Below, piece by piece: positions 1 through 57,134 of a stretch of 57,134 bases of DNA. A model generated the notes under the pieces. That model did not search any database. It was not told the origin of the DNA and saw only the letters and a program-made list of their open reading frames with translations. Source of the DNA: Phycisphaerales bacterium (GTDB lineage Bacteria; Planctomycetota; Phycisphaerae; Sedimentisphaerales; Anaerobacaceae); assembly GCA_003141315.1 (NCBI GenBank), contig PLLP01000010.1:22709-79842 (forward strand), given 5' to 3'. Each line of letters opens with the position of its first letter. Positions within the stretch are counted from its first letter, which is position 1. The position numbers and the translations under genes were made by a program.

Positions 1-438
1 GGGGGGGAAAAAATAACGGTAATTTTTATCAACAATGCCGTCTTCGGAATGACGGGCGGTCAGATGGCGCCGACGACACTTATCGGCCAGGTGACGGAAA
101 CTACTCGCAGCGGAAGAAACGCAGCCGGCCAGGGCTACCCGCTGCAGGTATCGGAATTGCTGGCTATGCTGCCTGGCACGTCTTACGTTGAGCGATGCGC
201 ATTGAGCAGTCCCGCTGCGATTATAAAAGCCAAAAAGGCGGTAAAACACGCATTTCAGCTCCAGATTGACGGCGCCGCAGGGCTCGGACTTGTCGAATTG
301 CTCAGTCCCTGCCCGACATACTGGCATATGAAACCGCCCGACGCAGTTAAATGGCTGGAAAAGGAAATGATAAAGGAATTTCCTTTAGGCTGCCTGAAAG
401 ACAACTCGCTCGCAGGCGGGCCCGCAGCAAAAAGGTAA
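1..438 (+). CDS. 2-oxoacid:ferredoxin oxidoreductase, beta (TPP-binding) subunit, C-terminal part
   Basis: The reading frame is open from the first base of the window, so the gene begins upstream; 145 residues are visible. The start of the visible part reads INNAVFGMTGGQMAPT, the conserved segment that follows the TPP/Mg-binding site in KorB/VorB/PorB beta subunits, and the end (LLSPCPTYWH, then KWLEKEMIKEFPLG) is typical of the 2-oxoglutarate/branched-chain type. These enzymes oxidatively decarboxylate a 2-oxoacid to acyl-CoA while reducing ferredoxin in the cytoplasm, usually in anaerobes. The gamma subunit gene follows 11 bases later in the same direction. The substrate (2-oxoglutarate or branched-chain 2-oxoacid) cannot be decided from this fragment. 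Confidence 0.9.
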   Translation, partial: GGEKITVIFINNAVFGMTGGQMAPTTLIGQVTETTRSGRNAAGQGYPLQVSELLAMLPGTSYVERCALSSPAAIIKAKKAVKHAFQLQIDGAAGLGLVELLSPCPTYWHMKPPDAVKWLEKEMIKEFPLGCLKDNSLAGGPAAKR

Positions 439-449
439 ATAAAAAAATA

Positions 450-1028
450 ATGAAAACAAAAAGCGGTTCAAATGGTCTTTATGAATCTGTAATCATAGCC
501 GGTTTCGGCGGGCAGGGAATTATACTCACAGGACAGCTGCTTGCTTACGCGGCAATGAGGGCGGGAAAAGAAGTCACCTTCATACCCGCTTACGGCGCCG
601 AAGTAAGGGGCGGCACATCGAGCTGCACAGTCGTTATCGCCGAAAAAGCTATAGCCTGCCCGGTTGTCCGCAATCCTGATTCGCTGATTGTAATGAATGT
701 GGCATCGATGAATAAGTTCGCTTCGTCGGTCAAGGCCGGCGGACTTTTGATATATAACAGCTCCCTGATTAAAGATATGCCGGCTATAGACAGTTCTGTC
801 GATGTATTGGCTGTGCCGGTTGACCAGATTGCGGCCGAGGTTGGCAGCCCGAAGAGCAGCAATATGGTGGCAGTCGGTGCTTACCTCGCTAAAAGGAAAG
901 TTTTAACCGTTGAGCAGGCCGCAGAGGGTCTTGTCGATGTGCTTGCCGAGCGGTACCATAAGACGATTCCGTTAAATACGGAGGCGCTGCGGCGCGGGGC
1001 CGCGTTTGTCCGCCAAAAGGCGGAGTAA
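450..1028 (+). CDS. 2-oxoacid:ferredoxin oxidoreductase, gamma subunit
   Basis: 192 residues. The N-terminal VIIAGFGGQGIILTGQLLA and the following AYGAEVRGGTSSC motif are diagnostic of the catalytic gamma domain of KorC/VorC/PorC enzymes, which completes the CoA-dependent oxidoreductase together with the beta subunit just upstream. The frame is open back to 351 inside the beta gene, but ATG 450 gives an N-terminus right in front of the conserved domain and avoids a long overlap; the ribosome site is weak (AAAGG near 431). Alpha and delta (ferredoxin-like) subunits would be expected upstream, outside the window. Confidence 0.92.
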   Translation: MKTKSGSNGLYESVIIAGFGGQGIILTGQLLAYAAMRAGKEVTFIPAYGAEVRGGTSSCTVVIAEKAIACPVVRNPDSLIVMNVASMNKFASSVKAGGLLIYNSSLIKDMPAIDSSVDVLAVPVDQIAAEVGSPKSSNMVAVGAYLAKRKVLTVEQAAEGLVDVLAERYHKTIPLNTEALRRGAAFVRQKAE

Positions 1029-1056
1029 ATAATTTGCGACAAATAAAAAATACTTT

Positions 1057-1548
1057 ATGGATATTCGCAGCCATATTACCAAAAATTTTCCGCGGCAAAA
1101 TACGTATTTCACCGGCGCAAGGCTCGCCCCGCTGATAGATATGGTGTTTCTGCTGCTGATATTTTTTATTATAGTGGCAAAGTGGCGGCCCGAAGAGGAT
1201 TTTTTGCCGATAAAGCTGCCATCGGCGCAGGCGAGTCAAACCTCTATCGGCAGAACGGAGCCTTTGCGGATTCATATAACGTCTATCGCCAACGGGTGCA
1301 GCGTGCAAATCGGACAGGCGGACGCAATCAATATAAGCGAAAAAAATGTCGAGGCAAATCTTGCGGCCCTGGCAGAAAAAACCACGGCTGTCCTTTCTTC
1401 GCAGAGCAGGTTTCCCGGCGACCCTGTCGAGATTGTCTGCGAGCCCGATGTAAAATCCGATTACTGGGTGAAAATTTATGATTTGCTTTGTGGAATGAAT
1501 TTAACCGATATTACATTTACGATGACCGGACAATCACCGGCTAAATAA
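1057..1548 (+). CDS. ExbD/TolR-family biopolymer transport protein
   Basis: 163 residues. After a short cytoplasmic N-terminus comes the family hallmark LAPLIDMVFLLLIFFII, a single membrane helix containing the conserved Asp used for proton-motive-force coupling, followed by a periplasmic domain beginning FLPIKLPSA. ExbD/TolR partners with ExbB/TolQ to energise TonB- or Tol-type envelope machines. No ExbB gene is adjacent; the nearest ExbB with its own ExbD lies at 6460-7786 on the other strand. The gene is followed 24 bases later by a secreted helical-repeat protein, suggesting a two-gene unit. No good ribosome site is seen before ATG 1057. Confidence 0.85.
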   Translation: MDIRSHITKNFPRQNTYFTGARLAPLIDMVFLLLIFFIIVAKWRPEEDFLPIKLPSAQASQTSIGRTEPLRIHITSIANGCSVQIGQADAINISEKNVEANLAALAEKTTAVLSSQSRFPGDPVEIVCEPDVKSDYWVKIYDLLCGMNLTDITFTMTGQSPAK

Positions 1549-1572
1549 TACTGCATAAAAAAATTTGGCCAC

Positions 1573-3870
1573 ATGGAAACTATGACCGGAATAATCTTCA
1601 TTTTTTCATTACTATTGTCGCTGTCAGCCGAACCAGCCAGCTTGCCGGCGGCACAGGATATAAACAATGTGTCAGCGGAGGCGAAACTTGCGTACGATGG
1701 TTTCCTCCGGGATAGCTACGCACTGCGGCTCGAATACGAATTTGCAGGCAGATTTTCCGGGGACGAACACAGGTCAAAAATGCGGCAGTTTGCAGAGCAG
1801 GCAAACGAAAAAATAACGGCAATCGAGACGAAGCAGAGAGAACTCAAGAAGCAGATTGAGGATTACCAGGGTAGCGACTGGGAACAGAAATTCGGCTCGA
1901 CCGGCCTGTGGCGAAAACTAACGGCGGATGTGCATTTTACCTCTGTGAGCAATTGCCAAATCTCTTTTTATCTGGCAATTTCACAAACGGATAAAAAAAT
2001 ACGAGTCGAGATTCTCAAGGCAGCATTAGATAAAATCGAGGGTTTCGAGAAATCGGACAGCCGGCCCGCTGCTGAAGAAATTTTTCTGAAGGCGAGGATT
2101 CTCGGAACGCTTGCCGCTGATGACCTGCTTTACAGGCCGCCGGCAAGAGAAGAGTTCGAATCCGCCATCGGCAAAGAAAAAACCGGCGAAAAAAAATGTT
2201 CCGGTTACCGGCTCATCTTCGAAGAAATCAAACTTTTGGGTCCGGCGGACGAAGGGCAATTGAAAACGCTCGCCAGACAATTTTTTATAAGCCCGTGCAA
2301 AGATGATTTGGAGTTGGTCTTATCTCTCGCGGGTCTGCAATACCGGCTCGGCAAAAAGGACGCATTCGAGGAGACTGTTCGCAAAAATCCCCGGGCGCAG
2401 GATATTATCGGTTCGTTTCTGCTCGCAGGATTGCTTCAGCAGAAGGCCGATGAAAATTCTTTCGAAAGCACGACTGTCTTCGAGGCGGAACTTACCGCCA
2501 AAAGAGCATTAAAAGAAGGGGCAGCAAAATACAGCGAACTTTTACTGAAACTGGCCGATGAATTTCAGACCCCGATAGTTTTTTATGCCGCCGCCCAGGC
2601 CTTCGCGGATAGCTCGCCGGAGAAGACGATTGATTTTCTCATACAAAGCAGCATTCTGCAAAACCGGAAAAAAAGTGAATGGCTCGACGCCGACGCAAAT
2701 ACGATAGCGGGCCAGGCTGCGAGGTTTGCCCTCGACCGGTCAGGCAAACACAAGACCGATTGCGGGCTTATAATAAAGGCCTGCGAAAATTATCGTTCGA
2801 TTGCCGCGGGAAATACCGAGCCGAAGCTCGATTATCTCTACGCAGAGGCCGTCTTAAATTGCGGGCAAAATGAAAATGGCGAAGCAATACTCCAAGGCCT
2901 GGCCAAAAGAGACGCCGGTTTCTGGTCAGCGCGTGCGAAATTAGACCTGATTGAGAAAAAAATAAACGCCGCGAAAACCCAAAAACAACCTGTTTCCGAT
3001 TCGGCAATTTCGGAACTTAACAATTTTATTTCTGAAAATTCCGTTCCCGATGAATGGGCAAAACGGCTTGGCGGCGAGGCAGCAGCCGTCTATTGTCAGG
3101 CACTAATCGAGGCGGCAGACAAGCAATCGCTTGAAAAAATAGTAAGCATTATAGATGTAAATAAAATAAATTATGAGCCGAATTTGGGTGCATTTAAATC
3201 CGCCGCTCTTCAAAAGCTGGATAGACCCGCTGAATCCGCCAAATGGCTTCTTGCGGCGTTCAGGCCCAGCCGCTGCGAACACGCGCCGCAGGCAACCGCC
3301 CTGCTTACGGAAACCGTCGGGAAAATTGATTATCTAAAAGAGCAATCGGCAGATTTTGCGGAAACTGCCGCTGTCTTTGAAAAGCTGGCGACAGAATGCT
3401 GTAATTGTGCCGATTCGGCAGGCAATCCCTCTGCGGCGGACCTACGGCAGGTGAAACTGCTCCGGGCAGAATTTGCTATCTTTGCGGCAGCAAAAGAACC
3501 AACTAAATTAGAAAAAATTGAAAAACTTCTTAATAGTATCGAGCCGGACAATGGCGTTTCGAATGTTGACCTGCTTCGCTGCCGTGCGAGACTTTTTGCT
3601 GAACAGAAAAAATTCCAGCAGGCTGCACAGCTCTGGTCGCAAATCTGCGGTATGGAAGAATCAGGCGACCCCGCATCAAAACAAAGAAGTGAACGGTGGT
3701 GGCGGGCAAAATATTATGAACTCTACTGCTGGTCGCAAATACCGCAGACAAACAAGAAAGACACAGCTCATACGATAGACGTGCTGGGAAAAACTTATGA
3801 CCAGAAGCCCGACTTCTGGTGGAAAAAACTCGATTCGCTGAAACAAACAATTCCAAAAAATAGCCGCTAA
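1573..3870 (+). CDS. Large secreted/periplasmic helical-repeat (TPR-like) protein, function unknown
   Basis: 765 residues. The first 25 or so residues form a signal peptide (hydrophobic IIFIFSLLLSLS then a small-residue cleavage region). The remainder is almost entirely charged, alanine/leucine-rich helices with repeated A-x-x-L-A type spacing such as AQLWSQICGM and AKWLLAAFRP, which fits TPR-like solenoids; no catalytic motif is visible. ATG 1573 and ATG 1582 are both possible starts. It lies directly after the ExbD-like gene, so a role as a periplasmic partner of that proton-driven complex is a reasonable inference, not shown. Planctomycetes often place TPR proteins next to ExbD genes. Confidence 0.7.
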   Translation: METMTGIIFIFSLLLSLSAEPASLPAAQDINNVSAEAKLAYDGFLRDSYALRLEYEFAGRFSGDEHRSKMRQFAEQANEKITAIETKQRELKKQIEDYQGSDWEQKFGSTGLWRKLTADVHFTSVSNCQISFYLAISQTDKKIRVEILKAALDKIEGFEKSDSRPAAEEIFLKARILGTLAADDLLYRPPAREEFESAIGKEKTGEKKCSGYRLIFEEIKLLGPADEGQLKTLARQFFISPCKDDLELVLSLAGLQYRLGKKDAFEETVRKNPRAQDIIGSFLLAGLLQQKADENSFESTTVFEAELTAKRALKEGAAKYSELLLKLADEFQTPIVFYAAAQAFADSSPEKTIDFLIQSSILQNRKKSEWLDADANTIAGQAARFALDRSGKHKTDCGLIIKACENYRSIAAGNTEPKLDYLYAEAVLNCGQNENGEAILQGLAKRDAGFWSARAKLDLIEKKINAAKTQKQPVSDSAISELNNFISENSVPDEWAKRLGGEAAAVYCQALIEAADKQSLEKIVSIIDVNKINYEPNLGAFKSAALQKLDRPAESAKWLLAAFRPSRCEHAPQATALLTETVGKIDYLKEQSADFAETAAVFEKLATECCNCADSAGNPSAADLRQVKLLRAEFAIFAAAKEPTKLEKIEKLLNSIEPDNGVSNVDLLRCRARLFAEQKKFQQAAQLWSQICGMEESGDPASKQRSERWWRAKYYELYCWSQIPQTNKKDTAHTIDVLGKTYDQKPDFWWKKLDSLKQTIPKNSR

Positions 3871-3903
3871 ATCCGGTTTTGCCGCCTGCAACTATAAAAT
3901 AAT

Positions 3904-3933
3904 TTGTGTAAATGGTTCGATATGTATTATAAT
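3904..3933 (+). promoter_or_regulatory. Sigma-70-type promoter of clpX
   Basis: A perfect -10 box TATAAT at 3928-3933 is preceded by TTGTGT at 3904-3909 with an 18-base spacer. It sits about 45 bases upstream of the clpX start, in the only gap between the TPR gene and clpX, so clpX appears to have its own promoter. Confidence 0.6.
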
Positions 3934-3977
3934 AGTCAGAAAGTAAAAACGCTTTATAATTGAAACAGGATATGACT

Positions 3978-5249
3978 ATGGCTAAAAGCCCCGAAAATAA
4001 CAATAAAGGCAAAAAAGCGATATGCAGTTTTTGCGGCAGAAGCTCGCTGCCGGCAGAGCCTTTCATAGAAGGCCCCAGCAACGTATTTATATGCCCCGAC
4101 TGCGTGGAGCTTTGCCACGACATCGTCACCCAGAGCAAAAAACAGGTTCAAAAGAAGGTCTTTCACCTAAAAGAAGTGCCTTCGCCGCGCCAGATAAAAG
4201 AATATTTGGATGAGTATGTGATAGGCCAGGACCACGCAAAAAAATACCTAGCTGTCGCGGTGCATAATCACTACAAAAGGCTGATGCACTTAGATAGCGA
4301 CAGCGACATCGAGATAGACAAATCCAACGTCCTGCTGGTAGGGCCGACCGGCTGCGGCAAGACGCTGCTCGCGAGGACTCTTGCCCGAATGCTGAAGGTG
4401 CCGTTTGCAATCTGCGATGCGACGACCGTCACCGAGGCGGGCTATGTCGGCGAGGACGTCGAAAACTTTCTGCTGCGGCTGATACAATCCGCCGACGGCG
4501 ACGTCGAGGCCGCTGAACACGGCATCGTCTATATCGATGAGTTCGATAAATTACACAAAACTTCCCACAATGTCTCGATTACGCGGGATGTTTCGGGCGA
4601 GGGCGTCCAGCAGGCGCTATTGAAAATGCTCGAAGGCACGATTTCGAACGTGCCTCCGCAGGGCGGCAGAAAACACCCCGAGCAATCCTATATACCCGTC
4701 GATACCACGCACATACTTTTCATTTGCGGCGGGACGTTTGTCGGGCTCGATGAAATCATCAAGAGAAGACTCGGAAGACAGCTTATCGGCTTCGGCTCGG
4801 AGCTTGCCGGAAACGCCGACAAAAAAGCTGAATACGCACAGATAATTACAAAAGTGATACCGGAAGACATTATCGAGTTCGGTATGATTCCGGAGATTGT
4901 CGGCAGGATTCCCGTGATTACGACGCTTACCAGTCTCGATGAAGACGCCCTCGTGGATATTTTGACCAAGCCCAAGAACGCCCTCATTAAGCAGTACCAG
5001 AGATTTTTCGAGATGGAAAAGGCCGAGCTTGTCTTTACCGATGATGCCCTTCGTGCAATTGCCGCCAGGGCCTTAAAGCACGACATCGGCGCAAGGGCCT
5101 TGCGGGCAATAGCCGAGGAATTGATGGTTGACCTGATGTATCAGCTTCCCGATAAACCCAAGGGTGCAAAATACGTAATCACCCGCGACATTGTAGAGGG
5201 CAAAACCCCTCTGCAAACCGCCCGGCAGGAATTGAAAGAAACCGCTTAA
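3978..5249 (+). CDS. clpX: ATP-dependent Clp protease ATP-binding subunit ClpX
   Basis: 423 residues from ATG 3978, practically the E. coli length. An N-terminal zinc-binding domain (CSFCGRSS then CPDCVELC) is followed by the AAA+ module: Walker A GPTGCGKT, pore loop GYVGED, Walker [10 protein letters not shown] and sensor 2 GARALRA. ClpX recognises and unfolds substrates and feeds them to ClpP. ATG 3978 was chosen because AGGA at 3967-3970 lies 7 bases ahead; ATG 3972 and TTG 3960 are in-frame alternatives. clpP and tig, common neighbours elsewhere, are not present here, and the gene seems to be transcribed alone. Confidence 0.98.
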
Positions 5250-5320
5250 TTCGTCGCTCGCCGCCAGTCGCTCGCGGTTCGTCATAAGACGCAATACGCA
5301 TTACCCTCCTCTATTTATTT

Positions 5321-6406
5321 TTATTTAATAACAGGCCTTTTCAACTCGAATTCTTTTACTATCTTGCCGGTATTACAATCAACAATTCTTAATATGTTTG
5401 AATTCCTTTTAAATTGGAATGCGGGGCCAAAATGTTCTTTATCAACTATTGTCGTCTCAAGCTTTGGCAGGCAAAAAAGCTTAGTTCCATCCTGCGTGAA
5501 CACAGCATCGCAATTTTCCATTATCTCCGGAATTTCGATAATTTTATTGTCTGGAAAATGAGAAATGCACATATGCCCATTAATATAAATTGCTTGTGTT
5601 TTCTTATCCTGTGTTGTTGCTCGAATTGAATCGTACTCTACTCCTCTTTTCCAAATAATGCTCCCGTCTTTAAGAGACATTTCTGCTATCCTATCCTGCT
5701 TTTTTTCATCGCGGATAATCAACATTAAAACATCAGATGGTTCCTTTGGTTGTTGAGCAGGAAAAGCTATATAACCGTTCATTGTATTGCTCCATAATTC
5801 CTTTCCATCCTTATCAAAGACAGCAACTGCATTTGAATCATTAAATCCTACATATGAGATTCCATCTGCCCTTATATAGATATCTTCCGCCCTTATATAC
5901 ATACTTCCGTTAGACAGGTAATCTTCTATGTCACTTCTCCAAATTATTTTGCCGCTTTTAACATCTATACAATATATATGCCAATTCAGCGTGGCTAAAC
6001 AATAAAAATATTTTCCGTCAGCGCTAAATCCAAGTCCCTCAAGAGCAAGACCATTTTCTAATCTGATTGTTCTTATCTTCTTCCCTTCAAGTAAATCGTA
6101 AAAAGTAACAGTACCATACAAATCATCGCCCTTCCATAGCTCTCCACTGTATACAGCCAGGATATGCTTTGACGTTTTTGAGATATTAAAACTGTACTCA
6201 AAATCATAGTTCTTAAGCATAAATGAAGATTTAATTTTGCCGGTATTAAAATCCAAAATGCAAACCGTTCCATCAGAATAACTATATACAAAATAATTAT
6301 CTACAACATCGAAGTTGCATATTTCATTTTTATCAATAAGTTTTTCTGGTATAAAAGATATTCCCAAAAACCCACTGAAAAATAAAACTATCATATAAAT
6401 CTTCAT
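5321..6406 (-). CDS. Secreted WD40/PQQ-like beta-propeller protein, function unknown
   Basis: 361 residues. A signal peptide (KIYMIVLFFSGFLGISF) precedes repeated beta-propeller-like units, each with an aromatic strand and a turn of the type VCILDFNTGKI, YCIDVKSGKIIW or VAVFDKDGKELW; the C-terminus again has LRIVDCNTGKIV. This is the pattern of PQQ-binding-like or WD40-like propellers, which usually act as scaffolds. ATG 6406 was preferred to ATG 6415 because AAGGA (6416-6420) abuts 6415 but lies 9 bases before 6406. Base composition is clearly more A+T-rich than in the flanking clpX and exbD genes, hinting at recent acquisition. Confidence 0.75.
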   Translation of the reverse strand: MKIYMIVLFFSGFLGISFIPEKLIDKNEICNFDVVDNYFVYSYSDGTVCILDFNTGKIKSSFMLKNYDFEYSFNISKTSKHILAVYSGELWKGDDLYGTVTFYDLLEGKKIRTIRLENGLALEGLGFSADGKYFYCLATLNWHIYCIDVKSGKIIWRSDIEDYLSNGSMYIRAEDIYIRADGISYVGFNDSNAVAVFDKDGKELWSNTMNGYIAFPAQQPKEPSDVLMLIIRDEKKQDRIAEMSLKDGSIIWKRGVEYDSIRATTQDKKTQAIYINGHMCISHFPDNKIIEIPEIMENCDAVFTQDGTKLFCLPKLETTIVDKEHFGPAFQFKRNSNILRIVDCNTGKIVKEFELKRPVIK

Positions 6407-6459
6407 TTTTATCATTCCTTAGAAAGGTAAAAAGGATAGTTACCTGTTTTCTTTACCCT

Positions 6460-6912
6460 TCACTGTTTTTCTTTGAGGACGGCGAGCTGAATATCGCAGG
6501 CGGTGCTTTTTGCGATGCCGGCAAGGGCATACTGCGCATCGGAATACGGAACATCTTTATCTATCCGCAACACAACAACCCTGTCGGCAGGCGAGAGATT
6601 TTTCAACCGGCTGTCGAGCAGTTGTGCAATTTTGTCGGCGGTGGCGCTACGGCTTTGTGATGTGACTTTTTCCGGGCCTACCGCAAAATCAACATTATCT
6701 TTATTCTTCATAACCGTCACCGTCGTAAGCTGCGTGCGGATATCCTGCTTATCGGCGGCGTATTTGCACCGGTCGGGTATCGAAACCTTAAAATTATCCG
6801 TATCGATGAACTGGCAGACCAGCGAGAAAAATATGATAAGCTGAAACAGGATATCTATGAATGGAATCACGTTGAGCGACTGGATGCTGGGTCGATATTG
6901 TTTTATAATCAT
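6460..6912 (-). CDS. ExbD/TolR-family protein
   Basis: 150 residues. The N-terminal LNVIPFIDILFQLIIFF is the ExbD/TolR membrane helix with its conserved Asp; a periplasmic domain with FKVSIPDRC and, near the end, PYSDAQYALAGI follows. ATG 6912 was chosen because it gives the family's normal short cytoplasmic lead; the open frame extends to 6999 but would overlap the preceding gene. The ExbB/MotA-type gene ends 37 bases upstream and a vWA membrane protein follows the opposite way in the same operon order (vWA gene, ExbB, ExbD on the minus strand). Together they look like a proton-driven envelope complex. Confidence 0.85.
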   Translation of the reverse strand: MIIKQYRPSIQSLNVIPFIDILFQLIIFFSLVCQFIDTDNFKVSIPDRCKYAADKQDIRTQLTTVTVMKNKDNVDFAVGPEKVTSQSRSATADKIAQLLDSRLKNLSPADRVVVLRIDKDVPYSDAQYALAGIAKSTACDIQLAVLKEKQ

Positions 6913-6949
6913 AAAAAATTCCGCAAAATTTATTTCGCCGCTTGGCGGA

Positions 6950-7786
6950 CTATAGCGAGATACGAAATTCTTCAGCCGGTTTGGCCGGTATCTCGACAAT
7001 CGGTTGCGGCCCGGCGGCCAACTGCCCGGCGCGCCTCTGTTCTTTTAAGATATGAACCATCTGAGGCAGGAGTTTCTCCGCCTCTGTCGCCGCCTCGCTT
7101 ACGAGCATCTCAATCCGGTTCCGGAAAAGGCCGTGTATCGTCACCGCCGGTATCGCAATCAAGAGGCCCCAGAAAGTCGTCACGAGCGCCACCGAGATAC
7201 CGCCCGCTAATTGGCCGGGATTAGGCTGCCCGCCCGCCATCGCCATTGCGTTGAACATTTTTATTATGCCGAGAACCGTTCCGAACAGGCCAACCATCGG
7301 CGAAACGTTCCCGATGATGTTCGACCATTCGATTTTACGCAGGTATAGCATCGCCTGGTCCTGCAGGGATTCGACAAGCACCGTCCGCATACGATTCAGG
7401 TCGCCGCCGCACTGCGATACCGCCCTTGCGATGGCAGCGCTTACAAAATCATTTTTGCCGGCAAGACGTGCGGGCAGTTGTGCGAAACCGTGCTGCCGCA
7501 TTATCGCAATTACCGCCCCTGCAGAATCTTCTGGCAGGAGTTTCTTTCGGCTGATGGTAAGGAAATAGACGGTCGAAAGGTACACCGTAATAAGCGACAT
7601 CGGCAGCAGGACGAACCAGACGGTCGGTCCGCCGGCAATAACAAACTGCTCGAAGTATGTCCGCGGACGCACCTGACCAGCGGCTTCGGCGCCGAAGCCG
7701 GTACGCATCGCGGCAGCAAGCACCATCAGCACAGCTGTCAATGCGACAGCCAGAAGAGCAATCTTAAATATCAAACGTTTATTCAT
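6950..7786 (-). CDS. MotA/TolQ/ExbB proton-channel family protein
   Basis: 278 residues with an N-terminal signal-like helix (IALLAVALTAVLMVLAAA), a second helix around residues 50-75, then the conserved MotA/TolQ/ExbB block: NVSPMVGLFGTVLGIIKMF and GGISVALVTTFWGLLIAIP. These helices form the proton path with ExbD, encoded next. ATG 7786 is preferred over GTG 7789 because the only purine-rich site, AAGG, is too close to 7789. The gene sits between the vWA membrane protein and ExbD, in one minus-strand run. It could energise the neighbouring vWA protein instead of a classic TonB. Confidence 0.9.
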   Translation of the reverse strand: MNKRLIFKIALLAVALTAVLMVLAAAMRTGFGAEAAGQVRPRTYFEQFVIAGGPTVWFVLLPMSLITVYLSTVYFLTISRKKLLPEDSAGAVIAIMRQHGFAQLPARLAGKNDFVSAAIARAVSQCGGDLNRMRTVLVESLQDQAMLYLRKIEWSNIIGNVSPMVGLFGTVLGIIKMFNAMAMAGGQPNPGQLAGGISVALVTTFWGLLIAIPAVTIHGLFRNRIEMLVSEAATEAEKLLPQMVHILKEQRRAGQLAAGPQPIVEIPAKPAEEFRISL

Positions 7787-7810
7787 CACCTTGGCACATC
7801 CCTGAAAAAA

Positions 7811-8791
7811 TTATTTTACATTATCGTTTTTCTTAAACTGATTTTCATCTGCTATTATTACAAACTCACCGCTGCTTTGCTCACAAATAACTTCCAGAAT
7901 TTTTTTATCCTGCTCCTGCGGCCAGAACGCTATCGGGTTTATCTGCACGCCAGCGGCATTTCGAGCAAACCTTTCGGCGGCCTTCAGTTCAGCGCTCGCA
8001 TCGCTCTGGCCGACAATATCGAAACCATCGGTCAGAAAATAGATTGTCTGCGGTGCGGAGCCGCCGTTGTCTTTTATATTAAGGGCTTTGTTCAGGGCGG
8101 CAATTCCATCAGCATGGCCGGCAGGCTCTACAGGGTCGATGAAATCATAAGCAGCCAGTTTGTTTTTTACGCTCGCCCTTACAAGTTTTCCATCTTCGAA
8201 CTCGATAAGTCCGCCCCTGCCGAAAAAGATAACCGCAAAATACTGGTCCTGCTCGAGACTGCCGATGGATTTTCGCAATTCTTTTTTAACCCTGCCGAAC
8301 AAGCCCTGCATACTGCCGGAGCAATCGACAAGGTAGCAAATTTTTCGTTTATTCGTGCCGCTGCCGAAAAATTCCGTCCTGCCCTGCGGGATAGCCGGCA
8401 CACCATCACCGTCAATCCCCCCCTGCCGGGATAAATCTGGCAATTCCGCTGAACCAATCGATGAACCTAAATCAGCAGCGCTTCCGAAATCGCCTGCAAC
8501 GGTCGATTGAGCAGTACCGGCTTTTATCTCGACAGCGGTTTTGTAAGAAGTGTTCTCGCTTGATATTGTCCGCATTATTTTTTGAGCGGGCTGCTGTATT
8601 TTCGGTTTCGGCGAAACCCGCGCAGAATTCATCAGATAAGTTATCCGGCTGGTGATTTTCGCCGCCACGATATTGCGACCCTGCGATTGCTTTGCCGGCG
8701 ATATCGAGGTAAATGCAAGCGCAGATAAAACGGCCAAGTGTATGGCGACAGATATTGCCGCCGCCCAGATTATCACGCTTTTTCGTTTCAC
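7811..8791 (-). CDS. Membrane-anchored von Willebrand factor A domain protein with TonB-like N-terminus
   Basis: 326 residues. A cytoplasmic stub KRKSVIIWAAA leads into one N-terminal helix (AISVAIHLAVLSALAF), a variable linker with PKPKIQQP as in TonB-type proteins, then a vWA domain. The metal-ion-dependent adhesion site starts with VDCSGSMQG (DxSxS) and the domain continues through YFAVIFFGRGG and TIYFLTDGFD. vWA domains bind protein partners through a divalent metal. Its position immediately before ExbB and ExbD genes, with a TonB-like anchor, suggests it is the element driven by that motor. AAGGG lies about 8 bases ahead of ATG 8791. Substrate or partner is unknown. Confidence 0.82.
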   Translation of the reverse strand: MKRKSVIIWAAAISVAIHLAVLSALAFTSISPAKQSQGRNIVAAKITSRITYLMNSARVSPKPKIQQPAQKIMRTISSENTSYKTAVEIKAGTAQSTVAGDFGSAADLGSSIGSAELPDLSRQGGIDGDGVPAIPQGRTEFFGSGTNKRKICYLVDCSGSMQGLFGRVKKELRKSIGSLEQDQYFAVIFFGRGGLIEFEDGKLVRASVKNKLAAYDFIDPVEPAGHADGIAALNKALNIKDNGGSAPQTIYFLTDGFDIVGQSDASAELKAAERFARNAAGVQINPIAFWPQEQDKKILEVICEQSSGEFVIIADENQFKKNDNVK

Positions 8792-8832
8792 ACAAATTCC
8801 CTTTTAGTACGAAACAAAATTATGGCACCGGC

Positions 8833-9867
8833 TTAATCGACAACTTCAACTTTTGAAAAGGTCGGCACAAGTGCATTATACATAAGTATTACTTCACCGT
8901 TATACATACGGATGCAGCCGCGGGAGGTTGCAGCTCCGACCTCTTCCGGAACTTTCGTGCCGTGAATCGCAAAACCTTCCCTGCCCTTCGCGTCGCCTTC
9001 GACGCCCTCAAGAGCTATCCAGCGAGAGCCGAGAGGATAATCCGGATCGTCGGATTCATAAGTTTTGTTGGTATCGGGGTCAGTCCAGCGGGGCTTAATC
9101 ATTTTTCCGCCGGCTTTGACAATCCACAATCCCTTTGGTGTCTCGCGGCCGGTTTTGCCTATGCCGATTTTAAAACTTCTGACAAAGGTATCCTGCAGAT
9201 ACAATTCGAGAGTGAACGTGGAACGGTGCACCTTTACGCGAAACGGACCTTTGACAATTTTTATAGTTGCCCCTGCCTGCAGTGCTTCGGGCTTCGGGAT
9301 GCCGTTGATTTGCAGCAGGATTTCGTAAGGAATTCTATTTTCCTGGGCAATCAGTGCAAGCCTGTCGCCGCTTTTGACTTTGTATGAGCCGCACAGGCTG
9401 TCTTCCGCAAAGATTGTCTTACTGAAAAGCCACTTGTCGGCGAGCAAAGCCATCTGGTCTTTTACGAGTTTTTGCTGTTCCGCAGTCATCGGCAAAGACA
9501 AGACGTCATTGAGTTTTTGCCTCGCTTCTATTACTAATGGCGGCTGGGCGTTAACGGCGGCAGTCGCCTCGGCAATCAATTTATCTGCCATCGGATTGGC
9601 GGAAGATGTCACCTGCGACAGAATGGATGTATTCGGCTCCGCGGGATTCTGCCCTGCAGACCCGCCTGCACCGGACGCCGGCAGTAAAGAATTTGTGCCG
9701 CCGGCCGCTGAGGCTTTACCGCCTGCTGCGCCGCCGGTGTTCGATTTTTTGAAAGGATTAATAAAGACGACAGCGATTACGATACAGACAACCAGCAGCG
9801 CTATCAACACTGGCAGAATCCATTTTTTCATACCTGCTTTTTTTTCATACTCCGGATACCGAGCCAT
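8833..9867 (-). CDS. LysM domain L,D-transpeptidase (YkuD family)
   Basis: 344 residues. One N-terminal membrane helix (WILPVLIALLVVCIVIAVVF) is followed by a Gly/Ala/Pro linker, a LysM peptidoglycan-binding module (YKVKSGDRLALIAQENRIPY) at about residues 160-210, and a YkuD catalytic domain with the His and Cys motifs HGTKVPEE and SRGCIRM. Such enzymes form 3-3 cross-links in peptidoglycan or attach proteins to it, in the periplasm; this supports a peptidoglycan cell wall in the host. AAGGA lies 8 bases ahead of ATG 9867. It is 10 bases downstream of the 5-formyl-THF cyclo-ligase gene and probably cotranscribed with it. Confidence 0.93.
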   Translation of the reverse strand: MARYPEYEKKAGMKKWILPVLIALLVVCIVIAVVFINPFKKSNTGGAAGGKASAAGGTNSLLPASGAGGSAGQNPAEPNTSILSQVTSSANPMADKLIAEATAAVNAQPPLVIEARQKLNDVLSLPMTAEQQKLVKDQMALLADKWLFSKTIFAEDSLCGSYKVKSGDRLALIAQENRIPYEILLQINGIPKPEALQAGATIKIVKGPFRVKVHRSTFTLELYLQDTFVRSFKIGIGKTGRETPKGLWIVKAGGKMIKPRWTDPDTNKTYESDDPDYPLGSRWIALEGVEGDAKGREGFAIHGTKVPEEVGAATSRGCIRMYNGEVILMYNALVPTFSKVEVVD

Positions 9868-9877
9868 AAAAATATCC

Positions 9878-10450
9878 TTAATTGAAGATTATTATTTCTT
9901 TATCCGTCACCAAAAGGTCAACGGCAATATCATTTCCTGTTATTGGCAGATTATCCTGTTCAAGCAGCTGCTCCGCAAGACAAAACCCGCACTTTTTTGC
10001 GTGCAATTCCGGAATAGCGAGAAATTTATCGTAGTACCCGCCGCCCCTGCCAAGCCGATGACCCTTTCTGTCGAAGGCCAGACCCGGCACCACGATTAAA
10101 TCTATCCGCTTCGGCTCAACCTCGTCGCTGGTCTGCGGGTTGCGAAGGCCGGCAGTTTCCGTCGTGAAATCATCTTCGAGCGAGCTAATTTTTACCGCGG
10201 TCATTTTCTTCTGCTTCCAGAATACCTTCGGCACAACGACTGTCTTTTTCTTTTTCCAGGCGTAAACAATCGCATCGGCTGTATCGGCTTCCGCCGGCAT
10301 CGCCAGATAAAACATAATTACCGAGGCCTCCTGGAATTGCTTCGTTGAAACCAGCTTCGAGCAGGCCGATTTGCTTTTTTCAGCCCTGTCAGCTGGACTG
10401 ATTTCGGCAAGTTTTTGCCTGAAGATACGCCTCCATTGCTCCTTATTCAT
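9878..10450 (-). CDS. 5-formyltetrahydrofolate cyclo-ligase
   Basis: 190 residues, the usual length. The conserved C-terminal motif GHRLGRGGGYYDKFL, which binds the nucleotide/folate, identifies the family; an N-terminal basic segment (RRIFRQKLAEISPADRAEKS) is also typical. The enzyme uses ATP to convert 5-formyl-THF to 5,10-methenyl-THF, returning it to the one-carbon pool. It lies 20 bases after rarA and 10 bases before the L,D-transpeptidase gene on the same strand, a loose operon of unrelated housekeeping functions. Confidence 0.93.
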   Translation of the reverse strand: MNKEQWRRIFRQKLAEISPADRAEKSKSACSKLVSTKQFQEASVIMFYLAMPAEADTADAIVYAWKKKKTVVVPKVFWKQKKMTAVKISSLEDDFTTETAGLRNPQTSDEVEPKRIDLIVVPGLAFDRKGHRLGRGGGYYDKFLAIPELHAKKCGFCLAEQLLEQDNLPITGNDIAVDLLVTDKEIIIFN

Positions 10451-10470
10451 CGTTAAAGCGGTCCTTTGCC

Positions 10471-11850
10471 TTACTTCTTTTCATCAGTTTTGATGCTTTG
10501 TACAAGGCTTTCGAGCCTTTGCAGGTACTGCCTAATATCTTTTTCGTATCCTGAGTCCTTCGGGCTGTAGTATTTTTTCCTGAATTCCGCCGGCATATAC
10601 TCCTGCGGCACAAAACCATCCGGAAAGCTATGCGGATACTTGTAATCAGCCCCGATTCCTGCCTTTTTGGCAGCTGCGTAATGGCTGTCTTTCAAATGCT
10701 TCGGAACGGCAACCGTCGGTTGATTTTGCACATCCGCCACCGCCTGCCAGATAGCCGATGCAGAGGCATTCGATTTCGGCGCACAGGCCACGTAAATGGC
10801 AGCCTGCGCAAGCGGAAGTTGCGCTTCCGGTAAACCCACAAATTCCGAAATCTGCACTGCTGCCGCCGCCAGCACCGTCGCCATCGGGTCTGCGTTGCCG
10901 ACATCCTCAGCAGCACAGACGGCAATCCTTCGGGCGATAAAACGCACGTCCTCGCCGCCGGCAATCATCCTCGCGAGCCAATAAACGGTCGCGTCCGGGT
11001 CGCTGCCCCGCATACTCTTCTGAAACGCGCTCGCCAAATCGTAATGTGTGTCGCCTGTCCTGTCGTAATAAATCGCCTTCTGCTGGATTGAATCCTTAGC
11101 GGCCTGAAGGTCGAATTTGATTTTATTTTTATCCCCGGCAGTCCCTGCGGTCTGTGAAAGGATTCCGATTTCGAGTGCGGTGATGGCCTTTCGAGCGTCG
11201 CCGTCGCAGACCGCCGCGAGAAATTCGAGTGCGTTTTCGTCCGCCTTGATATTCAGTTTTCCCAGGCCGCACTCGCTATCGCTTACCGCCCTTTTGAGCA
11301 GCTTCAGGATGTCCGCCTGCGTGAGCGGCTCGAAGGAAAAAACGGTGCTGCGGGAAATCAGCGGCGAGTTTATCGCGAAATACGGGTTCTCAGTCGTCGC
11401 GCCGATAAGAATCAGAACGCCGTTTTCGACATCGTCCAAAAGCACATCCTGCTGGGCGCGATTGAACCGGTGAATCTCATCGATGAACAGAACCGTCCGC
11501 TCTCCGTTTGCGGCCAGCCTGTCTTTTGCCTGCGAGATTATCTGGCGGATGTCCGCCACCGTCGCCGCAGGCGCGCTTAGGTAATGGAATTTTGCCTTTG
11601 TCTGGTTCGAGATGGCAAAGGCAAGCGAGGTTTTTCCGGAGCCGGGCGGACCGTAAAAAATCAGGCTGGTAATCCTGCCCGCATCGAGCATCCGCCGCAG
11701 GAGCTTACCGGGGCCGATGAATTGCTGCTGGCCGACAAACTCATCGAGCGTCCTCGGCCGCAATCGAACCGCCAGCGGCTCCGCCTGCGCTATGTTTGCC
11801 TTCTCAGCCTTGTTAAAAAGACTATTACTGCCTTTTCCTTCGGTAACCAT
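10471..11850 (-). CDS. rarA: Replication-associated recombination protein A (AAA+ ATPase)
   Basis: 459 residues. The N-terminus RLRPRTLDEFVGQQQFIGPG and the AAA+ motifs GPPGSGKTSLA (Walker A) and VLFIDEIHRF (Walker B), sensor 1 IGATTENPYF, and the C-terminal MgsA/WRNIP1 region (DSHYAAAKKAGIGADYKYPH) identify RarA/MgsA. It acts at stalled replication forks, interacting with SSB and opening duplex ends. The start ATG 11850 is the only one giving a short lead before the conserved domain. It heads a minus-strand run and diverges from the A+T-rich gene at 12070. Confidence 0.96.
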   Translation of the reverse strand: MVTEGKGSNSLFNKAEKANIAQAEPLAVRLRPRTLDEFVGQQQFIGPGKLLRRMLDAGRITSLIFYGPPGSGKTSLAFAISNQTKAKFHYLSAPAATVADIRQIISQAKDRLAANGERTVLFIDEIHRFNRAQQDVLLDDVENGVLILIGATTENPYFAINSPLISRSTVFSFEPLTQADILKLLKRAVSDSECGLGKLNIKADENALEFLAAVCDGDARKAITALEIGILSQTAGTAGDKNKIKFDLQAAKDSIQQKAIYYDRTGDTHYDLASAFQKSMRGSDPDATVYWLARMIAGGEDVRFIARRIAVCAAEDVGNADPMATVLAAAAVQISEFVGLPEAQLPLAQAAIYVACAPKSNASASAIWQAVADVQNQPTVAVPKHLKDSHYAAAKKAGIGADYKYPHSFPDGFVPQEYMPAEFRKKYYSPKDSGYEKDIRQYLQRLESLVQSIKTDEKK

Positions 11851-12069
11851 AAAAACAATTATACCCGCAAAACAGAATATAGGAAATAGAAGATAGCGTA
11901 TAGGTATTTAACCTGCCATTTTACATCAGACTCACCACAGAAAAACCCTTTGCACAAATCGACTGGCAAACTTAAAATGAAAGGTCAAATCACCTTTTGG
12001 TTTTTGTCGGGACATGATAATTTGTTTTTAAAGTTAGGACTGACGGGCATTTTAGGGAGAATTGCGAAT

Positions 12070-12963
12070 ATGAAAGAGATGTTAGATTTTCTTAATCAAA
12101 ACCAAGGGGCTGTTATGATGATACTGACTGCTGTATATGTGTTAGCAACGATTGTAACCGTTATTTTCATCTATCGTTCTAATAAGCTTGTTTGTGAGTC
12201 CAACGAAATTGCTAGAAAAACAATGGAACAATCCATGACCTTTGAAAAAGAACGGAATCGTCCTTATGTAATATTTGATCTTGAATTTGAGAAAAATGCT
12301 CTTAATGCTGTCTTAAAGAATATAGGCCAAACACCCGCAATTGATGTGAATATTATAATAGACGAGGGGTTTACTGAAATCCATATAGACAAGAAAGGCC
12401 ATTCTTTCAAAAGACCTATATCATTTATGGCGCCTGGCCGAACTCTTTATGATTTTGTCAATACCGGCCCTGATATCTTCAAGGTCGAAAAACCACATAT
12501 ATATAATGTGAAATTAAAGTACAAAGATTCTCATGGTACTGAATATGAAGAAGATTATGTAGTTGACATTGATCACAACAAAGGTCTTACCCGGCTTGTA
12601 TCTCCAGAATACCTTAAGGACATAGCAAGCGAACTCAAAAACTCTCACAGACAACTGCAAGAAATAAGGGATTGCTTAGATTCTATAGTCTGGCAACATA
12701 ATTCAATTGTAGAAAAACATTATCCTGTCAAATTACCTGAAGACCCTGACTTTAATGCTTCGAAGTTCATCAAAGATATATTTAGGGATTCGATGGATTA
12801 TGATAGAAAAGTATATATAGACCCGTTGTCCTACCGCCAAAATTGCGAGACTGAAAAAACAAGAAATAATATTCTTCGTTGTGAGAGTATGGGCTTAATG
12901 CGTCGGGAAAGAAATTATTTTGTATTAACAGAACAAGGACATCATATTTTAGAAAATAAATAG
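12070..12963 (+). CDS. Unrecognised membrane protein with winged-helix-like C-terminus
   Basis: 297 residues. One membrane helix (MMILTAVYVLATIVTVIFIY) near residues 17-37 is followed by a coiled segment, a beta-rich middle (residues 75-180) and a C-terminal segment around residues 245-297 that resembles a winged helix: NILRCESMGLMRRERNYFVL then TEQGHHILENK, the shape of HTH-plus-wing ending. ATG 12070 has AGGGAGA (12054-12060) 9 bases ahead; the frame is open to 11950 but lacks a ribosome site there. The gene is A+T-rich and isolated between divergent and convergent neighbours, with a CACGGATT-type repeat just downstream, suggesting acquired DNA. Function unknown. Confidence 0.7.
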   Translation: MKEMLDFLNQNQGAVMMILTAVYVLATIVTVIFIYRSNKLVCESNEIARKTMEQSMTFEKERNRPYVIFDLEFEKNALNAVLKNIGQTPAIDVNIIIDEGFTEIHIDKKGHSFKRPISFMAPGRTLYDFVNTGPDIFKVEKPHIYNVKLKYKDSHGTEYEEDYVVDIDHNKGLTRLVSPEYLKDIASELKNSHRQLQEIRDCLDSIVWQHNSIVEKHYPVKLPEDPDFNASKFIKDIFRDSMDYDRKVYIDPLSYRQNCETEKTRNNILRCESMGLMRRERNYFVLTEQGHHILENK

Positions 12964-13033
12964 GGACAGTAGGACTGTTGAAAAAGTGGAATTTTTTCAA
13001 ATCAACTTTTTGTAAAATCAGTGAAAATCCGCG

Positions 13034-14080
13034 TTAATCCGTGTCTAAAAATCGGGCGGTTTGGATGAGGACATCGCTGGTGGGGGTTTGATTCAAATTG
13101 CCGAGCGATTGTATTGCCTTATCAATATAAAAATTTACGCGGCTTTGAGTGTATTCGATACTGCCGCTCGAATCGAGGAGCTTTCTAAGGACTTGTTTTT
13201 GAATTCGCCGCAGGTCCGCCGAATGGCGTAAGCCATCCCTTGCCGTTGGGCATCCCTTACGGGAAACGGGAGGCGGATATAATCTTTTTACAAGCTCGTT
13301 TCGCTGCTTATGGTTCAGCGTGCCTAAGTGATGTATCAGGGCGAGTGTCGGGTTGCACCTGTCGAGGTCGCTGCCCGTGGTTTTGCCGGTCTTGTTTTCG
13401 CTATCGACCAAATCGGCAAGGTCGTCAGCAATCTGAAATGCGATTCCGAAATTAAGGCCGAAATCCGCAAACCGGCGGCGGGCGTTTTTATCGGCGCCGG
13501 CCAAAATTGCGCCTATCAGGCAGCAGGAGCTGAAAAGATGAGCGGTCTTATCGGTAATTATCCGCAGGTATTCCCGCTCGGTAAGATTCCAGTTGCGCCT
13601 TTGTGCGGTCTGCGTAATCTCGCCCATACACAAGCGGCTGGTGGCGGCGGCGATTATTTCGCTAATCTCCGGTTCGATGGTATTACACAAAATAAAAATT
13701 CTGCTTAATAGAAAATCGCCCAGCAGGATGGCCGTTGCATTGCCGCACAATCTGTTGACGGTCGGCCTGCCCCTGCGAATCCGGCCATCGTCTATCACGT
13801 CATCGTGCAGCAGCGTGGCGTTGTGAAGCATCTCGACAATGGCGGCGGCCTTGATGTGTTCAGCCGTGATTTTCCCGCAGTAGCGCCCTGAAAGCAATAA
13901 AAGCGCAGGCCGAATCATCTTGCCGCTGTCATCTTTGAGCAGCCCGATAAGACCACCCGCGGCATTCGCCTTTGGCGAAACGGCAAGCTGCTTATCGATA
14001 AATCGCTGAACCTGCGCAAGCTCTTTTTTTACAGGCTTAAATTGTTTAAGGATTCGGGATTCTGCCGGCATTTGCGTCAT
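13034..14080 (-). CDS. Trans-polyprenyl diphosphate synthase (octaprenyl/heptaprenyl type)
   Basis: 348 residues from ATG 14080. The first Asp-rich motif LLHDDVIDDGRIRRGRP and the second FQIADDLADLVD, plus the Lys-Thr motif following, define the long-chain IspB-type prenyltransferase that builds the side chain of quinones or undecaprenyl-like carriers from IPP. Between about residues 270 and 295 there is an extra basic stretch (SRKGCPTARDGLRHSADL) encoded by a palindromic G+C-rich segment at 13205-13270, which looks like an in-frame repeat insertion. The last codons and stop lie inside a CACGGATT-type repeat. ATG 14080 is preferred to 14134, which adds an implausible hydrophobic lead. Confidence 0.92.
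   Translation of the reverse strand: MTQMPAESRILKQFKPVKKELAQVQRFIDKQLAVSPKANAAGGLIGLLKDDSGKMIRPALLLLSGRYCGKITAEHIKAAAIVEMLHNATLLHDDVIDDGRIRRGRPTVNRLCGNATAILLGDFLLSRIFILCNTIEPEISEIIAAATSRLCMGEITQTAQRRNWNLTEREYLRIITDKTAHLFSSCCLIGAILAGADKNARRRFADFGLNFGIAFQIADDLADLVDSENKTGKTTGSDLDRCNPTLALIHHLGTLNHKQRNELVKRLYPPPVSRKGCPTARDGLRHSADLRRIQKQVLRKLLDSSGSIEYTQSRVNFYIDKAIQSLGNLNQTPTSDVLIQTARFLDTD
13205..13270. repeat. Palindromic G+C-rich insertion inside the polyprenyl synthase gene
   Basis: This stretch contains nested inverted repeats: ATGGC/GCCAT at 13223-13236, CGTAAG (13227-13232) with CTTACG (13256-13261), and CCCTTACGGG at 13254-13263, and it starts with a CGCAGGTCCGCCGAA segment related to the TCCGCC/GGCGGA palindromes elsewhere in the window. 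It keeps the reading frame and adds roughly 20 residues to the protein. Confidence 0.55.
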
Positions 14081-14108
14081 GAAAAAATTTATTAACAAAA
14101 CAATAAAA

Positions 14109-14162
14109 TAACCCCCCGCTGTTTGCTTGTGCAAACAAGCTGCGGGGGTTAAATATTACAAA
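14109..14162 (-). terminator. Rho-independent-type terminator after the aminotransferase gene
   Basis: Read on the minus strand, a strong hairpin with outer arms AACCCCCGC and GCGGGGGGTT and an inner stem GTTTGC/GCAAAC is followed by a T-rich stretch (ATTTTATTG). It lies between the aminotransferase stop (14187) and the polyprenyl synthase start (14080), so it should reduce read-through between the two. Confidence 0.6.
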
Positions 14163-14186
14163 GGTTAAAAGGAATACGGCCGCATA

Positions 14187-15041
14187 TTATTTGCTGTGAG
14201 CGTATTCGTAAAACTTTTTTCTAAGCAGTGTCGTCATCGGGCCCGGCTTTCCGCTACCGATAATTCTGCCGTCAATGTTGACAACGCCGATAACCTCGGC
14301 GGCTGTGCCTGTCAGGAACATCTCGTCGGCGGCGTAGAGGTCAAACCTCGTAAGATTTCTCTCGGCAGCCTTCAGCTTCTCCGCTTTGGCAAGTTTGATT
14401 ACGACGTCGCGGGTGATTCCTTCGAGCGAGCCTGCCTGCACTGGCGGGGTATAAATTACACCGCCGGCCACGATGAAAACGTTATCACCTGTCGCCTCGG
14501 CGACATAGCCCTGCAGATTATACATAATCGCTTCCGGAGCATTGGCGTCAACGGCCTCGATTTTGGCAAGGATGTTATTGAGGTAATTGAGGCTCTTTAT
14601 CTGCGGAGGCAGCGACTGCGGATGATTGCGAATCGTGGAAGCGCTGATTACGCGCAGTCCTTTTTCGTAAAGCTCCTGCGGGTAGAGCTGAATCTTGTCG
14701 GCGATGATAAAAAGCTGAGCGTTTTTACAGACAAAAGGATTCAGGCCGAGCGTGCCGACGCCTCGCGTGACAACGAGCCTGATGTAGCCATCGGAAATGC
14801 CGTTGGCGGCGACGGTTTTTTCGGTTGCCTCGACAAGTTTTTCACGGCTCATCGGTATTTCGAGCCGAATCGCCTTCGCCGAGCGGTAAAGCCGGTCGAG
14901 ATGCGCATCGAACTCGAAAATTCTGCCGGAATAAACACGGATACCTTCGAATACGCCGTCTCCGTAGAGAAGGCCGTGGTCGAAGACTGATACCTTCGCG
15001 TCCGCTTCCTCAACAAGCCTGTCGTTAAGCCAGATTTTCAT
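14187..15041 (-). CDS. ilvE: Branched-chain amino acid aminotransferase (class IV, PLP)
   Basis: 284 residues from ATG 15041. The N-terminus MKIWLNDRLVEEADAKVSVF followed by DHGLLYGDGVFEGIR, the region IKSLNYLNNILAKIEA, the PLP-phosphate-binding EATGDNVFIV and the TGTAAEV loop are typical of fold-type IV aminotransferases of the BCAT group. It exchanges the amino group between glutamate and branched-chain 2-oxoacids; D-amino acid transaminase or aminodeoxychorismate lyase are less likely alternatives. The open frame extends to 15131 but would run into the ABC ATPase gene. It follows the Lol-like ABC operon by 34 bases and ends in a terminator-like hairpin. Confidence 0.88.
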   Translation of the reverse strand: MKIWLNDRLVEEADAKVSVFDHGLLYGDGVFEGIRVYSGRIFEFDAHLDRLYRSAKAIRLEIPMSREKLVEATEKTVAANGISDGYIRLVVTRGVGTLGLNPFVCKNAQLFIIADKIQLYPQELYEKGLRVISASTIRNHPQSLPPQIKSLNYLNNILAKIEAVDANAPEAIMYNLQGYVAEATGDNVFIVAGGVIYTPPVQAGSLEGITRDVVIKLAKAEKLKAAERNLTRFDLYAADEMFLTGTAAEVIGVVNIDGRIIGSGKPGPMTTLLRKKFYEYAHSK

Positions 15042-15075
15042 AAAAAATTCCCTAAAAAAAAGGCAAACAGAAAAT

Positions 15076-15768
15076 TTAATCCGTAATCCTTCCGTCGACG
15101 AGCGTAATAACCCTGCCCGCCTTTTGTGCAATCCTCTGGTCGTGGGTGACCATAATAATAGTCTGCCCTGCCTTGTTTAATTCCGTAAAAACATTAAGTA
15201 TATCATTTCCCGTCTGCCAGTCAAGGTTTCCCGTCGGCTCATCGGCAAGCAGAACCTGCGGCTCATTCATCAGCGCCCGTGCTATGGCGACACGCTGCCT
15301 TTCGCCGCCGCTTAACTGGTAAGGCTTATGCGTGAGCCTGTCTGCGAGGCCGAACCGTTCGAGAAGCCCTGCCGCCCTTTGCCTCGCCTGCGTCTTGAAA
15401 CCGAACCAGCCGATAATGCTCCGCGAAACCATCGACGGCAGATATACGTTTTCCAGGACATCCAGCTCATCGAGCAAATGATAAAACTGGAATACGAAAC
15501 CGACCTCTTTATTGCGAAATTTATTCAGCCGGCGGCTGGAAAACCCGTTTAAATTTTCGTCATCGAAAAAGACATCTCCGCTGTCCGGCCTGTCGAGAGA
15601 ACCCAAAATGTGCAGGAGCGTGCTTTTGCCGCTGCCGGATGAACCGATAATGGCGACAAATTCTCCTTTTTTTATCGTCAATTCGAGACCCCTGAGGACA
15701 TCAACAGATGTCGCCCCCATTTTATAGGATTTGAAAAGACCGGCTGCCTTTATAATGGATTTACTCAT
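15076..15768 (-). CDS. ABC transporter ATP-binding protein, LolD/MacB type
   Basis: 230 residues. Walker A GSSGSGKSTL, the Q-loop in FVFQFYHLLDELDVLENV, signature LSGGERQRVAIARAL and Walker B VLLADEPTGNLD are all intact. The size and the LDELDVLENV spacing match the LolD/MacB branch, whose partners have four membrane helices and a large periplasmic domain. Its ATG overlaps the stop of the upstream permease gene by four bases (ATGA), so the two are translationally coupled. With the two permeases upstream it forms a LolCDE-like system that probably releases lipoproteins from the inner membrane. Confidence 0.93.
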   Translation of the reverse strand: MSKSIIKAAGLFKSYKMGATSVDVLRGLELTIKKGEFVAIIGSSGSGKSTLLHILGSLDRPDSGDVFFDDENLNGFSSRRLNKFRNKEVGFVFQFYHLLDELDVLENVYLPSMVSRSIIGWFGFKTQARQRAAGLLERFGLADRLTHKPYQLSGGERQRVAIARALMNEPQVLLADEPTGNLDWQTGNDILNVFTELNKAGQTIIMVTHDQRIAQKAGRVITLVDGRITD

Positions 15769-17168
15769 AATCTATTCACCTGTAAGGTCTTCACTGCATC
15801 TGTTTTTGCCGCCTGCCTCGATGGAATAAACGCGCCGAGCAGACACGCCGCTATCGCCGAAAGAATAATAATAGCCAGAACACTTAAATCAATCTTGTTC
15901 GGTATGTCGCCTATCGCGTAAATGGTCCTGTCCCAGAGCTGAAAATTGAAATGCCTGAAGAGCCAGCCTTCAATCTGGTTTATGTGGACGAGGAATCGCC
16001 AGCCCGCCAGGCTTCCTATGGCTGAACCGAGCAGGCCTGTTAGAAACGCAAACACCATAAAGACCGCCATCAAATCTCCGTTCGACGCACCAACGCTTTT
16101 AAGGATTCCGATGTCCCTGCTTTTGTGGCAGACAATCATATAAAAAACAACAAAGACAATAAAGACCGTGATTACCCCTATCATCGCGAAGACAATTATC
16201 ATCAGGGCCTGCTGCGTCTCCGCAACGGCTATGGTTGTCCTGTTGTAATCCCTCCAGTTTTGAACAGAAACGTTTTTGAAAAGATTCGAGTATGCCAAAT
16301 CTTTATTCTGCCCGGCAAATTCCCGCCAGAGCGAATCGATTTTAGCACAGCCTTTGTTTATATCGACGCCCTTACTGAATTTGATGTGGATTGCGTTTGC
16401 CCGTTTCGGCTCGCCCGCCAGTCCGCACAAATTCTGGGCGTCATTAAATGACAAATATATATTTTCCCAGTCTGCGCTGCAGCCTGTCTGCACGACGTTG
16501 CCGAGAACGAAAGTTTTCGATGCCACTACCGATGTGCCGGCCCTTTCGAGAGTGCCCTTTGCCGTAATCGGAAAAGAGGTGATGGTAATCTCCGTCGTCG
16601 GCAGCGAAATTGGCGCATTATACTTACCGCCGGAATTCCGGTCGAACATCACAGCTATGCCAGCAATTACCGCCGGCATATTGGTATCGGATGCCGGTGT
16701 AAATATGCTGCCGGCGTCTGGATACCCCGTTAGAGTCTTTTTACCATCGGAATTAAAATCGGCGACTTTTTCTAACGGGGTAAAGTTTTTGTAATAAAGA
16801 AAGTCTGAAAAGCCGGTAGTCCTGTTGTGCGAACAAGGGTCAATACCGACAATTTTTAGGGTTTGTTCATTTTGAGGAGTTTTTACTATCGCATAAGATT
16901 TTATTACAGGTGAAACCGCCTCTACAATGTCCTGTTTTTCAAGTGTCTTCAGAAAATCCTCATAATAAGGAAATCCCGCCAGCGACCTGGAGCTGATAAC
17001 ACAATCGCCGGTGATGCGATGGGTTTTCTCTTTGAAATCAGCGGTAAGCGAGCTTAAAACCGTCATTACAACCAGCACAACAAATACGCAGAGCGCAACG
17101 GCGAACAAGGCGAAATAGCTTATCCGCCTTTTCAGCAGGTATCGAAATGCCAGTATAATTTTATACAT
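15765..17168 (-). CDS. ABC transporter permease, LolC/LolE-like
   Basis: 467 residues. An N-terminal membrane helix (ISYFALFAVALCVFVVLVVM) is followed by a large periplasmic MacB_PCD-like domain (about residues 45-300) and three C-terminal helices, including the FtsX-type region DIGILKSVGASNGDLMAVFM, where the short amphipathic element contacts the ATPase. This is the architecture of FtsX/LolCE permeases. The stop overlaps the ATPase start. A second, different permease is encoded just upstream, so the complex is probably a heterodimer. The periplasmic part is longer than in E. coli LolC. Confidence 0.88.
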   Translation of the reverse strand: MYKIILAFRYLLKRRISYFALFAVALCVFVVLVVMTVLSSLTADFKEKTHRITGDCVISSRSLAGFPYYEDFLKTLEKQDIVEAVSPVIKSYAIVKTPQNEQTLKIVGIDPCSHNRTTGFSDFLYYKNFTPLEKVADFNSDGKKTLTGYPDAGSIFTPASDTNMPAVIAGIAVMFDRNSGGKYNAPISLPTTEITITSFPITAKGTLERAGTSVVASKTFVLGNVVQTGCSADWENIYLSFNDAQNLCGLAGEPKRANAIHIKFSKGVDINKGCAKIDSLWREFAGQNKDLAYSNLFKNVSVQNWRDYNRTTIAVAETQQALMIIVFAMIGVITVFIVFVVFYMIVCHKSRDIGILKSVGASNGDLMAVFMVFAFLTGLLGSAIGSLAGWRFLVHINQIEGWLFRHFNFQLWDRTIYAIGDIPNKIDLSVLAIIILSAIAACLLGAFIPSRQAAKTDAVKTLQVNRL

Positions 17169-17214
17169 CGGTGCTCAATAACCAATAACCAAAATACAAT
17201 AACCAAACAAACAA

Positions 17215-18528
17215 TCACTCGTATCTGAGTATTTCTATCGGCCTGGTTTTTGCCGCCACGATTGCGGGAATAATAGCGCCGAGGCAGCAGCCCGCAACAG
17301 CCGCCGCCGCTATCGGCAGCACGTCAGGCCAGTTCACCGTGTTCGGGATATAATTTAGAATGTATGAGCTTCGAAGCCACAACTTTATTCCGAAAATCGT
17401 ATGAATCCATTTTTCGATTGCGTTGATATTTATGGTTATAAGATACCCGGCGGCTATTCCTATGCAGGAGCCTGCAACGCCTACGGTTCCGCCAAAGACG
17501 GTGAAAATAAAAGCGACCGCCGATGAGCCGGACCCGCAGCTTTTTATTATGGCGATGTCTTTCAGTTTGGTCTCGACAATCATATAAAAAATGCAGAACA
17601 CAAGCAGTACCGCCACCGAGCATATAACGCCGAATATCAGCAGCAGTATCCCGAGCTGCTTTTTAAGCTCGTTTATGTATCTGGAATTCGTCCAGGTATC
17701 GTACCTCATTTTTGAAATGTCTGCCTCGTTCCAGCGGAGCTCTTCCGTTGCGAACTTTATCCAGGCTGATGATATTGCCGGCCATGCTGCACCGGAACTC
17801 ACGCCATCCGCCAGTTTTACTTCTATGTAATCGGCGCAATCCGCAAGGTCGGTTCCAGTCTGGATTTTGTACATATATTGAAAGGGCAGATAAATCCTGC
17901 GGTCTCCTATGTAGGTATCCGTAAAGGCAATATCCGAAATTCTCAGCGGTATTGTTTTTCGTTTCTGGTCAGCCCCTGCTGTCGTAAGAACTACCTGCCG
18001 GCCGATAAGCTTTTTGATTTCCTCAAGGTCGTACTGGTCGGTTTTCGCGTTGGGTTCAGCGATGATATTTACACCGACCCATGCGCCTTTCGCCTCCGGA
18101 AATCCTGGAACATTGAAATCGACCACACCCTCTTTATCCTTCTGGCGCAAAAGTCTCTTTTTCCAGTCGAAAAATTTTTCGCCTGCCTGCGGGTCAATTC
18201 CCTTAACAGCTGCCTCTCGGACGTCGCCTGTTTCGAGCCAGAGGATTCCACCGTCAGCGCCGTATGGCGATGCCGCTGCGACTTCTTTTAACTCTTCGAG
18301 TTTTTTTATGAAGCTGCCGTATTGCGGGATGGGTTTGCCCTGCGTGTAAAGGACTATATCGCCCGATTCCTCCCTGAAGCTTTTGTTTATGCCGCTGATA
18401 AGGCCGGAGAAGAGACTATCGACGACAATCATAAGGGCAACGGTAAGGGCGACCGCGACGACGCACAGCAGGACAATCCTTTTCTTTTTGAGGTATCGCA
18501 GGGATAAAAATAATTTCAGCACTTGCAA
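17215..18528 (-). CDS. ABC transporter permease, LolC/LolE-like (second subunit)
   Basis: 437 residues with the same layout as the next gene: one N-terminal helix (IVLLCVVAVALTVALMIVV), a periplasmic domain, and three C-terminal helices including the FtsX block LKDIAIIKSCGSGSSAVAFI. It is a diverged paralogue of the 15765-17168 permease and presumably pairs with it and the LolD-like ATPase. A 46-base gap containing repeated AATAACCAA words separates the two permease genes. lysS lies 79 bases upstream in the same direction. Confidence 0.87.
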   Translation of the reverse strand: MQVLKLFLSLRYLKKKRIVLLCVVAVALTVALMIVVDSLFSGLISGINKSFREESGDIVLYTQGKPIPQYGSFIKKLEELKEVAAASPYGADGGILWLETGDVREAAVKGIDPQAGEKFFDWKKRLLRQKDKEGVVDFNVPGFPEAKGAWVGVNIIAEPNAKTDQYDLEEIKKLIGRQVVLTTAGADQKRKTIPLRISDIAFTDTYIGDRRIYLPFQYMYKIQTGTDLADCADYIEVKLADGVSSGAAWPAISSAWIKFATEELRWNEADISKMRYDTWTNSRYINELKKQLGILLLIFGVICSVAVLLVFCIFYMIVETKLKDIAIIKSCGSGSSAVAFIFTVFGGTVGVAGSCIGIAAGYLITININAIEKWIHTIFGIKLWLRSSYILNYIPNTVNWPDVLPIAAAAVAGCCLGAIIPAIVAAKTRPIEILRYE

Positions 18529-18607
18529 TCCTTTATTTTTAAATCACAAAGGCGATAAAAAAAAATATACAATTTATCCTTAGTGCCTTTATGGCTGATT
18601 TATTCCT

Positions 18608-20065
18608 CTATTTCGGTCTCAAAATCGGAAACAGAATCACATCGCGGATACTGTCAGCGCCGGTAAGCAGCATAATGAGCCTGTCGATTCCGATTCCGAG
18701 CCCTCCCGCGGGCGGCATCCCGTATTTGAGTGCCTGCACAAAATCCTCATCCATCGTTGCCATTGTTTCAGTCTGCCCGCGCAGCTGAATCCTGAAATTT
18801 TCCTCCTGAACAGCCGGGTCGTTCAATTCGGTATAGGCATTGGCAATCTCCATTTTGCCTATAAATAATTCGAACCGCTCGGCAATATCAGGATTATCTT
18901 TTTTTCGCCTCGTCAGCGGACACAGCGACGCCGGGTAATCGATTACGAACGTCGGATTTACGAGATTTTCCTCCACGGTCTTTTCAAAAACCTCGCTGAT
19001 TACAATATCATTATCCATCTGCGACTGGCTGATGCCGAGATGCTCCGCCTTTTTCCTGATTGCGGGAAGGTCGCTGATTTTGCAGCCGCTGTATTGCTCG
19101 AAAAGCTCCGCATAAGTTGCCCGCCGCCAGGGCTGTTCGAGGCTTATCTCCATGCTGCCGAATTTTATCTGTCTGCCCGCGCAGTATTTGTCAGCGAGGC
19201 CGACAATAAGCTCTTCTGTAAGCTCCATCATAACGTTATAGTTGCCGTAAGCCTGGTATAGTTCGAGCATCGTAAATTCGGGATTGTGTTTTCTGCTCAG
19301 TCCTTCGTTGCGGAAATTCCGGTTTATCTCGAAAACTCTTTCCATTCCGCCGACAAGCAGCCTCTTCAGATAAAGCTCCGGTGCGATACGCAGGTAAAGG
19401 TCGATGTCGAGCGTATTGTGGTGTGTTATAAACGGCCTTGCCGCTGCGCCGCCGGCTATCGGCTGCATCATCGGCGTTTCAACCTCGACAAAACTTTTTT
19501 CCTGCAAAAAATTCCTGATTGACGAGAGGATTGCGCTGCGTTTTTTGAAGGTCTGCATCACCTCCGGATTTGCCCAGAGGTCAACGTATCTTTGTCGATA
19601 GCGGATATCCACGTCCGCCAGGCCGTGAAATTTTTCCGGGGGCTGCATAAGTGATTTGCACAACAGGACAACTTTATCTGCCCAGATGGTTATCTCGCCT
19701 GTTTTGGTCTTGCCGAGCTGGCCTGCGGCGCCGATTATGTCGCCGACCTCCAGCAGCTTTATAAAATCCCACTCTTTAGGGAGCAGTTTTTTGCTCAGGC
19801 CTAACTGGATGTCGCCGCTGGAATCCCGCAGCGTAATAAAAATCAGTTTTCCGATATCTCGCAGCAGAACGATTCTGCCGGCACAATCAGCCCGCTGAGT
19901 AGGGTCGTCTTCCTTGAATCTCGCCTTAACTCCTGCTGCCTTTTCCGCCCCGTCATACCTGTTTCCGTAAGGCTCGACACCCAGCTCTTTTATACGGGAT
20001 AATTTTGCGTGTCGCTGCTGCTCGAATTTATCTGCCGACTGGCCTTCTTTAAATTCCTCGCTCAT
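18608..20065 (-). CDS. lysS: Lysyl-tRNA synthetase, class II
   Basis: 485 residues, full length. An N-terminal OB-fold tRNA-binding domain (about residues 55-165) leads into the class II catalytic core: motif 1 region VEVETPMMQPIAGGAAARPF, motif 2 FEINRNFRNEGLSRKHNPEF, and motif 3 GLGIGIDRLIMLLTG. The enzyme charges tRNA-Lys in the cytoplasm. ATG 20065 gives a normal short N-terminus before the OB domain. The gene sits between the LolE-like permease and a secreted peptidase with no evident functional link. Confidence 0.98.
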   Translation of the reverse strand: MSEEFKEGQSADKFEQQRHAKLSRIKELGVEPYGNRYDGAEKAAGVKARFKEDDPTQRADCAGRIVLLRDIGKLIFITLRDSSGDIQLGLSKKLLPKEWDFIKLLEVGDIIGAAGQLGKTKTGEITIWADKVVLLCKSLMQPPEKFHGLADVDIRYRQRYVDLWANPEVMQTFKKRSAILSSIRNFLQEKSFVEVETPMMQPIAGGAAARPFITHHNTLDIDLYLRIAPELYLKRLLVGGMERVFEINRNFRNEGLSRKHNPEFTMLELYQAYGNYNVMMELTEELIVGLADKYCAGRQIKFGSMEISLEQPWRRATYAELFEQYSGCKISDLPAIRKKAEHLGISQSQMDNDIVISEVFEKTVEENLVNPTFVIDYPASLCPLTRRKKDNPDIAERFELFIGKMEIANAYTELNDPAVQEENFRIQLRGQTETMATMDEDFVQALKYGMPPAGGLGIGIDRLIMLLTGADSIRDVILFPILRPK

Positions 20066-20203
20066 TTCGGAATAATTCCTTTCACTATATTGCCGGTTTC
20101 AAATACCCGCGGCTATGGACAAAAAAACAACCGGGTTATATTATCTGCGGCTGCGGGATTGTTGCAATAGAAAAAATATCAGCCCTGCATAGACCGGTGA
20201 AAC

Positions 20204-22552
20204 TTACTGCTGCTGGATAGCAGGCTGGGTATTTCCGGCCAAGACCCTGGCATTCTGCTCTTCAATGAGTTTTGTCTTTACAATCAGCACGCCTGTCGCC
20301 AGCTGCGGGTCTGATTCGAGGGTCTCCTGAATGGAATGCTTGTTTTCCGTTCCAGTAATCTTATGGCCTGACTGAACGAGCATCTCGTTCTCCCTGCGAA
20401 CGTCGAGCATTTTTCTCAGCTCATCGCCTGCGGCAAGAACGCCGTTGCCCATCTTTACTTCAACGTTGGGTCCGACGCCCCAGTCTTTCCTGCCCTGTTT
20501 TTTCATCTCATCCTGGCTTTCAACCCGCTGGCCTGACGGCAAATGGTAATAAGCCATGGTAAATTTCAGTTGGGCGCCGCCGCCGGGCCTTGTCGAAATC
20601 TGCTGGACACTTCCTTTTCCATGTGTCCTTTCGCCGACCAGTATCGCCCGACTGTGCACCTTGTCGGCGAGGGATCCCGCGACAATCTCCGATGCGCTGG
20701 CAGAACCGGAATTAATCAAAATAACGAGCGGATAATCCGGATGGGTATTCTGCCTGCTTGCGCTTATGTATGTCCAGAAGAGATTCCTGGGCCTGGTGCT
20801 TACAATCAGCCCCTTCGAGATAAACTTATCAACAATATCTGCAGCGCTGCTCAGAAGCCCGCCTGAATTAAACCGCAGGTCTATAATCAGCCCTCTCATA
20901 CCGTCAGCCTCGAGATTTTTAAGGGCATTTTCGAGGTCGTCCGACGTCTTGTCGGAAAAACTTGTTATGCGGACGTAACCGATTTTTTCTTTCTCATCAA
21001 TCATATACCGCCATTTGCCGTCGAGTGCCCGCTGCCATCCGTAAATCGTCGGCACCACAATAGTAGCTCTTGTAAGGGTCATATCTTCTGATTTTTCCGC
21101 GCCCGGGTGCTTTATTGTGAGTCGAACTTTTGTGCCCGATGGGCCGGTTATGGATTTGACCGCACAGGTAAGCGACATATCCTTGGTCGGCTCTCCGTCG
21201 ACCGCCTCGACTATGTCGCCGGCATCGAGACCCGAATTATAGGCCGGCGTATCGAGCAGCAGGCTGCTTATCGTAAGCTGCCCTTTGGTCTTCGAAATCT
21301 CCACGCCGATACCCGAAAATTCATTGGTCATTATTTTTTCAAACTCTGTCGTCTCCTGTGGCCATATCATTACCGTGTACGGGTCGAGGGCCGCAAGAGC
21401 TGAATCTGAAAACTGGGACATAAGATAGGTTTCCGGAATTTTGGCGGTTTCGGAATTCGTCTTAAGCACCTGCTCGAAAACTTCCACGAATTTATCTTTG
21501 TCGATTCCCAGAGGCAATTTACTCAGGTCTGCCTGAATCTGGTCGAGATTTTTCGACCAGGCCATCAGGGCGTTGCTGTCGGAAATAACAAAAGAGCTTT
21601 TCGAATTGGGGTCTTTCGATTTCGATATATTCTGGAGTATCTGGTCCTTCGACCGCGACAAAACATCGCAGAGCAGCTTGCAGCGGGTAAGAGCCTTCGA
21701 GAGCATCCCCTGATAATCGACAATCCTGTTCACATAACTCGCTTCGATAATATCCAACGCGTTAAGAAATGCCCTTTTTGTCACACCGTCATACCGCTGG
21801 GTGCTCGTCTCGCAGGGACTGTTCATAAAAGACCCGACAATATTTGCCTTCTCGACGAGCTGTTCCGAATAATCCGAATAATTTTTATTGTTTGCGTCGA
21901 TGACCGACAGCCAGCTATAGCAAATTAAGTATGCGTCAATCCATTTTCCCTTCGATTCGTAATCAGAGGCCTTGTCAATCGCCCGCTGAAATGTCTTAGC
22001 AACAAACGGATTATTCAGCAGCTGATTTTTTTGCTCTGCTGTAGAATACTCGGCTGCCCTGGCAATAACCGAAAGCGTCTTTGTAATATCGTTGATGTCA
22101 TTCGCCTCATTTACGTCCCTGATTTTTATGCTGTTAGAATCTCTTTTTCCCGCCTCGGCTTCTATTGTCTTAAGCTCAGTCAGCTCTTTTTCGTAAGCTT
22201 TTACTTGTTCAGACTGCCTCCTCTGCTGCATCTGCTGGTACTGCTCGACAATCTGCCCGAGGGATTGAATGCCCGGATAAGACTGGATTGACAGCGCCTT
22301 TATCATTTTGCCGGCCTGGGCAAAATCGTTTTGGCAAATGAGTTCGCAAATCGTATCTGTAAGTCTCACCATCTGCGACGGGGGCGCCGGCACATTGGAC
22401 TCGGCAGCCTTGACAGGCGATACGATGAGCGGCTCTTTTTCCGCTTTCTTCGAGGACATCGCAGGACAATTTGCTGCAATCAGGGCGATTAAAAAAACGC
22501 TTACCGCTAATTTCAAATTTGAGATTTGAAATTTAATATTTCGATGTTTCAT
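20204..22552 (-). CDS. S41 family C-terminal processing peptidase with PDZ domain
   Basis: 782 residues, larger than typical CtpA. An N-terminal signal peptide (LAVSVFLIALIAANC) is followed by a long helical region (residues about 50-400), a PDZ domain (GVEISKTKGQLTISSLLLDT to about residue 500) and the S41 serine peptidase core. The catalytic Ser lies in INSGSASASEIVAG and the Lys in THGKGSVQQ, as in tail-specific proteases that cut unstructured C-termini in the periplasm. The Gln-rich end (PAIQQQ) is disordered. It stands alone, with repeat-like palindromic DNA (22601-22630) immediately upstream of its regulatory region shared with the aldolase end. Confidence 0.92.
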   Translation of the reverse strand: MKHRNIKFQISNLKLAVSVFLIALIAANCPAMSSKKAEKEPLIVSPVKAAESNVPAPPSQMVRLTDTICELICQNDFAQAGKMIKALSIQSYPGIQSLGQIVEQYQQMQQRRQSEQVKAYEKELTELKTIEAEAGKRDSNSIKIRDVNEANDINDITKTLSVIARAAEYSTAEQKNQLLNNPFVAKTFQRAIDKASDYESKGKWIDAYLICYSWLSVIDANNKNYSDYSEQLVEKANIVGSFMNSPCETSTQRYDGVTKRAFLNALDIIEASYVNRIVDYQGMLSKALTRCKLLCDVLSRSKDQILQNISKSKDPNSKSSFVISDSNALMAWSKNLDQIQADLSKLPLGIDKDKFVEVFEQVLKTNSETAKIPETYLMSQFSDSALAALDPYTVMIWPQETTEFEKIMTNEFSGIGVEISKTKGQLTISSLLLDTPAYNSGLDAGDIVEAVDGEPTKDMSLTCAVKSITGPSGTKVRLTIKHPGAEKSEDMTLTRATIVVPTIYGWQRALDGKWRYMIDEKEKIGYVRITSFSDKTSDDLENALKNLEADGMRGLIIDLRFNSGGLLSSAADIVDKFISKGLIVSTRPRNLFWTYISASRQNTHPDYPLVILINSGSASASEIVAGSLADKVHSRAILVGERTHGKGSVQQISTRPGGGAQLKFTMAYYHLPSGQRVESQDEMKKQGRKDWGVGPNVEVKMGNGVLAAGDELRKMLDVRRENEMLVQSGHKITGTENKHSIQETLESDPQLATGVLIVKTKLIEEQNARVLAGNTQPAIQQQ

Positions 22553-22608
22553 AATTTTCGTCTTTTCTATTCTAATTCCTGAATTTCATAAATCCACCCC
22601 GCCGGAGG

Positions 22609-22623
22609 TCCGCCGAAGGCGGA
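22609..22623. repeat. TCCGCC/GGCGGA palindrome, intergenic copy
   Basis: Perfect inverted repeat TCCGCC-GAA-GGCGGA between the aldolase stop and the S41 peptidase start, with further GCCGGAGG and GGAGCGGACT half-sites around it. It is one of about eight copies in the window. Confidence 0.7.
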
Positions 22624-22635
22624 GCGGACTGTTTT

Positions 22636-23586
22636 TTACAGACACTCGGCAGCCTTGCCGTTACAGTTCAATACACGCAGTTTATGTTTTACCATATCCC
22701 TTATGGCGTCTCTGCCCGGCCCGAGATATTTACGCGGGTCAAATTCGGCCGGCTTTTCCGCAAACACCTGCCTGATTTTGGCCGTTAGCGCCATACGCAG
22801 GTCGGTATCGATATTCACCTTGCAGACTGCCATTTTAACGGCCTTGCTTATTGCGTCTTCCGGCACACCCATCGCATCGGGCATCTTGCCCCCGTATTTA
22901 TTGATGAGGTCCTTGAATTCCTTCAGCACCGAGCTTGACCCGTGCATAACCAGCGGATAGCCCGGCAGCTTTTTACTTATCTTTTCTATTACGTCAAACG
23001 CGAGCTTCGGTTCACTTTTGAACTTGTATGCCCCGTGGCTGGTGCCGATGGCGACGGCCAATGAATCGCAGCCCGACTGCTTTACAAAGTCGGTCGCTTG
23101 GTCGGGGTCGGTGAGGTGCTTGGCAATATCCTCCATACTTACGCCGACAACGTGCTCCTCGATACCGCCCAGTTGGCCAATCTCAGCCTCGACAACAACG
23201 TTGTGTTTATGGGCGTATTCGACGACCTTTTTGGTAATGGCTACATTTTCCTCGAAGGGCTTTTTCGATGCGTCAATCATCACCGACGTAAAGCCTTCAT
23301 CGACGCACTGTTTGCAAAGCTCGAAGGTGTCGCCGTGGTCTAAATGAACGCAAATCGGTATATCTGGGTTTTCTTTCACGGCCACATTTATAATCGCCAT
23401 AAGATAACTCATACCGGCGTATTCGCGTGCGCCTCTCGAAATCTGGAGAATCAGCGGGGCCTTTTCCTCAACTATCGCCTCCATAATCCCCTGCGTCATC
23501 TCCATATTATTGACGTTGAACGCCCCGACGGCGTAGCCATTTTTGTAGGCCATTTTGAACATCTTTTTGGTATCAACTAACGGCAT
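22636..23586 (-). CDS. fba: Fructose-bisphosphate aldolase, class II
   Basis: 316 residues. Zinc-binding and catalytic motifs of class II aldolases are present in order: YAVGAFNVNNMEMTQ, CVHLDHGDTFE (zinc His and catalytic Asp), EAEIGQLGG, GTSHGAYKF and LVMHGSSS. It splits or forms fructose 1,6-bisphosphate in glycolysis and gluconeogenesis. ATG 23586 is chosen because AAGGAG (23593-23598) lies 6 bases ahead, whereas it directly abuts the alternative ATG 23592. The sequence resembles the short class IIB type. It appears monocistronic. Confidence 0.97.
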   Translation of the reverse strand: MPLVDTKKMFKMAYKNGYAVGAFNVNNMEMTQGIMEAIVEEKAPLILQISRGAREYAGMSYLMAIINVAVKENPDIPICVHLDHGDTFELCKQCVDEGFTSVMIDASKKPFEENVAITKKVVEYAHKHNVVVEAEIGQLGGIEEHVVGVSMEDIAKHLTDPDQATDFVKQSGCDSLAVAIGTSHGAYKFKSEPKLAFDVIEKISKKLPGYPLVMHGSSSVLKEFKDLINKYGGKMPDAMGVPEDAISKAVKMAVCKVNIDTDLRMALTAKIRQVFAEKPAEFDPRKYLGPGRDAIRDMVKHKLRVLNCNGKAAECL

Positions 23587-23592
23587 ATACAT

Positions 23593-23860
23593 CTCCTTAA
23601 TAAACCTGCAATTACAAACGTCCTGCCAAATAACAAACTATGCAATTCAATCAGATTATCGCAAAAAATCAAGTGCTAAATACCGCAAATCCCCAATAAA
23701 AACAGGAAGTGAAAAGGACAAAAAATATTAAGCCACAGATTTCACTGATAAACACGGATTTTTAACAACAAAACTTCGTGTTTCTTTGTAGGCTTCGTGG
23801 TGAAAAAAGCGAAACGGAAATAAGTATGGTGTCCCCAGATTTGATAGATTCTCGATTCGT
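23593..23860. other. Intergenic stretch with CACGGATT-type repeat
   Basis: This 268-base gap holds the aldolase ribosome site at its left end and a degenerate repeat at 23731-23764 (CCACAGATTTCACTGATAAA then CACGGATT) related to copies at 13021, 40066, 40719, 40840 and 42790. No small coding frame or tRNA is apparent. Confidence 0.55.
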
Positions 23861-24547
23861 TTATGCCATTGACTCCAGCGCCTTGTTCGCTCCTTTGATT
23901 ACTTGCCTTCTCAATTTAGTCAGCTCGTTGATGCCTAATAGGTCTTGAATTCTTTCAATTACTTTTGAGACACCAATTTCTTTCTCTTGAGTGCCCTTAT
24001 TAAATTCCATCACTTGACCGAATAAAGCATGAGCTTGGGCTACCATCGCTGATCTCTCGCTTCCGACTGGCATATCACTAAGAAGGACCTTGTTAATACC
24101 AATCATTGTCAGAGCCTCCTCGAAAGGAAAGAGAGCCTCGCGTGTATCTACGGTTACCCAAGCTGCATAATCGAGCCGTTTTTCTTTTAATTTCTCTGCA
24201 AGATCAAGGGCTTCTTTGCATGGCCCTTTGGCCCACAGTTCGTTCAATCCCTTTCTCATGACCTCGAGATACTTTTCTGAGAACTCTGCGTGTTTATCGA
24301 AAGCAACGATGGCCATATGCGAGGAAACGCTTAAAGCATGAAGTCTTTCTTCTTCTTTCAATCTCTGCTCTTTAATAAACTTCGATTCATCCCTAAGGAT
24401 TTGATAGAGTGCGGCAATGAGTGCGACAGCAGCCGGACTTGCCGTTACAATCTTTCCTAGCTCAGGAATTGGTAGAAAGATCGCAGCAGACCATGAAACG
24501 CAGGCGACTGCCATAATGAGACCGTAAGTTTTCCAATTCCTTTTCAT
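23861..24547 (-). CDS. Unrecognised membrane protein with two N-terminal helices and long coiled region
   Basis: 228 residues. Two hydrophobic segments (YGLIMAVACVSWSAAIFLPI and IVTASPAAVALIAALY) within the first 50 residues are followed by a charged, mostly helical cytoplasmic region (RDESKFIKEQRLKEEERLHA onward) with no catalytic motif that I recognise. The gene is A+T-rich relative to neighbours, is isolated between aldolase and the lptD-like gene, and shares about 53 bases of upstream DNA with the unrelated small membrane gene at 47613-47891. It looks like acquired cargo; the membrane hairpin plus helical tail resembles effector or sensor proteins but this is only a resemblance. Confidence 0.65.
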   Translation of the reverse strand: MKRNWKTYGLIMAVACVSWSAAIFLPIPELGKIVTASPAAVALIAALYQILRDESKFIKEQRLKEEERLHALSVSSHMAIVAFDKHAEFSEKYLEVMRKGLNELWAKGPCKEALDLAEKLKEKRLDYAAWVTVDTREALFPFEEALTMIGINKVLLSDMPVGSERSAMVAQAHALFGQVMEFNKGTQEKEIGVSKVIERIQDLLGINELTKLRRQVIKGANKALESMA

Positions 24548-24557
24548 ATCTAAGCAA

Positions 24558-24610
24558 ACATAATAACATACAACATTTTTTTTAGCAATTTAGTCTGCCG
24601 AAAATAAAAT
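24558..24610 (-). promoter_or_regulatory. Upstream element shared with 47917-47970 (probable promoter region)
   Basis: About 80 percent identical over some 53 bases to 47917-47970; both lie just upstream of a minus-strand, A+T-rich gene for a small membrane protein. On the minus strand both contain the words CTAAATTG and TTGTATGTTATTATG-like segments that can serve as -35/-10 elements. Confidence 0.5.
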
Positions 24611-24670
24611 CAGTGTAAATCTGTCCGCCATCCGCTATCCGTCCTCTGCCGTCTTGCGTCTGTGGTCTTT

Positions 24671-27600
24671 TTAGTAGCCGCTTGCGCCGCCGAGTTCTAC
24701 ATATTTTCTGTCGCCGAAAGCCATTTCCCTTACGCCTTCAGGCCAGATGCTGAACATCACCGACCGGCTTGCGAGCGAGTCATCGACGCTGAGAGTAAAG
24801 GCACAGCTTAGCCGGTGGTACTTTCTAATCAGGGTAATGTCGCTGCGGATATTCGCGCCGTAGTGAAAATCGAACTGCTGGGCAAAGACGGCGGTATATC
24901 GCGGGTCGAGGATGTAGGTAGCGGCAAAGGTGAACACGTTCGAGCCTTTTTCTTTGAGGATATCGGTTCGCTTGAGGTATCTTGTGCCGATATAATATGA
25001 GAGGTCCGGCCAGGCCAATCTCGATATCCCGATATCGAACTGTTCGAGGGAGCTATCCTGTGTATCGTAGTATAAATCGCTGAGTATCGCGGTCGTATCG
25101 CTTACCCGCCATAAGTAATCCGCGGAAAAGTAATCGCGTTTTGGCCCATACATTTCGAACCTGTGGAGGCTCGGGCTAAGGTCGCCGTTAAAAATTTGCG
25201 GCATAGATAAGACGCTCAAAGGCACAATCGGTTTTGCCCAGAGGAATCTATCCGGCCCCGGCCCTGCGTCAGTAGCTTTGCTGCTGTTTTCGACTACAAC
25301 GTATTCGGTGTCAAGCCGCATCCAGTCAACGGTCTCTCTTTTGTCGGCTGGGCCTCGCCTTGTCTGGAGTCGCTGGCTGAGTGCGAAACTTACGATGTCA
25401 GGCTGGTCAACAACCTTGTCCGATTCCTTGAAAACGGATGCCGTTATGCTCGGCTGAATGATGTGCCGCAGGCTGTCGAGGTCCCACAACTGCGAATTTA
25501 CATCCGGGAAAACTTTCCACCAGGCCTGCGGGAATATGCGCACGCCGGCCTCGCCGATTCCAACCTGCTTTTCGCCGAATTCTCCTGTGTCGCTGCCATC
25601 CACGAGGCTTCTCGTAAAGCCGCTGCGGTCATCATAGCCGAAAGTGCCTGCGATGTATGGCACGACCTTAATGGCGCCGATTCTCAACGGCATATCGAGC
25701 TCGCTGCGGTAGCTTATAAAAGTGAACGGGTTTTCGTCGATTGTCGTCGTATGATTTTCGCCGATTTTCTGCTGAAGACGGCTTACCTGAATATCGGTAT
25801 AGAGCGAGAACATATCGGTCGGCAGGTTGTCTGCTATGCGATGGTATTCTACTGTCGGGCCTTCCTGAAGCACGTCCTCGAAATCATTTGTTCGCCATTT
25901 GCTCAGGATTGAAATTGCGCTTGTCTCTCTGATTTGTTTGAAGTGCACGTAAGATTCCGGTGTATAGGTGTTAAATTCGTTGCGATAGAATGCCTCGACG
26001 AAGTTTTCATCGGTGCTGTAGTTAGATTCGGTCGTCACCTGCCATTTGTCGGGCAGGAACTGCCTGTGCCGGATGCTTAATCTGCCCCTGGTTTCAACCG
26101 GCGACTGGAGGTCTCTGCGGCTGGGGTCTCTGCCGAGATTGTCTTCGCCGTGGTCGTTTATGATATAGCCAAGTATCCGGCCGTAATAGGTATCTTTCGT
26201 ATAGTCAATCTCGAAGCCGCCGCCCGGCCCCCGTTTACCGTAGTAATCCATTGATACTGTGCCGTTGACCCCGTCAGGCTCGTTAAGGCCCAGCAGCCTC
26301 GCAAAGAACCACTCGGTCTGAAGCGAAGGACCCCAGCGGCTATCCTGGCTGAAGCGAACTCTTCTAAGGGGTATATCAGGCCTTTCGAGATTGCTGCGTG
26401 CGACCGGCCAGTAAAAGAACGTGTAATCGTCGAGTTTAAATTTTACGTTCCGCATTTCGGCCTGATAGCTGTTCTTCGTTTCCCTGCCGGCACGGGAATC
26501 TATATTTGTGGTATCGGTAATAACGGCAGAGGCGGCAGTCGCAGAAACCTGCGGCTTGTAAAATTCGCTGCTCGTTATCGTGACGTTCTCAGCGACAAAC
26601 CTGCTCTGCGAAATTTCCCGCAATTTTGCCGCCCGGACGTAAATCGGAATATTGCGTCTTTCATCGAAGGTTCTCATAGAGGCGTTGAGCATAATGCCGT
26701 TCTTCGTCTGGAAATCGTAGTAGATTTCATCGGCGCGAATCGTTCTCAGGCCATCGGTCAAAGAACAATCGCCCGCCAGATAAACCGCGATAATCGCTCT
26801 ATTCTGCCCGAGGATATCGGAATTCTGCTCTTCATTATCCTGAGGCTGCGATGTGTAAAAGATAACTGCGGATTCCGCCTGCAGTTCGAGGATTCTGCCG
26901 CTCTCATCCTGTTTTTGCCAGATGTAGAACCTGCCTGTCACCGTGGCGGCATTAAGACCGTTCGCTTCCGGCGCCGATTCCACCTTTAAGGGGGTTTCGC
27001 CGGCAGGTGCGATATTCACCGGATACATAAAACGCAATTCCGTTTCGGCCTGAGTTTTATTCTGTTCCGCCACAGCCTTTCCAATAATGCCCCGTGCGGG
27101 TTTTTCTTTCACGGCTTTTCCTGATGGCTCAGCCGGCTTAACGGAAAGGTCAGGCACAAGGGCCTGCTTCTGGACATAGAACGTCGATTCCAAAGAGGTA
27201 ATAACGGCAGCGGCCTTTTGGTAAAGCGCCAACTGGCGAACATCGACTGTATCCTTTTTGTCGGCGGTTATAAGACAATCGCCCGTCACCTCAAATTTCA
27301 CGACAAGGGCGGCGCCATTTTCAACCTGCCTCTCGGTCAAATTAGCCGTCAGGGTATTTTTGGCCCGCTTAGTCGAAATATTTCCCGCCAGGTAGGCCTT
27401 CGCATCATAATTCACCGCGGATGAACCGCCTTCGCCGCTATATTCGAGCTTTTGCCCGTCGAGCCAGATGACCGCGCTGTCGCTTTTATATCTTACCCCG
27501 CCGATAGACAGCGAGAAGTTTCCCGTAAAAAGCAGACAATGTTTGTTTGTGCTTAACTGCGTGCTTACAAGATTTTCCCCCGACAGGTAAAGGTCCTGCC

Positions 27601-27700
27601 CGGCAAACGCCCGAAAGTTCCGTTCCGAACCCGGACAAACTGTCGCTGCCGGCATACAAACGGCCAGCAGGATAAGAATAAATCGCCGCTTTCCCTGCAT
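24671..27700 (-). CDS. LptD-like outer-membrane LPS-assembly/organic solvent tolerance protein
   Basis: 1009 residues. A signal peptide (FILILLAVCMPAATVCPG) is followed by OstA/LptA-like beta-jellyroll segments (about residues 25-400; e.g. AVIWLDGQKLEYSGEGG and DCSLTDGLRTIRADEIYYDF) and a long C-terminal beta-barrel with alternating aromatic strands, ending SVMFSIWPEGV. This matches LptD, which inserts lipopolysaccharide in the outer leaflet of the outer membrane. Only two obvious cysteines-rich spots exist, so the disulfide pattern of E. coli LptD is probably not conserved. ATG 27700 has GGA 8 bases ahead. Presence supports a diderm envelope. Confidence 0.82.
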   Translation of the reverse strand: MQGKRRFILILLAVCMPAATVCPGSERNFRAFAGQDLYLSGENLVSTQLSTNKHCLLFTGNFSLSIGGVRYKSDSAVIWLDGQKLEYSGEGGSSAVNYDAKAYLAGNISTKRAKNTLTANLTERQVENGAALVVKFEVTGDCLITADKKDTVDVRQLALYQKAAAVITSLESTFYVQKQALVPDLSVKPAEPSGKAVKEKPARGIIGKAVAEQNKTQAETELRFMYPVNIAPAGETPLKVESAPEANGLNAATVTGRFYIWQKQDESGRILELQAESAVIFYTSQPQDNEEQNSDILGQNRAIIAVYLAGDCSLTDGLRTIRADEIYYDFQTKNGIMLNASMRTFDERRNIPIYVRAAKLREISQSRFVAENVTITSSEFYKPQVSATAASAVITDTTNIDSRAGRETKNSYQAEMRNVKFKLDDYTFFYWPVARSNLERPDIPLRRVRFSQDSRWGPSLQTEWFFARLLGLNEPDGVNGTVSMDYYGKRGPGGGFEIDYTKDTYYGRILGYIINDHGEDNLGRDPSRRDLQSPVETRGRLSIRHRQFLPDKWQVTTESNYSTDENFVEAFYRNEFNTYTPESYVHFKQIRETSAISILSKWRTNDFEDVLQEGPTVEYHRIADNLPTDMFSLYTDIQVSRLQQKIGENHTTTIDENPFTFISYRSELDMPLRIGAIKVVPYIAGTFGYDDRSGFTRSLVDGSDTGEFGEKQVGIGEAGVRIFPQAWWKVFPDVNSQLWDLDSLRHIIQPSITASVFKESDKVVDQPDIVSFALSQRLQTRRGPADKRETVDWMRLDTEYVVVENSSKATDAGPGPDRFLWAKPIVPLSVLSMPQIFNGDLSPSLHRFEMYGPKRDYFSADYLWRVSDTTAILSDLYYDTQDSSLEQFDIGISRLAWPDLSYYIGTRYLKRTDILKEKGSNVFTFAATYILDPRYTAVFAQQFDFHYGANIRSDITLIRKYHRLSCAFTLSVDDSLASRSVMFSIWPEGVREMAFGDRKYVELGGASGY

Positions 27701-27861
27701 AGTAATTTTCCGAATACACATTGCCCTGTTTTGCCCGAAATTATAGCTATTTTTGTTTCAAAGCCAATAAAATTAGTGATAATAAATCCTTACACTTGAT
27801 TTATTTGCGGTTTTTATTTAAAATTCTTTTGGAGACCGGCTTGTTCAGAATTGGGTATTGT

Positions 27862-28140
27862 ATGGCTAAAAATGAATACTCGGCATATCAGGCAGACGTA
27901 ATCGGACGCTATTACGACAATTTAGATAACATTATGCTCCAGAAACTCGGCGAACTCGTAAGCGAGCTTTACCTTACAGACGGCGATAAGAAAAAGGAAA
28001 AACTCTGGCAGCGGGTAAATAAGGCGCTGGTAAGTCTCGGAATAAAAGAAGGCCTGATAAAACACATTATGGAAAAAAAGGATGTCGAGATTCTCGCAAA
28101 GAACCTGCAGGACTGGCTGGCTGTTAAAAAAAAGAGATAA
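27862..28140 (+). CDS. Small soluble protein of unknown function, upstream of pilT/pilU
   Basis: 92 residues, all helical and charged (MAKNEYSAYQADVIGRYYDN start, KNLQDWLAVKKKR end); no recognised domain. The frame is open upstream, but ATG 27862 gives the only plausible compact product; its ribosome site is weak. It lies 31 bases before the PilT/PilU-type ATPase gene in the same direction and is likely cotranscribed, so a role linked to twitching motility or its regulation is possible. It diverges from the lptD-like gene. Confidence 0.7.
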   Translation: MAKNEYSAYQADVIGRYYDNLDNIMLQKLGELVSELYLTDGDKKKEKLWQRVNKALVSLGIKEGLIKHIMEKKDVEILAKNLQDWLAVKKKR

Positions 28141-28171
28141 CCATCTCCAGAATTTTTAGCGGAGACTTCTT

Positions 28172-29344
28172 ATGGCAGAAAAATTCGATGAAACAGCAAA
28201 AGTATATCAGACCGAAAACATCGGCCTGTTAAGCATCCGCGATATGTTCGCCTATTTCGAGGAGCGAGGCGCTATGCGGGTATCGGACCTACACATCAAG
28301 GTCGGCGTTCAGCCGGCATACCGCATCGACGGCGAACTGGTCAAACTTAAAGGATTGCCCGTCACTGAGGAAGTCGCGAAGGGACTTATTTATCCCCTGC
28401 TGAGCGAAGAAAACCAGAAAAAACTTCGGGAAAATTACACCGTGGATTGCTCCTACAGGTTTGGCGCTCTCCAGTTCCGCATAAATGTCTTCAAGGAAAA
28501 CGACGGCACCTGTGCGGCTATCAGGGCGCTTTCGCTGCACATACCGAAAATCGAAAGCCTCGGCTTTCCCAATAACGCCTGGCAGGATATTATCCAGAGA
28601 AAACACGGGCTTGTGCTGGTGACAGGTATTACCGGGGCGGGAAAATCCACGACAATCGCATCCTTTATCGACAGGATAAGTGAAGTAAGGTCCTGCCGGA
28701 TAATCTCCATAGAAGACCCCATCGAATATATCTATCAGCAGAAGAACGCCATCATTTCGCAGCGAGAGATTGGCCGCGACGTCCACTCATTCAGCGACGG
28801 CCTCCGCTCGATGATGCGCGAAGACCCCAACATCATTTTTGTCGGCGAAATGCGGGACCCCGAAACAATCTCGATGACCCTGATGGCCGCTGAGACAGGC
28901 CACCTCGTCTTTTCCACACTGCACACCCGCGACGCCACCGGCACGATTACCAGAATCCTCGATTATTTTTCCGAAGGCAGGCAGAACGAGGTCCGCAATC
29001 AGCTTTCATTGAGTCTTGCGTATGTGATAAGCCAGAAGCTCATCCCTCGCAAGGACGGCACCGGCAGAATCGCTGCTATGGAAATCATGAATAATAATTA
29101 CGCCACCGCCAATCTTATCCGCAACGGCAAGGTTGAGCAGATTTATTCACAGCTTCAGACAAAAACGCAGGACAGGCCTGACGAGAAAATGATTACGATG
29201 GAAAGCCACCTTGCCCGGCTTGTGCATGTCGGCCTGATTGAGGAAAACGAGGCTCAAAAGTGGGCAGGCAATATCAAAAACTTCCAGGACGCTATGAAAC
29301 GAGAGCAGAAACCCGTCTCTCACGAGGAAAGGGGCGAACTATAA
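28172..29344 (+). CDS. PilT/PilU-type twitching motility ATPase
   Basis: 390 residues. The N-terminal domain (MRVSDLHIKVGVQPAYRIDG) is followed by Walker A GITGAGKSTT, the Asp box IISIEDPIEYI, Walker B IIFVGEMRDPETI and the His box TGHLVFSTLHTRDA. These define the GspE/PilT retraction-ATPase group that depolymerises type IV pili at the inner membrane. The C-terminal tail with KREQKPVSHEERG is longer than in PilT and slightly favours PilU. GGAG lies about 8 bases before ATG 28172. No other pilus genes are in the window. Confidence 0.92.
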   Translation: MAEKFDETAKVYQTENIGLLSIRDMFAYFEERGAMRVSDLHIKVGVQPAYRIDGELVKLKGLPVTEEVAKGLIYPLLSEENQKKLRENYTVDCSYRFGALQFRINVFKENDGTCAAIRALSLHIPKIESLGFPNNAWQDIIQRKHGLVLVTGITGAGKSTTIASFIDRISEVRSCRIISIEDPIEYIYQQKNAIISQREIGRDVHSFSDGLRSMMREDPNIIFVGEMRDPETISMTLMAAETGHLVFSTLHTRDATGTITRILDYFSEGRQNEVRNQLSLSLAYVISQKLIPRKDGTGRIAAMEIMNNNYATANLIRNGKVEQIYSQLQTKTQDRPDEKMITMESHLARLVHVGLIEENEAQKWAGNIKNFQDAMKREQKPVSHEERGEL

Positions 29345-29499
29345 AAATCGTTATTTCCCATCAGCCTGCCCGGCAGGATTTACCGGCGGCATACCTTTCC
29401 GCAAGGCATCTGCAATTTTTTGTGCTTCTTCCTCGGTAAAATTATCGGTTATTACAGTGTTTTGTTCGGCTGCGATTTCCTTTAGCGAATACCCGACAT

Positions 29500-32400
29500 T
29501 TATTTGCTGCTGGCAACTATCTTTATACCAGATACCGTTTCCTGCGCTTTTACTGTAACTATCTGGCTTGTCCCTTCAGGCGCTTGTGCAGCATCAAGCC
29601 AGAAAGGATACGCCTGGATGTAATGTTTGCCGGGCCTGATGAATTTAATCTCAAAATTTCCGTTCGCATCTGTTCTGGCAGTTGGGTCATAATAACGATT
29701 TTCATTTTTATCGAAAGAATGGGCCCTTACCTGATTATTTGGCACAGGATTGCCTTTGCCGTCAACAACAATCCCTTTGACGATAGCAGGCTGGGTAAGT
29801 TTAATTGTTATGTTTTCAATTATGTCACCGGGATTAGTCTGGATAGGATCCAACACTCCATTTGCCCAGTTTCGCCACTGGTCGTATTTGCCGTCGTGTG
29901 CAACGAGATTATATTTCGCTTTTTTGCTTGCAGGCACGGTCATTTCAAAAACACCATTGGCATCGGTTTCAAAACTGTATCTCGTATCGCCTGTAATTGA
30001 ATTTCCGCTTCCGGTTTGTGCAAGCGTTGCGGTAGCACCAGCCACGGGATCGCCAGCCGGGTCAAGAACCCTGCCTTTTATTTTCACACCCTTTTCAACA
30101 GTAATAACAACCGGTTCTGCTCGGTCCTTAATATCAAAATCGAGGGTATCAAAGTTCCTCTGCCATCCGGTTTTTTCATTAAAAATTCCATAATGATTCC
30201 ATTGGCTCAAACAATCTTCTGACCACCATCGGCAGTAATCTTCGGATTGAACATCGAATTCAAATTTGCCGGGCAGCATACCGGGTATCCGGATAAGGCC
30301 GTTAGAATCCGAGACACCATTGATATCCTGCTGCCGCCAGCTTGAAAGTTTTATGCCTTGTACAGCCTTTTGTGTCTGACTATCAATGGCTTTGGCGAAA
30401 AAAGTTAATGAACTGCCAAGCTTGATATCAAGTTTTTTGGGTTTATTCTTATCAATCTTGATATTCGGCAGTCTGGTAACGCCCTGGTCAGCTTTTACCT
30501 GAATTTCATAAACGTCAGCCTGAACGTACAACCGGTAATAACCGTTTTTGTCGCTTTTGCACTCCGTTTCCACATCGCCGGAACCGCCTTCTAAATTTTT
30601 CGGCCCCGCAACAGCTTTTATTGTCGCATCAGCAACCGGCTTCCCATCAGAAGCAGTGACTATACCTTCAAAATACGTTCTATTACCAAGCACAACCGTC
30701 GTATCCTTGATTCCCAGAGGCTGCCTTATTAAATACTTTGGCGTAAAACCATCCTTGCTGAACCTGATTTCAACCGTTTTTTGCTCAGGGTCAAAACCGC
30801 CAAGTGAAAAATATCCGCTTGCATTGGTATAAGTCTCATTGCCTTTATACCATGTCCATACATCAACCAGAACACCTTTCAGGGGGTTGCCTTTTTCGTC
30901 AACAACTTTGCCGGACAGTGCATTCGGCTCGCCCTTTTGGCCCTTTAATATCTGCATATCTTCTCTGCTTGGGTCTATCTGCATCTGACATGAAATATTG
31001 CTTGCCTGTTTTGCTTTTTCTTCCTCCCCGGCAGGTTTCACTTTGAGTTCGTCTTGTTTAAACTGTTCAATCGCAGGTATAAACTTTGCCCGGGCATCCT
31101 CAATAGTCCAGGCCCTGTCATTGCCGGTATTTAGCCATTTGCCATCCTCGAATTCGAGCCAGCGAATATCAATGGGGCTGCGTATCGGCTTCGATGAAAA
31201 CTCCTGAGGCAGTTCCGCTATTACTATCGCCTTCTTTTCCTTCCATATCCGAACCTCAATAATTTTTGCATTCTGTAAAACCTTTGCCCATTCCGGGTCA
31301 GCCGCTGTTTTGCCTTTGGTTACTCCCGCAGCAAACCTGTCTTTAAGGCTTTTAATGCTAACCCACTGCCATTCTTCGGGGTCGCCGCCTGCTGATACCC
31401 TGTTTATCGCTGCATAAGCCGATTCCGGCTTTGAAAAATCTTCCTTTGGAAAATCAGGTACGCTTCGATTAACCTGATAAACCTTAATATCTTTCTCTCC
31501 CTCACCCTGCACAGCAGGTTTTTCAGCTTCGATTTGCACATCGGTTTTGTAATTCGGCTTAAGTGAAACATGTTTAAATACATACTTTTCATATGGTCTT
31601 GTCTGGAGCCGGTATTCTTTTATTTTTTCCAAAGGTAAATCAAAAAATGCCTGTACCGTTTGTGAACCTGATTCGTAATATCCGCTGCTTGAACTACAGG
31701 CTCTATTTTCTACACCATTTATATCCACCGCGATTATGCAAGTCTGTTGAAAATCGGTGAAGCTGTGAGATGCAACTATTGAAGTTTTACCATCAGATTC
31801 GTTCGGGCCAATCCATACAATTCCTCCCTTCCCAGAACCTTCTGCAAAAACTCCGCCAACTGTACCATCAACCTTATGAGTGAATCGGTTTTTCCATTTA
31901 GCTGTTGCAATAAATACATTCGCTGAAACGTTCTCGATATCGGAAGGCAATTCGACAGCATACCACTCAACGCCTGTTTTTAAAAAATCTCCCCCACTTA
32001 CCTTCGAACCGCCCTTCTCAAACTCAACGTACCAACCGGGTACATTGTCAGAAGGATATTTAAGCTTAAAAGCAAATTCATAGGCCTTTTTGCCCTGGCT
32101 GGGTGAAACCGAACCGTTTATTTTATCCCACGGTCTTTCATTAAGCAAACTGCCGTCCGGTCGCCACCATTGTTTGCCGGCACTGGGATGCTCACAAATC
32201 CCAACCAACTCAACTGTCACGCCATTAGGTAAAGTGGCAGTGAATCCCGATGATTTCGGATTCGCCGCAGGCGTAAGAGCAAAGTTGAGTATTTTTTCCT
32301 TTTCAGAACCCAAAAATTTGGTTAATAAAATCTCTCTCTCCGTTTGGTAGCAGGCAGCTTCCGCCTTTATATTATGCTCCTCATACCATGTTTTATAACT

Positions 32401-33669
32401 GTAATTGCCGTTCGAGTCCGTGACTGCCCAATATTTTCCCCCTGCGTATTCGTTGACATCGCCAACCTTTGCACCTGCTATAGGCCTGCCCGTGTCTGCT
32501 TCGGTGACGGTCCCTTTGATTACAAATTTTGGTTCACCTGTCTTAGCCGAAGCCATTGGCAGCATTACAACACCAATGATGATAATCGCCAGCAGACCAA
32601 GGATTCCGAGTTTCGCGGTCTTTGGTATCGGTCGGGAAAGCATCCGGCTGATTCTCGACTTCAATGCGCTTTTGGATTCCACGACGCCAATTAATCGCAG
32701 ACTCAAAGCGGGTCTCTTAAAAGCCATCTTCGCAACATCAACCAAAACCTGCGGGTAGCTTTCCGCACCGCTGCCAAGGGCAACCTGAACAGCCTCATCG
32801 ACCGCCTGTTCGCGAACCCTGCGGATTATCGTATTGGCAACCCACAATAATGGATTATAAAAATAGATTATCTGCAGAAGAGTCTGGAAAAAATTGACCC
32901 ACAGATCGCCTCTTTTTATATGCACTATCTCGTGAAGGAATACCGCTTTAACCTGCTCTCTGTTTAATTTCGACAGCAAATCTCCCGGCAGCAAAATCGC
33001 CGGCCTTACAAGACCGCAAACAGCGGGGCTTGCGGTGTTCGCAGATTGTTTGAGAATAATTTTTCCTCTTATTCCGATTGAACCGCAGCACGATTGCAGT
33101 AAATCATTCAGCCCGCCGGTAATCAATTCCGCCTGCCTTGCAAGGCTGCTTACAAACATCGCCCGCTGAAGCAGTAATAGCAGCATCGCCAAAACCACTG
33201 CCAGCCATGCAATTAAAACCGCTCCCTGCCACGTAAGCGATACAGGCGGTATTCCGCTCGCGGCTGATTTCGGCAACGCAACTTTTGCCGGGATATTTTC
33301 AGCAGAGTAAGCCTTTTGATAATACCCGGTTCCCGAATCAGCCTGTGGAAACGCAGGCGCCTGATTTGTGTTAATTGCCGGCAGTGCCAGGTTTGCGGCG
33401 GCCTCAGGACTACTTGCCGTTATTTTTGCAAGCGTATCGCCTGCGAAATAGCCAATGCCGACCGGCAGAGAAAACGAAGGCGGGATTACTAATTTAACCA
33501 GTATGAGCATCCATATACAATATCGGAAAACCGCCCGGACTTTTTTACGCAGGAAAAATTCGAACAGCAGTAAAACCGTTATCAGGATGCCCGACTGAAT
33601 CAGCATCGGAATTGCGAAATCGACAAACGCCCTGCCCGCGGAATTGATTTGTTCTACTATCGCATTCAT
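29500..33669 (-). CDS. Giant M56 (BlaR1-type) membrane metallopeptidase with carboxypeptidase-regulatory-like domains
   Basis: 1389 residues. The N-terminal third has four or five membrane helices and the zinc-peptidase motif FLHEIVHIKRGD at about residue 244, as in BlaR1/MecR1. Instead of a penicillin-sensing transpeptidase domain, the exported part carries about six beta-sandwich units of the carboxypeptidase-regulatory-like/SdrD B type, each with a GxVxDxxGxPVxGAxV signature (e.g. VKGIVVDGKGNPVPNNQV and GRVLDPAGDPVAGATATL) at roughly residues 385, 900, 1000, 1090, 1195 and 1290. It follows the BlaI repressor gene by 29 bases. It probably senses a surface ligand and cleaves BlaI, by analogy. 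Confidence 0.88.
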   Translation of the reverse strand: MNAIVEQINSAGRAFVDFAIPMLIQSGILITVLLLFEFFLRKKVRAVFRYCIWMLILVKLVIPPSFSLPVGIGYFAGDTLAKITASSPEAAANLALPAINTNQAPAFPQADSGTGYYQKAYSAENIPAKVALPKSAASGIPPVSLTWQGAVLIAWLAVVLAMLLLLLQRAMFVSSLARQAELITGGLNDLLQSCCGSIGIRGKIILKQSANTASPAVCGLVRPAILLPGDLLSKLNREQVKAVFLHEIVHIKRGDLWVNFFQTLLQIIYFYNPLLWVANTIIRRVREQAVDEAVQVALGSGAESYPQVLVDVAKMAFKRPALSLRLIGVVESKSALKSRISRMLSRPIPKTAKLGILGLLAIIIIGVVMLPMASAKTGEPKFVIKGTVTEADTGRPIAGAKVGDVNEYAGGKYWAVTDSNGNYSYKTWYEEHNIKAEAACYQTEREILLTKFLGSEKEKILNFALTPAANPKSSGFTATLPNGVTVELVGICEHPSAGKQWWRPDGSLLNERPWDKINGSVSPSQGKKAYEFAFKLKYPSDNVPGWYVEFEKGGSKVSGGDFLKTGVEWYAVELPSDIENVSANVFIATAKWKNRFTHKVDGTVGGVFAEGSGKGGIVWIGPNESDGKTSIVASHSFTDFQQTCIIAVDINGVENRACSSSSGYYESGSQTVQAFFDLPLEKIKEYRLQTRPYEKYVFKHVSLKPNYKTDVQIEAEKPAVQGEGEKDIKVYQVNRSVPDFPKEDFSKPESAYAAINRVSAGGDPEEWQWVSIKSLKDRFAAGVTKGKTAADPEWAKVLQNAKIIEVRIWKEKKAIVIAELPQEFSSKPIRSPIDIRWLEFEDGKWLNTGNDRAWTIEDARAKFIPAIEQFKQDELKVKPAGEEEKAKQASNISCQMQIDPSREDMQILKGQKGEPNALSGKVVDEKGNPLKGVLVDVWTWYKGNETYTNASGYFSLGGFDPEQKTVEIRFSKDGFTPKYLIRQPLGIKDTTVVLGNRTYFEGIVTASDGKPVADATIKAVAGPKNLEGGSGDVETECKSDKNGYYRLYVQADVYEIQVKADQGVTRLPNIKIDKNKPKKLDIKLGSSLTFFAKAIDSQTQKAVQGIKLSSWRQQDINGVSDSNGLIRIPGMLPGKFEFDVQSEDYCRWWSEDCLSQWNHYGIFNEKTGWQRNFDTLDFDIKDRAEPVVITVEKGVKIKGRVLDPAGDPVAGATATLAQTGSGNSITGDTRYSFETDANGVFEMTVPASKKAKYNLVAHDGKYDQWRNWANGVLDPIQTNPGDIIENITIKLTQPAIVKGIVVDGKGNPVPNNQVRAHSFDKNENRYYDPTARTDANGNFEIKFIRPGKHYIQAYPFWLDAAQAPEGTSQIVTVKAQETVSGIKIVASSK

Positions 33670-33698
33670 AGTAATCTCCTCAAACTATTTTCCCCTGT

Positions 33699-34100
33699 TC
33701 ACTTTTGACTTATGACTTTTGACTTATGACCTTTCGCTTTTCGGATTGTTTCCTCCAGTTCTTCAAGCTGTTTGTGCGACAGATTATTTTCCAGCAGGAA
33801 CTGCATCATCGGCGTAAGGGCCCCGTCGAACGCCCTTTTCAGGGTTCGCAAAACCTCATTTTTTTGTGCATCTTTTTTGGTTATCGCCGCACGGTATAAA
33901 GTAAGATTGCGAATTTTTTCGGTCTTCAGCAGCCCCTTGATAACCATTCTGTCCATCATTGTTTTGACTGTGCTGTATGACCAGCCCGTCCGGCTGGCAA
34001 GAACCTCCTGGACAGCCGGTGCCGCGCAGGGCTGGTTCTCCCATACAGCCCTCACTATCTCCCACTCCGCCCCGGTTAAGTCGTGATTTTTCTTTGCCAT
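33699..34100 (-). CDS. BlaI/MecI/CopY-family transcriptional repressor
   Basis: 133 residues. The winged-helix DNA-binding domain (LTGAEWEIVRAVWENQPCAA through SYSTVKTMMDRMVIKGLL) is followed by a helical dimerisation tail (NNLSHKQLEELEETIRKAKG). Members bind TACA-N2-TGTA dyads and are inactivated by proteolysis by the partner M56 peptidase, encoded next. AGGAGG stands 7 bases before ATG 34100. Two dyads upstream, one lying inside the promoter spacer, indicate autoregulation. The target genes beyond this pair are not visible. Confidence 0.95.
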   Translation of the reverse strand: MAKKNHDLTGAEWEIVRAVWENQPCAAPAVQEVLASRTGWSYSTVKTMMDRMVIKGLLKTEKIRNLTLYRAAITKKDAQKNEVLRTLKRAFDGALTPMMQFLLENNLSHKQLEELEETIRKAKGHKSKVISQK

Positions 34101-34116
34101 AAAAAAACCTCCTTAT

Positions 34117-34159
34117 ATCTAACGTTGTAGATATTACTCTACACTTGTAGAGATGTCAA
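34117..34159 (-). promoter_or_regulatory. Autoregulated blaI promoter with two operator dyads
   Basis: On the minus strand TTGACA (34159-34154) and TAATAT (34136-34131) are separated by exactly 17 bases. The spacer contains TCTACAAGTGTAGA (34151-34138), a perfect palindrome with the canonical TACA-N2-TGTA core of BlaI/MecI operators. A second, imperfect dyad ATCTACAACGTTAGAT (34132-34117) overlaps the likely start of transcription. Occupancy of either would block RNA polymerase. Confidence 0.85.
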
Positions 34160-34265
34160 ACGAAAAAATAAAATATTTTTAAAATTTTTTTCAGGTGTTT
34201 TTTGATGTGAAAAAGCCCTTTTGTTATCCCCTCTATCCCCTGTTTTTTTGAGCTTTTTGCCGGCC

Positions 34266-35525
34266 TTACGGCAGCGGCTGGTTTGAATCGGCCTTTATGT
34301 CCTGAACTTTTTTCACAACTATTCTATAAAAAGGCGTAATCACGTGATTGTTTAAGATGACCGTAAGCGATTCAGTGGCATAATCGTTATATGCCGCGAT
34401 AAATAATCGCGGGGTCTCGCTGCTTTCAAAACCCCCGAGCGATACCTCGCCTTTTTCGTTCGTGTGGCCGGCTGTTGCGAATCTATAACTTTCCCTGTTG
34501 GGCTCTTCGTAAGAAATAGACCAAGTCTCATAAACAAACGCATCCTTCAAAGGCTCGTTCGCCTCATTTACAACCTCGATATTTATCATACAGGCAGGCG
34601 TAAGCGCCAGGTTTTCAACCGCATTCGAATCCTTTCGCAGCGAAACCATAAGTTTTGGATTATCACTGCAGGGGTCGACATATTCCTTCGAATGAATCGC
34701 AATCCGGTATTCGCCTTCTTCGCCCGCTTTGCCGAAACAATAAAAACCGTTCGCATCGGTGATAGTGCACGCAGCAGAGCGTCCTTCGAGGCAAATATTG
34801 ACATCACTAACCGGTTTGCCTGTTTCGGCACTCGTCACAAACCCGCTTAAAACACATTCGACAGCAATTTCATCTTTTTTACTCTCCTTTTTCTCAGGCG
34901 GCGGCTGATTCGCATCGCTTTTTTTGCCTTCGAGCCTTTTTTTAAGCACGGCAGAAGTGACGGCGAATAGATTATCCGGCTCTTTGGAGCCTAATTTGGC
35001 GCTTAATATATCCAGAATTTCGACGGAACGGTTGCTGTCCATATTCGCAAGATAAATTACAGCTGCAAGCCTGCTTTCCGTCCTCGCTCCCGACAGCATT
35101 TTCGCAAGGCCGTTGGTATCATTGGCGGAAATCAGTTGGATAATCTGTTTAAGCTCTTCCTGGAGTTTTACGGTATCCCGCGTTGCCGTCGCTGTCCCGG
35201 CGGGCTGGGCATGTATTACCGCCCTGTTGCTATCATCTATTACGGCGACAATCTCATTCTTTGCAGCCTGGGCAATGTTCGGCTGGATATTTTGTTGCGT
35301 AAAATACTTTTGTGCGGCTGCCGCCAAAACAAAAAGCACCACCACTGCAGCGGCGATTTTTATCATTCTGAATACAAAAACCCGCAGAACCATACTTCGT
35401 GGCATCGCTTCATCGAACGCCGCAAACGTATCTTCGAGAATTTTCCCGTCCAACTGCGAATCCGTTGTCCGCCTCAGCTGCTTTACCATTTCTTCGATTT
35501 TTTCGTAATGATTCGGGCTGCTCAT
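34266..35525 (-). CDS. Membrane protein, probable anti-sigma-like regulator with carboxypeptidase-regulatory-like domain
   Basis: 419 residues. A cytoplasmic N-terminus of about 60 residues (MVKQLRRTTDSQLDGKILED) precedes a single membrane helix (IKIAAAVVVLFVLAAAAQKYF), a helical HEAT-like segment and a beta-sandwich of the carboxypeptidase-regulatory-like type (VECVLSGFVTSAETGKPVSD) near residues 225-300. Its start overlaps the stop of the ECF sigma gene by four bases. That arrangement and topology are those of an anti-sigma factor holding the sigma factor at the membrane, although no zinc-binding HxxxCxxC anti-sigma motif is visible. The exported domain would be the sensor. Confidence 0.72.
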   Translation of the reverse strand: MSSPNHYEKIEEMVKQLRRTTDSQLDGKILEDTFAAFDEAMPRSMVLRVFVFRMIKIAAAVVVLFVLAAAAQKYFTQQNIQPNIAQAAKNEIVAVIDDSNRAVIHAQPAGTATATRDTVKLQEELKQIIQLISANDTNGLAKMLSGARTESRLAAVIYLANMDSNRSVEILDILSAKLGSKEPDNLFAVTSAVLKKRLEGKKSDANQPPPEKKESKKDEIAVECVLSGFVTSAETGKPVSDVNICLEGRSAACTITDANGFYCFGKAGEEGEYRIAIHSKEYVDPCSDNPKLMVSLRKDSNAVENLALTPACMINIEVVNEANEPLKDAFVYETWSISYEEPNRESYRFATAGHTNEKGEVSLGGFESSETPRLFIAAYNDYATESLTVILNNHVITPFYRIVVKKVQDIKADSNQPLP

Positions 35526-36064
35526 TCTGCTATTATCCTGTCCAGAATGCTGTGCAATTTCTCAATCCCGTAATAGTATCTTGCCTGAACATTACTTGTC
35601 GCAATATCCTGAATGCGGGCAATCTCGCTGAATTCCAATCCCGCCTGCAGGCGCAGAACGACAACCTCCCGCTGCTGGGGAGGAATTTCTGCCAGTGCAT
35701 TATTGATAATCTCGGATTCCTCATCTGCGCCGGTCGGCCTTCGGGAAACGTCTGAATCCGGCTCAACCAGTCCGTGTCTTTCGACCTCGACTATCCGGTA
35801 CATTTCTGTGCCAATCCTGCCTCTTATTTTATTAACCGCGCAGGTTATCAGGTGGTTCTTCAGGCTTCCAAAGAAATGCAAATACGGGATAGCCCCGGCA
35901 AAAGAAATAAATACATCGTTTAGTATTTGTTCGGCCTCTACTTTGTCGTTGACCATCGACTGGGCAACCGTTAATACATCGCCCTTGTATTTTTCATAGA
36001 CCTGCCGCAGTGCCTCCCTGTTTCCCCCTTTAATCTTCCAAACCAGTATTCTATCTTCCAGCAT
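35522..36064 (-). CDS. ECF-type RNA polymerase sigma factor
   Basis: 180 residues with region 2 (YEKYKGDVLTVAQSMVNDKV to AVNKIRGRIG) and region 4 (IPPQQREVVVLRLQAGLEFS then EIARIQDIATSNVQARYYYG), the normal size of extracytoplasmic-function sigma factors. It overlaps by four bases the start of the membrane protein that follows, which is a likely cognate anti-sigma regulator. The region upstream (36065-36485) is the expected place for an autoregulated promoter, but I cannot define its boxes with confidence. Confidence 0.9.
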   Translation of the reverse strand: MLEDRILVWKIKGGNREALRQVYEKYKGDVLTVAQSMVNDKVEAEQILNDVFISFAGAIPYLHFFGSLKNHLITCAVNKIRGRIGTEMYRIVEVERHGLVEPDSDVSRRPTGADEESEIINNALAEIPPQQREVVVLRLQAGLEFSEIARIQDIATSNVQARYYYGIEKLHSILDRIIAE

Positions 36065-36485
36065 CGGCCTGCAATCCCATCCCGCCCCGATTTACCGCAA
36101 CACGGGGGCTGAATATGAAACGTTTATTACACCGGTTTTAACTTAAGTAGCCATATCTGCGGCACTTACTCGTATAAAAAACCTTTAGTTTCCTTTTAAT
36201 GGTTCGGCCATTGAGGAATTTTGACTTGACTTATGTTTGCGTTTTTAGGCCTGTCTTTGCATTTAACAGCCGGCAGCACAAGCAGTGAATCCGCAGAAGG
36301 CGGGCCTAACCAAATTTCTCGCATTTCAGGGGTATTTGCAGGACTACGTTTTTTTTAATAAAAAATCGGTTTTTGAGAAATTGCCGCTTGACAATTGAAT
36401 CCACATCAGTTAAATTAGGCTAATCGGGAAGTATAGAGTGTTATATAATCGAATGGACTTGGTTAAACGAAGGGGAATGGATAAA
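36065..36485. other. Divergent intergenic region between sigma factor and response regulator
   Basis: A 421-base gap without a credible gene. It contains one clear promoter for the plus-strand regulator (36388-36416). The left half is expected to carry the sigma factor promoter but shows no box I would name. Confidence 0.5.
36388..36416 (+). promoter_or_regulatory. Sigma-70-type promoter of the HTH-response regulator gene
   Basis: TTGACA at 36388-36393 and TAAATT at 36411-36416 have an ideal 17-base spacer. The predicted transcript start is about 60 bases before ATG 36486. A second TATAAT at 36444-36449 has no matching -35 box. Confidence 0.6.
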
Positions 36486-37052
36486 ATGAAGGAGCTTTTT
36501 ACTACCGGTGAAGCGGCAGAGGTTTGTCGGGTAAGCCAACAGACTATCATTCGTTGTTTCGATTCGGGCAGGGTGGAGGGATTCAGGGTTCCTGGTTCAA
36601 AATTTCGAAGGATTCCGCGAACAAGCCTTGTCAAATTCATGAAGGATAACAGCATCCCGATTGAATATCTCGATTCGGGCAGGAAGAAGATTTTGGTAGT
36701 TGACGATGACCCGGAAATTGTTGAATTGCTCGTCGATGCGCTCGGTCAGGACGGCAGGTTCGAGGTCAAGACCGCATCGAGCGGTTATGAAGCAGGTATG
36801 CAGACGCAGGTGTTCCGGCCGGACCTTATTCTGCTCGACTACATGCTGCCTGACGTCAACGGAAACGTTGTCTGCCAGACGATAAAGAGAAATCCTGAAT
36901 TCGAGGATATCGCCATTGTAATCGTCAGCGGCGTCGTCAAGCAGGATGAAATTGAGCAGCTCCTCAAATCGGGTGCGGTAGATTTCATAAAAAAGCCTTT
37001 TAATATCGGCGAACTTACTGCCAAGATTTCTCAATACCTGCATATCAGCTGA
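36486..37052 (+). CDS. Response regulator with N-terminal excisionase/MerR-type HTH domain
   Basis: 188 residues. Residues 1-55 are an excisionase-type helix-turn-helix (MKELFTTGEAAEVCRVSQQT then GFRVPGSKFRRIPRTSL), and residues 65-188 a receiver domain (ILVVDDDPEIVELLVDAL with the Asp pair, DLILLDYMLPDVNG with the phospho-acceptor Asp, and FIKKPFN with the conserved Lys). DNA binding before the receiver is unusual; most regulators have it after. ATG 36486 has AGGGG 10 bases ahead, which is better than ATG 36477, which it abuts. The histidine kinase follows 106 bases later in the same direction and is the likely partner. Confidence 0.9.
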   Translation: MKELFTTGEAAEVCRVSQQTIIRCFDSGRVEGFRVPGSKFRRIPRTSLVKFMKDNSIPIEYLDSGRKKILVVDDDPEIVELLVDALGQDGRFEVKTASSGYEAGMQTQVFRPDLILLDYMLPDVNGNVVCQTIKRNPEFEDIAIVIVSGVVKQDEIEQLLKSGAVDFIKKPFNIGELTAKISQYLHIS

Positions 37053-37060
37053 CAAGAAAC

Positions 37061-37106
37061 GAACCGCCTGCGGTGAGTCCGCTTATGGTGGACCTGCGGC
37101 GGGTTC
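37061..37106. repeat. Long imperfect palindrome between regulator and kinase genes
   Basis: Arms GAACCGCCTGCGGTGAGTCC and GGACCTGCGGCGGGTTC flank a loop around GCTTATGGT. It belongs to the same GCCTGCGGTGAG/TCCGCC repeat family seen elsewhere. In RNA it would form a strong hairpin between the two cotranscribed genes and could serve as an attenuator or stabiliser. Confidence 0.6.
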
Positions 37107-37158
37107 TTTACAGACAAACAGGCACAGGGAGATGGTTTAACAGGTAGGGTGATATTCA

Positions 37159-39564
37159 ATGGCTGACAGACCTGCTGACAGGGATGTTTCACAACAGATC
37201 GAATTTGCCATCCGGCAGCTAAATTCTCTTTCACCTTTACCCGAAGCCGTGAATAGTTTCCTATCGAGGCTGAATCAATATCAGCTTTCACCGTCCGCAC
37301 TCGTCGAACTCGCAGAGGCAGAGCCGGCTATTGCGATACAAATAATAAAACTTCTGAGGCAGCAGCAAAAAGAAGAGAACTCCTATTCAATACGGTCGGC
37401 GGTCGAATCCCTTTCGATGAGGCAGATTCGGGATGCCGTTTTGTCTTTAAGCATTTACCCCGATAATCCAGAAGAGCAGAAAAGATTAGAATTTCGCAGA
37501 GGACTTATTCGTCACTGCATTGCTGTCGGCTGCTGCGCACGACAAATTGCTGAAACTGCCGTTTCAGATATTGACCCCGACCTCGCTTACCTTGCGGGGC
37601 TTCTGCACGACATTGGCAAGCTCGCCCTCGATGAAGCGATGCCGAAAAGTTTTGCGAGAATCGTGGAACTGGCGGAGAAACAATCCGCCTGCATTTGCGA
37701 CGTCGAGCGGCAGAATCTTGGAATCGACCATACAGTTATCGGTAAAAAAATTGCCATCCGGTGGCAGCTGCCGGAGCAAATTGTTTTGCCGATATGGCTT
37801 CATCACTCCGATTTATCCAGCCTTTCCGCCTTCGGCGGACCAGGCGGACCGCAGACTAAAATTGTCCAGGTCGTTCAGCTCGCGAATATAATCGCAAGGC
37901 AGGAATCCGCCGAAGGCGGAGGACAATCCGGCAATTTCGACTCCGACTTCAGCGGGCAAATACCGGAAGGCCTTCTCGAATCACTGCGGATTACTGATAC
38001 CCATTTAGAGCAAATTACAAGTAACCTCAATGAAGAATTCGAGCATAAGGCGTTTCTCACGGATACCGATGCCAATCAGGCTGGTTCACACTGCGATGTT
38101 ATCAGGCAAACGGCGGCTCAATTGGCCGAAGAAAACCTGTTTATGTCAAACGAAAACCAGAAGCTGCAGGGTGATGCCGGCTGTCTGAAGTTTATTACAG
38201 AGTTTCTGTCATCGATAAACCCTCAAATGGAAGCCGTTGAAATCGCGCAGAAGTTTGCCCTGCATTGGCAGCGATTTTACCAGCTCGGGCCGGTGTGTTT
38301 ATACCTGATGCCGGCGACAGACCAGAACACAACCACGGCAGGTATTGCTGACCCGCCGACGGCGGGAATGAACAGCCGGCTTTTACTATTGCGATTGCCT
38401 GAGGGCCAATCGGCCTTGTCGAAATCAACAGCAGAAAATCTCACAGTTGAACCGGCTGATGATTTGGAATGGCTCTGCGAGCAGACAGGCGTAAATTTCG
38501 AGCAGAGCAAAACTAAGATTGCCCCCGTCATAAGCGGCAGGCGTACACTCGCTGTTCTCGTTTTTGAATTGAGGCAGCCTGTTTCGAATGAGCAATTGCG
38601 AGATATTTTACAGACAATTATCCCGCCGCTGGCTGCTGTTTTGGATGCTGCCCTGACGGCACAACAACAAACCTTTTTTGCCGAGCTGTTTGCCCGGCAT
38701 AGAAACCCGCCGCCTGTCGAGCCGAAACCTGAACCGCAAACCGGCCAGCCTGTGGTAAGCAAAGTCGAACCACCCGCAGCAAGTAAAATCGAACCGCTTG
38801 TGGTGAGCAAAGTCGAACCGCCTGTAGCGAATCCGTCTGCGGCAGTTCCAAACGCAATAGAAAAAGTCGAACCGGCGGCTGCCGACGGGAAACCTGTCTT
38901 TGACGCACTAACGGAAATGGCAGCAGGCGCCGCGCACGAGCTGAATAATCCCCTTTTGATAATTACCGGCCGCGCACAGCTTTTTGCGGAGTCCGAGCAG
39001 GATGAGCAAAAGAAAAAAATCCTCGGGCAGATTTCGGACAACGCCAAAAAAATTTCCGGCATTATCGATGAGCTTATGGGCTTCGCAAATCCGAAGCCGC
39101 CGCAAAGAAAAGAAGTCTCAACAGAGCAGATTCTCGAAAGCAGCATACGCCTGGCGGAGCAGAAGTCAAAAATACCGAAGCTCACCGGCGTCGAAATTTC
39201 GATTGCCCTCGATGCCGCTGAAATCTTCGTCGATGCCGAACAGATAACCGAGGCCGTTGCCAATATAATCTGCAACGCGGTGGAATCGTATCTCGCAAAA
39301 TCCGGGCCTGTAAAAATTACCGCAGACCCCGCAGACGACAATAAATATGTTAAGCTCACAATCAGCGACGTCGGCTGCGGGATGGACAACTACACCCTGC
39401 AAAAGGCGACGCTTCCCTTTTTCTCCGCGAAACCTGCCGGCAGAAAAAGGGGTATGGGGCTGGCCATTGCAAAACGCCTTGTCGAGCTTAACGATGGTTC
39501 GCTTCAGATTGTCAGCAAACCTGCCGAGGGCACAACCGTCACGCTGCTGCTGCCGGTCCCATAA
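37159..39564 (+). CDS. HDOD domain sensor histidine kinase
   Basis: 801 residues. N-terminal HDOD domain (residues about 15-230) retains HD residues in YLAGLLHDIGKLALDEAMP and WLHHSDL. A middle GAF-like region (about 340-500) is followed by a Pro-rich linker with three 8-residue repeats (VVSKVEPP type), and a histidine kinase: phospho-acceptor box AAGAAHELNNPLLI, N box NIICNAVES, G1 DVGCGMD, F/G2 FFSAKPAGRKRGMGLAIAKR. HDOD kinases link stored regulatory signals to phosphorelay. Two TCCGCC-loop-GGCGGA palindromes lie in frame at 37825-37839 and 37906-37920. It likely phosphorylates the upstream regulator. Confidence 0.9.
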   Translation: MADRPADRDVSQQIEFAIRQLNSLSPLPEAVNSFLSRLNQYQLSPSALVELAEAEPAIAIQIIKLLRQQQKEENSYSIRSAVESLSMRQIRDAVLSLSIYPDNPEEQKRLEFRRGLIRHCIAVGCCARQIAETAVSDIDPDLAYLAGLLHDIGKLALDEAMPKSFARIVELAEKQSACICDVERQNLGIDHTVIGKKIAIRWQLPEQIVLPIWLHHSDLSSLSAFGGPGGPQTKIVQVVQLANIIARQESAEGGGQSGNFDSDFSGQIPEGLLESLRITDTHLEQITSNLNEEFEHKAFLTDTDANQAGSHCDVIRQTAAQLAEENLFMSNENQKLQGDAGCLKFITEFLSSINPQMEAVEIAQKFALHWQRFYQLGPVCLYLMPATDQNTTTAGIADPPTAGMNSRLLLLRLPEGQSALSKSTAENLTVEPADDLEWLCEQTGVNFEQSKTKIAPVISGRRTLAVLVFELRQPVSNEQLRDILQTIIPPLAAVLDAALTAQQQTFFAELFARHRNPPPVEPKPEPQTGQPVVSKVEPPAASKIEPLVVSKVEPPVANPSAAVPNAIEKVEPAAADGKPVFDALTEMAAGAAHELNNPLLIITGRAQLFAESEQDEQKKKILGQISDNAKKISGIIDELMGFANPKPPQRKEVSTEQILESSIRLAEQKSKIPKLTGVEISIALDAAEIFVDAEQITEAVANIICNAVESYLAKSGPVKITADPADDNKYVKLTISDVGCGMDNYTLQKATLPFFSAKPAGRKRGMGLAIAKRLVELNDGSLQIVSKPAEGTTVTLLLPVP
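37825..37839. repeat. TCCGCC/GGCGGA palindrome, in-frame copy 1
   Basis: Perfect inverted repeat TCCGCC-TTC-GGCGGA within the HDOD-kinase gene, followed by a second GGCGGAC half-site, encoding the low-complexity SAFGGPGGP. Confidence 0.7.
37906..37920. repeat. TCCGCC/GGCGGA palindrome, in-frame copy 2
   Basis: Perfect inverted repeat TCCGCC-GAA-GGCGGA in the same gene, encoding SAEGGG. It is the reverse complement of the loop variant of copy 1. Confidence 0.7.
38752..38823 (+). repeat. Three 24-base coding tandem repeats
   Basis: Units 38752-38775, 38776-38799 and 38800-38823 encode VVSKVEPP, AASKIEPL and VVSKVEPP. A further degenerate copy (AIEKVEPA) follows. They form the flexible Pro-rich linker before the kinase domain. 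Confidence 0.8.
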
Positions 39565-39676
39565 TCACTTCTATTAAAAACTTACAGGGGATAGCGCCGA
39601 ATGTTTTCGGTATTTTTTTAAAACCAGGCCCTTAAAATTCCGATTAACCAGATACACACCCAAATGGGCTGTTTGA

Positions 39677-39695
39677 ATGTCCTGAAAGAGGACAT
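39677..39695 (+). promoter_or_regulatory. Leader hairpin overlapping the ribosome site of the STAS gene
   Basis: ATGTCCT (39677-39683) and AGGACAT (39689-39695) form a perfect 7-base stem with loop GAAAG, immediately before GGGA and ATG 39703. The AGGA in the right arm can act as a ribosome site, so the stem may limit translation. Confidence 0.5.
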
Positions 39696-39702
39696 GGGAT
39701 AA

Positions 39703-40062
39703 ATGACAATGGAAGTATTATCGGACAACATAGTTTCAATAGAGCTGCCTCCGGAGCCGAGAGCGCGGCAGGAGCTGGCCGACATCGCCGAAGAGTGCAG
39801 CAACAAATGCGACTACGACATAATTGTGGATTTTACCTACCCCGAGGTGCTTACATCTTCAAGCATTTCCACCCTGATTATTTTGCGGAGCTGCTGCGAA
39901 AAGGCGGGCCGAAAACTTGTCCTTTGTAACGTCCGGGTCATAACCAGGTGTATATTTGATGTTGCAGGCATCACCAGCCTTTTCGAATTCGCAAAAGACA
40001 AAGACGATGCATTAAGAATTATAAAAGAAGCCCGCCGCAATCAGCTAAATACTAACAACTAA
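39703..40062 (+). CDS. STAS domain protein (anti-sigma-factor-antagonist-like)
   Basis: 119 residues, one STAS domain: beta strand DIIVDFTYPEV, the conserved Ser-rich turn LTSSSISTLIILRSCCEKAG, and GRKLVLCNVRVITRCIFDVA. In SpoIIAA-like proteins a Ser in this turn is phosphorylated and switches partner binding; here the SSSIS cluster occupies that place. It follows the HDOD-kinase by 138 bases in the same direction, suggesting that the three genes act together. The last five codons lie in an ACTAACAACTAA repeat also present near 40775. ATG 39709 is an alternative start. Confidence 0.85.
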   Translation: MTMEVLSDNIVSIELPPEPRARQELADIAEECSNKCDYDIIVDFTYPEVLTSSSISTLIILRSCCEKAGRKLVLCNVRVITRCIFDVAGITSLFEFAKDKDDALRIIKEARRNQLNTNN

Positions 40063-40641
40063 TTTAGACACGGATTTTCACGGATTATTTTTTAAAAAAT
40101 TAATCGAAAAATTTAAAAAATTGGGGGATTTTTTGAAAATTTTTGGGGAGTTTTTGGGGAGAATCTTGATTTTTGAGGAAAAAATCAGGGTGAGAGGTTT
40201 GCCTATTTTATCCATTATGAATATGTTTCCCAGATTAATCGCAAAATGACACCACTTTTGGTCAGATTTGGGCCACTTTCGAGCACTTTCGGGTCCATTT
40301 CGGGTAGTTTTGGGGTAAAATCGAGTGGTTTTTGGGTAGTTTTTGATGGCAAATTTTGATGTTAAGATTGGAGATTTTGCTGTGGATAAATAGGTAATTC
40401 AGGCAAGATGGGCAAATAGGCGGGATTATTTCACCACGAAGAAATTAGCCACAGAGGACACAGAGAGCACAGAGGGTTTTTTGCTGACTTGGGTGTATTC
40501 GTAAAAAATTGTTTTTTTAAGCGAGCTTAAACAGCAATTTTTCACTCGTACACGAAAGCTGTTCGCTTTCAATTCAAATCAAAAGTCAGCAAAACAAGTT
40601 GAAGCAAAAAAAGTTACGAAGTTGTGGATTAAAGGAAAAAA

Positions 40642-40672
40642 CCCTGCCATAGTGATGGCAGGGCTAACCAAA
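40642..40672. repeat. Single hairpin with CTAACCAA tail (relative of the 42815 array)
   Basis: CCCTGCCAT (40642-40650) and ATGGCAGGG (40655-40663) form a perfect 9-base stem with loop AGTG; CTAACCAAA follows directly. This is the same stem-plus-CTAA(A/C)CAA layout as in the array on the other side of the DUF3644/HEPN genes. Confidence 0.65.
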
Positions 40673-40813
40673 TGTTAAGATTGACAAAAAGACTCGGCTG
40701 GTAGAAAATGGGGGAAATTAGACACTGATGGACACGGATAAACGCGGATTGACACGGATTCTTTTTATAAATACTAACGACTAAAAACTAACGACTAATT
40801 TTAGCCACTGATT

Positions 40814-40836
40814 CCTTCGACAGGCTCAGGACAGGT
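40814..40836. repeat. TTCGACAGGCTCAGGACAGG-type dispersed repeat
   Basis: The word CCTTCGACAGGCTCAGGACA appears inside a CACTGATT...ACGCGGATT repeat, apparently splitting it. A related copy (on the other strand, CTTCGACAAGCTCAGGGCTG) is in frame in the gene at 45392-45784. Confidence 0.6.
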
Positions 40837-40888
40837 AACGCGGATTGACACAGATTAAAATAGACTCAAGACTCCAGACTCAAGACTA

Positions 40889-40903
40889 TCCGCCGCAGGC
40901 GGA
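40889..40903. repeat. TCCGCC/GGCGGA palindrome, intergenic copy
   Basis: TCCGCC-GCA-GGCGGA, perfect arms, about 110 bases before the DUF3644 gene. Confidence 0.65.
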
Positions 40904-41017
40904 ACAGAAAAGAATTTAGCCGTTGAAAAATGGATTAGGTTTGGGTAGAATTGGGAAACAAGAAAAAAGAGGAATTATGGCATGATGATGAAAAACGTAG
41001 TTTAGTGGAGGAAAAAA

Positions 41018-42079
41018 TTGAAAGGATTACCAAGAAATGTAAAAGAATCCCTGCAGAAAGCACGTGATTCAGCATTGCTTGGAGTAGAGGTGTATAACAA
41101 ACCAGCCGTAACTTTTAAGTCAGGTGGTTATATTACCTTGATGGTTATCGCGTGGACATCATTGTTTCATGCAATCTTCTTCCGCCGACGCATAAGGCCT
41201 TACTATAGAAAGAAGAACGGCCGTTGGTTCGAAAAAATTGAAGGAGATTACCGGCACTGGGAGTTGGACGAATGTTTAAGGCAATACTACGGTAACGATA
41301 CACAAAACCCAGTGAGCTTAAACTTGGAATTCTTTAGGATCCTTCGAAATAAGATAGAACATAGATCTCTGCCAGAAATTGACAGTAGCATATTTGGTGA
41401 ATGCCAAGCATTATTATTGAATTTTGATAATATGATGGAAAAGGAGTTTGGTCCTAAGCACTGCATTCGCCAGTTGCTGTCTTTCGCTCTCCAGATTTAT
41501 CCATCTTCGGAAAATCTTGCTGAAGCGGTAAAGAAAAATCCCACTGTAAAATCTGCGGCTCAATTTATTCACAAATACAGGTCATCATTGTCTGCAGACA
41601 TTTATCAAAGTGGCCAATATGCTTTCAAGGCTTTTCTCATTCAGGTGGCAAACCACCCATCTCAAGACGCCCTAGCTATTCAATTTTTTAATTATGATAA
41701 ATTAACCCCTGAACAGAAAAAGATTATCGCCCCTCTTGTTGCTATGGTGAAATACAAACAGCCGTCAGTAGCAAACGTTGATACCTTATCTGCAGGGGAA
41801 GTGGTGAAACGGGTTCAAAAGGAACTCGGAAACCTGAAGGTCCAAAGGGGAGGAATACAACGTGACAAATTTACTTTTGACTGGCATGTGAGGTGTTGGA
41901 AAAAGTTTAAAGTGCGTCCGGACAAGAAAAGTCAAAATCCTGAACATACTGATACGAAATATTGCATTTATGATGTGCGTCATCAAGATTATGGATACAC
42001 ACAAGCGTGGGTAGATTTACTTGTAAAAACATTTGGCGAAGAAAAGGCATACAATGAACTATACCCGAAGAGGGCCTGA
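41018..42079 (+). CDS. DUF3644 domain protein
   Basis: 353 residues. The N-terminal half matches my recollection of DUF3644: ALLGVEVYNKPAVTFKSGGY, AWTSLFHAIFF, the charged loop around EGDYRHWELDECL, and NLEFFRILRNKIEHRSLPE. This RxxxEH-like helix in an alpha-helical fold is reminiscent of HEPN-type RNases, though that is inference. TTG 41018 is the start: GGAGG at 41007-41011 lies 6 bases ahead and no ATG fits. The C-terminal part (residues 230-353) looks like a separate basic, possibly nucleic-acid-binding domain. It is A+T-rich, next to a HEPN-like gene and hairpin repeats. DUF3644 genes are often found in defence-type neighbourhoods. Confidence 0.75.
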   Translation: MKGLPRNVKESLQKARDSALLGVEVYNKPAVTFKSGGYITLMVIAWTSLFHAIFFRRRIRPYYRKKNGRWFEKIEGDYRHWELDECLRQYYGNDTQNPVSLNLEFFRILRNKIEHRSLPEIDSSIFGECQALLLNFDNMMEKEFGPKHCIRQLLSFALQIYPSSENLAEAVKKNPTVKSAAQFIHKYRSSLSADIYQSGQYAFKAFLIQVANHPSQDALAIQFFNYDKLTPEQKKIIAPLVAMVKYKQPSVANVDTLSAGEVVKRVQKELGNLKVQRGGIQRDKFTFDWHVRCWKKFKVRPDKKSQNPEHTDTKYCIYDVRHQDYGYTQAWVDLLVKTFGEEKAYNELYPKRA

Positions 42080-42150
42080 TTGATAAAACAACAATGACAA
42101 TGGTTACAGTATACTCGCCACCGGTGAGGTTGACATTGTGTGGAAAATAT

Positions 42151-42765
42151 ATGAAAGATAGCCAGAAGACCAAAGCAACCGAAGTAGAGGATGATATTTT
42201 TAACTTACCGCCGCAAGAGATCTTCGATAAAGTTGGAAATGATTGGCATTTCTGGTTATCAAAAACAGATGCTTTATTATCGGCTTCTGAATTGTTGAAT
42301 ATTAATTGTGGTAATCCTCCGAAACTGACAGACGAACCAAGGGATAGGGATTATAAAAAGGCATGGGATTATATAAAAATCCATATGGTAGTAAGGATGT
42401 TACGAGGAATGGCGGTTGAATGTTTGCTGAAAGCTATTTGGTTAAAGAAAGGTGGTACTTTGGCTCATAAAGGAAATTACCGCACCATTCCCGGTACAAA
42501 AGATCACGATCTGTATTTACTTGCTACAAAAGTGTCAGAGAGTACTGCGTTAGGTCTAACGGTAGAGGAAATGAAAATTTTATCGCGGTTATCTTATGCA
42601 ATTACGTCTGGACGATATCCTATACAAAAATCGGTAACGGGTCGAAAACCATCAACACCAAAGATGGATGGAAGAATAAGATGGCACAAGTGGGAAATAC
42701 CGAAAGATGATGAAATGTTTGAATCTATTGTTGGTAAATTGATGTCTTCATTTGATGGGGAATAA
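42151..42765 (+). CDS. HEPN-like helical protein, function unknown
   Basis: 204 residues. The centre VRMLRGMAVECLLKAIWLKK resembles the amphipathic helix pair seen in HEPN/AbiV-type proteins (xxAVExxLKA), followed by KDHDLYLLATKVSESTALGL, also typical of that group's second half. I cannot identify a definite RxxxxH catalytic motif. ATG 42151 with GGAAA about 7 bases ahead is preferred; ATG 42094 adds 19 residues and has no ribosome site. It begins 71 bases after the DUF3644 gene, in the same A+T-rich island and direction, so the two are probably cotranscribed. A defence or toxin role is possible but unproven. Confidence 0.65.
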   Translation: MKDSQKTKATEVEDDIFNLPPQEIFDKVGNDWHFWLSKTDALLSASELLNINCGNPPKLTDEPRDRDYKKAWDYIKIHMVVRMLRGMAVECLLKAIWLKKGGTLAHKGNYRTIPGTKDHDLYLLATKVSESTALGLTVEEMKILSRLSYAITSGRYPIQKSVTGRKPSTPKMDGRIRWHKWEIPKDDEMFESIVGKLMSSFDGE

Positions 42766-42814
42766 CTAGGACAGATAACTCAAAAGATAAAATCCGTGGA
42801 AATCGGTGTCGAAC

Positions 42815-43118
42815 AGCAACCCCCTTATGAATAAGGGGGCTATATACAACAACATATACCCCCAACATAAAGTTGGGGGCTAAACAAAAAAGCAACCGCC
42901 TTATAATCCGTCTTCGTTTTCACTTCGACGCGACAGGCACGCCGAGTGCGGACGAAACGAACAGATAAACCGCCGCAATAATATCCCCGCACCGCTGGGG
43001 TGCGGGCTAAACAAACCGTTGTCGTGCCGACAACGGCTAAACAACCCCGAAGCAAGCTTCGGGGCTAAACAAAAAGCAACCCCCTTATAAATAAGGGGGC
43101 TATATATAAAAGCAACAG
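42815..43118. repeat. Tandem array of hairpins with different stems and a common CTAAACAA-type tail
   Basis: Six clear hairpins: 42820-42839 (CCCCCTTAT/ATAAGGGGG), 42859-42879 (CCCCCAAC/GTTGGGGG), 42986-43006 (CCCGCACC/GGTGCGGG), 43016-43036 (CCGTTGTCG/CGACAACGG), 43045-43064 (CCCCGAAGC/GCTTCGGGG), 43080-43099 (CCCCCTTAT/ATAAGGGGG), plus a degenerate one at about 42913-42961. Each is followed directly by CTAAACAA or CTATATA, then often AAAAGCAAC. The stems differ in sequence but all pair perfectly. No T-run follows, so they are not ordinary terminators. The array lies between the HEPN-like gene and the tandem paralogues. Confidence 0.9.
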
Positions 43119-43254
43119 GATGGGTTAAAAAAATTCTCTTTTTTGGTTGATTGTTTGGGAAAATGGGTATATAAGCATAGCAGGTTAAGCCGCTAATGGC
43201 GGATGTGTCAGGAATAATACCAGGAACAATTAGCTCAATTAGGAGGTGCAAGGA

Positions 43255-43647
43255 ATGAACTGGGGAACCATCAAAAAGGGCGAGGTAAAAAAATCAGATA
43301 AGGTCGTCGAATTAAGGCCTGGCGAAAGCGGTTTCGATTCTTCGGCTGAGCCGCAGGGGCAGCAGGCAGCAGAAACCACGCAGAGAACCGAAGACCTCGA
43401 CAGCGGTATGGAATTATTGGAGCTGGATTTTCTGCTGGGGATTATCGAAAGCACCGAAGGCGAGGACAAAAATGACGTTATGATGCGGAAACTCTGCTTC
43501 AACGAGGTAATTCGCAGAAGCCAGCAGAACGAAATGGACAGCTTCGCATTGAAGGTGTATTCAATCAACGACAATAACCTTTACGGCAAGGATATTCAGT
43601 GCCATGCGATGAAGGAATTGGCGCTGAGAACCGAGCACAAAAAATAA
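43255..43647 (+). CDS. Unrecognised soluble protein, paralogue of the next gene
   Basis: 130 residues. A charged, low-complexity N-terminus (EPQGQQAAETTQ) precedes a conserved domain of about 80 residues: SGMELLELDFLLGIIEST, MMRKLCFNEVIRR, FALKVYSINDNNLYGKDIQC, KELALRTEH. The same domain ends the next gene's product with roughly 40-45 percent identity by eye. I recognise no known family. ATG 43255 has AGGAGGT (43241-43247) 7 bases ahead, which settles the start against GTG 43246. It is just downstream of the hairpin array. Confidence 0.75.
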   Translation: MNWGTIKKGEVKKSDKVVELRPGESGFDSSAEPQGQQAAETTQRTEDLDSGMELLELDFLLGIIESTEGEDKNDVMMRKLCFNEVIRRSQQNEMDSFALKVYSINDNNLYGKDIQCHAMKELALRTEHKK

Positions 43648-43778
43648 TCCTGAAGCGTATAATTTGTCGTTTTGCGGGTATTGATTTGCCGATAACACTA
43701 TTGTAAGCCGCGGTCTGCGTATCAGATAGCGGGTGCGGAAAAAGTGTTGTTCGTATCGGCAATGTTGGGGTCGCATTA

Positions 43779-44432
43779 ATGTATATCCCGCAAGCAATCC
43801 TCCACACAGATGGCGGACAAGTGCTCGCTTCAAGCGCCGTCAGCGGCGACCAGAACTTCTGGGTGACAATCCTGATGATTGTGATGCTCTTCAGCGGCGT
43901 CGGCCTGTGGACGATGATAAAGAAAAAACCAAACGGAGGCAATCGCCAGGATGAAGATGCCGAACCCTTCCCGGCTATTCAGGCCACGACTAATCAGCAT
44001 ATAAAAGCGGATGCTGCTCTCGAATCGCTGGTGGAGAATCCGGACTTGCGCGTTGCGCAGGCGGAGAAAATTCTTATCCGCTATTCTAAAGGCCGGCGCA
44101 GAAAATTCTCCGACCTCAAAAGCGGGCTTGAGCTGCTCGAGCTGCCTTTTTTGGCAGGCGTTGCGAGCGATACCGGCAGCAGAAGCAAGCTGGATATCGA
44201 GATGCGAAAAATCGCTTTTACCGAACTTGCCCGCAGGGAAAGGCTCGGCGATATTGAGAGCAAAGTGTTGAAGGTTTATGCCAGGAATACTGAAAACACC
44301 TTCGGCAAGACAATTCAATGCCAGGCTATCAAAGAGTTGGCCATCCGGACCGAAAATGAAAAACACGAACCATCGGTGGTGATTGTTACGAAAAAAGCCG
44401 AACCAGCGGAATCGCCGGCTGTCACCGTATAA
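43779..44432 (+). CDS. Unrecognised membrane-anchored protein, paralogue of the previous gene
   Basis: 217 residues. An N-terminal exported stretch precedes one membrane helix (FWVTILMIVMLFSGVGLWTM) near residues 27-47, then a linker and the same domain as the previous gene: SGLELLELPFLAGVASDT, EMRKIAFTELARRERLGDIE, VLKVYARNTENTFGKTIQC, KELAIRTEN. The pair looks like an old duplication giving a soluble and a membrane-bound form. No function is evident. The start may alternatively be GTG/TTG a little upstream; ATG 43779 gives a sensible topology. A GAF protein follows 308 bases later. Confidence 0.75.
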   Translation: MYIPQAILHTDGGQVLASSAVSGDQNFWVTILMIVMLFSGVGLWTMIKKKPNGGNRQDEDAEPFPAIQATTNQHIKADAALESLVENPDLRVAQAEKILIRYSKGRRRKFSDLKSGLELLELPFLAGVASDTGSRSKLDIEMRKIAFTELARRERLGDIESKVLKVYARNTENTFGKTIQCQAIKELAIRTENEKHEPSVVIVTKKAEPAESPAVTV

Positions 44433-44740
44433 TCAAAATCAATCCTCCAAAATCAGATTTTCCGCAAAGCACAGGCTTCTTATTGGACGTTGCAGCTGAT
44501 TTCGCAACCGGCTGCTTTTGGGTCATTGGGCAGTCCGAAAATCACTAACTGCTTATCATACTCCTGCGGTTCGACTTTGCTAGCTATCGTAAGGGGCCAA
44601 TTCGCTCTCCTAAAGCCGCACTCGAAACCTGTCGAAATGCAGATTAGGCGGGTGGTGAAGCACCCTAACCACCTGCGGTGAGTAAAGCCTATGCAATTAG
44701 AAGGCTGTTTTGTTTCCAGCAAAGGTAGAGGCCGATTTCG
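44433..44740. other. Gene-free gap with repeat and possible gene remnant
   Basis: 308 bases. 44640-44690 holds a GGCGGGTGGTGAAGCACC / CACCTGCGGTGAG repeat related to 37061-37106. On the minus strand, 44480-44640 encodes a peptide tail ending GLPNDPKAAGCEISCNVQ before a stop, which reads like the end of a real protein but has no intact start. GAGG near 44729 serves the next gene. Confidence 0.4.
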
Positions 44741-45373
44741 ATGTATAAAAAAGAAATCAGATACGATAAGCTGCGGCTGCTCGTCCACAGGGTTAATAAG
44801 GACCGCAAAAGGCAGGCAAAAAAAATCGACCTGCTCTGCAATGACCTTATCGGCGCTCACAGGAACTTCATCAAGAACCTCGACGTTCTGCGATTTGCGG
44901 CGAATTTCTACCAGTCGATTATCGGCATTAAAAATCTCGACGACCTTTTCGATGCGGCGGCCTGCTGTTTGGAGGATGAAATAAAAGACGCACAGCTTGC
45001 CTTCTTTCTGCGCCACGGCGACAGCTTCGATATTTACTCCGCCAAATATCCGAAAAAAGAAGATGACAAAACAGAACCCTTCGAGAGTTTTTTCAGCAAT
45101 GAGATTGTCAACGACATCTGCAAAGACAACAGGCTTTGCTCCATCGAGCAAATGATGACGATGGGCCTGCAGCTTGTGCCCTCTATGCTCAACGACTTTT
45201 CCGCTTATGCCGTGCCGCTTATAAACTGCGGCACTTCAATCGGTTTTATACTGATTTACCGGACATCAAAAGAAGCAATTCCTGCCGAACAGCTCGATAA
45301 TGCCGCATCCGTATCAACGGGCCTTGCGCGTGCGATAGTTGCCTGCCAGTCTGTCTATTCAAACACCGATTAA
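44741..45373 (+). CDS. GAF-like sensory domain protein
   Basis: 210 residues. An N-terminal basic coiled segment (KLRLLVHRVNKDRKRQAKKI, residues 11-45) leads into a GAF-like alpha/beta domain (IIGIKNLDDLFDAAACCLED to AVPLINCGTSIGFILIYRTS, ending EQLDNAASVSTGLARAI). GAF domains bind small ligands or dimerise in signalling proteins; there is no output domain here. GAGG about 9 bases ahead supports ATG 44741. It may work with the HDOD-kinase/STAS system 5 kb upstream or with the two paralogues just before it, but nothing in the sequence proves this. Confidence 0.75.
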   Translation: MYKKEIRYDKLRLLVHRVNKDRKRQAKKIDLLCNDLIGAHRNFIKNLDVLRFAANFYQSIIGIKNLDDLFDAAACCLEDEIKDAQLAFFLRHGDSFDIYSAKYPKKEDDKTEPFESFFSNEIVNDICKDNRLCSIEQMMTMGLQLVPSMLNDFSAYAVPLINCGTSIGFILIYRTSKEAIPAEQLDNAASVSTGLARAIVACQSVYSNTD

Positions 45374-45391
45374 AGCAGCCGCTTCCCAAAC

Positions 45392-45784
45392 CTATTCGGC
45401 TTTTGGCGGTTCCGATTTCAGATACAGCGGTATCTCTTTATCGCCCCGAATGAGGCTGTAGTTCGAATTGAATCTCTCATCAGGAAAGTCGTTGATTATT
45501 TTGTATGCGATTCGATGTCCTTTTGTGAAGGTGCTGGGTTCGACAAATTTGAAACCATTTTGGGTGAGCCAGTCCTCCGGCGCAAATTCTTTTCCTTTGG
45601 TTAAAAAACTCCTGAACGCCACCAAATCCCTTTGTGCGTCCTTTCTCGGCCCTCTTATGCTGAAGCCCGACTCGAGCAGTGTTTCAAGATATTCAATGCT
45701 GCTTACCGGCTCCGCTGCCTGCGGTGAGCCTGTCAGCCCTGAGCTTGTCGAAGGGGTCGAACCCGCCTCAATTTTTTTATCCAT
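45392..45784 (-). CDS. Small protein of unknown function with repeat-derived N-terminus
   Basis: 130 residues. Residues about 8-25 (STPSTSSGLTGSPQAAEP) are encoded by a TTCGACAAGCTCAGGGCTGA-type dispersed repeat joined to a CACCGCAGGCAG repeat, at 45715-45760. The rest (SIEYLETLLESGFSIRGPRK to SNYSLIRGDKEIPLYLKSEP) has mixed alpha/beta character and no family I recognise. It is convergent with the GAF gene (18 bases apart) and stands upstream of nothing on its strand. The repeat sits in frame, so it either was inserted in an existing gene or the gene began at a later start; an in-frame later ATG is not evident. Confidence 0.6.
   Translation of the reverse strand: MDKKIEAGSTPSTSSGLTGSPQAAEPVSSIEYLETLLESGFSIRGPRKDAQRDLVAFRSFLTKGKEFAPEDWLTQNGFKFVEPSTFTKGHRIAYKIINDFPDERFNSNYSLIRGDKEIPLYLKSEPPKAE
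45715..45760. repeat. Composite dispersed repeat inside the small unknown gene
   Basis: GCCTGCGGTGAGCCTGTC is joined to AGCCCTGAGCTTGTCGAAGG. The first part recalls 37061-37106 and 44670-44690, the second the TTCGACAGGCTCAGGA repeat at 40814. Confidence 0.6.
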
Positions 45785-45928
45785 AATCCAATCCTTTTTC
45801 GCACGGTTTGCTTTTGCAGGTTAAGTAATTGGAAAGTATAGACAATTTTCCGCCGGAATCAAGTTTTAGAAATTTGGCAAAAACGGTTGTTTCTAAAATT
45901 TTTCCTGTTATAATTGCACGGCCTTAAC

Positions 45929-46001
45929 GGGTAGGTAGCTCAGGTGGTAGAGCAGTGGACTGAAAATCCACGTGTCGCCGGTTCAACTCCGGCCCTGCCC
46001 A
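45929..46001 (+). tRNA. tRNA-Phe (GAA)
   Basis: 73 bases with a complete cloverleaf: acceptor stem GGGTAGG/CCTGCCC, D arm GCTC...GAGC, anticodon arm GTGGA-CTGAAAA-TCCAC with anticodon GAA, T arm GCCGG-TTCAACT-CCGGC, discriminator A. CCA is not encoded. The symporter gene follows 104 bases later. Confidence 0.97.
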
Positions 46002-46105
46002 TTCGATAGTTGCGGGCTGTCAATCGCTTGTGTTTGACAGCTTTTTTTGTTATGGGCGAGAGAGATGCAAATTCATCGCGGCTACGCCCTGCAAGGAGCT
46101 TTGTA

Positions 46106-47500
46106 ATGCTGATTGCCGTCGTTGTGATATTTTTAGTGCTGATTTTAACCGTCGGAATCGTCGTCAGCAAACGTTCCCAAAAAGCGTCCGATTTCCTCGT
46201 CGCGGGCAGAAAACTCAATCTCTTTTTAACCACCGCTACTCTCGCCGCCGTCCAGATAGGGGCAGGCGTAATTATGGGCGGTTCAGAGCAAGGCTCGCGA
46301 AGCGGCATCTGGCCTGGAATGTGGTACGGTATCGGCTGCGGCGGCGGACTCATCATCGCAGGCCTCTTCGCCGCCTCCAAGCTCCGCACCGCGGGCGGTT
46401 ATGTGCCGCTCGATTACTTCGGTGTTCGATACGGCGAGCGACGCTGGGTAAGAATCTGGGCGTGGCTCTCAAACATTCCAAGCCTCGTGGGCATTTTTAT
46501 TGTCCAGATTATGGCCGCCGGTTATATCCTCTCCAGCTTCGGTATCGATTACAAAATCGGCGTAGTTCTCATCGGCCTCATCATTATTATCTATAGCACT
46601 TTAGGCGGTATGTGGGGCGTGGTTATAGTTGACTTCATCCAGCTGTCGGTCATCCTCATCGGCATCCCCTTAATCACTATTATCTCAATGTTAAAACTTA
46701 ACTCTGCCGGCCATCTCGGCGAAGTCCTGAGCATGCCTTTCATTCCGCACGGCATGTTCTCGAAGGCCGTTTTTCTTATTCTCCCATTTTTGCTTTCGAT
46801 TTCGGTTTCATACGACGCCTTTATGCGTTTCCAGTCCGCGAAGTCTGCAAAAACCGCACGCTGGGGCGCCATCTTCGGCGGCTTGATTGTTATCTTCATC
46901 AGCTTTTGCACCGCTCTTGTCGGTGCAGCAGGCAAAATCATTTTCCCGAACGTCGCCGATAAAGCCGCTTTGCCGAATATGGTTTCCGCGTCGCTTCCGC
47001 CGCTGCTGGCAGGCCTCGTTTTGTCGGCAATTCTCGCAAGCACAATGACGAGCTCTTCCTGCCTGCTCATTTCAATTGCCGGTTCTTTTTCTCGTGATTT
47101 CTACAACATGGTCCTGCATCCCAAAGCCCGCCTCGATGAGCTAAAGCACTCCAGGCTTGTCTCCCGTCTCGCAATAATCGGCACGCTTTTTGTAGCTGTC
47201 GCCGTTGCTTTCAAGGCCAAGGGCATCCTCGAAACAATGATTATCGCCAATTACCCGTATATGGGCAGTATGCTGGTGCCTCTGCTCGGGGGCCTGCTCT
47301 GGAAAAGGGCAACCGCAAAAGGCGCACTGGCAGCTCTGGCGGCGGGCGCCGCTGTCGGCGTCATCTCGTTTGTCGCGGCGCTGCCGGGCCCCTTTAACGG
47401 CATCGTCAACGTTGACCTGGGTCTTCTAATGGCCTACGTCGTTTCAGCGGTCGTCTTTGTCTCCGTCAGCCTCGCCACCAAAAAAACGGAAATTGGCTAA
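46106..47500 (+). CDS. Sodium:solute symporter (SSS family)
   Basis: 464 residues with about 12-13 membrane helices. The N-terminal LIAVVVIFLVLILTVGIVVS, SKRSQKASDFLVAGR, the GAGVIMGGSEQGSRSGIWPG loop, and the later SAILASTMTSSSCLLISIAG region, where Na+ ligands lie in family members, mark the SSS (solute/Na+ symporter) family. The substrate cannot be inferred; sugars, amino acids and carboxylates are all known in the family. ATG 46106 has AAGGAG 7 bases ahead; the frame is open to 46010, near the tRNA, but lacks a ribosome site there. Confidence 0.92.
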   Translation: MLIAVVVIFLVLILTVGIVVSKRSQKASDFLVAGRKLNLFLTTATLAAVQIGAGVIMGGSEQGSRSGIWPGMWYGIGCGGGLIIAGLFAASKLRTAGGYVPLDYFGVRYGERRWVRIWAWLSNIPSLVGIFIVQIMAAGYILSSFGIDYKIGVVLIGLIIIIYSTLGGMWGVVIVDFIQLSVILIGIPLITIISMLKLNSAGHLGEVLSMPFIPHGMFSKAVFLILPFLLSISVSYDAFMRFQSAKSAKTARWGAIFGGLIVIFISFCTALVGAAGKIIFPNVADKAALPNMVSASLPPLLAGLVLSAILASTMTSSSCLLISIAGSFSRDFYNMVLHPKARLDELKHSRLVSRLAIIGTLFVAVAVAFKAKGILETMIIANYPYMGSMLVPLLGGLLWKRATAKGALAALAAGAAVGVISFVAALPGPFNGIVNVDLGLLMAYVVSAVVFVSVSLATKKTEIG

Positions 47501-47612
47501 TCGCCAATCATTTACCATCAAAATCCTGTCAGGAAATCTTCGTTCAATTTGATGCAGAACAGCTAAGCAATCTGCCTGTTATTTTTTACACTGTCCACAG
47601 GTAAGTTCCACT

Positions 47613-47891
47613 TCATTGCTGGCTTTGATGTTCTCCTTCTGTTTCAAGATAGATTTCTAATCCGCCAACAATCCTTGAAGCCAGATTGTAAATCGCTGCT
47701 CCAATAATTCCTCCGATGAAACCCATAACGGGATAAAGGAAAACCAGGAACATCATGGGAGCAAATTTACCAAAATCTGCTATAGCCATGATAAGAAAAA
47801 ACGGCAACAAAATGATTGAAAAAATTCCATATAGAACAGCTGCGAATATGCCAGTTTTAAGAATAGAGAATCTCGTAATCCGTGTCATCAT
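47613..47891 (-). CDS. Small two-helix membrane protein, DUF3566-like
   Basis: 92 residues with two helices (KTGIFAAVLYGIFSIILLPF and FLVFLYPVMGFIGGIIGAAI) and the end YNLASRIVGGLEIYLE. The segment from the second helix to AAIYNLASRIVGGLEI resembles DUF3566-type transmembrane proteins; function unknown. AAGGA lies about 8 bases before ATG 47891. It is A+T-rich and has the same upstream element as the unrelated gene at 23861-24547. Confidence 0.75.
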   Translation of the reverse strand: MMTRITRFSILKTGIFAAVLYGIFSIILLPFFLIMAIADFGKFAPMMFLVFLYPVMGFIGGIIGAAIYNLASRIVGGLEIYLETEGEHQSQQ

Positions 47892-47916
47892 TTTTCATGT
47901 CCTTTCTTCATAACCA

Positions 47917-47970
47917 ACATAATAATATACAACACTATTTGTCAACAATTTAGCCTGCCGGTAATAAAAT
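47917..47970 (-). promoter_or_regulatory. Upstream element shared with 24558-24610 (probable promoter)
   Basis: On the minus strand it contains TTGACA followed, 15 bases on, by TATTAT, an acceptable sigma-70 promoter for the small membrane-protein gene. About 80 percent identical over some 53 bases to the region upstream of 23861-24547. Confidence 0.55.
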
Positions 47971-47994
47971 GTCAATATATACCAAAGAATACAG

Positions 47995-48008
47995 TCCGCC
48001 CAGGCGGA
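47995..48008. repeat. TCCGCC/GGCGGA palindrome, intergenic copy
   Basis: TCCGCC-CA-GGCGGA with a two-base loop, at the distal end of the shared upstream element; a lone TCCGCC occurs at the equivalent place near 24624. Confidence 0.65.
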
Positions 48009-48117
48009 TTCGCTTTCGGCTTTGAACCTAAATCCGCGGGAGTAAGAAAAATTCGCATACTCCATACTAAACAGAATTGCAACTGCACAAATAGCAGTTA
48101 GAACGGCAGGAAGCTTT

Positions 48118-49146
<1,029 letters not shown>

Positions 49147-49190
49147 CTACTTCGCAGCTGATTTCTCCGCGGGTGGTAAGAAAAAAGAAG

Positions 49191-49264
49191 AGGCGGCGGT
49201 GGGAGTCGAACCCACGAATAACGGTTTTGCAAACCGTCGCCTTTGGCCACTTGGCTACGCCGCC
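49191..49264 (-). tRNA. tRNA-Cys (GCA)
   Basis: 74 bases. Acceptor GGCGGCG/CGCCGCC, anticodon arm ACGGT-TTGCAAA-ACCGT with anticodon GCA, T arm GTGGG-TTCGACT-CCCAC, discriminator U, as expected for tRNA-Cys. CCA is not encoded. Confidence 0.96.
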
Positions 49265-49428
49265 GAAAACTTGTGCTAATTTACCATTTTTCCGCTCTTT
49301 TGCAACACGATTTATAGTTTTCAGCAAAACTGAAAGGCAGCCGGCTGCGGACAAATTCATTACAGGGTTTTCAACACAGCAAATTTTTAATTGGAATCGG
49401 CCAATCGCCACAATGCATGATACTGCTA

Positions 49429-50238
49429 TCAGATGATTTCGGCTGAAGTCTCCGGTATCCAGCCGTCGCTGTCATCGGATAACTTTATATGAAACCAGCC
49501 TGTCCGCTTCTCGATGAGAATAAACTCCGTTCCCGAATGCAGCGGGTCCTTGAAACTTGGCGGGTAACTGGCGGCATCGCCCTGCCGCGCCATAATCTCG
49601 CCGGCGGTGATAACTCCGCGTATCCCTGCGGGCTGAAAACCAGTCTCCCAGATAACCGAGGATAAAAAGCAGGCCAGCAAAATTCCGAAAATAACGATTA
49701 GCGAGGTAAAGGCCGCATTTCTGCCGAACCAAATCATCAGGGTAATAACGGCACAGGTGAGAGCAAAAAAGATAGTGGTTAAAATAAATCTGGTTTTAAT
49801 GGAAAAATCGTAATGCCAGAAGAACAGGGTCTTCAAAATATGTCCCTGCGTTTTTTCTGCGACCTGGTCCAGCCGCCTACCCTCGGCAAAGGCGAGATTT
49901 TTCCGGATGTCCGTGTTGGAACCGTCTAACCTTTCCGCTCTTTTGTAATTCAATATCGCCCTGCCGATATCCTGCTTCAATAGATACGCATTAGCAAGGT
50001 TATAATAAAGCCCCGCATTTTTCACAGGCCCGTCATTGATGATTTTTTCGTAACCAAGTATCGCCTGCTCGTAAAGCCTGCCCCTCTCTGCATCATCGGT
50101 CTGGATATTTGCCTTCCTGAAGGATTCGTTGGCCTCCCTGAACAGGTCCGTAATCTTCTCTTTCGGCAATCCTGTCTCCGCGAAAGACCCGCCTGCCAAA
50201 AACCAGACCAAAAAAATATAAAATGCCATTCGTTTCAT
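49429..50238 (-). CDS. BatE-like protein with TPR and SH3-like domain
   Basis: 269 residues. Signal peptide (FYIFLVWFLAGGSFA), TPR units (AGLYYNLANAYLLKQDIGRA then ILNYKRAERLDG) around residues 75-110, two membrane helices around residues 150-200, and a C-terminal SH3-like domain (TGWFHIKLSDDSDGWIPETS). This is the arrangement of BatE in aerotolerance operons. Its start overlaps the BatD stop by four bases, so it is the last gene of the operon. Its exact task is unknown. Confidence 0.85.
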   Translation of the reverse strand: MKRMAFYIFLVWFLAGGSFAETGLPKEKITDLFREANESFRKANIQTDDAERGRLYEQAILGYEKIINDGPVKNAGLYYNLANAYLLKQDIGRAILNYKRAERLDGSNTDIRKNLAFAEGRRLDQVAEKTQGHILKTLFFWHYDFSIKTRFILTTIFFALTCAVITLMIWFGRNAAFTSLIVIFGILLACFLSSVIWETGFQPAGIRGVITAGEIMARQGDAASYPPSFKDPLHSGTEFILIEKRTGWFHIKLSDDSDGWIPETSAEII

Positions 50239-52049
50239 TTCTTCGCCTTTTTATCAATCAATCGCAGAAGATGCGAAACGTCCCTGACCATTTGAGAATC
50301 GATTTTAAGCTCAGCGGCGCCGTAGCGGGCAGAGTCGCAATCTTCTATTAGCTGCTTAAACTTTTCCGCTGCCTCTTCGTCTGAAGTTTTATCCGCAATC
50401 AGATTAAAGCAATCGACTGCCGTGAGCGACCCTGCTGTTCTGTCGAACCGCTCGCCTGCATATTGCTTCAGGGCTGCCGCAAGGGCCTCGCCTCGCTGCC
50501 TGCTTTCAGCGGATTCGATATTTTTAATCTGCCTTATCGCTTTTCCCAAAGCAGCTCTTCTGCGTTTGGCCGCCGCTCTTTCAGGATTATTTGCGGTAAT
50601 CACCTTTAACAAAATACTCGCAACGAGAGCTGTGAATGGAACGCCCCAGACAATGGTAAGCGGGCTTACCAAAAATGCGCCGGCTAAAGAAAACTCCTGG
50701 TTGATAAGCACATCCTGTCCCTCGTGGTTAGCGGCCAGGCCTTCCATAACAGCCTTCACTTCTTTTTTCACGGGCACCGATTCGCCGCCGCCCTCCACGT
50801 CCGCCTGCCTGGTTGGCGAGACCTCCAGCTTTATCGGGCTGCTCGCTATCGTGATGTATTTACCCTTGTCCGCATCAAAATAAGTGAGCGGTATCGGCGG
50901 CACCTCGGTCACCTTGTCATTATTGGCGCGTATCGTCTGCGTAAAAAATTTGTAGCCGCTGGTATCCGTCACAGGCGATGCGTTTTCCTGCGGTATCTTA
51001 AAATCTTCGGAAAATTTCGGTATCTGTTCCAGCACGGGCCACTGCACCGGCTTCAAATATTCGCCGCCAATTTTGATTGTGAGCGTAATCGGTTCGCCGA
51101 CATAAACCTTCGCGGGCGAGGCCGATGCGGCAATCGTGAATCTGCCGACAAGGCCGTAAAAATCCCTGCTCCTGCCCTCCTGCGGCAGTGGCTTTATTTC
51201 GAGGGTAAGCTCGCTCGATTTGACCATAAACCGCTTATATTCCGGCGAGGTGAACATACTGTCGAACAAATCGTTGCTGCGGCTCCTGCCCACAACGACA
51301 TCGGCTGAAACTGTCGCCGGCTTCAACTCGAACGTTCCCGCGTTTTTACCAATCAGCACCTTGCTGAACGACAGCACAATCGCCTCGCGTCCTTTGCGTT
51401 CTGTTTTCGCCTGGCTTACATTTATCTTCAGCCCCGATGGCAGCTGAAAGAGCTGTGCAGCCTTATCCTTTAAATCCGTATCCTCAATGTAAAAATCATT
51501 ACTGTCGAAAACCGGAATATCAAACTGGAATTTGCCGACATCCGCAAAAACATAAAAATTTATGGTGTACAGCACCGGCTGGCCGGCAAAGCAGCTTGTT
51601 TGGGAAAGTGTCTGCTCGATTTCTATCTTGTCTGTTGTGCCGGGCTGCAAAATATTTACCGCCACTTCATTGGTCGTGTAAATTTTACCATTCAAATCCA
51701 CATTTACCGCGGGCAGTGTAATCGGCCCGGTTTCCATCGCCGTCAAATAATAAGTAATCACGTATCTTTTTACGACATTCGTTGTTGACTGGCCGTTTAT
51801 TATGCTTATCGAGGTTTGTGATAAATCCCTGCCGCCGGCAAACTGGGGTTTGTATTTTAACAGCGGTTCGATATTGACCTGGGCAGCGGTATTTTCCCCA
51901 TCGATAATTATCTGATACGCAAAATTCTGGCCGACATAAATATCCTTCTGCGCATCGACCACCGCAAATACCTTTACCTCCGCCGCCGATGCCTCCCACG
52001 ACATCGATACCAGAACCGCGGCCAAAATATATTTAATTATTCCTTTCAT
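50235..52049 (-). CDS. BatD-like protein
   Basis: 604 residues. A signal peptide (YILAAVLVSMSWEASA) is followed by two or three immunoglobulin-like beta domains, including the hallmark DIYVGQNFAYQIIIDGE near residue 37 and KVYVGEPITLTIKIGGEYLK near residue 300, and a C-terminal membrane helix with a charged cytoplasmic tail (AAAKRRRAALGKAIRQIKNI). This is BatD of the Bat operon, thought to present the vWA proteins to a periplasmic partner. It starts directly after the BatC stop (50235-52049 ends at 52049, BatC stop at 52050) and couples to BatE. Confidence 0.9.
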   Translation of the reverse strand: MKGIIKYILAAVLVSMSWEASAAEVKVFAVVDAQKDIYVGQNFAYQIIIDGENTAAQVNIEPLLKYKPQFAGGRDLSQTSISIINGQSTTNVVKRYVITYYLTAMETGPITLPAVNVDLNGKIYTTNEVAVNILQPGTTDKIEIEQTLSQTSCFAGQPVLYTINFYVFADVGKFQFDIPVFDSNDFYIEDTDLKDKAAQLFQLPSGLKINVSQAKTERKGREAIVLSFSKVLIGKNAGTFELKPATVSADVVVGRSRSNDLFDSMFTSPEYKRFMVKSSELTLEIKPLPQEGRSRDFYGLVGRFTIAASASPAKVYVGEPITLTIKIGGEYLKPVQWPVLEQIPKFSEDFKIPQENASPVTDTSGYKFFTQTIRANNDKVTEVPPIPLTYFDADKGKYITIASSPIKLEVSPTRQADVEGGGESVPVKKEVKAVMEGLAANHEGQDVLINQEFSLAGAFLVSPLTIVWGVPFTALVASILLKVITANNPERAAAKRRRAALGKAIRQIKNIESAESRQRGEALAAALKQYAGERFDRTAGSLTAVDCFNLIADKTSDEEAAEKFKQLIEDCDSARYGAAELKIDSQMVRDVSHLLRLIDKKAKK

Positions 52050-53228
52050 TTACCAGTCCATCTCAATCTTTGTTTTGCCTGCGTTCTGCAGTTTCTGTCT
52101 CTGCTCTTTTTGTCGCTGCTCTTTATCTAATAAATCCTGAGCATTAGCTCTCTGTGCATTCTGCTGCATTTTCTGCTTTTGCGGCTCGTTAGGCTCTTGT
52201 TGATGTTGCTGCTGGCTGGGTTTATTCGGCTCACTCTTTTGTTCTCCGTTTTCTGCTGACTGCTTTTGCTGCTGCTCTTGCGCGTTATTCTCCGATAAAT
52301 TTTTCAGAGCCTTTTCAATATTTTCTGCCGCTTTTTCCTCGGTATCTTTCGCAGCCTTACCCTGCGAGCTATTCAACTGGTTCTCAGCCTTCTTCTGATT
52401 TTCAATCGCGTTTTTCAAATCTTCTGCAGCCTGCTCTTTTTTTTGCTGCTGTGGTGAATTTGGCTCTCCGTTTGCGGCAGACTGCAGCTGCTGCAAAACC
52501 TCATTCGCCTTGTCCTTGACGGCTGACTGCTCATTAGCCTGCTGTTTATACTGCTCATCCGCATCTTTTTGTGAAATGCTGTTGCTGTCCGCCTGTTTAT
52601 TTGTTTTGTCGGTATTTTCAGTAAGGGCTTTTTGTTTTTCCAGAAGCTCGCCAAGCTGCTGCTGCTTTTGCTGCTGTTTTTCCTGCTGCTGTTTCTGTTT
52701 ATTCAACTGGTCTATGATATTCTTGATGGTGAGCCTGGCAACCTCAATATTTCTGGCGGCCTTTTCATTTTTCGGCTCTCCGCCGTCAGCAGATAATCCG
52801 CCTACGGCGGACCTCCAGAACGCAACAGCCGTCTGCAAATCATCGACGGCCTTTTGCAAATCGGCATCCTTCTGTTTTATGCCCCGCCCGAAATAGCAAT
52901 TACCAAGATTATACTTCGCCGCCGACACTAATTTCATATTCCTGCTTTCGGCTGCGACCGCCTTGTACAAATCAATCGCCTTGTCGAGGTCATCGAGCCT
53001 GTAATAACTATTTGCCTCGTTAAATTTCGGTTCGCCGCTTTCGGCGGAACGCGGGTCTTCGGCAAGGGCCTTTTCGTACTCGCTTATCGCCTCGGTGAAT
53101 TTACCGTTCGCATAAAGCCGGTTTCCATCCCGCACAATTTTCACGGCATCATTCGCAGGGGCGATGCCTGCCGCCGTGCAAACCAGCAAACCCGCAATTA
53201 ACAATATTTTATATTTTTTTCTGCTCAC
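52050..53228 (-). CDS. BatC-like TPR protein with Gln/Lys-rich tail
   Basis: 392 residues from GTG 53228. This start gives the signal peptide SRKKYKILLIAGLLVCTAAG and overlaps the BatB stop by 20 bases, with GAGG 9 bases ahead; an ATG at 53291 would need a long overlap and an arginine-rich lead. TPR units (YANGKFTEAISEYEKALAED and SYYRLDDLDKAIDLYKAVAA) fill residues 20-150, followed by a long low-complexity Gln/Glu/Lys-rich tail. Two TCCGCC/GGCGGA-type palindromes lie in the frame at about 52797 and 53031. It is the BatC component of the operon. Confidence 0.85.
   Translation of the reverse strand: MSRKKYKILLIAGLLVCTAAGIAPANDAVKIVRDGNRLYANGKFTEAISEYEKALAEDPRSAESGEPKFNEANSYYRLDDLDKAIDLYKAVAAESRNMKLVSAAKYNLGNCYFGRGIKQKDADLQKAVDDLQTAVAFWRSAVGGLSADGGEPKNEKAARNIEVARLTIKNIIDQLNKQKQQQEKQQQKQQQLGELLEKQKALTENTDKTNKQADSNSISQKDADEQYKQQANEQSAVKDKANEVLQQLQSAANGEPNSPQQQKKEQAAEDLKNAIENQKKAENQLNSSQGKAAKDTEEKAAENIEKALKNLSENNAQEQQQKQSAENGEQKSEPNKPSQQQHQQEPNEPQKQKMQQNAQRANAQDLLDKEQRQKEQRQKLQNAGKTKIEMDW
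52797..52811. repeat. TCCGCC/GGCGGA palindrome, in-frame copy 3
   Basis: TCCGCC-TAC-GGCGGA within the batC-like gene, coding for the segment RSAVGGLSADGGEPKN. Confidence 0.7.
53031..53049. repeat. Variant palindrome, in-frame copy 4
   Basis: TTCGCCGC-TT-TCGGCGGAA, an imperfect relative of the TCCGCC/GGCGGA repeat, coding for AESGEPK in the batC-like gene. Confidence 0.55.
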
Positions 53229-54228
53229 TAACAAAGGCCTCGCAAACCAGCAGCACAAACGCCGCCGCCACAAATATCTGGAACTTCTCATCGTATTTCG
53301 TCATCGTCACCGATTCAAGCTCTTTTTTCCCCGCCTGTGCGATAAGCTGCTCGTAAATATTGCCGAGGTCAAAGGTTTTTCCCGGCCCGGCCTCGACGTA
53401 TCTGCCGTCCTTGTTCGTCGCGGCTATCTCCCTGAGCAAATCGCCGTTCAGCTTCGACCATACCTCCTGGCCTTTATATTTGAGAAAAGTTTTTTGCCCG
53501 TCCTGCCCGATAACCGGTATCCGCCCGCCCTCGTTCTCATCGCCGAGTCCTATCGCGATTATCCGTATCCCCTCCTGCGACGCCTTTTGGGCCGCCTCTT
53601 TCGCAAAACTTTCGTATCCCTTATGTTCCTCGCCGTCGCTAATCAAAATTATATCCTTGTATTCTCTGCTTTTTTTATCGAAAACTTCATCGGTCGCCTT
53701 CCTGATTGCATCGCCGATGATTGTTCCGCCGAGGCTCGTGCTTTCGGTGGTAATATCCGCCAGCACCATTCTTACAAAACCGTAATCCTGCGTAAGCGGG
53801 CATTTAACGGCATTGTTTCCGGCAAATGTAATTATGGCAATTCTGTCTCCGCCGAGCTTTTCGAGCAGGTCCTGTATCGCAAGTTTCGCCCGCTGGAGCC
53901 TGTTCGGCCTGATGTCTTCAGCCAACATCGACCGTGACGTATCCAGCAGAACGCATATATCCCTGCCCTGCCGTTTAATGCGTTCCGAACGCGGATTCCA
54001 TCTCGGCTGCGTAAGCGCAACTGCAATAATGATAAAGGCTGCTATCAGCATAAAGGCTTTAAAGATTTGCCTCGGCACACTTACCGACGTATTAATCTTT
54101 TTGAGAATCTCGACGCCGGCAAGCTTTTTGAGCAGCTGTGCCTTTCGCCAGAAACACAGCACATACAGCGGCGCTAATATCGCCGGCACAACAAACAGCA
54201 GCCATAATGCTTTTTCATTTCCGAGCAT
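53209..54228 (-). CDS. BatB-like von Willebrand factor A protein
   Basis: 339 residues. Two N-terminal membrane helices (ALWLLFVVPAILAPLYVLCF and FMLIAAFIIIAVALTQ) precede a vWA domain with metal site VLLDTSRSMLAED, the Thr/Asp positions in TSLGGTIIGDAIRKA and IILISDGEEH, and a final membrane helix (QIFVAAAFVLLVCEAF). It is the second vWA protein of the operon and overlaps BatC at the stop. Bat proteins are associated with stress and aerotolerance; the molecular role is not settled. Confidence 0.92.
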   Translation of the reverse strand: MLGNEKALWLLFVVPAILAPLYVLCFWRKAQLLKKLAGVEILKKINTSVSVPRQIFKAFMLIAAFIIIAVALTQPRWNPRSERIKRQGRDICVLLDTSRSMLAEDIRPNRLQRAKLAIQDLLEKLGGDRIAIITFAGNNAVKCPLTQDYGFVRMVLADITTESTSLGGTIIGDAIRKATDEVFDKKSREYKDIILISDGEEHKGYESFAKEAAQKASQEGIRIIAIGLGDENEGGRIPVIGQDGQKTFLKYKGQEVWSKLNGDLLREIAATNKDGRYVEAGPGKTFDLGNIYEQLIAQAGKKELESVTMTKYDEKFQIFVAAAFVLLVCEAFVSEQKKI

Positions 54229-54241
54229 AGCGATTCTCTAT

Positions 54242-55333
54242 TTATGGTATCTTTCTAAATATCGTGCAGCCTGCCAGAATTTCCAGCGTCAAAACCAAAA
54301 GCGCACCCAACGTCCACGGCCCGAACTTCTCCGTATATTGCGCATATTGAACCGTCTTGACCTCGCTTTTTTCCAGCTTGTCAATTTTTTCCACAACCTG
54401 CTGCAGCGCCTTTGCATCGTCCGCCCTGCCGTAAAAGCCGCCGGTCTCTCCTGCTATTTGTTTGAGCAGCGCTTCATCCAGCTCTTCTCCCGCGGGCATT
54501 TTGTATGTTCCGAGCGGCGTCTGAACCGTCATATAAGACTCGCCTGAACCTATTCCTATCGTATATATTTTGATTCCCCAGTCTTTGGCTATCTTCGCCG
54601 CATCGGGCGGCATCAGTTCGCCGGTATTATTTATGCCGTCCGTAAGCAGTATGATAATTTTGCTTTTAATTTTATAATTATCGCTTAGGGCCGGGCTATC
54701 TATTCCGCCCTCGCCGAAACCGAGCGCCTTTTTCCTTTTCTCAAGCTCGTCTTCGGCGTTTTTGAGCCTCGCCGCCGCCAGCGCAATCGCATCGCCGATG
54801 GCGGTGCCATCTTCGCTGCGGAGCTGCACAATCTGCGTTCCTTCGAGGAATTTGAGCAGCACGGAATGACCTAAAACAAGCGGGCAGGTCGTATCGGGAT
54901 AGCGGGCAAACTGGACAAGGCCTATCAGGTCGCCCTGCCTGCCTCCCAATTGTTTGCCGCCCCCCACGAATTCCGCCAGCACCTTTTTTACAACCTCCAA
55001 TCTGCTCAATTTTTGTCCGAAATAATCCATCTCCGTTGCCATACTGCCGGAATGGTCGACTACAACCTCCATAGCCACGCCCTCGGTGGAGATTTCCGTC
55101 AGTCCCGTCTGCGTTCTCGGACGGGCAAGGGCAATTATCAGCAACACCAGACATATAAGCCTCAGCGCAACCAGTACCGGCCTCCATCTTACCCGCCAGG
55201 ACGGTTTACAGCCGTTCAAATCGGTAAAACTCGAAAACCGCACCGCAGCCGTCCTTCTTTTGCGCAGCATCAGGTACGCCGTCACAGGCAAAAACACAAG
55301 CAGCACAAATGCCCAGGGCCAGCTCCAGTTCAT
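54242..55333 (-). CDS. BatA-like von Willebrand factor A protein
   Basis: 363 residues. N-terminal helices (PWAFVLLVFLPVTAYLML and LVALRLICLVLLIIALAR), then a vWA domain with metal site EVVVDHSGSMATEMD, the TAIGDAIALAAARLK and IILLTDGINN elements, and a C-terminal membrane helix (TLGALLVLTLEILAGCTI). It is a paralogue of the following BatB-like gene. Its start overlaps the stop of the preceding DUF4381-like gene by four bases, showing coupled translation. Confidence 0.92.
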   Translation of the reverse strand: MNWSWPWAFVLLVFLPVTAYLMLRKRRTAAVRFSSFTDLNGCKPSWRVRWRPVLVALRLICLVLLIIALARPRTQTGLTEISTEGVAMEVVVDHSGSMATEMDYFGQKLSRLEVVKKVLAEFVGGGKQLGGRQGDLIGLVQFARYPDTTCPLVLGHSVLLKFLEGTQIVQLRSEDGTAIGDAIALAAARLKNAEDELEKRKKALGFGEGGIDSPALSDNYKIKSKIIILLTDGINNTGELMPPDAAKIAKDWGIKIYTIGIGSGESYMTVQTPLGTYKMPAGEELDEALLKQIAGETGGFYGRADDAKALQQVVEKIDKLEKSEVKTVQYAQYTEKFGPWTLGALLVLTLEILAGCTIFRKIP

Positions 55334-56385
55334 TTTACGGCCTCCGTATCGACACGCCCGCCCGGCGAAACGCCAGTGACATCAACTTTGTGTTCATCCG
55401 ATTTTGTCTTCTCGATAAATTCCTTTACAAGGTCGAACGTCTTTTGAATTTGCCCGGCTGCCGGCTCATACTTCGCAAACTTTACCATATCGCAGTGATT
55501 CAGAAATTCCGCCAGCTTTTCTTTATCGGCAGGCGAAAGGACATCCGCATTTTTTATTTCATCGAGGAATTCCTCTGTCGTCCGCTCAGGCGCGTGCAGA
55601 TTAAACCTGTCTTCTATATAATGCCTCAATATATTGCTTATCCGCTCGTAAAACTCCTTTATCCTGCCTGCCTCAACCAGATTTTCATCAACCAGCAATT
55701 TCAATCTCGCGTAAGCAACTTCGTGAGCGGGTTTAAAAATTCTGCTTATCTCTTTAACCTTCCCTCCCGCAAAAAACAGCCACATCGCCGCACCGCCCGC
55801 CGCAGCCAAAATTATTCCGCCAATCCACAGCCAGATAAAACTCCTATTCCTCGGCATATCCACGACGCCTTCGATATCAGCGATGGTGAGTTTGCCCTTT
55901 TGCTCGCCCAGCAGTGAACTCACCTCAATTTTTACAGGCTCTGTCGCAAGCTGATACTTATTTTCCGCGAGGTTATTGACGTCATAAAAATCGAACGTGA
56001 ACGCCGGCAATTCGAAACTACCCGACAAAAACGGCTCAAGCTTATACTGATACTTATGCTCCACGCTGTTGCCGTCGCCGAACGTCTTACCAAAATCCCT
56101 CCAATCAACTATTCCGAAATCGGCAAGCTGCATTCCGACTTTCGGCGTATTCACATCGAAACCCGCCCTGATTACAGTCTCGATTTCCAGCAGCAGCGTA
56201 TCTGCGATACTCAATTTGCTTTTATCTACCCGTATATGAACGCTTAAAGGCCCGCGATTGTATGATTTATCTATTTCAAATTTGGTCTCTGCCTGCTGCT
56301 GCTTTTTGCTTTTGCAGCCGAAACAAACCAGCGCCAGGGCGATGCAGGCCAGAACCAGAACAAATTTTTCTTTTTTCAAAATCAT
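55330..56385 (-). CDS. DUF4381-like membrane protein of the Bat operon
   Basis: 351 residues. An N-terminal hydrophobic segment (FVLVLACIALALVCFGC) resembles a lipoprotein signal, with Cys after Gly. A beta-rich exported half (SVHIRVDKSKLSIADTLLLE) is followed by a membrane helix (IWLWIGGIILAAAGGAAMWL) and a helical cytoplasmic part (EFYERISNILRHYIEDRFNL). This N-out/C-in layout with the FYERISNILRHYIE segment matches the DUF4381-type protein usually between DUF58 and BatA. It lies 35 bases after the DUF58 gene. Confidence 0.8.
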   Translation of the reverse strand: MILKKEKFVLVLACIALALVCFGCKSKKQQQAETKFEIDKSYNRGPLSVHIRVDKSKLSIADTLLLEIETVIRAGFDVNTPKVGMQLADFGIVDWRDFGKTFGDGNSVEHKYQYKLEPFLSGSFELPAFTFDFYDVNNLAENKYQLATEPVKIEVSSLLGEQKGKLTIADIEGVVDMPRNRSFIWLWIGGIILAAAGGAAMWLFFAGGKVKEISRIFKPAHEVAYARLKLLVDENLVEAGRIKEFYERISNILRHYIEDRFNLHAPERTTEEFLDEIKNADVLSPADKEKLAEFLNHCDMVKFAKYEPAAGQIQKTFDLVKEFIEKTKSDEHKVDVTGVSPGGRVDTEAVK

Positions 56386-56420
56386 AATTCAAAACGCTAT
56401 TTTATCTTTTCATTTATCAC

Positions 56421-57134
56421 TTAAAACCTGCGATGCCTGCTTCTGAAAAACGCAATCAAATCCTGGATATACGATTTATCGGTGCTGATGCTGATACAAT
56501 CAACATTTATCGACCTCATCATTTGCTTTAATTGTTCGAACCTGCCTGCGCTGCTGTTTTCGTATTGCCGGCGAAACTGCTTGTTCGACGTATCGACAAC
56601 AATAATCTCGCCCGTCTCCGCGTCCGTAAATTCTATAATGCCCACGTCCGGCAGCGACGTCTCCGCCCTGTCGCGAACGCAGACGCCGATTACATCGTGC
56701 CGTTTGTTAATCAGGCCGAGCGGCTTTGAAAAATCCGCCTCGATAAAATCCGATACCAAAAAAACCGTGGCCTTTTTCCGGATTACCCTGCCCAGGTAAT
56801 CCATCGCCGCCGGTATGTTGGTCTTTCGCCTTTCGGTTTTGAAATACAAAAGCTCGCGTATCAGCCTTAAAATGTGCCGGCTGCCCTTTTTCGGCGGTAT
56901 ATACAAATCAATCCCGTCGGTAAAAATCAGCAGCCCGACCTTGTCGTTGCTCCTGGCCGCCGCAAACGCCAGCACCGCGCAAAACTCCGCCGCCAGCTCG
57001 TTCTTTAATTTATTGACCGTTCCGAACTCCCCCGATGCGCTCAGGTCAACCGCAAAGACCACCGTCATTTCGCGTTCTTCGACAAACCGCTTTATATGCG
57101 GCTTGCCGGTTCGGGCCGTCACGTTCCAGTCGAT
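56421..57134 (-). CDS. DUF58 domain protein (5' end outside window)
   Basis: 238 codons are visible and the frame is open to the right edge. The visible start IDWNVTARTGKPHIKRFVEE is the DUF58 hallmark; a vWA-like site VFAVDLSASGEFG, KVGLLIFTDGID and ATVFLVSDFIE follow. DUF58 proteins precede BatA in these operons and are usually preceded by a MoxR AAA+ ATPase, which would lie just beyond the window. DUF58 is thought to be a vWA-like substrate or adaptor of MoxR. Confidence 0.93.
   Translation of the reverse strand: MDWNVTARTGKPHIKRFVEEREMTVVFAVDLSASGEFGTVNKLKNELAAEFCAVLAFAAARSNDKVGLLIFTDGIDLYIPPKKGSRHILRLIRELLYFKTERRKTNIPAAMDYLGRVIRKKATVFLVSDFIEADFSKPLGLINKRHDVIGVCVRDRAETSLPDVGIIEFTDAETGEIIVVDTSNKQFRRQYENSSAGRFEQLKQMMRSINVDCISISTDKSYIQDLIAFFRSRHRRF

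Follow-up and report, generated by a model that had tools for sequence, protein, structure and literature searches.

TTAG-footed REPs of Planctomycetota form same-orientation arrays of mixed types and are tied to two RAYT lineages

The feet of published REPs are either CGTC or GTAG, the latter degenerate chiefly in its second and third bases (PMC3733652). GTAG REPs and their RAYTs (REPtrons), such as E. coli TnpAREP (4er8) and the systems of Pseudomonas and Stenotrophomonas, combine a short intergenic palindrome that bears an unpaired foot at one end and occurs in many copies and several types per genome, with Y1/HUH RAYT genes that are flanked by their cognate palindromes and coevolve with them. 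The last two foot bases of GTAG REPs are thought to pick the CT cleavage site, and the only REPs whose recognition by RAYTs has been tested in experiments are GTAG-footed ones from a few Gammaproteobacteria (PMC8266576). In most published genomes, head-tail REP pairs are absent or rare and inverted pairs (HH or TT) dominate. Among the RAYTs of other kinds, class 3, which occurs in Planctomycetes and others, has a CnGA foot, and subclass 2.6 is associated with atypical structures (PMC6006769). Our search of the open-access literature found no description of TTAG-footed REPs.

The elements described here share the above features of GTAG REPtrons but differ from them in position 1 of the foot, which is T and not G (TTAG), and in the mixing of types within one six-unit array. 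They are short palindromes (∼20 to 40 bp) that bear an unpaired foot and are scattered mostly between genes, as REPs are defined, while the two hallmarks of the GTAG REP superfamily, a GTAG or GT[AG]G foot and an arrangement mostly in inverted pairs, are both absent. With class 3 and subclass 2.6 of TnpAY1 they have in common genes that are flanked by hairpins without a GT[AG]G foot and copies elsewhere, and class 3 likewise occurs in Planctomycetes; compared by motifs, however, class 3 has CnGA and the Y motif YV[VI]xEQ where we find TTAG and, in our type A, Y[IV]xxNP, and subclass 2.6 is mostly from Bacteroidetes and has weak structures (PMC6006769). CGTC-tagged REPs (PMC3733652) resemble the present ones in their tagged palindrome with a stem of 8 to 9 bp and a loop of 4 to 5 bases, but they differ in their foot and in having no linked transposase gene, whereas the link to a transposase is strong here. 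REPINs (PMC3116915) are also RAYT-associated miniature mobile palindromes with known tandem clusters, but they are inverted REP pairs, whereas TTAG units are single or head-tail. TTAG-footed REPs of Planctomycetota with their same-orientation mixed arrays represent an unusual form of a familiar kind of element, and they have ties to two RAYT lineages.

The array lies in a window of 57 kb (the whole stretch of DNA that was analyzed). An earlier note on this DNA had described it as a tandem series of perfect hairpins with stems of 8 to 9 bp and a conserved tail, and this observation is real: six such hairpins lie at 42820-43099, followed directly on their 3′ side by CTAAACAA (four units) or CTATATA (two units), in short form CTAAAC and CTATAT, and AAAAGCAAC occurs three times, at 42888, 43072, and 43108. 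Read on the minus strand, each unit consists of a TTAG (four units) or ATAG (two units) foot, a C-rich hairpin, and TT, and all five neighboring pairs have the same orientation. REP 1 (42820-42847, minus strand; R1, 29.7 bits) has the foot ATAG (CTAT at 42840-42843 of the plus strand) and the hairpin CCCCCTTA-ttca-TAAGGGGG at 42820-42839. It is followed on the same strand by four units with the foot TTAG, namely, REP 2 (42859-42887; hairpin CCCCCAAC-tttat-GTTGGGGG at 42859-42879; 41 bits with the covariance model described below), REP 3 (42986-43014; CCCGCACC-ccagc-GGTGCGGG at 42986-43006; 37 bits), REP 4 (43016-43044; CCGTTGTCG-gca-CGACAACGG at 43016-43036), and REP 5 (43045-43072; CCCCGAAG-cttg-CTTCGGGG at 43045-43064). 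REP 6 (43080-43107, minus strand; hairpin CCCCCTTA-ttta-TAAGGGGG at 43080-43099) again has ATAG and was found, like REP 5, by both the hairpin search and the covariance model. A degenerate seventh unit had also been proposed; the interval that holds this hairpin (∼42897-42975) is noted here, but the covariance model of the REP family gives no match to it. The rest of the window contains nine further hairpins with a stem of at least 8 bp and a short loop, one of which (40642-40663) has an array-type tail, CTAACC. This solitary REP (40642-40671, minus strand, foot TTAG, hairpin CCCTGCCAT-cact-ATGGCAGGG) scores 28 bits with the covariance model.

We measured the dispersal of these units by searches and in sampled stretches, which covered ∼0.8 Mb of the own genome (G000) plus the window and 0.4 Mb of a relative. 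One 400-kb sample of the own genome has 176 ends of perfect hairpins, 14 of which adjoin CTAAA, the commonest five-base neighbor, against ∼0.1 expected; hairpin and tail are thus associated across the genome and not by chance. Recurring stem types are, for example, CCGTCGCCG-tgc-CGGCGACGG, CCCCCTTA-taaa-TAAGGGGG, CCCGCACC-gcagg-GGTGCGGG, and CCCCACGT-gaa-ACGTGGGG, and on the other strand the general form of a unit is NNNTTAG-CC...GG-TT. Among 47 copies, the T, A, and G of the foot are near-invariant and conservation tapers off within ∼8 bases on either side; a CT cleavage dinucleotide beside the units was in weak excess at no more than two offsets (present in 9 and in 10 of the 47 copies, against ∼3 expected) and was not counted as evidence. 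The covariance model was built from 21 units in a loop-padded alignment, given that direct alignment with MAFFT misplaces gaps when loop lengths differ. The pattern is not unique to one genome, as matches to the model occur in at least 31 of 41 genomes, with at least 44 in the own genome and up to at least 125 in a single genome, where 150 candidates were scored per genome and all counts are lower bounds. Six of the 8 stem positions vary among the 21 aligned units, always on both sides and without G-U pairs, although perfect pairing is partly built in because the model hairpins were chosen for perfect stems. These two-sided changes support, but do not prove, selection for pairing. Within REP types, too, a change in one arm of the stem goes with a matching change in the other.

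In the two 400-kb samples, 38 of 46 REPs are intergenic according to a crude gene call, compared with ∼12% expected. All 10 close REP pairs in the samples have the same orientation which, together with the 5 pairs of the window, gives 15/15 (P = 6 × 10^-5 if the pairs are independent); inverted REP pairs are found mainly across RAYT genes. The density of REPs is uneven, with 29 matches in 400 kb of contig C12 of G000, nearly all of them in its first 270 kb, and 2 in 398 kb of contigs C10 and C16. A mixed or contaminated bin was rejected as a simple explanation, since composition is alike across contigs. Contig C12 also shows a sharp switch of the GC skew from negative to positive at ∼88 to 90 kb, and the orientation of the REPs reverses together with the skew, in ∼19 of 21 clusters according to a count by eye; as for a replication origin at this switch, dnaA is located elsewhere. 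Some TTAG REPs contain other palindromes (TCCGCC...GGCGGA and similar) within their loops, as if inserted (G000 C12:263181-263241 and 244858-244899; G014 C1:378296-378360).

A linked Y1/HUH gene, for which the earlier note had proposed to look, was found with strong linkage in the own genome and in relatives. Genes matching Y1_Tnp (PF01797) occur in 33 of the 41 genomes, among them the own genome with three matches. The match on contig C9 is a 191-amino-acid RAYT-like protein (positions 1700-2275 of locus L055, minus strand; referred to here as type A) whose gene is flanked by TTAG hairpins. The TAA stop codon of this gene forms part of the CTAA that follows the hairpin CCGTTGTCG-tgc-CGACAACGG, and this hairpin has the stem of 43016-43036 in the window. 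GTTTAGC hairpins also mark the ends of type-A homologs from relatives and from named Planctomycetota MAGs, with homologs as distant as 38% identity among them. When non-redundant loci were counted, TTAG hairpins were present within 260 bp of the open reading frame (ORF) end at 10 of 11 type-A loci (a count in which TAG and the palindrome may be separated by one unpaired base), with a density of 4.86 per kb near the ends versus 0.09 far from them and the foot TTAG in 31/31. Type-B proteins (∼150 amino acids), which are common in the relatives, have TTAG-CCCC... hairpins at the ends of their genes, within 200 bp of the ORF end at 19 of 21 loci, with a density of 4.14 versus 0.07 per kb and the foot TTAG in 40/40; their upstream and downstream hairpins usually face each other, with the feet toward the gene. 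Near RAYT gene ends, the foot is thus TTAG in all 71 cases, and hairpin density is ∼50 times that farther off. TTAG hairpins were found at none of six loci of type C, a third RAYT-like lineage of 177 amino acids (G000 C10:175920-176453, minus strand; positions 2921-3454 of locus L056), and gene L056 has inverted copies of another palindrome, TCAGAGCCGCGAACNTNAGTGAGCGGTAA, on its flanks instead. A Y1_Tnp match of the own genome lies inside a 1,359-amino-acid open frame (C14:9003-9182, minus strand), and similar long frames exist in G007, G019, and G023. Classic IS200-like proteins of the relatives (L023 to L034) were not retained as candidate partners, with 6 of 10 loci lacking a TAG hairpin; they sit on very long tree branches, and their placement was not used.

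Across genomes, the median number of REP matches is 34 in those with a type-A or type-B RAYT and 1 in those without (P = 3 × 10^-6), and the presence of such a RAYT is associated with at least 10 REP matches (Fisher P = 1 × 10^-4), both P values being too small because related genomes are not independent. No intact type-B RAYT was found in the own genome (assembly ∼97% complete), and therefore most array units are without a partner in this assembly; the type-B REPs of the window look like orphans in their own genome. In type-B relatives from further orders and classes of Planctomycetota, TTAG is sometimes kept (L184 and L185) and sometimes replaced by other feet, so that the foot itself varies over longer distances.

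In type A, the HUH motif, the catalytic Tyr, and NP are invariant, within the motifs DH[IV]H, WK, and Y[IV]xxNP, and the corresponding motifs in most proteins of type B are NH[VI]H and Y[VI]xx[HQ]. Against the NCBIfam model for REP-associated tyrosine transposases (NF047646), type A scores 40.4 bits, below the cutoff of 80, and by this measure it is a divergent relative. A structure model of type A, based on six sequences, has a mean pLDDT of 71, with 82 to 96 in most blocks of the catalytic half and low confidence in the N-terminal region (residues 16 to 56). Among solved structures, it is most similar to the complex of TnpAREP with a REP hairpin (4er8; E = 2.7 × 10^-6), followed by IS200-family transposases, and a sequence profile search likewise matched 4er8 (E = 9 × 10^-4) and IS200-family structures. 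Type A is assigned to the Y1 transposases by PF01797, by H-x-H and Tyr, and by its fold match to 4er8 and IS200, and the motifs are present in type B as well.

The linkage to RAYTs bears on why the stems differ. The earlier note had called the stems unrelated and proposed that one system reads the structure whatever the stem. The stem types do differ, but they are not wholly unrelated, as each starts with CC and finishes with GG; the first and last hairpins of the array have one identical stem (CCCCCTTA/TAAGGGGG). Besides REP 4, whose stem is shared with the type-A gene L055, most other units of the window correspond to hairpins of type-B genes: the tttat loop of REP 2 is the loop at L100, L103, and L104, the REP 5 stem CCCCGAAG also flanks L121, and the stem CCCTGCCAT of the solitary REP also flanks L102 and L106. 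REP 3 (CCCGCACC-ccagc) resembles, but is not identical to, CCCCCACC-cctgt at L124, and the ttta loop of REP 6 at L120 is likewise a resemblance and not an identity. The type-B RAYTs form one clade (support, 99/98), and the loop/stem class of their REPs follows the RAYT tree, with 5 changes compared with a shuffled mean of 13.4 and none of 200 shuffles reaching 5, in a test that was not blind, since the classes were assigned visually from the flanking sequences once a first tree was known. Given that units of the window match RAYT ends of different lineages and that the class follows the tree, the array is best read as a mix of REP types from different RAYT lineages, each unit type resembling the hairpins of a different one, and this mixing is the main reason why its stems differ. 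The proposal of a single system that is indifferent to the stem is not borne out, while the other lead of the note, to single-strand transposition sites with a REP layout of foot plus hairpin on the minus strand, pointed in the right direction.

The genomic context of the array helps to weigh other explanations. It lies between two genes on the plus strand without a Pfam match, one of 223 amino acids on its 5′ side (42094-42765) and one of 133 amino acids on its 3′ side (43246-43647). The latter is the first of two adjacent paralogs (133 and 217 amino acids; 43246-44432; the second also without a Pfam match) that are kept side by side in several relatives. No TAG-hairpin or REP array was found upstream of the orthologs of 43246-43647 in seven relatives, four of which (G004, G005, G014, and G022) are rich in TTAG REPs elsewhere, and a shared TATATAA-like element precedes the ortholog in most of the seven. 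The absence of hairpins there indicates that the array is not an ancestral regulatory part, or other ancestral feature, of this locus. The solitary REP and the array (40642-43118) flank two genes, 41018-42079 (DUF3644) and 42094-42765, and the block that they bracket was perhaps acquired.

The same absence argues against the processed RNA that the earlier note had offered as an alternative and, more generally, makes it improbable that the hairpins are an RNA element and not mobile DNA, acting in a transcript by being processed, by stabilizing an mRNA, or as intrinsic terminators on the minus strand. An RNA element would fit the strong folding of the array on both strands (42800-43140; z = −7.3 on the plus and −8.7 on the minus strand relative to dinucleotide-preserving shuffles) and the five terminator-like sites (GC-rich hairpin plus T tract) of the minus strand, compared with 1.0 ± 1.0 in shuffles. 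However, terminators would oppose the flanking genes, have no need of a TTAG foot 5′ of each hairpin, and leave the RAYT linkage unexplained, and the two-sided stem changes without G-U pairs in the 21 aligned units, limited as this point is by the selection for perfect stems, speak in the same direction. At gathering thresholds, the only known RNA families in the window are two tRNAs. A secondary effect on RNA is nevertheless plausible, as published REPs can alter mRNA stability and termination (PMC6006769, PMC3733652). Passive tandem duplication, in which a single hairpin spread by slippage and its stems drifted with compensation and without a transposase, would account for the common orientation of the units, the abutting of some, and the stem shared by two, but these two CCCCCTTA units are the only copy-like ones, and the different stem types are also found as single units, both scattered over the own genome and next to the RAYT genes of other genera. 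The array units therefore have separate origins, and we consider duplication very improbable. Hardly any credence can be given to the possibility that the hairpins are ends of full IS200/IS605-type transposons or integron attC-like sites: the proteins do belong to the Y1 superfamily of IS200 transposases, and both systems use single-stranded hairpins, but no transposase gene lies within or next to the array, most hairpins are single and gene-free, an attC layout was not seen, and the RAYTs are proteins of 150 to 190 amino acids, with an NP-type Y motif in type A as in class 2 and unlike the NQ of IS200 (classes as in PMC6006769).

The array is thus very probably a cluster of six REPs that are, or formerly were, processed by RAYTs (Y1/HUH) as non-autonomous mobile sequences. 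From what is known of studied relatives, we infer that TTAG REPs undergo single-strand cleavage and transposition. The RAYT would bind the REP as a folded single strand in which TTAG takes the role of the GTAG guide, and the last two guide bases (AG) would pair with the CT dinucleotide that is cut; given that TTAG retains the last two bases of the GTAG foot, the same mechanism of CT choice may operate. The REP unit would then be moved or copied to other intergenic sites. REPs of several RAYT lineages would have landed together in one orientation, type A giving rise to 43016-43036 and several type-B classes to the others. A more tentative idea, which we regard as possible but rather doubtful, is that TTAG REPs of several RAYT lineages insert directionally, guided by the site and adjoining one another, such that a REP already in place serves, by its foot or hairpin, as the target of the next insertion, even across lineages, and head-tail mixed arrays arise at one intergenic site.

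The natural change of a single base at position 1 of the foot, together with loop/stem classes that covary with the RAYT tree, represents a natural experiment on the bases of foot and loop that are read by the enzyme. Moreover, the same-orientation mixed arrays differ from the inverted-pair layout of REPINs, the supposed moving unit, and so bear on the identity of the unit that moves.
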